From positions 12,284,822-12,348,821 of the forward strand of contig NC_049997.1 in NCBI RefSeq assembly GCF_000003815.2: a DNA stretch of 64,000 bases. Direction: 5' to 3'. The position numbers were made by a program, and so were the translations under genes. Positions 1 through 64,000 of this stretch are shown in pieces (the stretch's first letter is position 1; the number at the start of each line of letters is the position of its first letter). Below the pieces are notes generated by a model. That model was not told where the DNA came from. It did not search any database and saw only the letters and a list, made by a program, of their open reading frames with translations. This DNA is from Branchiostoma floridae. Its lineage: Eukaryota > Chordata > Leptocardii > Amphioxiformes > Branchiostomatidae.

Positions 1-1692
1 CCTGCCGGGCAGTTCACGGGCCGTTTTTGGCACACTTATGTAGGCGTGACTCTTACGTGGCCCCGTGGGACATTTTTGGGTCCGGCCGGGCACCGGGTTG
101 AATTTATTAAAGTCGGACTTAAAATGAACCCGGGATCTGGTAACAAATAGACGCCGTAAATCTGTGATCTACCTATGGGGAACACCGAGGAACATTATGT
201 CAATATAGCATTGTCTCGTTTTTGCAAGGATTTATATATGAATTGCCTTAGGTTTAGCTGTGTAACAATGTTTTCTAATAGGAGTTGTATTTTCTCACAG
301 CTGTTGTTTTCTGATATCGCCGACGTATCTAAAAATCGAACGCAGTTTTCTATGTTATCAAAAGTTAAACCCACCAGTATTAAATGTCACGAGAGGAACA
401 GGCAGCGTTACATGAAATCTTTATTGACGCGACAAAAGTACAGCGATTTTCGTAAGGTCTACATGTATAATAACGGATGTGCATTCAAGATCGTGTAAAC
501 TGATTTGCATGATATTTTCCTGTGTTAAATAGTATTTACAAGCTCAGGTATCGAAGAAACTTTACGATTTTGGCCCCCTTATACCTTTATCACAAATTTC
601 TGAATTACAAGCCGACACCCCCATTCTGAAAATACAGTGGTATAACCCGTAGACATCTGGTCTGCGCGGAGAGGTCAATGACCCCAATTTGGTTCACCCA
701 GTTTGTTGAGCATTAACTGTTATACCACATGATAACGCTAGAGCTATGCCATTTATAAATTTTTAATCACAAATTTTTCTCTGAAGTATGGGATATACGA
801 TTTCTTCTTTTTTTGCTCTTGCTATATCTTTGCACTTATAAACTTTGTTCAGCCAACTTTGAACAAAACTGCCGCCAGCCAGTGACCCTACCACAATAAC
901 CGATACATCAATGTTAACGTTATATATCAGCTTAGACATTATAGAAACATATCAAGTCACCTAACGTTATCATTATCTCGACCACCGTGGGAGAAACTTA
1001 ATTATGCATAGATATGATGATATGGTGATATTCACCCTGAAATCCAAGACCATTTACTAGTATTTCAATGTTGTAGATAATGATAACTTTTGCAAGGATC
1101 AAAACTTATTTGGCGGACTTTTAACCACACATAGCACAATTTGAAAGTACCATGAAGCTAGCAATATAGAAGCAAATGTGTAACTGGTTAAATTTGCACG
1201 TGCTTGAGATATTCTACTTCTTGTGGTGTCGAGTGGTCATAGTGCCTGCTTGTGCATGCGTGTTTCTGTGAGAAGCCTCTCTCTCTCTCTCCCTCTCTCC
1301 CGCTGTCTCTCATTGTCTCACTCTCTCTGTCTCTGACACTGTTGTGTTATTTTCGCCAATTTTGTATAATTTAGGTATTACCAAGGAGCTTAAAAAGACC
1401 TTCGTATTGCTTATACGTAAAAGTATGACTTAGAAGACAACAAAATACGTAAAAATATTAGTTCTTAATGTCTAAAATTCGTTGAGTGATCTTTCGAACC
1501 CCGCAATGTCGCACCGGTGCCCCAAGTGCATGCAGTGAGATATCACCTTTGGCTCTAGTAATCAAAGTCAGACGACAATGACTAGCCTCCATAGCAGGCT
1601 CTTGGGTGCCTTTTTTGGGCTCATAATACACTTTTGCTGGCCATTTCTATTTGTACTCCGGCAATCAGAAAACGCCAGCAATCAGCGACCGG
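1..1692. other. No gene recognised; possible LINE 3' tail and CT-rich tract
   Basis: A 107-codon open frame at 175-498 matches nothing I recognise and has no splice context. Bases 412-485 resemble 24545-24615 (AATCTTTATTGACRCGACAA). On the minus strand this reads as an AATAAA-containing tail, like a retroelement 3' end. 1277-1335 is CT-rich simple sequence. Confidence 0.5.
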
Positions 1693-1792
1693 NNNNNNNN
1701 NNNNNNNNNNNNNNNNNNNNNNNNNNNNNNNNNNNNNNNNNNNNNNNNNNNNNNNNNNNNNNNNNNNNNNNNNNNNNNNNNNNNNNNNNNNN
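1693..1792. other. Assembly gap (100 N)
   Basis: Exactly 100 unknown bases, a conventional length for a gap of unknown size. Any reading frame across it is meaningless. Confidence 0.99.
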
Positions 1793-2274
1793 AAAAAAAG
1801 GCCCCAAAGAGCCTGCTATGAAGGCTAGACAATGACGCACTTTTCCTCAGACACGAATGGCTATATCGCGCGCCAGTATTTCAGGTTCCTCTATTAATAG
1901 TCCATCATAACAGTTGATGGTTACGTTATACGTCGTGACGCATGGTGTTTTGTGACAAAACGTATTTGACAGGAATCCAGCGGTTTGATATAGCATAGTC
2001 CTTATAAGGGCATGAACAACCAGTACTTGAGAAAAATAGGATTGGGCTATTTTTAATCAAGGCATGGATTGAAAAAAAAGAAATGCTATTTTTGTAACTT
2101 TAAAATAGCAACGTTACAGAAATTGCACGACTTTGGAAGAAAAATCAAAACCTAAAATTGCATCACACCATATTAGTCTACTCTCGTGTTATGAAACATG
2201 ACACTATAAATAAAACTTTACTTACTTGTAGTACAGGTATAGAACGTGCTGTTTAACGGATACTTCAAGGTTTG

Positions 2275-2409
2275 CCAAAAGTAGTTACTCAAGCAACTGG
2301 ATATGGTTTTGGAAACGGCCAGACGTTTCAACTGGAATCCACCAGTTTTCGTCAGTGACACTGACAAAATCATATCCAGCTGCTTGATCATGAGTAACTA
2401 CTTTTTGGC
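2275..2409. mobile_element. Short fold-back element
   Basis: GCCAAAAGTAGTTACTC at the left and GAGTAACTACTTTTTGGC at the right are inverted copies, with further pairing through the ACTGGATATG region. The element is about 135 bp, consistent with a MITE. Confidence 0.55.
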
Positions 2410-4199
2410 GTATCTCATTAACGTTACCTGGATGTCTAACCTACATCGACGTATTTCAAGGTTTCACATTTTTCCCCGTTAAGAAATGAATGGTGCTTCG
2501 GTTATCAATTTGCTAGAATAAATAGAAAATTAATTCTGGAGTCGTGAGCTAAAAGTAAAACGCCTTGCTTTATTTAACTGTGTATTACAGCCAAATGTTT
2601 ATAACTTCTGCTATTTATGAACATTCAGGTCGAAATGGGCGCCAAAGTCGTAAACTGCGCGGAGGCAAGATTGTCTAGCGCAATAACCACAAGGTCATAC
2701 ATTCAGAGGTCAAGGTCATGAAAACTTTAATCTATTTTGACACCGGTAAGATGGTAAAACTCATCTTTTACGGCGATATACGAGCTCTGCCACTTACGGG
2801 CTGCAGATACTGCTCGAAAATTGCCGGTCGCTGCCAAGGAACGTTGGCGGCGCAGTTTGTCTTTCCTCGGGCAAGACGGCCTGACGTGTGCCGGTAGTTT
2901 GAAGTGCTGTAGGGGTTATCTCCGACTGTCATGTTTCGCATATGAAGCCACAAATTGTCTGCTGGCAACTTCGAGGGGAAAATGAATCAAATGGAAATCG
3001 AAAACGCTCACGCATGTTTGTGCTGGATCCAGGGTGTCTGTGCCTGGAAAAATAGCCCCAAAATGTGCTTACAGTTTTGCTTTTCCTTGTAAAGATAACG
3101 GTCCAGTTTCGTTTTTCATTGTGAAATACACAAATGTTAAAACACAAATATAACAGCCCAAAAGAGCATAGACCATTTTTGTTTTGTTTTTGTAAAAAAA
3201 ACTCAGAAAGTGCTCCGAGAAAGTTTTCCTTGTTTCCTTTCTTTTTTTGTTTCTGAGAATCCAAAAGCAGAAAATCCCCTTTATTAATTTCCAGTGTTTT
3301 CTTGAATAGTTTTTGTACAAAAAGGGGGATATTTGTTTTCTTACAAGAAAATTGAAGATGAAAAAGAATCGATCTTCATACGTACAGATATTGCCCCAAA
3401 CTACTGTATGCAGTAGTTAAATATTGATCATACATGTGATGATTGAAGACCGAGTGTTCTTTCCCATGGCAAGCAATTTTTCACAGAAAAGAACATAGTC
3501 AAAAATTATGAAACTCACACCACAAAGTAGTCTATTCCCCAACTTTTGCAACGGTAACGTTAATGTAAAATTGCAGTTAATCATACAAGAGCCGAGTGTA
3601 ATGTCGATATCTGATATTAGTACCCTCGCGACCAGGTTAAAATGATCCTGTATAAGTCACGGATTGGTTAAAAATGATTTTCCTCAGATGAGAATTTATC
3701 TGTAAGGCACGGGAGATAGCGTAAGATGGGATTAGATTAGACACCTGAATGCGTCAGCGCATCTTCTTGCGTCGACGCACACGTCTGAGAAAGACGAAAA
3801 ATCACGAGGATCTTCCGTTCGCACGTCAACTGCGCAGCGGGAAAGAAGCGAAGTTTTAATGAAAGTCTTGAATAAAAGATGCGTTTTTCCGAAGGTGGTT
3901 TTACTCACTGTCTGTGACGAGAAGACAGCCAATAAGCGTTTTCCGGCACCGAAGGGGAAGATTCATGCTTGACATTTGCAAGTTTCGCGTGACTATAACT
4001 TTGAAGCACTACTAGTAGTTTATTCATTTCGTTCTTGAAATGTTCCAAAAGATACCAATGCACCAATGTGCAAAAAAGAAGGAATGAAGGATGTAAGAGA
4101 TATAGTGTTCAAATGAATAAGCATTGAGATTGCTGAAAAGTGTTGTTTGCAGATAAAAAATATTGAAAACGATATAAGAAATGAAGGGCGAAAAGGATC

Positions 4200-4750
4200 A
4201 CTAACTCATTCACTCATCCACTCACTCACTCACTCACTCACTCAATCAATCAATCAAACTCACTCTCACTCACTGACTCAATCAATCTCACTCACTCTCA
4301 CTCACTCGCTCGGTCACTCACACACTCTCACACACTTTCACACACACACACACACATTCTCACTCTAGATCTCACTCACTGTCACTCACTCACTTACTCA
4401 TGCACTCACTCATTCACTCAATCACTCACTCAATCACTCACTCACTCACCCACTCACCCACTCACTCACCCACTCACTCACTCACTCACTCACTCACACA
4501 CTCACTCACTAACTCACTCACTCACTCACTCACACACTCTCACTCACTCACTCACTCACTCTCACACTCACTAACTCACTCACCCACACACTCTCACTCA
4601 CACACACACACACACGTACAGTCACTCTCACTCACTCACTCACACACTCACTCACTCACATTCACTCACTCACTCACCTACTCACTCAATCACATACTCA
4701 CACACTCACTCACACACTCACTCACTCACTCACTCACTCACTCTTTCACT
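4200..4750 (+). repeat. (CTCA)n microsatellite with CACA stretches
   Basis: About 550 bp of near-perfect CTCA repeats interrupted by CACA and CTCT tracts. Two long open frames through it (His-Ser-Leu-Thr repeats) come from the repeat itself. Confidence 0.97.
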
Positions 4751-5834
4751 CCTCCCTATTTTCTGCATCATGCCACAGTTTTTCATTGACTAATGCAAAC
4801 GCCATACATTTTCAGCCAATTCTCATACATTTTCATCGATCACACAGAAGAAGCGTTTTTGGTCCCGCCTAAGTGCTGACTCCGTTATTCCACACCAAGG
4901 CCCTGCCTTTAATCATAGCCTCTGCGGGCGCCATTTCTCAGGCGCCACTGCCATTGACTCAGTTTCAAACCCGGCAATTTCCACATCAAAAGCACGTTTC
5001 GCATTACAGACAATCTTCTGGAAAGGCCCCGACAGTCCGAAGGAGATAGTGTCATCAATTTTGTGTTCGTCTTAGATTCAATCGACTCATCCTTCTTTCT
5101 TTGCGAAATTGAACTGCCAAGGCTAGAGAGCCCCACTTTTATCTGGGAAATTCTCTTTGATGTAGTTTATTTATGAATGCCCTCAATCGAAACTACGCTA
5201 GGGCAAGAGGTGGTGTGGTGAAAATTAAGTACTTTTTCTTTCTTTTTTGTAACCTGCTTCGGTGACCAATAGCCACTGTACAAATTGTATTTCCCTACCT
5301 TATCTACTTACATGTACGTACTATAGAAAAATTCATACTCATATTGCAGGGAGACAAACCTTGCATCGAACATTATATCTTTTATTATTTTGCCTTAAGG
5401 CCATTAAAAACTTTGGCCAAAAAGTTGCCATTTTGGAAGCTAATTAGTCAACAAGGTTGAACAGATGACAAAACATATATAGTATGGTATATAAACAGAA
5501 TAATAGATTCTTCAAATTCATTTTTGTTCTTTCACATCTTCTTCTTTGGCTTTAAATTTGTCTTTTGGAATCAGTTTCCGTTTTCGTTTTTTTGTCAATT
5601 TAATGTATTTGCTCTTTTTATAGCTTCTTTTTTTTTGTAAAAAGATTTGCAAAGCTTTATATGTATCGTTTAGGACAATTGTTTTTATGTTCTCAAGTTA
5701 TGAGTTACCAAACCGGTAACCTAATAGAGCAGAAATTACAGAACTTCTCAATTTTTCTCAGCTGTTTTTCTTCTAATTTTCGTTCCACTCGGAGCATGCA
5801 TGGGTAAATACTTTGTGGTGCCGTACTTAGAGAT

Positions 5835-6121
5835 CATCCTCCTACGCAGGGACGTCCAACAGCCAAACTGCCTGGGATGTGCCCTGCTCTTTTAACCACC
5901 ACCCTTAGTTCCTGACCGCCCTGCTCATAAATATTAATGAGGCTACGGCCTTATACATGCGAGACAGCTTTTGAAAACGGAAAGCCTATTCTCTGATTGG
6001 CTGACAGGCAGCTGGTTTGGTGGGGAGGGGGGCGTCCACAGGAACTAAGAGTGACGGTTGAAAGAGCAGGGCACATCCAGACAGGCAGTTTGGCTGTTAG
6101 ATGTCCCTGCGTAGGAGGATG
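5835..6121. mobile_element. Fold-back MITE with arms of about 80 bp
   Basis: The left arm 5835-5914 (CATCCTCCTACGCAGGGACG) is the inverted copy of 6039-6121 (ending CCCTGCGTAGGAGGATG). The 124-bp spacer holds no coding capacity. This indicates a non-autonomous DNA element. Confidence 0.75.
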
Positions 6122-6839
6122 TTAGAGATATGCTTACAAGTGATGAAACAGCAAGTTTAAACCAATGAGGTTTAATAGAGAAATATCTATCATTTACATA
6201 CTGAAATTGCGATACGTTGAATTCAGTATTGCTTTATTGTTGAGCTATGCAACCATCATTGCAGTAATTTCCCACCATGGTGTATTCGGCTACTCAGCTC
6301 AGAATGCTACTCGTTACCAATAATCCAAGTAACACCATCTTGCGTACATAATCAGTATTGCATGTGCATAAACGACGTAATGGAAAGCGAGGCCAACTGA
6401 AGATTTGATAACAAACACAACGATTTTGTTATTGTACAAAACTCTTTTATCCCTTTCTCTATCATACAATACCTTATTACCATACCTTATTACGTGTATG
6501 AATGTTGGAAAATACCTACCGAAGGTAGAAAGTAACGAAGAGGTGTCGTATTAAGTCAAACAAGAAATGCTCTTTACTACATCATCGATCGGAGACGGTT
6601 TTCTACATACGTAAAAGATGATACTTATCACAAGGATCTCATTTGCTCAGTTTGCGTCAATCCTTGAAATCTTCTTTGCAATTTAGAGTATACGCTTTGT
6701 AGTGCTCATCCACTGAAGTCTAAAGTGACAAGAGCAATGTTGCGTAAGCCTATCTACTGGGATAGGTTTTGGGTCTAACCCAGAAGGTCATCAAGATTTG
6801 ATGATTTGAATATAAGTTCATCTGTGACAGTAGCAAACA

Positions 6840-7166
6840 TTATGTTACAATTTTAACACTTTATATCCGTACACAAAATAAAGCGCTTACCAACAAGCTT
6901 TCGATCAGTTCTCTTATCCTTCTCAAGTTGTAATGACCCAAAACCTAAGTCACCCACCAACCCACCAACCTTCCCTCAACCGAGACGGGGGCCGATACCG
7001 ATTGCCTAGCACCTTTGACCCTTTACTGACGTCACACTTCCGTTCCAGAAATGTGACTTAGGTTTTGGGTCATTACAACTTGAGAAGGATCAGAGGACTG
7101 ATCGAAAGCTTGTTGGTAAGTGCTTTATTTTGTGTACGGATATAAAGTGTTAAAATTGTAACATAA
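6840..7166. mobile_element. Fold-back element with 114-bp near-identical arms
   Basis: Arms 6840-6953 and 7053-7166 are inverted copies with only about three mismatches by eye. The spacer of about 100 bp has CCCACCAA repeats. A decayed copy of one arm is at 42936-43022, inside the MS4A-like gene, so this is a dispersed family. Confidence 0.85.
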
Positions 7167-7188
7167 GATTTGATGATCATGAGAAGAA

Positions 7189-7264
7189 GCCAGTCAGCCA
7201 GCCAGCCAGCCAGTCAGCCAACAAACAAACAAACAAATAAACAAACGAGCAGACAAATAAATGA
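7189..7264 (+). repeat. (AGCC)n/(AAAC)n simple repeat
   Basis: CAGTCAGCCAGCCAGCCAGC passes directly into AACAAACAAACAAA units. Confidence 0.9.
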
Positions 7265-7631
7265 ACTCATTATTGAATACTTCATCCCACATCGCCTTCA
7301 GAGATGCCCCAAGTCAGATGAGTAGAAGTTAAACTTTGAAATTCATATGTAGTATCAAAGCTGGCATGTTATGTTCTAATAATGTTTTTCTCGTATCTTC
7401 TTCATCTATTGCACTCGTACAGGCCTTCATTCACTTACGATTAGCCTTTCAATCATGACTTTGCAATAAAGATCATGTATCATAAACCAAGGCCAGGGAC
7501 TTATCCCGGATCATCTGGGATTACAGCATTAGTTGTCTTATTTGTTGAAGGTACATGAGAAGGTAAAACGTCGGCTTGGCGGAACTATGTAGAGTGATCT
7601 CTCTAAAAACAGCCTTCACGTGGCTCTCTCG

Positions 7632-7669
7632 TGACGTCATGACGCAACACTGACGTCGCAATGACGTCA
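7632..7669. promoter_or_regulatory. Cluster of CRE-like sites
   Basis: Two perfect TGACGTCA palindromes (7632-7639, 7662-7669) flank TGACGTCG (7651-7658) within 38 bp. Another TGACGTCA occurs near 8021. No gene start is evident nearby, so function is uncertain. Confidence 0.35.
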
Positions 7670-8126
7670 ATTGACAGGCATGAGAAGCTGCTATCCAGAC
7701 CGGATCATCCCGAAAAGAGCTCTCGAAGACAATTTTACATAGGAACTGTTTCGACCGCCAGGTCGACCGAAAGTGTGTCATGAATTATTCGATATCTTAG
7801 ATATTCAAGACGATCAGTAATTCAGTATATAGTTTTTTTTGCATAAAGTGTTTGAAGAAGTATACAATAGAAAAGTAGAATATACGTGTTCGCAAAATTC
7901 TTTGTTTTATATCTGACGGCATGGCGTACCTCTTTACGCATGCGATGCGGAAAAATTGGCTCGTTCGAAATGTAATTTTTCTTGATGAGATGATGTTGAA
8001 TGGATCATAAGTAATATTCGAAATGACGTCACCTACATGAAGAACGATAACAACCAAAATGGTATCTGCGAACGTTTCTGTAGTCTTCTTTAACTTTAAC
8101 TTATTGAGGATTCTGTAGCCTATATA

Positions 8127-8465
8127 CAGGGCTCGAAATACTTTTTTCTGCATACCTGCACTGGTGCAGGTAACATTGAAAATTACCTGCACCAGACAAC
8201 TTTTACCTGCAACACTCTGAATTTAGGAAGTATGGATCATACTAAAATTGTTCAGGAACCATTGCTATTTTTTCTTTATACTTAAAGGTGGTAGCAGACA
8301 ATGCAGCTAATAACAATCCACATACACATACATCATAGGCAATTTATGTGTAAAACACAGTACATGGACCAGTGCAGGTTAGGTGCAAATAGACACCAGA
8401 AATACCTACACAGCTCCAATTTTACCTGCACTAACCTGCATATGCAGGTGGTATTTCGAGCCCTG
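8127..8465. mobile_element. hAT-like MITE, copy 1
   Basis: Terminal inverted repeats CAGGGCTCGAAATAC and GTATTTCGAGCCCTG, with a 7-bp CTATATA on both sides as a likely target duplication. The interior has several TACCTGCA/TGCAGGT motifs. It is non-coding and shares about 280 bp with copy 2 at 32857. Confidence 0.85.
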
Positions 8466-8697
8466 CTATATACCTGGTACTGTAAAGTTTGATCAAAGGG
8501 GAAAAGGCCCCCTACTCTTTTTGAAAAGTGTGGTTGGTTCTTGAACGTGGCGTGACTGCCATCAAACACGCGATCACCATTACGCATTTAACGTCCTATC
8601 CCAGGGACGTCATTAACCCAAGCTAGGTACTCCACATAAGTGAAGTGAGGAGAGGTGCGTAAAGTACCTAGGGGCACAAGATCAGCAGCATGATATT

Positions 8698-9000
8698 GGC
8701 ACAACCCGCCGTACGTGTCTACGTGCCAAAACGTGGGCAATCTTTTGGGATCAGTAAAAGGTAAGTACCGCCTCCGTACGAACTCGTAGGGAATCCAACG
8801 GATTTTGGATCACACAGACACGCCGTAGAACTTTACATGCAGGCAAAACTCTGTGTGCCATCGGGCTGCGGATTCGTCCCCGTGCGTTCCAGTACGGGCG
8901 ACGCGCCTGCCCTGTACAGCCTGAACGTTTTCAGAAATACGTGGCGGACGTGGCCTCTCAAAAAACGTACGGACAAATTGCACGTACGGCGGGTTGTGCC
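8698..9000. mobile_element. MITE with GGCACAACCCGCCGTACGTG termini
   Basis: The first 20 bases are repeated in inverse at 8981-9000. It is 303 bp long and has no coding sequence. The target duplication is unclear. Confidence 0.7.
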
Positions 9001-9776
9001 CTTAACTTGATGAAGAACACTTATATCATCCCGAGGACGTTATATAACGCCCTTAATCATCCGACATATGTATATCATTGACATGTGTCTGCGTACAGAT
9101 GAACGTCAAAATGACGTCGTCTGAAGAGACAGCTGTTCCGTAACGGCTGGTTCCCACCATTCTCCTACGCAAAGGCGAAACAGAGTCGTCAGAGGGACTC
9201 CATCTGTTTTCGCCTCTGCTTGCCTGAGGTTAATATATGGGTATCGGTGACGTCGCCACAAACCAGCTGCCAGCCAATCAGAGAACAGGCGATGAGAGAG
9301 CTTTGAACAGGCTAAAGCTGTCCCGCAATGGCCGCTAGGAAGCTATCAGCCAATCATGTTACGTATTACCATGGCTTTGTTTGCTCACCATGCCGACGCC
9401 CGATCCTCAACGGCTGACTGCCCATATAAGGGTAAGCTCATTAATATTCATAAGCAAGGCACCCCTAATAACCGAATACTGTGGCTGATTTGTCAGGGTT
9501 GATATCATAGGCTTTGCCGTGATTGTCAACCCTGAGTGTGAGGATGGTTCCCACGTCACCTGTGGTTATCAATGCCATTACCGACAATACCCATTACTAG
9601 GCGCAGGTAGGACTTAAAAACAGTGTAGTTTATCTTTGAGCAATTTTCTTATACACCAAGAACGCCTGCGAGTCTAGAAGAGTTCGCTAAAAGTTTACTT
9701 GAGGGTAAATTTGCGGTCAGAGAAACATTGGCTGCATCATCAGAGAGTGTTTCAAAGGATTTGATGCAGAACGATT

Positions 9777-9957
9777 CTAAACTTTCTTCCAATATAAAGG
9801 TATACACGGATCAAATCTTCAACGACCAATGTGGCCTTTTTTTAAGCTTCAGGATCAATACTAATGACCAATCACTTCAGAACGTAAACTCGTGAGAGTT
9901 ACATACACGTAATCTTATTAATCTTGCAGATACGTCAGCAATTGGTCAAGCATGCCG
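9777..9957 (+). repeat. Dispersed repeat family A, copy 1
   Basis: It shares ordered boxes with 21424-21610 and 60721-60916: CTAAACT.TCTTC, CTTCAGGA.AATACT, CCAATCA.TTCAGAA and CGTCAGCAATTGGTCAA. Length is about 185 bp, with no coding frame. Confidence 0.75.
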
Positions 9958-10505
9958 TCTCTGTCTAATGATGGTTCGAGTGCCCTGATATATATGGCCT
10001 CCTAGTAGTAGTAGACTGGTTTATTGAGAAAACAGTGCACATAACAATCCTCCTGGCAGCCTAGGAGGCTGAATTGCGAGGACGTTACAATTATGTTCCA
10101 TCTTACAGTAAAACAATTAGCAAATTTAGCGACATTAAAACAATGGGTCAATGATAAGATAACAATAATTACTAGTTAAAATACAAATTCGAACTATTAC
10201 GAATTTGTTGCATTCAAAGATTTCTGTTTTTCATAGGCTTAGAATTTATATAGACTTTTAAAACTTCAACGAGACAAGTTTGTAAAAACGAGTTCGTAAG
10301 TCACCATGAGGAGGCAATAATAGTGATTGTGTCACTGAGGAGTAAGTTTACACCTCTTACAAAGTAATCCTGTTCAGTGTCCAATATTCTGACTTTGTCC
10401 AGTGAAACGTAACGCCGGGATGAGGAAGACTGGATACGACGGTCGAGAGATCGAATCCCGTAAGTTCATGTTGCATGCTACTAGGAAGAAGTAACAGTAA
10501 TTGGA

Positions 10506-10690
10506 ATGGTGCAAAACCTCGCTATCACGGCAAACTCCCTTTCACAGCATACTCCCTTCCTCGGCAAACTCCCTTTCCCGGCACAAGAGAACCTAGCCAA
10601 CGTTGAAAATCGCAAACCAAGGACCCCCCCCCCCCCCCCCATAACAACCAACCCCGTTCGAAGACTGCAACGGAGTCTAGGAGGTCCTGT
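10506..10690 (+). repeat. Repeat family B, copy 1
   Basis: GCAAACTCCCTTTC-type units, GCTAGG/GTTGAAAATCGC, a run of about 18 C, and TCGAAGACTGCAACGGAGTC. It matches 17643-17860 in the opposite orientation. Confidence 0.65.
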
Positions 10691-10878
10691 GGTTTCAGGA
10701 TACCCACACATCAAACACGTTTAAGACTGTCAACCCATCACACTTTAATATAACGATAGGGGTCCGCACTGGTGTGATCAAATCTGGTTGTAGGTAGCTT
10801 GCACTTACTCTACAAACTGGTTTGTAAGAGAACTGTTTCGACTTGAGACGGTTTCTCGTTTTTTTCCTCAATATATGT

Positions 10879-11078
10879 AACGTTAGTTCAACTTTATCCG
10901 TCAGGTACCCTATATCCGTTGTGTTGACAAACAGGGTATATATAGGGATATTAAATCGCTGGACGATGTTTTCAAATTGCAATATTTTCAAACTATTGCA
11001 GTTTGAAAACACCGCCCTTCGTCTTGATTTCCTAATATAGATTGTTTTAAAACAAAGGTTAAAGGTGAACTAGCGTTA
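10879..11078. mobile_element. MITE family C, copy 1
   Basis: Ends TAACGTTAGTTCAACTTTAT and AAAGGTGAACTAGCGTTA are inverted repeats. The interior has TTCAAATTGCAATATTTTCA. Two related copies lie at 13371 and 15244. Confidence 0.75.
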
Positions 11079-12141
11079 CATAACAAGACAGGAATTCAGT
11101 GTAGCGACAGTTGGTAGCATTCATAAATTATTGTCCCTCTGTATTCAAATCAATTAATATGTTTAACAACTTTCCGGCATATGAATGTACCAGCTTCATA
11201 GACCCGCAAGGTGGCAATATCTTGTAGATTTCAAATGATTAGATACACACTGTTTGCACCAAGCGTTATTTGAAACTACCATCAGTTAAGAAAAATCAAA
11301 TGAAAACGTCAGAAGAAAATGAACATGAATAAATGACTAAACAGAGAAATAAACGGAAATTTCAACCTTTGAAATATACTTAAATCCAACCAGTTTGGGC
11401 TGTCTATAGAGGCTTCTGAAGGATGTTACAGTTGTGCGACTGCGTTCTTGTTCGTGTCTGTTGCTGTAGTTCAGCACCAGGGACAGCGACCACAGATGCT
11501 CAGTGGAAGAAAAGTCTAGAGAAACAAGCCTGTCGCGCGTTCTATCGCTCTTCCGATGAAAATGTAAACCTTTCTGCAAGTAAACAAAAGTCGCTGGTTC
11601 CTTTATCAGCACTGGAGAGGCCGCCAGCTCTAGATTTCTAGTGCTGAGCCTCAGCCTGCTTCTACCTGCAACTAGTTTTGAGGAACAACAGTAACGTGTT
11701 ATAGAACCCGTGAATTTGAACATTTACCTTGATTGGGATCAACACTTATGGACATCAGGGCGATTTGATGTAGCTATCTGACGCCAGTAGAAAAAAATGG
11801 TCATCTAAGTCAAGTGTCAATATTATCCATGTTATTTAGGAAGATGCACGTTACTTCTTTTCATCACGGAAGTATAAATTTCCTTTAAATTTGATTCCCA
11901 AATTCCAAAATTCTTTCCGCTCAACGAAAACAACTCATTGGTAACGATCCGGGCGCCTTATCTGTGCGTGTCAAGGGCGCAACGTAGCGGAATAAAAGAG
12001 AATGACGCAACAATACTATTGCAAATATGATTTTACATTGATTGTTTAAGAGCGACCCCTAGCAGTCAATGAAATAAATGCTGTAGATTGACTAGAATGT
12101 TACGTCATTGCTGCACATTGATTGGTCAATTGATTCACATT

Positions 12142-12593
12142 GACCAATCAGCATATAGCATTACTTGATGTGCGGTAATATTCATGGTTCATACCCGGTA
12201 TGTACACTGACATGGCCAATCAGAGTCCACATCACATGGAGACCGCACAACACAGTTTCTATCCGCGGTGAAAATGAGTGCGACCGAAATTTTGAATCTT
12301 TTCGTCTTGTTGTTGAATTGTTGCCGCCAATTTACACCAATTATAAACACTTAATGCGAAAGCCAGCGAGACATGAACTTTTTAGATCGTATTGTGACTT
12401 GACACTGTTGTCAAAGTAGCTGCGTATTGATTGTTCAATTAGTTTTCGCTGACCAACCAGCTTAAAGTATAGCTTGATGTACGGTAATATTCATGGTATT
12501 AGCCGGTATGTACGCTGACATAACCAATCAGCGTCAACATCACATTGGGACCGCACAACACAGTTTTTATCTGCGGTAAAAATGAGTGCGACC
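12142..12593 (+). repeat. Direct duplication of a segment of about 144 bp
   Basis: 12142-12285 and 12451-12593 share GACCAAYCAGC, GGTAATATTCATGGT, CCGGTATGTAC and GACCGCACAACACAGTTT in order, spaced 309 bp. Several CCAAT/ATTGG boxes occur in both. No open frame is shared. Confidence 0.75.
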
Positions 12594-13370
12594 TTTCACC
12601 CTATTAGACACTGTAGACACTATTCACATTACAGATTTATAGACTCAAGGAGTGTTGTTATAAGGTCCTTGATATACTTTTGTACAATTTTGTTCTCTCC
12701 TCACAGCGACGACCAACCTTGTTGACAGTATGGGTGACGTCTAGCGGCTGTCATAAAAAGTGCACCCATTTTCTTGGAAACACGGTCCGCACTTGCAAGA
12801 GAGTACGGCTGGACTGTATACTAGTATCAAGGAGTATTAAGTATGGCCAAGGACTATGGCACACCATGTAACGATATAAGGTATACGTTATGTTTATAAG
12901 GGTAAATGACCCATTTCAGCTCCTCCCCAAGCAGAAGTTGGTGGGGGAAGATGGTGGGGGTTATGATATATTCTAATAAGCATTTCCAGACATGTTGTGA
13001 AGGTAATCCAAGATTTTCACTTTTCAACATTGTATAAAGATACGTGAAAACTGCATGTTTATATAAAGAATGTTTTCCCTCTCTATATATAATGCATCAG
13101 AAATATAAATTGGGTCAAAGTGAGGTGGTTTAATTCTCAAGCTGATTCACACTAGCACAACCTTGTACATAGAGTTTTGTATCATACACAGCCATCTAAT
13201 TTCTTAAGCTGTGACATAACAGCACAAGTGCATAGAGTTTGAATACAATATGCAGCCATCTACATTTGCAATATTCTTGTATACTGTACTCGTGTCAAGT
13301 TTTCTTCAAACACCAGGCCCAGAGTTGACCCTGTGATCCATATGTCGACTACCCTTCAAGAAGAGATTTC

Positions 13371-13589
13371 ACGCTAGTTCACCTTTATCCGTGGGGTGAC
13401 CTTTATCAGTTGTCTTTAAAAACAGCACATTAAGGAGTATTAAGTCTGCGGACTGTGGTTTCAAATTTGCAATATTTTCAAAATATTTCGATTTGAAACC
13501 ACCGTCCATCGGCTTTATATCCCTAAATACGTTTTTTCTTAAAAACAACGAATATAGGTTACCCTCGGATAAAGGTGAACCAGCGTTAA
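13371..13589. mobile_element. MITE family C, copy 2
   Basis: Ends ACGCTAGTTCACCTTTATCC and GGATAAAGGTGAACCAGCG are near-perfect inverted repeats, with AATATAGGTTACC and a TTTGAAACCACCGTCCAT interior. Confidence 0.8.
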
Positions 13590-14463
13590 CCTAAACTTTC
13601 CCTAAATGGTGCATGTTTTTACTGCCAATTTTGTTCAAGAATTCAGTTGTCAAAAACAGGCATCAATCAGAAGAGGTTAGATACTGGGAACACTGGCAAG
13701 GTACTTCTTTTCATTTGAGTAATAATAATCTTATTTTCCAATTCACCCAAGTAACATTATTCTTTTATAAGTTGGTCAAACCTTCTTAATACCATCATAT
13801 ACATGTACCTATGTTAACAATGTTATTTTTGCTATATCCTGGCAAAATACATGTAGTAATATGGCTTCTGATAATACTTTTTGTATTTCTCCAAGTCAAA
13901 TACAGCTACTAGGCTAGTAGTATGTCGAACTCAAATAAACTGCAGCTCTCAATCAATACAGTTCCTTTGAAACTTGAGTCCCTCCTCCTACACCCAGCCC
14001 TGATTCAACACCATTAAAACTGAATTTTCAGGAAAATAACAGGTTTAGTTCTACTCTCATCAAAATACTCTATTTTACCACAAAATACTGTTTCTATACA
14101 TTGTCACATAGATTAAGATTAGATACATATACCTAAAATACTGATGAATGTATCTTCTGGAAAGTTCAACTCAAGGCACAGTGGATAAAATTGCTTCAAT
14201 GATCTTAGAACACTATAAGCAGAGATTGTTGTCTTATGTATAAGATAAGGATAACATCTTGGTATAAGAGACTGAAAAGATCAACACCACAACAGTCTTC
14301 AGTAAGTCCCACACCATTACACTTTCTTCTCCCCTAAACAACAAATGTAGTGGTCCAACTCCACAATGTCCCCCATCTGAACAAAGGTTACACCATTCAT
14401 TTACAGGGGGTATGGTATAAATCTTCTACTCCCACTCACGACACTGTCCCTGTATTGTATATA

Positions 14464-14469
14464 TTTATT
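14464..14469 (-). terminator. PAH polyadenylation signal
   Basis: The canonical AATAAA (TTTATT on the plus strand) lies about 75 bp past the PAH stop codon (14542). It is the closest canonical signal downstream of the last exon. Confidence 0.6.
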
Positions 14470-14541
14470 TGAAACATTATGCTCCAGAAATGAGGGAAGC
14501 CCAGCGTTCGTTTCTTGATGTTTTTTTTACATCTTAATGTT

Positions 14542-17500
14542 TTACATCTTGACCTTCTGCAGTGCATCCACCAAGATGTCAAAGTCACCTATTGGGAAGA
14601 AAAGAATAGACAAATACAAATAATCAATTAACTAGTATATCATGGTGTAAAACTGTATGAAATGTACACTGCAATGTATTCTTGTACTTCAGCTACATTG
14701 TATGTTGGTTCTTTAGAAAGGAAACAAGAAATCTTTTTAAAAAAGCTGTGCCTTGCCGCGTATTTTATGTTATTTTGGTAAGTTAGACTAGATTCTACGC
14801 TTAAAAATCCCGAGTTCCACATGTCGCCCCCCTCCCCCTCATTATCATAATTTATGTCAGATGAATTATTGGCACATTAAACAGGTTTTGTAAAACTTTT
14901 TGACCCACAATGAATATGCATTATTTTTTATTACAAACTAAGTTCCTTCTGATGCAATTTGTGATATATATTTATATAAACATGGTGAGTTAAAGCGTAG
15001 ATTTATTACGCTGGACCACATACAGTAACATGCGTCTAGAAGAGCGTTTTAATACTCGCCTGGAATGTACCATTGTCTAACTAAGCCATGAAACTCGGCA
15101 AGGAAAGAAGGGCCTTTGGAAGGGGCTTTGGAAGGGCTGGGTTAAAAGGTCCGTCCATGGATCCATGGAAGAAAGCTGGCGTAAAGCCTTGCCTGGCGGC
15201 AAGGCAAAAAATCTAATAATTTGTATTTAAAAGCCTTCACATGTAACACTAGTTCACCTTTATTCGCCAGGTAACCTTTATCCGTTGTATTTAACACCAG
15301 GGTATTTCTGGATTTCAAGTCGACTGACGGTGCTCAAACTGCATTATATTGAAAGAAAGCAATTTGAAACCACCGTCCATCTACGTGATATCCCTAAATA
15401 TCCTGTTATTAGGTACAATGGATATAGGTTACCCTGCAAATTTTATTTAGGTGAACTAGCGTTAACTATGATGATGTTTCTTTGACACTGAAGTGTTACT
15501 GCCCCTCTTTGCCTTTTCTTAGTCTTTTGCTGTCCAAGAAAGAAATGCTAGATTGAGCAGCCCTAAAGAATTCACAAGTATCTTAAGACATGTGTCTTGA
15601 TTAGAAACCTTTTCCTTGGTTGTTAAATTCATTCTGAGTAACATGGTATGTTCTTGGAGGTCTTAAACCTTCATTGATGCATAATTGTCACTGATCCTAA
15701 CATCTAGAATCTTCACCATAGTGACCACCTGTCTATTGTGACCATTTTATCTAACTGGTCACTATAGACAGGTTTGACTGTATATATTTTCAGTGTCCCA
15801 CCTTTGATGTTGGCGGCCAGGTTGACGATGTGGTCCTTGTTGTCGAGGATCTCCACAGACTGGGTGTAAGGGTTGTAGTGCACCGAGAAGGGTCGCGGGA
15901 TGGAGTGGGACCAGGTGCTGTGGGAAGTGTAGACAGGTCAGAAGTGCCACCTAGCAAATTAGTATGGAACTGCAAGCAGTGGCTGACAGTACATACCAGG
16001 TTCTTATATAATACTGTTAAGTACAGCTTATAGTGAAGTTCTATTGTTCTGTGTACCATTAATGCTCATAATTCTACTGGGTCCCATAAGACAACAATGT
16101 TAAGACAACAATGTTAAAAAGAATGTCTTAAAATGTTCAAACAAACAAATAAACAAACAAACACCTGACTGTCCAATAAACTAGGAATGAAAAGGGAAAC
16201 AAATAATCCTACCGGACTTTCTCCTTGGCGTCCTGAAAGCTGTCTGCGACGAAGTAGATGGGCTGGTACTCTGTGATTGGGTACTTTGTCACCGAGATCT
16301 TCTCCGGCTCGAAGGGTCGAATATCTGGCTTGTCAGTCAGGCAGTACTGTTGGAACAGAAATGGAGGGTGCTCAGATTTGTTAAAGCCAACTTTCACTTA
16401 AGGGCAATCACAACGACCAAAATTGGATTTGTCCAACCCTTGGTTTTATAATTGGAATATGGTCCAAGATATTTGAGTATCATTTCAAAGACAACAAAAG
16501 AAACAAAAAAATTGTTCTTCATCTAGAAAAGTTATTGAGTGATCTGTCAAATCTTTGGACACTCAACAGTAGCATCCTCTACTGGAAAGGCGTAAGCTTA
16601 GTGACCACCTCTACATAAGGGCCACCTTTTGGTGGTTGAACCTTAAGTCAGATAAATCTTTTCATTGACCCATACAATGCTGTCTATTGCACCCGTTTTG
16701 CCCCCTCATTCACTTTGTGAAAGTTCATTTATACTATTAGGAAACCTAAAAACTTGCAATGGCTACTGGGTCTTTTGCTGGATTGTTAGAGCATTTCTGC
16801 ATGGGAGACAATTTTTCATGGGGGACATTTCTGCAAGTCTCATGTTTTGATGATCCAGCAAAGGAAGAAAACAAAACACAGAAAAAAGCACCCTGATCCC
16901 AGGTTCCTATCAGTTGACCTGAGCTGACCCAATCATCCCCTTGATCCAAGCTTCCTAGGACATGAAACAAATTCCATTTCACATTCATCAAGGCTAACAT
17001 GACATGCCTGTGTACATGCCAGGCTAACAGTCCATACATACCTGTGGATACATGCCTAGCATGCCTGTGGAAACATGCCTGTGCAATTCCTAGAATTTTT
17101 GCAGACTGAACCTAATCTATACCATTTCGCTTGCCCCTGAGGCGTCGCCAAAAAATGATGCTTCCCACCTGCAGCTCTCCGAACGATGACAGCAGTCCCG
17201 CGCCGTACGCCTTCACCTCCCCGTCCTGACGGCACAGCCCGAACTCCACAGTGAACCAGTACAGCGTCGCCAGCTTCATCACAAAATCATCCGGCGCGCC
17301 GAGAGACGCCAACCCGATCTCCTGCAACAAGCCACGGATTTTGTTTGTATTGCATAACCAGTAAACTGCCTTTAGAAATAATATATCTCAGTTTTGTCCA
17401 GCCAGTAAAATGGTGAAAGAGTCCAAACTGATGGGTTTGATCCACTCACACAGGGAATAACCCTCATAACTCTTATTCATAAATGTGGTGCCGGTTCTTT

Positions 17501-20500
17501 AACGTGCTTGAGGTGTGGCTTTCCCCATTTGCTTTCCTGCCAATCTGAGAGGGTGTCCTTTCCCAAAGCTAGTTATTTTCACCTCATTTTCACCTGGATG
17601 GAGTACCTTGCAAGAGTGCACAACATCTGGACCTACTTAGCCTCCATTGCAGTCTTTGAACGAGGCTGGTTTTTATTTGGGGTTGGGGGTGTGGGGGGCA
17701 TTGTTTAGCGATTTTCAATGTTAAGGTTGTCTTATGTCAGGAAAGGAAGTTTGCAGAGGAAGGGATTTTGCAGAGGAAGGCAGTTTGCTGTGGAAAGTAG
17801 TCTTGCCCTGTTTCCAAATGAAAAACAACCCTGTTTGAAGACTGCATGGGGGCTGGGACCTACTAGGGATTCAAACCCAGAGTCTGGGTTAACAGGCCCT
17901 AACATTGTGTTTACCTGTGAGAACTGGGCAAAGCTTGGGTCAGCGAACAGAGGCGCGTGTCCGAGTAGCTCGTGACAGACGTCCGGCTCGGGCGTGTACA
18001 GAGGCTTGGAGTGGTGGCGGATGTACTGGGTGGAGTGGAACACGCGGAACGCCAGTCCTGCCAGGAAGTCACGCGAGGACAGGAGACCGGCCACGGGCCG
18101 CAGGGTGAAACCTGTGCAATCTGTGGGGATGGAGATACCAAACATTAGATATTTGTAAAGACAGATATGGCCACACCTATTTAATTTGTTAATTCACGGA
18201 TTTTTTAAAGCAAAAATATTGCAAGCTGACATCATAAATGCAATGGGCAGGGAGGAAAACTTGAATATGACCATTTCCACTCAATAAACCTGAGTGCACC
18301 AAGGAATACATCTGGTCTTCTGGCTTTGTTTTCATGATCTTGTTCCAGTTAAGTATTTTTTCTTCGTTTTTAAAAAAAATCTTTGAACTAACATATCAAA
18401 TGGGTGTGATCTAATTATTCTATATGTATTCTCTGGAAGGGGTTGCTAAAAACTGGATGGACATCACTATTGGACTAAAAGACCAGATTTTGTACATTTA
18501 GTGTGTAAGGTTTTAAAATTAAAACTGACCTTTGAGAAAGTTGGAGACATCTTCCAGCTGTGGGATGTTGTCCTCTCTGTTGAGGAAAGACATTTTTCTG
18601 TCAGTGATCTACATGTGCATGTATTTGATATTGCATTTTCTTTCTGTTAATCTAGTGTGCATACTATCAACACTTAATGATAGACAACTACAGTTGTCAT
18701 TCCTATCATTTAGCTTATTCTGACTGTTTCCAAGGTACATGTATGATAATGACAATGATTGGCCAATTCTTCACCTATCGGGCAGCTCTGTTCTGTAGTG
18801 AACATTAATTTAATGAGTCCTAACCAATCAGGTAGCAGTAACTGGCTGATGGTGAAGTGTGATTGGCTGGCTCCTATCCAATCAGGTTGCCTGAACTCCA
18901 GACCTACCTGAATCCACAGTTCTCCATCAGTAGAGGGAAGACATAGTTGTGTTCACGGCAGGCGTGAGTTGGGTACAGCTTCCTCAACTCGGTGAAAATT
19001 TGCCGCCTGAAAAAAGAAAAAAAAAAAAACTTTAAAAGAAGTTCACTGATGAAATCATACAATCTAAAAGTCATTTAATTTATGGCAAAGAGATTTAAAC
19101 TTAATGTTTAGTATGTAGGAACTCTAAGGTGTCTAAGGTATCTCACCATGTGTTGATCTCTTGTTCAGTGTACTCCACTCTTGGAATGGGTTGGCCACTG
19201 TACAATAGACAAAAAGTACATAATGTTTGAAAACAAAGTTGACATAAGTTTGTGTCAACCAAATATCACACAAAATCCCACAGTCACAAAGCCATGAAAT
19301 CACTACAAGTCCAGTCAACAAGTCCAGTCATTTGAGAACGTAACTGTAACAATTCCCCTTGTGCTGAGTGTAGCATGCGCAATCTGTGAAAAGTCTTTGG
19401 ACCTCAGTGTATGACTTGATTAGGAATCAACCCTGAAAACTACTGGAAGCAAGCACTTTACCAACATTGCACTATTTGGATAAAAAGAAGGAATGATTCA
19501 TCTGACTCACTGTTTGTAGTTGAAAGCGATGTCTGCGAACTCCTTTCGGCGAGCTCTGTAGACGGCATCGGTGAAACCCTGAGAGAAAAACAGCAAAGGA
19601 GTAAAACTTCACTTTCTTCAAATCAAAATCAGATAAATTGTTACAGTCTTGTGTTGCAAAAAATCTTACAACTGATCATAGAAATATTTCAAATCTTGCT
19701 TTGGAATACATTTTATCTTGAATGCTAGTATTTTCTCTTGGGCATTGCAATTTTCTGTATTAGATATAGAGCATGAATGGGTCTTCACGCTTACTTTCAT
19801 CATAGCTATAGTTTAAACTCTATTGCTAGTCAAAGGTCATTGAACAATTACTAAAAACTAATGTCTGTGACACTATAAAAAATATGACCCTTATACAGCT
19901 AGTGCAATATATAACAGCTACTTTCTTGATTTTAGTCAGACAGCTACTTTCTTGATTTTAGTCAGACACTCAGCTCTTTAATATCAATCAGACACTCAGC
20001 TCTTTAATATTGATGAATAGTGATTGGTCAGATAAGACTAATGTACTTACAGGATGGTCAGAATCCAACTCTGATCCGTAACTCAGAATCTGGTTGGCGA
20101 ATCTGTCCAGATCCGAAATCTTTCGCGGGAACCAGGGAACTGGAACAACACAGCACACGGAACTCAATACACATGTACAAAAAAATAAACGAAAGGACTA
20201 GGTTAGAAATATTTGATTCCCCAAATAATGCTCCGTGTTTAAGGACCAAGTGTTTCAGGCAGACAGGAGACAGACTATTCTGCAGAGGAGAAAACCAGTA
20301 TAGAGTTAGGCCCCGTTCATGATGCAAAAAATCAAACGGTTCTATCGGTTAGGCCTGGAAATCCGACAGCAAACGACAGGAAACGGTTTGCATTTTGCGT
20401 TCACGATGCAAACTTGCAAACCGTTTCAGTTCCTTGAAAAGGCATGGTAATGCGACCTCTGACCCCTGAGGTTGTTGTGATCTTGCCCAAACTTGTACTT

Positions 20501-23500
20501 ATGTGTCAGATTATTGGTCTTTCATCGAAATTGAACCAATATCTTATTGAATTCGAAGCTGGGTCCTGTTATGACCTTGGAAATGCCTCTGAAAATATTG
20601 TGGTCCCGATATATCCCATTTCCATGCCATTTCTATGACATTTCCACTGGATCTCCTGACACATTCCCTTGCCATATCAGGACTGTTGGCTCCCCAGTCG
20701 ACAAGGAGGCGGCCCGATAATAGAAACGAATTTTACGATTGAAAACGCGGCCGAAACACCCGAATGACAGGTTAAAAATTGTACTTTTCCCCCTTGGCGC
20801 CACCAAATATGAACGCACATGCCCGGATGTAAAACGGATCGCGCCGCTTTTGCGTTCATGATGCAAATTCGCAATTCCGGATAAGGAAGAAACCGTTTCA
20901 ATACTATGTCGCGAGGAGGTTCCGAAAAAAACGTTTCCTATCGCTTCAGATCCATTTCAGAGCGTTCATGATGACAAAACTTATCCGTTTCAGGTGGCCT
21001 AACCGATAGAACCGTTTCATTTTTTGCATCATGAACGGGGCCTTAGTATAGGATGGATAGTAGGTTACAAGGTTTGTGTCCCGATACGTAATTCAGTCTC
21101 ATGCCTTTCGACCCTTACAGTATTACACCAATCACCAAAGTCAACATCACTTTGGCTTACGTACATGTACCCGCGTCGGCGTGATCTGTACTCCCGAAGA
21201 TCACGTTATCCCAACAGCAACAAATCAGATCACACAAAACAACAAAAACACAGTCAGACATTACGTTACAAAATTATGACAACATTGTTAAACATGATCT
21301 AATGAAGGATGGTCTATATTGTATATTCATGTGAACTGGAGAAGTGAAGCAATTCAGAACTAGAATATAACCAGACAAGGATTTTTGTTGTCATGGAATC
21401 TCCTCTGTGTTGGTAGTACAAAGCTAAACTATCTTCCAACACAAAAGTACACGTATATCAATATTTCAAAGACCACTGTTGCCTTCTTCAGGACCAATAC
21501 TGATGGCCAATCAATTTAGAATATAAACTCGAGAGAGTTACGGACACCTGATCTTATTAACAAGTGATCTTCTGGATACGTGTCGTCAGGAATTGGTCAA
21601 TCATTCCAGGAAGCTTATAACGACCACCATCTTTGTTCAGTGATGGCTGGAGCGCTTATAGCTCTTACAAAGTAAATTGAAGAAGATTTAGTCTATACTT
21701 CTGGATAATTATCAAATTTTGATTAGACGTTTCGAACGGTGTCCACCGTGAATTGAAAATGAAGTTGTACAAATTTAGCGGAACAAGGAATAATTCTTAT
21801 GTTTTTAATAAACAAAACAGGTAACGGCTATGGTGTTCTAAAATAAACAACACAGGTAATTCATTGTATCCTGGATGACTAATCTTCACAATCTTACAAA
21901 AGTAGTGCACCTGTATGAAGGCCACAAGGATTTTTTATGTTATTTACCTGAGTCTTCCGTGGTGGTGTCCCTGCTGTGCACCTGTACGGAGGCCGCGCTT
22001 GACCTCAGTGCTTCCAGCGCCGGTTTTACGCCGGCCGCGTTGGGGTCGAACCTCACGAAGAACTCGTATTGGTCGCGGTTCCTCTTGGAGGGGCGTGACT
22101 CGATGTGGGTCAGGTTGATCTTGTGGGACTGATGATGCAAGAAACAAATTCAATACAGAAAAGCAGGGCAGAGATTGAGATCTGGAAGGATTGCAGATTT
22201 TGAAAGTAGCGATCTGCATTGTAGTCTGTCCTTATTTTGTGCATGTATAGATATTTGCTCAAAAGATGGTCAGGACTTTAGAACTTTGATTCATGTCACT
22301 TATATTACTTCTTGATAAATGGATCTAATGAATAGATACTAAATGCGAGACCTGAGGCCCTTGAAACATTCTTACCATCCTGAGTCTCTGTCAACATGAT
22401 CCTTCTGGATTGCAATTTCTACTGTAACACAGTTACACAATGTCATATTGTTCCATCAGCTAACCTCTGTTACCATTTATGCACCAGGTTAGTACATCCA
22501 CCACTTTAAAAAGTCATGTTTGACCAGAACTGCACTACTTCACAGTGCAGCTAGGTGTCTCTGTTGCAGTGTGAAGAATGCAGTCCCAGATGTGACTGAG
22601 TTTGTATCCCCCCTCATCACAGCTCATAGATGATGTAGTAAACATACCTCAAACAGCCTGAGTGCCTTGGCCAAGGCTCCAACTTCCTCATTCACTGAGA
22701 AAATCACCTCCATAGTCCCCGCCATGTCTTCTCCTTCCTTCAGGTAGGAACCAGTTTTCTGCCCCTGGGTAAGGCAAGAAAAGGGATTAGACAACTAGGG
22801 GTTACTGGTTTGATTCCTGTTCATTCACATACACTTCACTACCCGGTTTAGCGTTCATCGCAGGGTTGCAGCCAGCCTGAAATCATTTTCTGTCCCTTGA
22901 TTTTGAATGGAAATCCAATCGAGCGCCAAAGGCGTTCCTAGGAAGCCTGTGTGAAAATCAACTCGCCCCGAACGGTTCGGACCGGTCCGAGGGCAGTCCG
23001 AGCGGTCCGCCTACGTCAAAGCCGTCCGGCCCGCGAGGCTGCCAGTCCGAGCGCCGGGCGGTGAACCGTCATTAAGTGGTTCAGCACGTTCGGCAGTTCA
23101 GGACCGCCGGACGCTTCGGGCGCCGTAAAACACTTAGAAAAAATTGCCGCCGCCCTGCCAAATTTTGTCTAAGTCCCTAAATTGTATGAAGCCGTGCGAC
23201 AGCGCCCCCTTCCGTACACTAGGCGCAGCGGCCAGAAGAGCAGTAGAGTCCGTAGGTGAGACTATTAGACATTGTTAGAGGCATGTTTTACGTCCATTAT
23301 TACGGGGCAACAGCCAGAGCGGACGAACACTAACAGTAATAGCGTTGCACTATCGCCAGAACAATACAAAATGTACTATGAAAATTTAAAAAATTGAGAT
23401 TTTTCTACCTTCAAATCTACAACTTTTCTTCTATATTATATTTTGGCCGCGACTAATGAATGGGTGACGTGTTTTCTTGTACATATATGTCACCACGCAC

Positions 23501-26500
23501 GGCTGTCTGAAGTGAAGAGTAGAGTATAATACAATACTCAATAGAGTAGCAAAAACCAACTGATGGGTCTTCTAGTAAAGTTTACATACACTTATAAAAT
23601 GCTGTTCATTTTCCAATTTCCAGCTTACAGTGTTGAGTCACCCTTTGAAGAATCTGCTCCGCTACTCAGTGCAGTTTTTCTGCATGTGCGAACGTTGCTC
23701 AGAAAGCCCGGCTGTCCAGTGTGCGAGATGATTTTGGAAAACACGGCGATCCCAGTTCCAGGCTGCACCCGCTGAAATAAACAGCGGGTTGATTGACATC
23801 CCGCCTGTGAGGCGCACGTGAGCGGCGCTCTGGTGGTCTTCCCACCACACATTGGCCGTTGCCATGGCGCCATGCTGGCGGCAGCCGTTTGATGTGTACA
23901 GTGTGGGACAATCTATTTACTGGCTAGCCAATCGCTACGATTTGTACGAAATGAGCCGGAGACGTCGATTTTCACTGCAAATAATGAGCCACATGATTGG
24001 TTGTAAGAAACTGAAACTGAAATCCTATGCCCCACTATCAAGTTTCTTGGAAATTCATCTGAATATGACGAGCCAAAACACGTTGTTCAACCACGTGATT
24101 AAGACAATGCCAAAATTTTCGCAGTTACATATTGCCACATTTTGTGACATAATTTACGTTGTGGGCCCTGTCCGAGTTTTATGGACGGGAAAATACGTCT
24201 GGGAGAACTGCGACAAATGCCTGTTTGTCTAATGAAGTCGGCAGGCTTGCTTGCCGACTTGCATGTCGGCTTGCTCTCTCCTTGCAGGAAAATGTTAGTC
24301 TCTACCAGTACCAGACTCCGGGTCGCTGGAAAACCGTAGAAATAGAATGAATAGAAGAGTAAGCCGGCCAGGGAACAGTACGCGACCTGCACAGTTTGGA
24401 TTGTCCATCACGCCCATGCAGCGTTGAGTACGCGGATCACACCTACATGTTTATCCTCTCGACCATTATTAAAGGGTAATCTGCCACGAAGTACCAGTCT
24501 TTGTATCGTATCTCGTACACTACCAAATGCCGTGCATGCAGCATATAAAATCTTTATTGACACGACAAAAGTAAAGCGACTTTCGTAACGTCTATAACTA
24601 AACAGACATGTGAATATCTATAGGTATGAACAAGTCATTGTTACGAAGTCTGTTCTCATGAAGAATGAATATGTTTTAGTCCTGTTTGTCTCTTTATTTT
24701 TCTCTAGCGATAAATGAGAAAAAAGTCTTAAACACGTAACAGCAGATACCGCTTGGATAGTCGCAGTGGCATGGCGAATAAGAATTCAGCACGCCGTATT
24801 TCGTTTCTAAATCACACGAACGCTATATTGTCCGTTCTGCTGTCGTGTTTGATTTACTAACTACATTGCCCACGCCAATAAAATCGTTGTCTTCCAAGCG
24901 CAGTGTAATAAAGTACTATAAGAAGAATAAACGACAATGCTATTGTAGGTCACCCTGGCACCTGAGGTCTTCACCACACGACTCGGGATTGATCATGCTC
25001 GCACGGCGTTAAAACGGGCGGGGAAAAGTTTAACAGACCACCATTGTTTTCTGTAGAACTAAATATAATCTTTCTACCCTATGATTAAATAATTGTCTCT
25101 GGCGCTTTACAAATAAGACGACATTGAGTTGCGCTACGTTTCGATTGACTGTCATTGTACCAAGCGACGATTCTGTCCAAATGTGCAATAATACGGGAGA
25201 TAATGTTGAAAATGTATTTAGCATCTTTATTGCCTTTCATGGCGTCCGGCATTATCTCGCCTTGTGGACAATACCTAACATGATTTGTGAAGTGCAATAT
25301 TTTGAATGTTTCTCACTTACCAAAATTTCCACCATCGTTTGGAGTCAAAGCGCATGCTTTGGCCGGAAAGGAACTTGTGAGCAGTACCTGGTTGGATCAC
25401 CTGTTGGACGACATGTAGCAGCGAGACTTCAATCGACTCTCTGAAAACGTGTTGAGTTTGACCAGTGATATTCCCCTTGACATTATATCAAGAAAGTGGG
25501 ACTAAAAACAAGTACAGTGCTGTGTCACGCTGGAGTACGGTATCCAAAACAGGACACGGGGAACGGTTAGCCGAACATCTAACGCCACCATTTTATATGC
25601 ATATTGTTGTTAAAAGCGTTAGAACTACTTTATCATTTTGACCTGTACTTAGCTTTAAGAGCATAAACGTACAATAAAAATTCGAAAATATATTACTCGT
25701 TAGTCGAAGCGACGACTGGATCAAGAAACGCCGTGGATGGCTGCATCCAGCACGTTACACTTACAGAAGGAGAGACTATGCACTACCCGTGCGTCGCAAA
25801 TTGATAGGGGTTGGGGATGGTGACGCACAATCTAGGGGTCAGTGTCATGTTCCCCTGAGAAATTTGGACGCTTCATCCTTCGTAATATGAAAGGTTAGAC
25901 TTAGTCTGAACTGCCCTGGATCGGGCCAGGGACAGGCGGATCTCAGGACACGCAACAGTGCCTCCCGAACCGTTCTGAACGTTCAGACCGGCTATCACGA
26001 TTATTGTCAGCAGGGTGTCAAGCTTGAAAGACTCCCCTGTCTGCCCCTGGGGATAACATGAGCATTGCGCGTGCGTCGCGGTCATTTCAAATTGAAAACT
26101 CATCAGCAAACCGTTTCCTGATGTCCTGTGTTATTTTTCCGCTTTTTAGTCTTATACTAAGGCTAAATGTACAGACTATCATGGATAAGTTGGAAGAGGT
26201 GTCGCGTGAGGGGTTTGTACGTTGTCGTTTCGGGTCAGGATGCATCAAACTGCCATGGAGAGATGGAAAAGGACTAGCAACACAAACAATTTGTGTGGAA
26301 TTATGTTCTGGTGCTGTTCCAACCGACTGCCGAAACTTCCGTGGAATACGAACGGACTGGAATGCAAACATCCCTTCTTGTTCAAGACTGAACTGGTAAG
26401 AAACTGTTTTACATCGTTTAGCTGTGTTACCAAGTGTGTTAGATGTGAAATTATCAACAGCACAGTCAAAATCCTGGCTAACTGAAGGCATGTATTTTTT

Positions 26501-29500
26501 CCGCACTTACTGGGACTCCTGTGGGCTGTATTATGCACAATGTTGTTTCAGCACCCATTTTCATGGAAACACAGTGGTATGATGACGTAATTTTCACTTG
26601 TTGCAGCAAAGAGGAAGTCATGTTTCCACGTACCGTTGCAAATTATATCATAAATATAACCTTCTCGGCGAAGATAATGATGTGATTATGATCGTCTTAC
26701 AATTTCCGCATACACCACTGATCGGAGGTAATTTTAAATCCATGACGAAGGTAACGAAGTTGTTTCCTCAATGTCCCGGGTTTGATAAAACCTCCCTGGT
26801 TGGGGGCAACGTTCTCACGGGTCGGACATGTCGGAGCCAGGCGGATCTCTGGACACGCCACAGTAAATCCCGAACCGTTTGAACCGTTCGGACGGGCTAT
26901 CGGGATTATTGTCAGCAGGGAGTCAAGCTTTAGAAACTCGCCTGCCTGCCCCTGGGGATAAAACCTGTGAAATTCCAGCGAATTTGTTTTCTTCTCTGTA
27001 CTTCAGTAAGTGTATCTTGGTTGTGTACATGCCCAATGCTGTGTAACGACTAAACGCACAGAACAAAGACTAAACTGTAGACTAAGCGTAATCTGAATTA
27101 GCACGTCAGGTGTCCATGTCCATGCTTCATATAGAGTAGAGAGAGTAGAGTACAACTACAACTGAAAAATATTAATATTTGAGGTGCACAATGATTGGAC
27201 CGAAAAGTATGACGTCACTCCCCCTATAAATAAGAGATGCGCGCAGGAATATATCATTCTTCTGTGTGTTGGCCCTCCGGCAAAGTCTGGAGCCTGAAGG
27301 GCGGTTACGTTAGCTAGATATCTATACTAATTATAGATACTGATACAGGTACAAAGTTAAGGGGTTCATGACACAAAGGGAAAAGGAAGGGCTCAATAGC
27401 CAGAGATGGCAAAGGCGGAAGACGACGATTTCCGCATCACTCATACTGGAGGGCCAATAATTACGCACCTCAAAAAGGATACTATCAACGTTCCATAGAA
27501 TTACTTCTCCTCACCATGGCATACTAGTAACTTCCTCCCAAGGACGTTATATCCATGTCCTCACGAGCGGAATTTCCTCGACAATAATCCTCCCCGTTTA
27601 ATATTGTTCCTCCTTACCAACTTTTCAAAAAGCGTTTATTTACTTGTGCCGCAAGTACTAGTAAAGATTTCGCCTGCTATTCACACATGTGCCTTTGACG
27701 GGCATAAAAATCTATCAAGCGATGTGAAAGTTGAAACGTCTATGGCGTAGGTTAACAATAATCCTCTAGTCCTCTAGGGTGACGTCTTTTAATCTCTACT
27801 CATTCAATCAACATTGTATGATATCACTCGTGGTACTTCTGAAGCCTTCTGAATATCGTTGATGTTACAAAAGTTAATGAAATCACATGCACAATAACTA
27901 TACACTAGAGACAAGCAGATTTTACATCCTATTTGCTTTGCTGAATAATTTAAGTAGATTCTAGACTTACGGCCGAAGCTCAAAGGTGCGGCCGGACGTT
28001 GCAATTGGTGATTTTGCCACCCTTCCAGAAATTGGAGACCCGTTGTAGTGTGACATTTTGATTCCTGCCCTACGAATCGGTCTGGTAGGCGGCTGTCCCC
28101 GGAGACCAGTTTTGCTGGGATTAGGACAGAAGGAAAGCTTTACGGGAACACCGGCCAGTCTTGTCAAAAGTCGCTTACAAGTGCGCAAAGTAAATTTACT
28201 GCCGAAAGATTCCAATAATAATTGTGCAGACGTTTTATAATACGGACAGCATGACACCCAGCTAGCGGATATATGGTTGCTAATTATTTTGTCGGTCGCC
28301 ACGCGATGATGGACAGCGGCACGCCTCTATACCTAAAGTTTCGCGGTGTGGGGGTGTGGCCTAGCCACTGGCTCGCAAATTGATATCTGGATCGTATTTT
28401 CCCGTCTTTGAATAACTTGCTCGTGAAAAAAGGCAAGAAACACAAAGGAAATGGGTATAATGACGACATCATTCTTAGTGGTATTCCTGTCAATGGATGT
28501 GCAAACTGTGCCAAAAATTAACACATGGAACGTAAAATAAACAACAAACAACGAGTTATAGACATGTGCGCACTTGTCGGGCGGCTGTCCCAAAGGACCG
28601 GGAGGCTTCAATCAAGTGTGGGAGAGTTCAATTCACGTATGGGGGCCAGCACCTATATCAAAACTAGTCTTATTTTAGACACGTAGAAGAATATTTTGTG
28701 GCACTAGATTAACATATATTACCATTCAATATTTAGATACAACTTTCTTTCAACAAAATACAATAAAGTTCAACACACACCAACAAAATGTTTGGCTTCT
28801 TCATAGGATCGTCTTCTTGTTTACGTTTGAGATGGGGTCACTGAACCCTCGCCGCCGCTGGGTGCGTAACGTGCCTAGCGTTGGCATGAATATATTAGGG
28901 CATTCAATGATGTTATAAATGAATCTTCTAGATTATGGACTTGAATGTATATCATATATTAGTGATAGTGTCTCCGCCACATGTTTGGTAACCACGCTTC
29001 AGTCGGAAAGACATCATGATCAGAAATCCATTACTTACGCTTTGTACATGGTTTGTGCGGGCAATCAAATGTTTCCTGGGACTCCGCACGCACATAACGT
29101 CAAAGTGAGGGCACATGTGATTTACATTGATTGTCTTGCGGCTGGTGTCATTCTGTAACTTCAAGCCGTCATTAATATTTTGTCTATAGGAGCGCTGGCG
29201 GCAGAGGGATGAATTGCATTGAAATTCTTTCTATTTTGTGACGGCATTCCGGCGGTTCAGACCGTCCGAACTGTTTGGGCAGCGATTTCCACCTCACAAC
29301 AGCACGACTGTACGCATTTCACGGGTGTTTTGGAGGTACAGTTGCCATCTAAATTGGTGGTTCGCAGACGTCCGCAGACGTCCGAGCCGGCGCCCCGCGG
29401 TGCTCTGCACGCCCCCAGACGGTTCGGATCGCTTTGTTGCTATGGGAACCGCCCGTTCGGCCGTCCGGCCCGGGCGGAGCTGTACCGGCTCGAACCGTTC

Positions 29501-31387
29501 GAACGGCCCGCTCCAGGCCGCCGCCCGAAAGCGTTCGAACCATGCCGTCCGGGACCAGTCCGGGACGTAGTCCGGGCTAGTCCAAGCGGCCAATCTGGAC
29601 CCTCTATGGCCGTCCGAACCGTTCCGCGAACTGTCGAGCGTCCGTTCCGTCCGACCGACCCGTCCGACCCCCGGACTATTGCATGGTTCGAACTGACGGT
29701 TCATGCCGGTTCGGACTAGTCCGGGACGGGCAAATTTTCACACAGGAGGTCCATGGGTATGCTCCCACAGAGAATTTTGAAATCTAGCCCCTTTGAAATG
29801 CTTTTTTAAACATTTTGAGATGTAAATTTTGCTGGTAGACTAAGTTGTTCAACCGCGTCTGTAAGTTAGTGTTACTTATCATCTATTATAAGAATGCTTC
29901 AGCACCTACAGTAGAGACCACGTCGAGCAAGGAAATGTTGAACAAGGACAAAAACAACAACAAGAAGACAAGAAATTATGTCAGGACAGAAACAGAAACC
30001 CCTGTTGAGTAAAATGGAACAGCCTGGTCGTTTTTTTGATGATGAAAGAATCCGGGCAAGTGACATCATAGAGGATGTATAAGTGAAAGGTGCTTAAAAC
30101 ACTTAAAAGGCACTCAATACGGACGACTTAACTTCACAAAGCGAATTTGTAAAAATCTGACTTGAAGTACATGCACATTGTAACTTTAATCAACTTGGAA
30201 ATTTGGGTTGAAAAAATACCATATTCTTACTACTAGTAATATCAAACCATCTCCATGTGCTGTTTAACCCTGCAACCAATAGAAAGGTGGTAGCTTCTTT
30301 GGCATACAATAGTAGTACTAGTAAAGGTAAACCAGAAATGGCAGTTTATCTTGTTGGACAATAGGAAGAATCACTGTAAAAAAAACATTAAAATGTCACT
30401 TTTACAGACTGAGTAAAAACTGTTCTTTTCCAACTTTAACATAGCCTGGGTACCATCCTATTTCTACTGGACTCCATAACTCGCTGCCATATACAAGCAT
30501 TGGTGTAAGGCCCCCAGATAGAAATCGGATGGTACCCAGGCTACATGTAACTTTAATATGCCTCGGGAGAATACTTTATCTGAATCAAATATTCACTTTT
30601 CCCACACAAAATATCCAAAAATGGAATAGAAATCAAATCTACCTTTTTGCAGCAGTAAAATCACCTCTCTAAGAAAGCGGAGTCTCTGTCTGACTCAAAC
30701 TTGTTTCAGACAACCTGGTCCCCCGTGGCATCATAATAGACTATCCCAGTCTTGTGACATTCATATGACTCTTTTTGAATACCACGGGAATCACTCAACT
30801 ATAGCAATCCTACTAATGAAAGGTACTGAATAATAAATGCTCACACATACCAGTACAATTTCTACTGTAAAAACTGCAGTTCAAATCAATTTTAGTCTTT
30901 GAGAGATTTTTGAGTAGCACACTACTTGACTATGAAATGAAATTTCTATGTGAATTGGTTGAATCAAGTCTACTGCTTCAAAGTGGAATGCTTGTTAAAA
31001 TTTTCACATCCACAGTATTTCAATATGCACACTTGTTTGTCACAGTGTCATCGCTTAACAATTAACAAATTATACAGTTGAAAGATGAAACTGGCCTTTT
31101 CAGTTTACTCGACAAAAACTAAATGCAACCTGAGTCTTAATTTGGAAAGCTGGACATTGTTACATATTCAAATGACATGAACGTTTCAACCTCCCATAAC
31201 AGAAGACATTATGCATTTTTAAATGTTTTGATTTTGAAATATAGATATTTCCTAGTAAACTTCTAATAACAATACCGTACATTGATAAAAAATTTATCTG
31301 CATGTTTTTTTGTTAAAATAAAAAGCTAACCTGTATACTGCGCCCGATTTCTTCAACCCTATTCTCTAAGTCCTTCAAGTTATCCAT
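14542..31387 (-). CDS. PAH: Phenylalanine hydroxylase (PAH), 13 coding exons, 454 aa
   Basis: Cytosolic enzyme that converts phenylalanine to tyrosine using tetrahydrobiopterin, non-haem iron and O2. Exons in gene order: 31387-31331, 22764-22648, 22128-21948, 20139-20051, 19578-19511, 19197-19147, 19006-18908, 18576-18530, 18120-17915, 17321-17169, 16346-16213, 15917-15802, 14588-14542. All have GT/AG borders and matching phases. An N-terminal ACT regulatory domain (about 35-110) carries THIESRPS. The catalytic domain carries VPWFPR, CHELLGH (iron ligands His286 and His291) and WFTVEFGLC (third ligand Glu331). The short C-terminal helix ends in LQKVKM. Length is close to human PAH (452 aa), and many exon lengths match human ones (89, 68, 134, 116 bp). 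Human exons 7+8 and 9+10 are fused here, and human exon 6 (197 bp) is split into 51+99+47. The human RKLS phosphorylation motif is not evident. Tyrosine and tryptophan hydroxylases are the alternatives, but the ACT domain and C-terminus fit PAH better. Confidence 0.96.
15244..15465. mobile_element. MITE family C, copy 3
   Basis: Ends TAACACTAGTTCACCTTTAT and AGGTGAACTAGCGTTA, with the same interior boxes as copy 2. It lies in the last PAH intron. Confidence 0.8.
17643..17860 (-). repeat. Repeat family B, copy 2
   Basis: Inverted copy of 10506-10690: CATTGCAGTCTTTGAACGAG, a G-rich run, GCGATTTTCAATGTTAAGG and GGAAGTTTGCAGAGGAAGG. It lies in the PAH intron between exons 17915-18120 and 17169-17321. 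Confidence 0.65.
19919..20015 (+). repeat. Short tandem duplications in PAH intron 4
   Basis: CTACTTTCTTGATTTTAGTC is present twice, followed by two copies of CACTCAGCTCTTTAATAT. Confidence 0.85.
20309..21042. mobile_element. PIF/Harbinger-type non-autonomous element with TTA target duplication
   Basis: Termini GGCCCCGTTCATGATGCA are inverted over about 46 bp (20309 onward, and back from 21042), reaching CGGTTCTATCGGTTAGGCC. TTA flanks both ends (20306-20308, 21043-21045). A 3-bp TWA duplication with GGCC ends is typical of PIF/Harbinger. Sub-copies of CGTTCAYGATGCAAA inside (about 20400, 20853) suggest a composite. There is no transposase. It is inserted in PAH intron 3. Confidence 0.85.
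21424..21610 (+). repeat. Dispersed repeat family A, copy 2
   Basis: Same box order as the copies at 9777 and 60721. It lies in PAH intron 3. Confidence 0.75.
22937..23110. repeat. GC-rich CCGAACGGTTCGG repeat, left copy
   Basis: It begins CTGTGTGAAAATC and continues into self-complementary GAACGGTTCGGACCGGTCC-type sequence. The inverse arrangement is at about 29590-29750. GC content is far above the surroundings. It lies in PAH intron 1, just upstream of exon 2. Confidence 0.55.
24545..24615 (-). repeat. Retroelement-tail-like repeat (pair with 412-485)
   Basis: AAATCTTTATTGACACGACA and the following GTAAAGCGACTTTCGTAA match 412-485. Read on the minus strand the segment holds TCAATAAAGAT, an AATAAA signal. 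Confidence 0.5.
25932..26056 (+). repeat. 125-bp direct repeat, left copy
   Basis: CAGGCGGATCTC, CCCGAACCGTT, ATTATTGTCAGCAGGG, GTCAAGCTT and CTGCCCCTGGGGATAA occur in the same order and spacing at 26837-26961. It lies in PAH intron 1. Confidence 0.8.
26837..26961 (+). repeat. 125-bp direct repeat, right copy
   Basis: Same boxes as 25932-26056. The two copies enclose about 780 bp of sequence with no recognisable gene. Confidence 0.8.
27177..27498 (+). promoter_or_regulatory. Promoter-like block and 30-codon ORF in PAH intron 1
   Basis: A TGACGTCA CRE (27211-27218) is followed by CCCCCTATAAATAAG (TATA box), with about 30 bp to ATCATTCTTCTG. An ATG at 27406 then opens 30 codons (start [16 protein letters not shown]) ending at a TAG at 27496-27498. 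TTTGAGGTGCACAAT at 27177 and ATTACGCACCTCAAA near 27460 form an inverted pair, so the block could instead be a mobile element. No product is recognised. Confidence 0.3.
27971..28056 (-). other. Possible internal first exon in PAH intron 1 (phase mismatch)
   Basis: A minus-strand ATG at 28056-28054 opens 28 codons (start [12 protein letters not shown], end TFELR) and runs into a strong donor, CC|GTAAGT. It ends in phase 2, while PAH exon 2 needs phase 0, so a direct join would shift the frame. If transcribed it would work only as a 5' leader, with translation from a later Met in exon 2, or it belongs to something unrelated. Confidence 0.2.
29245..29750. repeat. GC-rich CCGAACGGTTCGG repeat, right copy
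   Basis: About 500 bp dense in GTCCGAACCG and CGGTTCGAACC words, ending TTTTCACACAGG, the inverse of the start of 22937. Long open frames on both strands here (up to 166 codons) are side effects of high GC, rich in Arg/Pro, and match no family. Confidence 0.6.
30442..30543. mobile_element. 102-bp MITE with TAGCCTGGGTACCATCC ends
   Basis: TAGCCTGGGTACCATCCTAT at the left is the inverse of the right end GGATGGTACCCAGGCTA, and pairing continues through TTTCTA/TAGAAA. It lies in PAH intron 1. Confidence 0.75.
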
Positions 31388-34175
31388 CCTGACACACCCT
31401 CACGATCTGGATTATCTTCTGTTGTTCGTCTCTCGTGAGCGTTAGACGTGCTTGCACACGACCGCGTAATACTCGAATATACACTGTTAAAATGTTATCG
31501 CTCCACAAGACCTTGGTACAGGGCAACTTATATGGAAAGTGGTCCAAGCTATCTATTACCAGACAGCTATTTCTGTATGTAAGGGGGGCACTTAGGGTTT
31601 TGTCAAACCTAGGACATACAACATATAACTTACACTATAATATCACTATATATTCAAAATTGACAATATCCCACGCTTTAGAAATATGGTATTACAGACA
31701 TAAAAGGAAGGTATGTATACATGCAAAAGACAAGAAAACATGTAATGTTGAAAATTTTTTTTTTAAAATTCTAATGGGCCATTTGGTTTTGCCTTGTAGA
31801 GGTCAAAATGTTAATGTCAGTCTCTTCAGTCAGAAATGCCAGGCCATGACATGGGGTACTAAGTCAGGTCATAGGAAAGATGTTAGAAGACTGCTCGGAA
31901 TACGGAATCAGGCATCTGGATTCATACCATAAAGACTACTTGTAACTCTGCTGTTTGCAAATTTTGTTTACCAAGAGGTTGGAGTTTTGAATCCTGGACA
32001 CTGAACGGTACATTACTGGTATATGGGTTGCATAGCATTATAGCTCTTTTGACACGACTTAAAGCTTATATAACTATAAGATTCAGTATTTGTGGGCAAG
32101 TCTCAAGTATATCAAAGTTCACATAAAACTTATTAATAAGAGTTAAGAGGTCATGTGTGCAAGAAAATACAAGGATGGAAAAAAAAGTAGTCTGAAAGCT
32201 TAACATCCAAGAGAAATTGAAAAATATACAATGCACAACTCCAACTTTTAGTAAAAGTAGTCAAAAGTTTTCTATCAACAGAAACTGAGAGAAGTTCTAG
32301 TTATGCAACTTTTTTATAGTTGATTATAATTCTAGTTTCATAAATCGTCAAATAAGCTTTTAGTAATTTTTTACTACTTGTCATGTTACTACTTACCTTC
32401 AGAGTTCAGAGCTCCCTTATGCTAATGAGGGAAAGTTATGCTAATGAGGAAAAAGTAGTCTGAATGTTTGGCCTCCAAATAAAACTAACAAGACTAGTCT
32501 GACAACTCTTTTGTGCAGCACACATATATAACTACTGATGTTATGAAACTACTAGTATTCAACTTTTACTGACCCCTTCCACAATTAAAGGGCTGTGAAT
32601 GCTGAGTGAATTTGACAGACCAGTCAATAAACTCTATAGATTAGATAAACGTTTGTCTGTTTTGTTTTCTTTTGAGTCATATTCTCGCATGATAATTTAA
32701 TCATGAAGTCATGGGTCAAACAAATCAAAATTCTGAATGCTGAACAGTCGTACAGCAAATACAGTCGCTTGAAAAGGAGGTCTTATATCTCAAGCTGGGA
32801 TGGGAGAGTTCAGTTCAGTGAATAATAGAAAAGAAATGCATAGCAGCTATCAAACTCAGGGCTCGAAATACTTTTTCTGCATACCTGCACCAGACAAATA
32901 TTACCTGCACCACTCTGAATTCAGGAAGTATGGATCATGTTTAGGAACCATTGCTATTTTTCTTTCATATTTTACAGGTGGTAACAGTCAATGCTGCTAA
33001 TAACAATCCATATACTCCTGATATGATATTTAATGTATAAAACCCAGTGCAGGTTAGGTGTAGGTAGACATCAGAAATACCTGCATAGCTCCAATTTTAC
33101 CTGCACTAACCTGCATATGCAGGTGGTATTTCGAGCCCTGAAACTGTAAAACTAGCTTTACCCAGTTTGAGAGTACATACAACATTTCATGTCAACTTAA
33201 GGAATAAGCTGTCTTAAGACATAGAGACAAATTTTCCTTCAGGCTACAAGAATTAGTTGCTATCTTGTCCAGTCTTAACCACCTGTCAGTGATAGTTTTT
33301 TTTACTAATCTGAGTGTTGCAATCCAATGAGCTGGAAAGAACACATGAGAGGGGATTATCCTCTATTGTTTGTACAAGTGATTTCATGGTTGGGATGATA
33401 GAAAATAGACCCTAGATCTTAGATTTAGATAAAGGATATTAGAAATGAAAAACGACAACAGATAAGAATTAAAAGAAAGAAACACAAGCAAAAACTTCCT
33501 TAGCTCTAAGATAACTTCACCAATATCAGTTAACTCTTAAAGAAGCCACTTTCACAGACAATCTGAAGAAAGGAATCTTTTCAGACACCATGTCCTTTTA
33601 AGAAGGCTAAATAGTACCATATGGGAGGTCGAATTTGGTGCCTCACTGGTCAAAAATTAACTTGAGGATTTTGTTTTTATGATTTGATGGCACAAGGAAA
33701 TTCCTCCAAGAAAATATCATATGAAGTTGACCCTAGCAATGCAAAAACAATCTATCATTGCAGGAAATTATACTCTACTTAATGTCCAACAAGAAGCCAC
33801 AAACCAAGAAAAACTGACAAAAGTACACGTTCTGTACTGTCACAAATTATTTTAGTCCAGCTCCAAGTTGTGACCTAACGTTTCGTCATTCACGGCAGTC
33901 TGAAACTATTCCTCAAGCGTCACTTAACTCTTAACTGATCCAATCACACCTCAAGACACACAAACATGTCTTGAAGTACTTTCTACAAGGTCCAATGATA
34001 GATAATAACACTGCACAAATATTCCGACAAGTCATATTTACGTACAACTTGCGACACACTTAATTTGTATCTACTGTCTAAACAACACGTTTTTAGTACA
34101 CCCAAATTCCGTGACAGTTGCATAAGAAGTTGTACTACATGACTGTAAGGAATATAGAGACAAGAAAGGACATAC
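31388..34175. other. Interval between proximal and distal PAH first exons
   Basis: It contains the hAT-like MITE at 32857. A plus-strand open frame of 165 codons at 31435-31932 has no recognised motif and lacks an initiator context. The remainder is AT-rich and unremarkable; the proximal PAH promoter should lie near 31388-31700, but no TATA box is obvious. Confidence 0.4.
32857..33140. mobile_element. hAT-like MITE, copy 2
   Basis: Same termini and interior order as 8127-8465 with small deletions. AAACT flanks both ends. It is inserted between the proximal and distal PAH first exons. Confidence 0.85.
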
Positions 34176-34262
34176 CTCGTCTCCATTGTCGAGTTTTGCC
34201 CGTTTTTCCGGCCAGTGTCCTGCGTCCATCTTGGATTGTTGTCCTTGACGTGTGTTTGTCAT
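34176..34262 (-). CDS. PAH: Candidate distal alternative first exon of PAH
   Basis: An ATG at 34262-34260 opens 29 codons containing KRAKLDNGDE and ends in phase 0 at a good donor (GAG|GTATGT). The next minus-strand coding exon that accepts phase 0 is PAH exon 2 (22764), which begins GQKTGSY. The join would give a PAH of about 464 aa that skips the proximal exon 31387-31331. The upstream MS4A-like gene ends at 36764 and cannot own this exon. The exon opens from a plain 5' region with an E-box-like TCATGTGAC at about 34259-34267. The alternative is the first exon of an unseen gene. Confidence 0.5.
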
Positions 34263-36621
34263 GTGACTTTCTGGTCGACTTAAATTGCGTAAATCATGTG
34301 ATCGAGGTGTCGTTTTACACTCTAGGGTTTAAAAATGATATAAATCCTTATGACAAGAGATTTGCTTTATCATAAGCGTTTCTGAGTGTCGACAAAATAT
34401 TAGTTTTTGATATAACATAAAACAGCTGTGGTTAATATAACGTAAGTTATTTGGGGGTCAAAAGGGGGCGTTTCCCCCAACCGACCAATGAGAGAAGCTT
34501 GTAATCTTTTGTGTTTGTTATGTGGACTATGAAATTGAAGGACGGTTTTGACATTGAATTTGCGACTAAATATAATTTTCAGACTTTGCTAATTGATCTA
34601 ACAGCTTAATATGGATCGATTGGACATTGGACTGTCTTGTATTTTTGTGACCTGATTGCTGAACGAAGTGTGATATTGTAGAAGACAAAAAGATATGAAT
34701 TTTCAAAGTTTCCAGACAAAAAACTGCAACTGTTTTGAGTTACAAAAATGAAGAAACGCTCTTAACACTAACAGTCGTCTGGTCTGCTGATGTAATACTA
34801 GTACTATTTCCGTATCCTCCCGGATATACACACTTGATAAGCAACAGTAGGTCTGTCAAACAATAAATAATGGTTTGAGCATTCTTCACATAGTTCATGA
34901 GGGTGCCTTTGGGCCATATCAATTAATTTTCTTGGTTCTTGCCCGTTGAAGAAAAAATGTACTCTCCAAGCAGAGGTTAGGCTCCGATTGTTTTTTTAGT
35001 CGTTTTTATCGGGCTTTCTATTTTGTCATTTTTCTTCAAGTACGCCAGGTTTTGACACAGCAAGATATTAAAAAAAAATAGAAAGCCCGATAAAAACGAC
35101 TAAAAACCATTAAAAAAACAGCCGGAGCCTACCCTCTGCTTGGAGTGAAGAAAAAATGAGCATGTATGAAATAAAAACGTTCAATGCACTGACAAGGCCA
35201 TGTTGACTTGGTTAAGTGGATAACATCCTCTGGGAACTAAGATAATGCTTGTGAACTCAAAGAAAAAAAAAATGACCCCAAAAAGTTGATTTCATCATGA
35301 ACTCATGCTTATGACAGGCAACTGGATATAATTAACAGTTGCTTCAGGAACTAAATGTATTTGGTGTATCTTAATACATGGATGTCTAAATTTTGACACC
35401 CCACTTTGTATGGTACAGAACAATAGACTCTTCATTGTTCTTTCACATATTACTGTTTGACCTTGGAATTGACTTTTGCATTCTATGACAATAGTATATG
35501 TTTTGCGATATTTACTGCAATCGACTCAGTACATTTATTTGCCCATTTTGCAGCTGCTTTGTCCGATTTACAGAATGGTTTATTTTTCATAAACTAAAAA
35601 TTAATGCCGAGGCATGGATGCAATCCACATGATCAAATCAACATGGCCAAAATGTGAGCACTTCGGGGTTGCCTCTTATCCTAAAATGTGTACAATTTTC
35701 CTTTTTTTCAAAACCAGCCTTTCCAAACATTTGGTAAGTGAGTCTACACACAAGTTCTCGATCTTAATCCTTTATTGCTTCAACTATAGATTGAACAACC
35801 ATTGTTAACTCTTCATGCACATTAAATCTTCATCATGTGCTGAAAACGTGCCTTTTGACATCAACCTCTGCTTAAGCTTATACAAGTTGTTACACATATA
35901 AACTGTTGCAAAGACATTGGCTGAAACAATGAACACTTACACTACAACATCTACTTTTAAATCAACATAATACCCTAATAATACTAGTATTTGTTGGCAA
36001 AATTTTACAAAGGAAAGTCACTCAATCATTGTTAAAAAACAAGTGTTAAAAATATCATGACATTACATAACAAAGGAAAAAATTGTTTGGGGCATTTACA
36101 AAATGTCCATATTCCAGTATAGTGTAAAACTGTGTGCTATGATCGTTGAGAAAGTGTAAGCGGGTTACCATATTGTATAACCCTTTTAGTGAGATACAAG
36201 AAATTGCTAATGCTAATACATATCCCTCCAAACTTTGCACACCAAACTTTCTAGACTGATAAATACATGAAGTCCCTACACCATATGCATGCACTGCTTT
36301 TGCACTCGGTTCTACATTTAGATAAAGAACACCAAAATCCCATTTTAAAGGCTACGAAATATGGTCTACACCATCAAGAATCTGATCTAAAAACAACTTA
36401 CAGACAGGTTTCAAACATACGTAATACAGGATCACCAAAAACTTGCGTACACTAGTACAGATGTATCTAAATGATGGGGGGAGTCATATTTCAGAATCCT
36501 GAACAGTTCTAGAATGAAGCTCTACAAATCAGTAATCTCAAACATTTTGTATATACAAGCCTCAAAAATTCTAATGAAAGGTTAAGTGAAATATCAACTT
36601 TTTACATCACAAATTTGATAC
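34263..36621. other. Intergenic interval, PAH to MS4A-like gene
   Basis: Apart from the family D element it is AT-rich sequence in which I see no exon or repeat. Confidence 0.5.
34960..35145. mobile_element. Fold-back element family D, copy 1, with 13-bp flanking repeat
   Basis: CTCCAAGCAGAGGTTAGGCT at the left pairs with AGCCTACCCTCTGCTTGGAG at the right, with inner pairing through ATCGGGCTTTCTATTTT. Flanks 34947-34959 and 35146-35158 are both TGAAGAAAAAATG, a likely target duplication of unusual length for a MITE. Confidence 0.75.
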
Positions 36622-36627
36622 TTTATT
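36622..36627 (-). terminator. Polyadenylation signal of the MS4A-like gene
   Basis: AATAAA (TTTATT on the plus strand) lies about 137 bp past the stop codon at 36764. Confidence 0.5.
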
Positions 36628-36763
36628 CAACACGTGTTACCTATTCTCCATAACAGCCAAATATATAGTGATGACTTGTATCATTAAGTGATTGATGCTA
36701 AACTAAGATGTCTTTAGGGGATGTGGTGGGTCTTGAAGCTGTTATCTTGTCATCTTGGCCTTG

Positions 36764-39700
36764 TCACTTTGTCTTGTCTCCTTCTTCCTCAACCTGGACA
36801 GCTTCTTGTCCACCTAAGACAAAATATAAACAAAAATTACTTTGATGTTCACAAAGACAATTTCAGTACTGTTTTGAAATCAAATTAATAACACTGTCTT
36901 TAAACACTGTTTGGGCCACCACATTTTTTTACTTCTTAAACTAAAACACATACATGTAACGCTGATCTGAAAATCAAAAACACATTTTCTGAACTGAAAC
37001 ATATTAACTGAAAACAGAGATGCCAGGAAACAGAATTATAGAAAACAAGAATTATAAGAGTGTATAACTTAAGGTTATCTAAAAGAACAGTGAACTTACA
37101 GTTTTATTTCTCATTCTAAAACTTGGAACAGCATCATACAAAACATGAATTGCACAGTAACACTGTACAATGTACACATAAACCCTGTGCATCCGAAAAT
37201 GAACTGGTTACTTTTGCAAAGGCATAATGTGTGAGTGTATAACTTAAGCGTATCTAAAAGAACAGTGACATAAGTTTTATTTTTCATTCTAAAACTTGGA
37301 ACGGTGGCTAAGGGTGTACTTTGCCAGCTCAATTACAATATCATTTATGTGCAGGTTTAACTCCCGTACGTAAACAACTGTAACTCCAAAAGAAAACAGA
37401 GTAACAAGCATGAACCATTCTGTGAGAACAAATGAAAGTTAGACAACAGTTCACCTTCTCAGCTAGTGGACACGTACTTACTTGACTGACTTAGACACGA
37501 GTCTTGCCTAGCAATGTCGAGCACAAGACAGAAGCACAAAGGAAAAGACTTGAGTTACTGGCATGCATTAATTCTAATCATGCAAGTATGAATTTGAAAA
37601 GTTGACCCTTTTGTCACTAGCATGAAGATCAGGAATTTAAAACATACATTCGGTACTTCAGACAACCATTTGTGATAAATTTCTCCTTAGACACAAGTCA
37701 TGCAATTTTAAGTTCTCTAAAGACTTATAAACTAAAGGCCATCTCAAGAAAGATATCAGAAAAAGTTAGACTCAAAGACTAGATTATTGTTTTCAGTTGT
37801 GCAGACTTAAGACCGTAAGTATTTGCCTTTCCAATTACTATATACTATAGACTTACATGTATATGCATATAGGTTTAGTGCGAAAGTTCTAACATTCTTA
37901 AAAGAAAACAGACTGTAGCAATTGTGACTGCACTAATTCTAAATTCTGTCAAGGGCCTCCCAGCAAAGTTTTGATCCAGGATAAAATTCACAACAGGATT
38001 TGTTTTTAAACCAGAAAGAAGAAAAGTTTGTTAGCAGTTTCAATGAGCTGGCAAAACAATCCAACATAGTTTTCTCTTTTTACACAATGATCTTTTTATT
38101 GACGTTTTGGTGAATACTCTGATGTCCTCAGTAGGGCAATGTGAACTATCTCCACGTCATAATGTGATGTAACTGTAAACTTTCTCCTTGTATTGTAAGG
38201 ACACAATTGTCATTACAAGTTATATGTCACAATACAACAACAAAAAAGTTTGACATGATGAAGGCAGAAGAGCAGCTGCTGAAAGATAAAATTAATAGTA
38301 GTTTCCGTACAAAGTTGTCATAATTGGTTGACATGCTTACACACGGTGGGGGTATACCGCCGTTATTTCCTTGGCTGATTACAAGACGGGGACACACCAG
38401 GTCTACCGTCTGAGTGAACGGTGTAAATTACAGTATTGCGGATACAAGACAGAGGTTCGCCAGGCCTTCATTGTGTGATTTGTACAAAAGATTATGATTG
38501 AATTGGAAATTATTTCTTTGTCAAATGAAACAAGTGAAAACCTACTTGCTGGCAGCATGGTGGCCTGTTCATCCTTGTACAGCACTGGTCCAGGCTCGCG
38601 CTGCAACAACAAACACAAGCAATCAGACATGGCAAACTCCAAACACTCAAACAAACGCTGAAGATTTATACTGTAGTATCTATACATCAGTTGCTATGTA
38701 ACCATACAGTGGGCCACTTTGAGGACAACATATTTCACTCTACGGTACATTTATATGGGAATTAAACAACCCCTGATGATTGCTTTTCTGCATACCGATG
38801 GTTTATAAATCTTTAGCATTCTGTGACTGAGCACTGGAACCAGCTATTTGAGGGTTGGTAGTTTGACCTTGATCTTAAGGTTGAAGGGGAGCCACGATTT
38901 CACACCGGAGGAAGGAAGGCTACTTAGTTCAAAAGATAAAGTTAAGATTAGAATGTAAACAGCACATTGACATATGACATGCTTAGAAATGTGTAAAGCT
39001 GATATAAAAGATGGAAGTTTCACAACAGATTGTATGCAGAGTTTTAATCTATTGTATTGTCTAGTGCAATTTTACCCAATTTCCACTGAGGCAGAGACCA
39101 AAACTATCATAGGCAGTTTCGATGATTTTCATTCATAGAGTATTTGGTTGTTTTTCACATCATACAACTACATCATGGGTCATATTCACTTCATATATGT
39201 AGGTTGTACAGATCTGATACAGTTTTGCTAGCTCCAGCCAGTATAAGGAACCTTATCAGTGAAGCCCTCACATGTCCCTTCTGTAGTCCAAGTGAGCAAG
39301 AAAAAAAGACATGGAAAAACAACACAGAGCAGCTCAGTATAGAAGCAAGTGTGTAAGAAGGAAAAACCCTTCAGCAGTCACAATTACCTTGCTACTTGGT
39401 TTAGCTACTTGATTTTTTCTTAGAATGAACACTTCATATACCACTCTGAGCTTGACTCATAAAAAATTTGGTACGGAAAGTGAGAGCAAAACTTATTGAA
39501 ATATCTCTAGATGTAAGCTATTTTCAAAAACCAGTGAACCAGTAAAAAAATTTGGTGTGACCTTATGCCCGAATGGACATGCTGAAAAAGTTACCACTAA
39601 TAACGACTTTTGGAGGCTGTCTCAAATGTATTTATTACATGCTTCTTTATAAGGAAATTTGACATCTATTATATTGTGTTTATTCTATCACAGGAGCTCT

Positions 39701-42700
39701 AATGTCTTATATTCAAAGCAGAGCAGAGCAACTCATAAGCTCTTCAAAAAGTCAGACACAAAGAGCAGTGATCTTTATTCCTCGTGTACAGGTTGAGTAT
39801 AAGTGCAAGCGTACACTGCAATCTTGTACAACACTGTTTTCAAGGTTGCTCCAGGGAATGCACTGAGACAACAATACAGAATTTCTAAACCAACTATATA
39901 ATTGGACAATACATATACATGTAGTTTGTTGTGATTATGACAATCGTTGGACACAGGAAAAGAAATTGTGATAAGTGTGTAGTGCAGAAGATATAATGAA
40001 CAATTTTCTGTATTACATTACCTTGTAGAAAAAATGTTGAGAGGTAAAAAAAAGTATGATATGGATTGGAAGTGTAGATAGTGTTGGTGAAAGAATTCCA
40101 CTTGAATTTTTACATCTTTGTAAGTTAAACGCAACTATCAATATATCTTGTTACAGTTCATTAAAACATGCAATCAAAACTTTTTTAGTATCTAAAACAC
40201 ACACAACTCTACTGGAGCCCCTTCTTCAGGGGCCTTCTACTAATCTTAATGTATTACTCACAATTCAATTCACTCAACTAAAGGATGATAGTGTCCAGGG
40301 CTTACCGTGTACATATCTACTTCCCTACAATACAAAGTAGTTTCTTCTATCACATTCATTCTTCCTTTTTATTTTTAACCAAGCTGAGCTAGTTACTGTG
40401 CCTCATTCTGTGAAGAGATAATAGCATAACAAATGTGAAGACTGGTTATATATTGAAGATAACCTCTATTGTCAAGCTTGCACTGTCCTGAGTTTTTTCT
40501 ACAGGTTATAAGGTTATACATCAAATATCTTCAATATACATATATATGTCTATCTTGTAGTGGTTGGCAGATGCAATCTTTCAAGATATGCTGCTTAAAC
40601 TGTGTATGTGCAGGGAGTTATACTGTGGGTAAATCACACTATGTCAAAGGCCCGAAGACAATTGCAAAACACATTTGGACATGTATGAAGCATAGTCTAA
40701 ACACAATCTACTTCGAAACCTTCACCTTTGATATACTAGGCACAATGCATCTCCCACGCGTAGATTAAATAATGAACTGGCTGGTAGTATGAGTACTAAC
40801 ACTAAGTCTTGTGCTTGCTTATACAATGTACCTTTAAAATCCTTAGTGCCAATCATTACATAGAATGAGTTGATGCCAAACTAAAGATGTTTTGAGTACG
40901 ACAATTTTGCGAGAGGTTGGTTGAAAAGGGTTTGAAGTACTCTCAGACAAATGCCTCGCACGTGTCGTCAAAAGAGGTATGACAAGAAGGAACTTCTAGT
41001 ACCCCAAGTATCAGACTCGTCATCGAATCATCACCGAGCACTTGAATGGACCACAGTTTGTATATGGGGGAGGGAATAACTTGTATACCTTTCTTAGGCA
41101 AATTACGGTTTCTACAGAATCTTTTCAGCATTTCACAAAAGCAAGACTTGTTTTGGAAAAGCCAAACAGTAAATAGAATGTGTTTCTTTTTCCAATGTGA
41201 AAATCCCTTTTTCATTATTTCAGACAACACTACTACATTTGTAATATCATTCACACAATGTCAATACAGTAAGTTGAACTTAACTCCTAAAAGGCTCGTA
41301 GTTAACCATCGACATTTCTTCTTGATTTCAGTTTCTGAAAGAAGCTTTGCATGAAACAGGACAAATAAAAACTTCTACGGGAATCATGAACTAAGAACGA
41401 AGCTCTAGTCACAGTATAGTGGCTTGGTCATCTTCTATCATCGTCTTCTTGTAGTTGTAGCTCTTCAATACTGATTTCAGTTATGCAGTGTCTTTCTTAC
41501 GACATTCTTACCCTAGAACAGTACCTTGTGCCTACAAGACTACTAAATCTAAGGTAAGAGTGCTGAAGAGCCCACTGCTTAACTGAAAGTTTTTTTGATG
41601 CATCTCTGACATGGCCTTACTTAGGCCCCTGTAATGACAAACGAAAGGGGAATCATTAGTAAAACAAAGGTTGCATTGAAAAGGTTGCAAAAAGTGCGTT
41701 AATGATGCAGGTGTAAGACTTGACATTCGCCTACTGTTAAAACCACAAGTTTTTGCCGATAAATTATTACTACTACATGTAGCTAGTACAACAGTATAGC
41801 TATACAGTTGTCTTATCTTGTATTCATTGAATTTTTTTCCAATGAAGTTAACATTCCAAACACAACATTATCTGTCACTAAAAAAATACAATATATGTTG
41901 CCTTGTGTTTCTTTGTGCTCAATGTATAAATCAGCTTGAAGTTAAATAAACATGGCAACAGATGTTGCAAATAGAGTGAAATGAATCTGTTACATGAACT
42001 AAATAGAAGTACAGTAGGTCAACTACAATTCTACATTTAGAAACTTTGAAACATTTAGAAGAGTCCAGTTTGTGTAAGATAATCTAAATGTTAGTCTGCT
42101 GTATATATAACAATCTATAGACCACGAAAGAAAATAGCAGGGAAAAAAGGGAATCCATGCTGTTGAGTTATGCATAGACTTATATAGTCAGAAAGAAAGA
42201 AAGAGCAAAAGATAGAAACAAAGGATAAAAACAACTTACTTTCTTCTTGTCCAAGAAATGCTGATGATGTACTTCAAAACAACTTTTTTCCAGCTCATGC
42301 ACAGTTCCATGACACAATACAGCACAAAATACAACGGAGAAAAATATGGCTGCCCGTGCAGGTACGGCAAAAATAAACAAACATCTTGGAACAAAACGTT
42401 ATGCCGCATGCACTGAATGCAATACCGGAGTACAAGTAATTATATTTCAACAGTAACAGCACATTACTGTGAAACTTTACTCAATTGTTAAAGGGGGGTG
42501 GCAACTTAAAAGGGTAAAACAAGTCTTATGTTTCCATGCAAATAGTACTCACTCAGTTAAGTCTCTCTCTAAGTCTCATATTATTATGGCCATTCTACTT
42601 GTTTCAAGCTGATTCAAGACATTTTTTTAAAAAGCAGCTACACCTTGTATAATTCAACTTGTTGCAGCCAAAAGCCAGTATCAGAAAACACTATCCTTGT

Positions 42701-45700
42701 CAGTATTCTCAAAGCAATATGCCATCATATAATATATTGTACCTATCATGTTACATATTGTACCTATAAAAATTCTGGTAATTTTGTGATTTCTATTTAT
42801 CTGCTATCATGATAGCTGTATTTCTAACGACTAAAACAAGTCTGCCTCAAGAATGCCATCAGTTTTTGATTATTTAACAATCGGAAAAGTTTTAAAATGC
42901 ACTTTGCACATAATGTGTGACATAGGCTTTGGATCTTTTCAACTTGATAAGGATAAGAGGACTGACCGAAAATTTGTTGGTAAGTGTTTTTGTGTACTGA
43001 TATAAAATTCAAAATTATAAAATATTAAGTTTGAAAGATATGCACCTTTGTGAAGTATCCCACCATGGACTCCAGACACAGGATACAGCAGCACACGGCA
43101 GTCACCATCTCAAAGAAGGCAAAAATGCAGGAGGGGATCCACACGGCCCAGGTCTTACCCTATCATGGAAATACCAAACAACATGATTACAACTTGAAAG
43201 ACAAAAGTACTTTTGCAACCATTCAACACTCAATATCCCATACTGACTGCTGTAATTGTGTGTATGCCAAAATGTTTGCAGTGGTTTTATGTTCCTAGTT
43301 TTCCTGTGAAATCTTCACTGCGACCTTAAACTAGTGTTTCCAATGCTGAACAACTGTTATAAGCACTTTTGTGAACTTAAAGCCACCGATAACACTCCTT
43401 TATTCCATTAAGTTAGGACATTTACAGTAAAATATTCTTACAAAACCTAACTAAAATGTTAACTGAAACTGCATACAAACAAAAGGACAAATCTTAAGCA
43501 TCTACTTTCATGCTACTGAAACATATATCACTACATACAACTCAGTTTGAAATATTGGTAGTAAGTTACTATTTTAAACGTTGTTTTAAAACAGAGAAAA
43601 ATGTTTTTGTTACCTGGCAGTGTAAGTAAATTAGAATGAACATTAGAAAAACTTACCTCATTTCAAACAGTTTATCACAATACTTGTAGGCAACACAAAC
43701 ATGCTTTGGGAAAACATGTAAGCAGTACACTTTGTTAAAAGGTAACATTCATGACCCTCAAAACAAAGGGTGGTTGAAGTTCCTGAAGTTTGTGACTTTC
43801 TTCCCAAACAGGGTCCTACATGTATGTTTCTTAAACGTGAACTTCTGTTAGAGAACTCAGAGAATTGAACTTGAGGAACCGCACCAGCAAACAGCTGGTG
43901 AAACTGGAGGAACACGTGGCAAAAAAACCTCAGGTAATCATGTGATAAACATCATTATTTGTGGACAAACTATTACACTAAAGAAACTTTTTTTTCTTAA
44001 AATCATGCTTAACTTTTGTCTAAAGTTGAGCAACATATATATTCCGTAAAGATTGGAGCATTCAAAAGTTGCTTCTTAGTTTAAAACCTTTTGAATCAAA
44101 TCATTTTGTATTTACCATTTTCAAAATAAGTCGGCACATGTTTTGAACTGTTCATGTACAGGGTCAAAGGTGAAGACTCCTAACGAGCAACAAGTTCTTG
44201 TCTAGATCATGTCCAGACATGCTGTTTGTCTCATGGGCCGTGAACTTTGACATATAACCCACAATAGGTCACACTGTACATGCATAATTCAAATTGTGTA
44301 CCAACTAACTCTTTTTGTTTTACACATTTTTCTCCATAATGATACCACTATATTGTCCACAAATAACATGATATTACCACACTGGTACCTTAAGTGGAAA
44401 ATCATCTCCGGTGATGTATCCAGGGGTGATGACCAGGACAGTTGTCAGGTTCAGGAGGATACTGAAGGCATTAGCATACAGGGATGCTGGGATCTAAAGA
44501 AGTTGTATCTACATGAACATCATTGCACTTTGCCCTACACTCTAGATATATTCTGGGCGAATCCTCCTTAGGAATATTGAGAACAACCTATATAGAGAGG
44601 GACAGAAGGCATTTCTTTCTAATCTAAACCTTATGTAAGATTGGAGAGATGCAGAAAATAAAATCAGGGTAGAGGAAACAGTTTCCCTATAGTCATGTCA
44701 TTCAACTTTCTGTGATATTTTTGTTGTCTAACGCTGCATTTTCGCTAAACAAAGGCAAATATTTTCAACAGCATTTGCTAGCCTTGGATTTGTCTCCTCA
44801 AGAGCCTAAAGGTTAAGAATGCCCGAAGAAGCTTCTCCCTATCCTGTCTTCTCTAGGTCTTTGCTGATGCCTAATTCTGGAAAACAGTGCAAGTGTTTAC
44901 TTCTTGCTATATGAGTCCAATGTTCTTGTCTTCTTTCTGATCCTCCATACTCAGCTACACCTGTAAAAGTGATCTCAATCCAGTTAATCACACTGAAGAG
45001 ACAATCTTCTACTGGTCATGACAGATGCTATATACAGCATTTATAGTTTCATTGAACTGGGGAAATTCTTCAGTAAGCTTTTTTGATGAGTACAATGAAC
45101 CATGAGTTCAAGTCTAGTTCCTAAAAATGGTAACCCTTTTCAGTGGCGTACATGTCGAGTGCGAGGACAGGATTTGAACTCCTAACCTCTTGGTACAGAG
45201 TTGCTAATCACTGGAGTACGGGCGCTACCTAAATGTCACATAGAAGATTATGTGACATTCCAGCATATGAAAATATCTGGAGTGAATGGGGAGGGGGGCT
45301 GAAAACACTTCAACTTCAACCATCCTTTTGTTTTGAGGGGCGACCATGTGTTTGGAATACCTCAGGGTGAGGCAGGCCAACTTGTGTTCCGGGCACAATC
45401 AGGATCAGGCAGGCAAGGTTGATGAGAATACTGATGATGGAAGCAGCCAGAAATCCAACAACCTACGGATCAAACAGTGATTTAAATATCAAGTCAATAA
45501 CAAAAAAAACAAGTGTTCTTCTTCTTCTTTTTCTTGCATGTGCCGGCCTCTGTACTTTGTGACCTGAGATCCATGAAAAGTACAAGACAGTGTATGAGTT
45601 TTATGGAAGAAATGACAGCTTTTCCATGCCCACCATGCATCAGAGTCTACTTGTTTCCATGTGTATCACAGTGCTTGAAATAAATGCAACACCCATCACT

Positions 45701-47014
45701 TCTATATGGATTATGCAGTCATCATAGACTGGACAAAGGAAAATTCAACATTTTCTCACAATTATTTTTATAAAAATTGATAAAGTAACAAAGATTTTAA
45801 CAAAGAAATTTTGTTAGTTAACTTCCCTGTCCTCTTAAAGCCAAAATTATCAGATCTTCATGTATCGAAATATTACCATCTTAGAGTCAAACTTTAAACT
45901 TGCATGTGTTAGACAAATGTGCATTCATATGAGAAGCCATACCAAATGAGTGAAGAAAACTATTTTAGGGTTTAAATGTTTCTTACCATGCTGCCCTTGC
46001 TGTCAGTCATCTTGCCACTTACGAATCCAAGAATTCCAGCAACAATCACCTGGACAGTGCCACAAAAAATTAACACAACAGTCAGTGTCACTCACATCTT
46101 GCATCTTACTACATTATAACATATGAACTATGTTTTGCAGCAAAACATATGCTATTCTTTCATACATACATACTAATTGTACATGTATAAAATATAATGT
46201 CACTTGCTTTTACACTGTATCCAATTGTAAGTCATAATTGTTTGAGTAAATGCAAATTTGACTCTATTGAAGTGTTCATGGCTTGTTCTGCAATATCAGA
46301 TTCAAGGTATTTCTTCACAGTGTCTTTATTGAGTATCCATTCTGGACAAACCCACATTGATGCCATAGCTTTGCTGGAATTATGATTGTGGTTTTGCATG
46401 AATAATTCCAGAGTTTCAAGCCAGTATTTCAAGTCAGTAGAGTCCCAGGGTCCTCCCCAAAGGATGGAATAATGGCAGCCCTCCACTATACTCCTAGCCC
46501 AGCTCCACTATACTACTTTTCAAATTAAGTGTGTTTCTTCCCTATTTTCTCGGTTAGCTTTGCTAAAATCAATGAAAATTCACAGATTTTTGTGCCAAGT
46601 GGCATCACTTTTCCAGTGGGCATTGTCTGCAAAAACTTGTGAATGGGCTATGAATGATCAAAACAACAGTCGTTTTGCCACTTCACAACAATGGAATCAC
46701 AATAATATATTATACTTGTAGTATTTGACACCCATTTTCATGAAAGAGCAGCACGTTGGTTTGGGTTATTTTCGCCAGCCCCTCCACTATACTAAAAAAT
46801 TCTGGGGAGAACCCTGGTAGACATATCAAAATCCAACCTCACACTATTTTTATCGAACACTCACAATGCTGCCAGACACGATGGCGAACCAGTTGCAGTT
46901 GAAGGCGGAGTTGGCGCCCACGACCACAGAGACGACCCCAAGGATCACGCTGATTATGCCGAACCCGACCATGGCCGCTCCCAGGCCCTTAGCGATGCCT
47001 TTACTATAGCTCAT
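36764..47014 (-). CDS. Four-transmembrane MS4A/CD20-like membrane protein
   Basis: Exons in gene order: 47014-46865, 46049-45987, 45462-45361 or 44493-44389, 43159-43046, a 21-bp microexon 42260-42240, 38600-38546, 36813-36764. Phases are consistent, giving about 184 aa with the microexon and the first TM3 exon. TM1 is about 12-34 (GFGIISVILGVVSVVVGA). TM2 is about 41-62 (WFAIVSGSI continuing into VIVAGILGF). TM3 is about 72-95. TM4 is about 108-135, with IFAFFEMVTAVCCCILCL. The cytoplasmic tail is acidic and ends EEEGDKTK. The WFAIVSGSI TM2 and FAFFE TM4 patterns resemble MS4A (CD20-like) proteins, which are plasma-membrane tetraspan proteins. That family call is by eye, and another small four-TM family is possible. 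The gene structure is firmer than the name. Confidence 0.72.
37056..37304 (+). repeat. Local duplication of about 76 bp
   Basis: GAGTGTATAACTTAAG.GTATCTAAAAGAACAGTGA and ATTCTAAAACTTGGAAC occur at 37056-37130 and again at 37228-37304. It lies in the last MS4A-like intron. Confidence 0.8.
42240..42260 (-). CDS. 21-bp microexon (HFLDKKK) of the MS4A-like gene
   Basis: It is bounded by ATCATCAG and GTAAGTTG, is exactly seven codons and is in phase 0. It would insert a basic heptapeptide just after TM4, between the exons ending YFTK and starting REPGP. It could be optional, since skipping it also keeps the frame. Confidence 0.45.
42936..43022 (+). repeat. Partial copy of the 6840-7166 fold-back arm
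   Basis: CAACTTGATAAGGATAAGAG followed by TGTTGGTAAGTG matches the right arm of the 6.9 kb element with scattered changes. It lies in an intron just next to exon 43046-43159. Confidence 0.6.
44389..44493 (-). CDS. Alternative TM3 exon of the MS4A-like gene (copy 2)
   Basis: This 105-bp phase 0-0 exon follows a TTTAG acceptor and ends CTTAAG|GTACCA. It encodes 35 aa including FSILLNLTTVLVITPGY. It aligns with the 102-bp exon 45462-45361 (ISILINLACLILIVPGT) over the membrane segment and the following PG turn. Including both would give five membrane segments, so mutually exclusive use is the simplest reading. Confidence 0.6.
45150..45235 (-). repeat. tRNA-like (SINE-type) fragment
   Basis: The minus strand reads CCAGTGATTAGCAACTC (A-box-like), a CTNTACCAAGAGG anticodon-arm-like stretch, and GTTAGGAGTTCAAATCC (B box and T-loop). 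The 5' and 3' acceptor strands do not pair, so a functional tRNA is unlikely; a tRNA-derived SINE head is likely. Confidence 0.55.
46445..46817. mobile_element. MITE with CCAGGGTYCTCCCCA ends
   Basis: CCAGGGTCCTCCCCA at the left and TGGGGAGAACCCTGG at the right are inverted. Inside, CCTCCACTATACT occurs several times. CAGGG ends suggest the hAT group. It lies in the first coding intron of the MS4A-like gene. No clear target duplication is seen. Confidence 0.6.
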
Positions 47015-47104
47015 CTTGGCTGGGGTTGAAAAAAAAACAACGTAAGATAAAGAATTAATTTTAGTAGTATGCACACTTTATCTCATCAAATGCAGGACTG
47101 TAAA

Positions 47105-47329
47105 AGCCTTCTCACATTAGTTAGGACGCATGTGCGGCGACAGGAATTCTAGGTAATATGTCAAAGGGTAAGGCACACAAAAAGAAAACAAAACCCGTCT
47201 GGATATTGTTATGCAAATAGAAACAATGGTGAAGACAAGGACTGTTTACTTTTTGTGTGCCTTACTCTTTGATATATTACCTAGAATTCCTGTCGCCGCA
47301 CATGCATCCTAACTAATGCGAGGAGGCTT
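47105..47329. mobile_element. Fold-back MITE with arms of about 80 bp
   Basis: 47105-47184 and 47249-47329 are inverted copies (GCGGCGACAGGAATTCTAGG / CCTAGAATTCCTGTCGCCGC). It lies between the leader exon and first coding exon of the MS4A-like gene. Confidence 0.8.
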
Positions 47330-48450
47330 ATAGCAGGGTTGGCATCTGCAAGAATTCCCCCGGTCATAATTAACACATATACGATTGTATGGGTGGTTAG
47401 AGGGTACATAAAAGAGGAAGAATAATCTTGAAGATTATTTTGTCTTATTTTTTTTAATGTTGTCTAAACAACATCTACTAAAATGTTCACCCTCACTTGT
47501 GGAAATATCTTAACTGCATGCGTTCATTTGTAACAAAATAATAGATGTAAGGATGATTGAAATCAATGTTGAACAATAAACAGGTAATTAAAAAATCAAA
47601 AGCAATCGATTTCTTTCGTAGTGAACTTCAAAATTATCCATCTGCCCCTCCCCTTTGCTTGGTTATACTACTACATTTGTATTTCTGTTTGCATTCCAAT
47701 TTTTAGAAAGTAATACATTAAAAATCATTTTCGAAATCATACATACAACATACAAGTGCCAGCGATATACTAAAACAACGTTGCGTTGTCAAAATAATCC
47801 AAATTGACCTTATTAAAACCTCCTGTCTGCGCAAGGTCATCACATGCAAATTAGGGCATGGTTGACAGAAATGGAAATTTCTTTCCACGACAGCTGCAAA
47901 AATATACCAAAAGAGGAACGTTACGACCAATTTTGGTTTCTTTTTGGATGTGTGAATAGATATAGGGGCTATTGATGGAGAAATTTGGTGATTTGGGGGT
48001 GGTTTTACTGGCGAAACGGGTGCAGAGAGGCCAGGATGATGAGATCACGCCCTCTTTGGAACATGCACGCCGCCATTTTGTTGGGAGGGCGGATCAGACG
48101 ACTTTGTATGACCTTTCGGATAAACCCGCCTCAAAATCACCTATTGCTCTAAAAACCCGAGCACATCGCTCCATTTACACAAACCTAACAGCTTCTGAGG
48201 AAGGCAGAGGATTGAAAATATCGTAGGAAGAAGCTGGGAAGCCTGCAATGTTGGCCTAAATCTACAGACCAAAAAGGGCTTCTTCATATGCAAATGAGGC
48301 ACGGAACCGGCTTGACCGAAGCATGCATGTAAATCGGTAAATATAAGCATTTTTCTTGTTTCCAAAACCACTAAATGATGTTGAAGAGATACTTTGGTGT
48401 TGTCCAGTGCTTATCAAACGGTTGATGTAACTGAAATATTGCTACATACC

Positions 48451-48580
48451 TGGATTTTATGGAGATTTTTCCCACTGCTTCAAGACCACTACGATCACCG
48501 CCGCCGTCACGTTCCCAGGGTAGTTCAAACAGGAAGTGCGTCACTAAATATTCTCCGTCGTTCCCAGAACTGTTACCCAA
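48451..48580 (-). other. 5' untranslated exon of the MS4A-like gene
   Basis: A donor (AATCCAG|GTATGT) at 48450 faces the acceptor CCCAG at 47020, five bases before the MS4A-like start codon. The upstream ATG (48580) stays open across the donor. Spliced in, it goes out of frame and stops shortly after the junction, so this is a leader exon with a uORF, not coding sequence. The transcription start is not resolved. Confidence 0.45.
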
Positions 48581-48596
48581 ACCGGAAATGACGTAA
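48530..48596 (-). promoter_or_regulatory. Paired ETS/CRE composite sites in the MS4A-like promoter
   Basis: Two composite motifs lie about 50 bp apart: AGGAAGTGCGTCAC at 48531-48544 and CCGGAAATGACGTAA at 48582-48596. Each joins an ETS core (GGAA) to a CRE/ATF half or full site with about the same spacing. They sit at the 5' end of the leader exon, as expected for a TATA-less promoter. Confidence 0.45.
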
Positions 48597-50785
48597 CTTA
48601 GACCAATGCTGAGATCTGAGCTGTGTAACAGGTGGCAAAAAATGTATGTCGGCTACAACCTCGATGTTATTACCTCCATGAAATGTCATGGAATGGAGGT
48701 TATATTTTCTGTTATGTGTCTCTGTCTGTGTAGATGATTACTCAAGAACAGCTGGATGGATTGGTTTCATACTTGTTGTGTTGGTGGGGTGTGATAAAAG
48801 CTTGAATCGATGAGATTTTGTGAGCCGTATCTGTCGTTATAATCGATGTAATAATATCAGAAATCACCCCTATATTTGAGGTATATTGGTACAGGCATCG
48901 TGCTTTATGTGTTTTTTAATGGGCTTAGCTCCAAGCAGATGGTGACAGCTGTTTGGGGAACCCCGAGGTTTTTTGAATATGATAATTAGTTTTATTTATG
49001 TCTGCTTAGGATATCATGGAGATGTGAAGCGTAAGTATAATTGTAAGAAGTTGAGGTACATTTAACGGTAATGCTTAACAGGTATGGATGTCTCACATAC
49101 TGTACTGCTGATTTGATTTTGAGTGACATGGTGATTAAAATGCCATTAGGTCCTCTCATCTGGGTTGGGTGTCAGAAGTTTTATGGGCGACACAGATGTT
49201 CTGATTTTGTTACGATAAGGGACAGTTGTTAGTTGTCTCTTTCGTAGCCAATGGTACTTGTTTTTTAGCAGACAGGGTTGTCGCCAAGTTTTCATCTTAC
49301 AGTTGGTGTAGGGCTGTCAGAGGAAAGTGTGCATCTCGTTTTTGTACCGTGTGAACAGCTGTTATGACATATTGTTGGAAAATCAAATCACCATCTGACT
49401 AAATTTGGCCACATCCCTTCTTCTTTTTGAGTTTCCCAACTTCCTCCCACCACACCGCTCTGAGGCACATAGTCGAACCTCAATAATGCTGACAACCTTA
49501 GACAGCTTAAATGCCAAACATCAAGCTTAAGGAACACCACGCTACCATATGCCGTCGACCTCTTAAACGCACATTACACAATTAAGAGTCCCATTTTAAT
49601 AATTACTAATCAGATGGACATCATCTGTGTCATTAAATAAATACACCACTACTTTCCCATAACATTTATAACCATTACTCTCAAATACAACCGACTATAA
49701 ATATACATACCATCCACAAAAAAGCAATAAATATTTCATGGAGGTATGAGGTCCCCGAACTCTAGTTCAAAATGAAAAAAGGTAGAATAGTCTTGACCAT
49801 AATTTTTGAAAGTAGTTCTGGTCTCCTTCATTCCACGGGAGTCAAAACTCCCAAAGTGCAAAGGCATCTTTGCACACTGGGAGCATTTTATACTTTTTGA
49901 ACCGATCGCTTCATACCCAAACTCTGCTACAAGTCAAACTGGAAAAAATAACATAGAGGAAAAATATTGCTGAAAGCCTATATTCATAGATGTGTGGTTT
50001 AACCTTTCTTTATCATTTTTTGACATCCCCAATATTATATGTTATGTTTTTGATACAGCGAATGCAGTGTACACTTTTCTCTGCTTTTCAACTGTCCTGA
50101 CGTGTGTTAATAAGATCTTTTGATGTAAATATCTTTGAATCACTGCTACATATAAGACATTCATCATTTGAGTCAAAATTACATTAGATGTGGAACAAGC
50201 AATACAAAGGCAAATAAAAACGACTTCCACAGTAAGCATTTATTGCACTAGAAATTATGTCAGAAGAAACAAGAGAACAAAGATGTCATGATCTGTTTTT
50301 GTTGTTTAAAAATATAATCTTAACAATGAGTGCAATGTAGAATCGTCTTATTGTAGTGTTTATGTTATAGTTGTACGATATGTTCTTGTGAGTAGCAAAT
50401 GAAGGTGCGATACTCAATGTAAACAAGCCTGATCATTGGGCTTTCTAGCCGCAAGTTGGCTGTGAAATGAATAAACCATTCTCTCTCTCTCTCTCTAGAA
50501 TTGGCAATACAGACCACCTAGACAAAATAACAACGACTTGTTGACTTTGTATTCTCTGAGTAACGTGATTGACTAGACTAACTTCACTAGTGGCTATAGG
50601 ACAGAGAATAGTTCGTCAGGGGAGTTTGGTCATCATAGGGTTTCATTGGCATTGACCCGATTATTGCTTTTTTTGTCAAATTCTACGATCCGTATCCCCG
50701 TAGGAAGGCCTAATGGAGGCTATGGACTTTGAAGTTTGAGGCAAACTAGTACCTTTTCAGAACATCGGAGTGTCATACTGTAAAG
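48597..50785. other. Intergenic interval, MS4A-like gene to GPCR gene
   Basis: It holds the possible 1.1-kb element and a (CT)n run at about 50481-50499. No exon is seen. Confidence 0.5.
48664..49749. mobile_element. Possible 1.1-kb element with ACCTCCATGAAAT ends
   Basis: TTATTACCTCCATGAAATG at the left is opposed by ATTTCATGGAGGTATGA at the right. The left terminus also has its own hairpin (CCTCCATGAAATGTCATGGAATGGAGG). No coding frame is seen between them. The unit may be chance pairing of two copies of a common end. Confidence 0.4.
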
Positions 50786-50791
50786 TTTATT
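50786..50791 (-). terminator. Polyadenylation signal of the GPCR gene
   Basis: AATAAA on the minus strand about 140 bp past the GPCR stop codon. A second copy lies at 50239-50244. Confidence 0.45.
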
Positions 50792-50931
50792 GCAAATCCT
50801 TGCCCGTGGGCTAATTGCAAGTAACATAAGAGATTCAAACAGTGTAAAAACAATATCTCAAGTGTCTACTCTAGTCTAAACTTAGTAAAAGCTAACTCTA
50901 GATCCTGGGTTATTGGGTTCGACTCCTAACA

Positions 50932-53900
50932 CTATACGTCATTGTTCCCATTAAAACACCGCCTCGTAAGTACGTTCCATATCTCCCTGTACCCTTTTCT
51001 GATTTTCGTGTTCATGACGCCATAGATTATGGGGTTCGCGGCAGCATTCCCTGCCCACAAAAGCAACCCTATCAGCAACGCTTCCTCTGAAACACGGTCG
51101 TCTATAATGACCATCACCATCGCTGGTACGTTACAAACAACACAGCACACAAAAATCGACATCAGCATCTTCAACATTTCTCTCTCTGCGCGGGACCTTC
51201 TAAAGTCGAACTGCCTTCCGACATCACGTATGGATGCTAGGCTTGTGGTGGCGCTACGATTAACACTCAACGTTAACAGTGTTCTGGGACTTCTACAGCG
51301 GTCTGATGGAGGTTGTAACGTTGTCGTGTCGCGATCGCTTACCGAAGAGATGTTGTCTTCTGTGATTCTGAAATCCCGATCTTCTGATGATCTGCTTTCT
51401 AAACTAAGAGAGACCGTAAGGCGAGGGTTGGTTTTCTTTTGAGTCAGGATCCCCGCCTTTGATCCACAAGTCTTATCGCTGTGGATTGTAGCCACGTCGA
51501 TGGATTCAAGTGGTAACTGCCCAGATTCTGTTGTCCAATCAGAGAGGAGTAAGTTATTTCTCTTCGGTTTACGTGTTGCTGTGTCATCTGTAGTAGTATG
51601 TAATGTGTTTGGATCGCTACTGAAGCTGGTCGAAGGTCTGTTTACTGACTCATGATCAGGATAGAATATTTTTGGTACTTGCATTCCTACTTGCTTCTTC
51701 TTGCATACAATACGAACTTCTTTATTTTGGGTATTGTCTTTTGGGGCTATTGATATCGACCCAGGCAGACAAATCTCTTGGTCTTCTACTGTGAAGTCAT
51801 TTGTCTTTGTCGTAAGTTCTGATCTAGTATTGCCAGCGGTTTCCCCGGTTTCCCGAGTATCAATAACATTGTTTGTATGCTCTGCATGGGACATGCACGA
51901 AGCCGATGCAGAATTTTGTCGCGAGTTGACCAGAATTGTATTTGTGCTCCTCCTCGTGGCCATGTACATGGCGACGTAGAAGACCATCGCTACGACGCAG
52001 GGGAGAATTAGTACCCCCACTGCCAAAGTGGTCTTCACCTGGGTGTTGATCATCCGTACAGCCGCGCACCGCTTCAGCTTTTGGCTGTAGGAAACGTTGT
52101 CCACAGGATGTACATGTGGCGCGATGAACGCTAACACGGGAACCAACCAAGCCAGGGCAACCTCAGCACACACTGCCTTGGTGGATGTCATGGCGGGAAA
52201 GCGGTGGAAGTGGATAACCCGGAAATACCTGTACACGGCGATACATCCCATGTGGCACAGCGACACGCCCCACAGTACCGGAGCGGTGTACGACTGGAGG
52301 ACACACAGGCCCCAGGGTAGGCGGAACTCGGGGTTTAACAGCACGTTGACCCACATTGGAGGGTGGAGGGCGGTGAAGAGGATGTCCGAGACACTGAGGC
52401 TCGCCAAGGGGGCGTTCTCGCGTTTCCGTAGACTCGGACACAGCGTTAGCGCCAGAATGACCATCAGATTCCCGATGATACTCTGAGCAATAAAAACTGC
52501 AGGGCAGAAACCAGAATTAGAATAAAAGAATAGCATGCACTGGTACGCCCAAGGATAGGCAGGAGGCCTAAGTAAGTCAAAGTTAAAGTCAAACAGTAAG
52601 CATACAGTAGCAGGAGGTGGAAACCTCGGCGGAAAAGGAAAACTCCCCAAATCCCAAATTGTATAGGCCGCAGGTTAGGCTCTGTATAGTAGTATGGCAC
52701 CTAGTCTCCTTAGGCTCTGACTATTTTCGACGTTTTTTAGGCGATTTCATCGGGCTATCTATTTTGCCTAGGCCGCGAGATATCAAGAAAATGATGCAAA
52801 ATACAAAGCCCGATTAAAAAGGCCTAAAAAACTGTCAAAAAGCAGTCGGAGCCTAACCTCTCCTTGGAGAGTATACTGCACTGCGCCTACCTCAGAATTT
52901 CCCCCTCCCTCTTTACAGCAGCGTTTTTGTTAGATAACAGGGATCTGTCTGCTGGTTGATAGGCTCTCGTTGTGCTTTGTTCCATGATAGAGTTCAAATA
53001 AGGATTGCCGTTGGTTGATATGACAAAGACGGTTATTACTGGCATTTCTTTCAAACATGGGACTACTGATAGTGCAATACAGGTATATAAATGGCTCACG
53101 GTAGAATTTGAAAGCTTGCCCCTGCCAGAGCCAATGTAGAAACGTCGCCAATACATTACACGTAACATTTATGACACTAACGAAGCAATCAGAAAAAAAG
53201 GTATAGACAGAAAAAAGGATGAATTCCCATTTAATACCATAAAAATCAAGACTGGATTAGATAGTATGATAATTGTGGGCACAGCTTGAATTATTGTCAG
53301 CCCTGTAAAACATCCAAAAGTTTTAGAATAAGACAAACAAGTAAAACAAATCTCCCGTGCGATACAACTCATATCTTTTTTTTATTCAAACATTTAAAAA
53401 ATAACACAATATGACAAAGAGGTAGCGAACTCAAGTACAAGACTTATCTTTACGCTATCCCTTACATAAAACAAAGCGTACATTTTTTACAAAGAGAAAT
53501 CAAGTAAAAATGAAAAGCAAAGGAAAATCACGTCTGACAGAAAATAATACATTGTACATAATATAACAAGAAAAGATAAACGCTAGTCCAGTTTCCCACC
53601 CAATCTTGAAATAATTGGACACATAACAAAAACTCATATTTGTAGGGTCACCAAAGACTGTAGCACTAGCACTCTAGCTAGGTCACAAACGGGTGGAAAC
53701 AGAGAGTATAATTAATAAGATATCAAATATAGGAGATTTTGATGATCATGAACTTACTGATCATGATGACAACGACGACATACTGGAGTACTGGCGAGAT
53801 GGTCATGTTGGTAACGATAACTGGCTGCAACTCACAGGATAAAAAAATCTGCTATCTTGCCGAGCAAGGCTGCTCAGGCAACTGTCCGTATCATATGCAA

Positions 53901-54928
53901 CTGTCCGGTAATAATTCAATCGCACGATTACCTTACATAAGCGTACAGAGGCTTTTATACGAGGATGATCAGATGATGATCAAAGTCTGCAAACTTGTCT
54001 TTGTAGTCGCTCAACGTAGCGTTCAGTTTGTTCTGCTCTGTTTCACGTCCCCTCTAGGTTTCGTCGGAGGCATTTCTTAAACACTTTGATTGATTATCAA
54101 AAGACGTATTGACGTAAATAATCAGATTGGAAACGGTCAAAGTGGCAAATTCAACCAATGGACATACTACAGATGTGATAGGTATACAGCGTATGTGCTG
54201 GATAAAAATAATAAAGAAATGTATACCTAGAAATAAACACAAATCATGCCCACGACTAGCTCCTCTTTTTCCGTTTTGTGTATTTTTGTGTCTTTTGTAT
54301 CATATTTTTCGTTCCCGAAAGCTGCCCGGTCGGGCCCCATGTGACCTCTGCATATATAGCTGTACATCTAAACCAATTCACAAAACAACAAGGTGCATCG
54401 GTCAAACGAATCAGTTTTTCACCGTGGCGTGTGTATAACACTTTCACAGAAAGCAAACGATGTTGCAAGCGGTAAACAACATTTATATGAGAATGTTTTG
54501 ATTTCAATAAATATATGGAAATTCGCTGTGCAGGAATAATCATGCTCTTATTCATTGTTTTTATCATAAAACCTTCACACTGAATACAACAAATGTATGA
54601 TTTCAAAGCGCCTTTGAAGTTTCTACATCCTGTACTTAAGGGAGTATGAGAAAACTCAACCAACGTTTCCTTTCCCTTGTGTATAAGATAAGAATGTTGA
54701 ACCTTCTCTATTGGTCTTGGCTGTGCAGTTTTATCGTATATCAAGCTGGGGAATACTTGAAAATACACAATTGGGATGATAAAAGATAAGCCTTACCCTT
54801 TTATGTAAAAGATTGAGAGGTCGCCCGAAGAAATCGTCCAGGCAACAATTCCCATAACAGTTCACCGCCGCTTGCTCTGTCGTCACAATGTACGTTAAGC
54901 GGAATTGATGAGTGTCTTTGCTCGTCAT
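50932..54928 (-). CDS. Rhodopsin-class orphan GPCR with a very long ICL3, 587 aa
   Basis: Three exons: 54928-54797 (44 codons, phase 0), 53824-53758 (22 codons plus 1 nt) and 52496-50932. The frame stays open 5' of 52496, but TTTCTGCCCTGCAG there is a good acceptor, and joining to ATGATCA|GTAAGT completes TM1 (YVVVVIMIIFIAQSIIGN). Landmarks: Asn76 of the TM1 GN, Asp104 in SVSD (TM2), conserved Cys131 and Cys210, Pro232 in TM5, Pro in CNVP of TM6, NPIIY at 554-558. N-glycosylation sequons occur at NMT and NVS. The DRY motif is VYRYF (Tyr155-Arg156-Tyr157). The usual TM6 Trp is Asn. ICL3 spans about 247-501, with many Ser/Thr. The melatonin/GPR84/moody-like group seems closest from the NPIIYG and non-acidic DRY region, but the ligand is unknown. 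The N-terminal exon is the least certain part. Confidence 0.86.
52705..52869. mobile_element. Fold-back element family D, copy 2
   Basis: The right end GGAGCCTAACCTCTCCTTGG and the central ATCGGGCTATCTATTTTGC / GCAAAATACAAAGCCCGAT pair match the 34960 element. The left end is more diverged. It lies in the GPCR intron, just 5' of the last exon. Confidence 0.65.
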
Positions 54929-55627
54929 TTTGACTCTTCTTATCTCTCAGTTGATCGTTTTATGATATGACAATTGATCGGCGTTTTGTAGTTCAAAGCC
55001 TGCAATCGTTTTAAGCCATATGTCAGCAGAATGATGATTAGGGACGCAGAAGAGATGACAAATAGTTCAAAGGTTGCAGCTATTCAGATAGAAACGAGGG
55101 TACAACTTTGAACTAAAACGTATACGTATCACGTAGAAGTAACAAATAAAGAAAAGGCTCACAGCAATCAAACGTAGTATAGATCTACTTTTTTTTTGCA
55201 AATCTGTCGCTTCCTTTCCACTGAACAAAAAATTATCTGAACATTTCATTTTCATCGTATCATTTAATTTCGATTTTCAACGTTATGCTGTTTTTCTACC
55301 TATATCCAACAGAACACAGAATTGCTATGACATATTACGCTGACATACTTTTAAAACACTTGCGTAATCGAACTATCAAAAATAAGTTTGTATCATGGCC
55401 CATGTGGGAAGGATAGTGATGTATCTGTAATGTGGATCTTAACAAATCAAACCAACCCAAATCAACCCAAACCGAACCGAACCAAACCAAACCAAACCAA
55501 ACCAAACCAATCAAGCAAGCAAGCAAACCAAACAATTCGAGAAGGACCACAGTGATCACATTTCAGTCTTCATTTAGAGCAAGCGACATACGTGAGCTAG
55601 GTCGACACACAGATCAGTATTAGCAAG
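54929..55627. other. Divergent interval between GPCR and esterase genes
   Basis: About 700 bp separate the two start codons, which point away from each other. The esterase ATG context (CAAGATGG) is favourable. No TATA box stands out. Confidence 0.4.
55443..55536 (+). repeat. (AACCA)n / (CAAG)n simple repeat upstream of the esterase
   Basis: CCAAACCAAACCAAACCAA followed by GCAAGCAAGCAAACC, ending about 90 bp before the esterase start codon. Confidence 0.95.
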
Positions 55628-62478
<6,851 letters not shown>

Positions 62479-62830
62479 AGGAAAGATAAGCTTGTTACAG
62501 AAACTGGGTACCTGTAGTTTGAGGCAAGACAGTTCAAAAAAACAATTGCAATGTACCTTTGAACAGTTGCCAAGCATCACAATAAGAACACACAATCATG
62601 TAATAGAAAAAAGGAAGGAGAGGCTAGTAAGCTAGTTGTAGAAAAAAACTGAAGGTAATTATAAGGTCATAGAATAACTGAAAATAATCGGCTTAAATGT
62701 GTTTCAACACAGAATCTTTTAAACAGAGTGTTATTCAACAACTACAAACATTATCATACATGTAGATAACTGCTCCCAACCTTTAAATTTAAAAAGTCTG
62801 TACCTTAAACACACTCAGCTGTACTAAGTT

Positions 62831-63414
62831 GCTAAACAAGGAAAGAAATTGGTGTGGTGTTTTTCAGTCCTCTAGACTGTCCGACATACTTTCATTCAAG
62901 TCCCCCTGCCTGGTAGAGCCCCCCTCAACGCCCATGCTGGGCTAACTTTGGGCACTATCCTTTTAAACAGCTCAATAGGCCGTACCTGGTTGCTAAACAA
63001 GAAAAGAAATTGGTATTTTTTGAGTCTTCCAGACTGTCTGACATACTTTCATCCGAGTCCGAATGGTATGTCAAGTAAGAGAGTTTTTGGCAACAGTGTC
63101 TTTAGGTACTGTCCTTTCAGAAAACCCATAAGACATGAACTACTTGCTAAACAAGAAAAGAAATTAGTGTGATCATTTCTTTTTAGTCCTATACACTATC
63201 CGACATACTTTCATCCAAGTCCCCCTGGTACAGCCCTTCACCACCCATGCTGGGGTACCTTTGGGTACTGTCCTTTTAAACATTAGGCCATTAGGCAGTA
63301 CCCACTGGCTAAACAAGGAAAGGAAATGGTGTGGTCTTTTTTAGTCTTCCAGACTGTTCGACATTCTTTCATTCTTTCTGTCATGTAGGAGAGTTTTTGA
63401 CTATTGTCCTTTAA
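62831..63414 (+). repeat. Tandem repeat, about 160-bp unit, four copies
   Basis: Unit starts marked by GCTAAACAAGRAAAGRAAWT fall at 62831, 62992, 63146 and 63308. Each unit also carries AGACTGTYCGACATACTTTC and ACTGTCCTTTTAAAC-type boxes. The fourth unit breaks at its CCTTTAA box, where the H4 fragment begins. Confidence 0.85.

Positions 63415-64000
<586 letters not shown>

Follow-up and report, generated by a model that had tools for sequence, protein, structure and literature searches.

A lancelet CD20-like gene with two homologous third-helix exons and an intronic inverted repeat that may help to choose between them

A CD20-like gene on the minus strand of the lancelet genome carries two adjacent, homologous exons for its third transmembrane (TM) segment and the accompanying loop, and these exons are probably spliced in a mutually exclusive manner. 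More tentatively, a single long-range intronic duplex could serve this chordate gene as a one-sided switch between the two versions of helix and loop. The window, that is, the whole stretch of 64,000 nucleotides analyzed here, is G000:C19:12284822-12348821, and the genome searches cover 513,431,437 bases in 431 contigs. The core of the gene consists of exons E1, E2, E3a or E3b, and E4, joined at phase 0, with two further exons proposed for the cytoplasmic tail.

46865..47014, minus strand: E1, with the start codon, TM1 and the first part of TM2; 50 codons, ending in phase 0; sequence read directly
45987..46049, minus strand: E2, a TM2 mini-exon of 21 codons, phase 0-0, ending in methionine; sequence read directly
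45361..45462, minus strand: E3a, the first exon for TM3 and loop; 34 codons, 102 nt, phase 0-0
44389..44493, minus strand: E3b, the second exon for TM3 and loop; 35 codons, 105 nt, phase 0-0
43046..43159, minus strand: E4, the TM4 exon; 38 codons, starting in phase 0
38546..38600, minus strand: E5 (a guess), a cytoplasmic tail exon of 18 codons plus 1 nt, with a pyrimidine-rich acceptor and the donor GTAGGT
36764..36813, minus strand: E6 (a guess), the last coding exon, which completes the codon split after E5 and adds 15 codons and a stop

E1 ends at the donor GTGAGT, and the intron that follows it lies at a position common to the genes of a CD20-like cluster on contig C2. The end of E4 is uncertain since a donor at 43064 outscores the one at 43046 (2.4 versus 1.6 with a generic consensus). 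The tail model is weak because both of its exons were picked by eye and rank poorly by third-position GC, E5 being 8th of 25 candidates and E6 13th of the 15 listed. Beyond E6, an AATAAA stands at 36627; the interval 34000-46100 has 12 such hexamers in all. With the guessed tail, the predicted products are 177 residues long in the E3a form and 178 in the E3b form. The E3b-E4 intron has a further AATAAA on the minus strand, at 43404, and polyadenylation at this point would cut transcripts short ahead of TM4. Upstream of the gene, 47101-47332 holds a hairpin with 90-nt arms that are 92% complementary and 52 nt apart. It stops 87 nt short of the E1 start codon and resembles a small inverted-repeat element lying in the 5' UTR or promoter.

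An earlier note on this DNA had placed two in-frame TM3 exons here and described their translations as similar, and it holds on both counts. Each exon is open, in frame, phase 0-0 and flanked by AG and GT, with E3a standing after ...CCGTAG and before GTATTC and E3b after ...TTTAG and before GTACCA. Alignment of the translations gives a BLOSUM62 local score of 52, with 12 of 29 aligned residues identical. That score was reached by none of 20000 full shuffles, by one of 20000 segment shuffles and by five of 20000 shuffles that kept the hydrophobic/polar pattern. The window contains 839 open phase-0 stretches of 30-40 codons between AG and GT; of these, E3b and its variant longer by 6 nt match E3a best, E3a itself aside (52; next 39), and tblastn of E3a against the window also returns E3b as the best non-self match (E 0.002; next 0.16). 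At the DNA level the identity is 40/87, six of the 12 identical residues use the same codon, and the 300-nt flanks of the two exons are no more alike than shuffles. The duplication looks old given this low DNA identity and the lack of likeness in the flanks.

The genome searches also bear on whether E3b might be part of another gene, broken or overlapping, a reading for which nothing speaks beyond distance and which is highly improbable. A search of the whole genome with the E3a-form protein, in which only the best candidates were scored, gave six matches at E <= 10: this gene's own exons account for four, and the other two are weak, on contigs C16 (E 0.024) and C8 (E 0.106). No close paralogue of the gene was found among those scored candidates, and E3b has a single match genome-wide at E <= 0.001.

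The affiliation of the gene was approached through the CD20 profile (PF04103). The match is weak and falls in the region from E1 to E3. With neither E3 exon the predicted protein scores 12.5 bits, with E3a 19.8 and with E3b 19.0, so that each exon brings a near-equal gain and both look like working third helices. Neither form reaches the gathering cut-off of 27.9 bits. The description of the protein as MS4A-like in the earlier note is strengthened by the exon plan, which is common with amphioxus CD20-like genes, although the score is below the Pfam cut-off. A search of the PDB by sequence gave no matches and one of NCBIfam, a library for prokaryotes, gave no families.

At E <= 1, the CD20 profile finds ten places in the genome, three of them over the cut-off: one on C16, one on C3 and eight on C2, where they form a cluster of CD20-like genes (C2:8252496-8327040). 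Nine stretches spanning the C2 genes and the C3 gene were examined. All eight C2 genes have a TM1 exon ending at the same point in TM2, a 19-codon stretch ending in M and one TM3 exon, while a TM4 exon passes the filter in seven. The scripts that listed these exons took phase 0-0 stretches only, which makes phase 0 a condition of the listing under which each C2 gene was recovered. The gene studied here has a plan of the C2 type, with a 21-codon mini-exon ending in methionine and two TM3 exons. A second TM3 exon was seen in none of the eight C2 genes under the filter, which a poor second TM3 exon could escape; the same filter, applied to 9.9 kb of this gene, returned only the stretches of E1, E3a, E3b and E4 and missed E2 and E5. 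In the C3 gene, too, inspection of that list by eye gives one TM3-like exon. In the g8 gene of C2, an extra hydrophobic open stretch (8252330-8252181) precedes the TM3 exon; it resembles 8322321-8322181, between two other genes, rather than the TM3 exon.

On C16, the relative is an uninterrupted open reading frame of 318 aa on the minus strand (1045-2001 of the stretch examined) with a CD20 domain of 32.4 bits, above the Pfam cut-off. It can be aligned with the protein of this gene from TM1 to TM4, all in one open frame, and is probably an intron-poor CD20-like gene. The two share an acidic residue and cysteines in TM4. With the C2 genes, the protein differs in its TM3-TM4 loop, which is short and without the cysteines of the C2 loops. 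The phase-0 exon plan, shared with the amphioxus CD20-like genes, speaks for placing the gene among them. Four hydropathy segments and a weak TM1-TM3 profile match are further features in common with the CD20/MS4A family; its sub-threshold Pfam score and additional TM3 exon set it apart from the family. These relatives bear on the question of MS4A genes in lancelets as well. PMC2826416 reports possible lancelet relatives and concludes that invertebrates are without MS4A genes, with convergence as a possible source of similar ones, a conclusion with which the C16 frame over the cut-off and the exon plan on C2 contrast.

The relatives also help to place the duplication. In one scoring mode, E3a and E3b score 48 globally and 52 locally against each other, while against the TM3 segments of nine relatives the scores reach at most 28 globally and 38 locally (both maxima being E3a with C16). 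As to which copy is ancestral, most scores of E3a and E3b against the single TM3 exons of the nine relatives are inside the shuffle range. Since the two exons are closer to each other than to the TM3 of relatives, the duplication probably arose within the lineage of this gene.

The next consideration is how the two exons are used. They have the same phase and similar lengths, and each is splice-compatible in frame with the same neighbors, as had been claimed for the passage into the next exon. Hydropathy predicts four membrane segments with E3a or E3b alone, three with neither and five with both, which bears out the further claim that using both would break a four-TM topology. PMC5740500 argues likewise, holding that two exons encoding TM helices are very unlikely to be cassette exons. 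Because the exons are more alike than chance allows, match in phase, length and order, and fit this topology, we infer that both exons are used, in two isoforms and likely to the exclusion of each other. Speaking against exclusivity, both exons are multiples of three, and the frame would permit double inclusion or skipping. Steric hindrance offers no explanation for exclusivity because the intron between E3a and E3b, at 867 nt, is too long.

If both exons were instead cassettes, included or skipped, the number of helices would vary from three to five among the products, with the C-terminus flipped. Every combination keeps the frame and the intron between the exons is of ordinary length, as cassettes would require; however, the end of TM4 and the tail would move to the other side of the membrane, the C2 relatives have one TM3 exon in eight of eight cases under the filter, and the argument of PMC5740500 applies to paired TM exons of this kind. 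Cassette use is quite improbable. Somewhat less so, but still unlikely, is that only one copy is used and the other is an old duplicate, decaying or cryptic, that is rarely or never spliced. Among five donors scored with generic consensus weights, which are not trained on lancelet introns and also underlie the exon listing for the relatives, those of E3a (-0.2) and E3b (-0.22) are the weakest (others 1.56, 2.0 and 4.23), and the TM3 helix of E3b is less hydrophobic than that of E3a (1.68 versus 2.79). Weak donors on both exons also fit regulated exons. At 40/87 DNA identity, moreover, an unused copy should show stops or lost splice sites, whereas frame, AG/GT and helix are intact in both, and the two score alike on the CD20 profile. 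Mutually exclusive use of E3a and E3b is the favored reading.

A repeat scan of 42900-47100 revealed a near-perfect inverted repeat, absent from the earlier note, whose arms lie in the introns on either side of E3b.

45312..45339, minus strand: intronic arm and candidate selector, starting 21 nt after the E3a donor
43755..43781, minus strand: intronic arm and candidate docking site, downstream of E3b and 595 nt short of the E4 acceptor

The complementary arms exist as such; as RNA, they are predicted to form a 26-pair helix interrupted by one bulge and one mismatch, at -39.4 kcal/mol for 32-nt pieces and -43.8 with flanks, a pairing that would loop out E3b. Six pairs can be made among the four introns, and only that of the E3a-E3b intron with the E3b-E4 intron beats its 20 dinucleotide shuffles (-41.5 against a shuffle mean of -27.5, sd 1.8, minimum -31.8). 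The second-best duplex of the same intron pair, 44800-44761 with 43908-43869, is at the shuffle minimum (-31.9), and the best other partner of the docking arm gives -23.3. In the C2 relatives for which a TM4 exon was seen, seven in number, the stretches flanking the single TM3 exon are predicted to pair at -33.1 in the gene with long introns and at between -14.5 and -21.0 in the remaining six. The upstream stretch in this comparison included the mini-exon, and the introns were mostly shorter, which lowers the chance of a strong duplex.

It is possible, and put forward tentatively, that this duplex is a switch between E3a and E3b. The arm downstream of the E3a donor would pair with the arm before E4 and loop out E3b. 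The effective E3a-E4 distance would shrink to about 0.6 kb, against about 2.2 kb without the duplex, and E3a would then be chosen. With the duplex absent or opened, E3b would be used. The switch is proposed as one-sided because only one pairing was found: among the other pairs of the four introns, no competing pairing that loops out E3a stands above shuffles. For the same reason, the duplex would explain only half of the exclusivity. When the arms are unpaired, the joining of E3a to E3b would have to be prevented by a protein factor or by competition for the E4 acceptor.

An equally tentative reading assigns the repeat another role, such as the production of a circular RNA from E3b, or regards it as a local inverted duplication that arose by chance, in which case RNA-binding proteins would set the exon choice; this would be compatible with exclusive splicing. 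Reverse-complement matches flank circularized exons, and the arms flank E3b in this way. Nor are strong duplexes very rare. Among 135 same-size segment pairs, overlapping and mostly from this window, seven reach -38 kcal/mol; one is this repeat, leaving six of the other 134 with similar strength, and some of these look like repeat elements. The window holds 37 inverted pairs of at least 20 nt within 3 kb, and this one is outside the 25 longest. Against another role, E3b is only 105 nt long, one arm is 21 nt from the E3a donor and the docking arm is not a genome-wide repeat.

Whether the repeat stems from a transposon was looked into for the 43755-43781 arm. In 513 Mb the 18-nt core of this arm is matched exactly once, with two copies at one mismatch and 22 at two (reversed control, 73), so the docking arm is not an obvious transposon. 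Both one-mismatch copies are on C7 (333906-333923 and 335898-335915), about 2 kb apart.

Returning to the proposed switch, its layout may be compared with known systems. In PMC6071210, which cites Dscam, Mhc and 14-3-3zeta, the examples of exclusive exons under RNA-duplex control are mainly from insects, and a docking site downstream of the exon cluster is one of the docker/selector layouts described there. Human sets of mutually exclusive tandem duplicated exons are described in PMC5740500 and PMC9741552. Like the tandem exons of Dscam, Mhc and 14-3-3zeta, E3a and E3b are adjacent and homologous, of near-equal length and in the same phase. Like docker/selector systems, the gene has complementary intronic sequences with a downstream docking site, and elements able to loop out a cluster exon are present at the level of complementarity. 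Unlike those three genes and the human sets, it has two exons only, and one pairing was found instead of competing pairings.

The variants of mammalian MS4A genes offer a second comparison. There, alternative splicing changes membrane segments by skipping exons or parts of them and is not known to swap homologous helix exons, as is predicted here. The literature matches listed, judged by titles and abstract openings, include no case of mutually exclusive tandem exons in the CD20/MS4A family. Within the bounds of those matches, the present gene would be the first reported instance of helix-swap splicing in the CD20/MS4A family, and would be a docker/selector switch in a lancelet. If so, membrane proteins of two different shapes would come from one gene, with no gene duplication involved. 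The loop of CD20 carries antibody epitopes. Should both isoforms be made, the loop corresponding to it would be switchable by splicing. The kind of splicing is already known, and the CD20-like family and the simple layout with one duplex give the case moderate interest. Having two exons and one duplex in an invertebrate chordate, it would be a simple place to test control by RNA duplexes.

Other genes are present in the same window. At 63415-63690 on the plus strand is a frame that by eye resembles histone H4 in its motif; an overlapping minus-strand frame (63286-63582) matches no Pfam family. On the minus strand, 17735-18193 is an exon of a biopterin-dependent aromatic amino acid hydroxylase (PF00351, 148.7 bits), and 50935-52674 is a single open frame of 580 aa with a rhodopsin-family GPCR domain (PF00001, 81.7 bits). 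An exon of the carboxylesterase family lies on the plus strand at 56945-57316 (PF00135, 50.1 bits).
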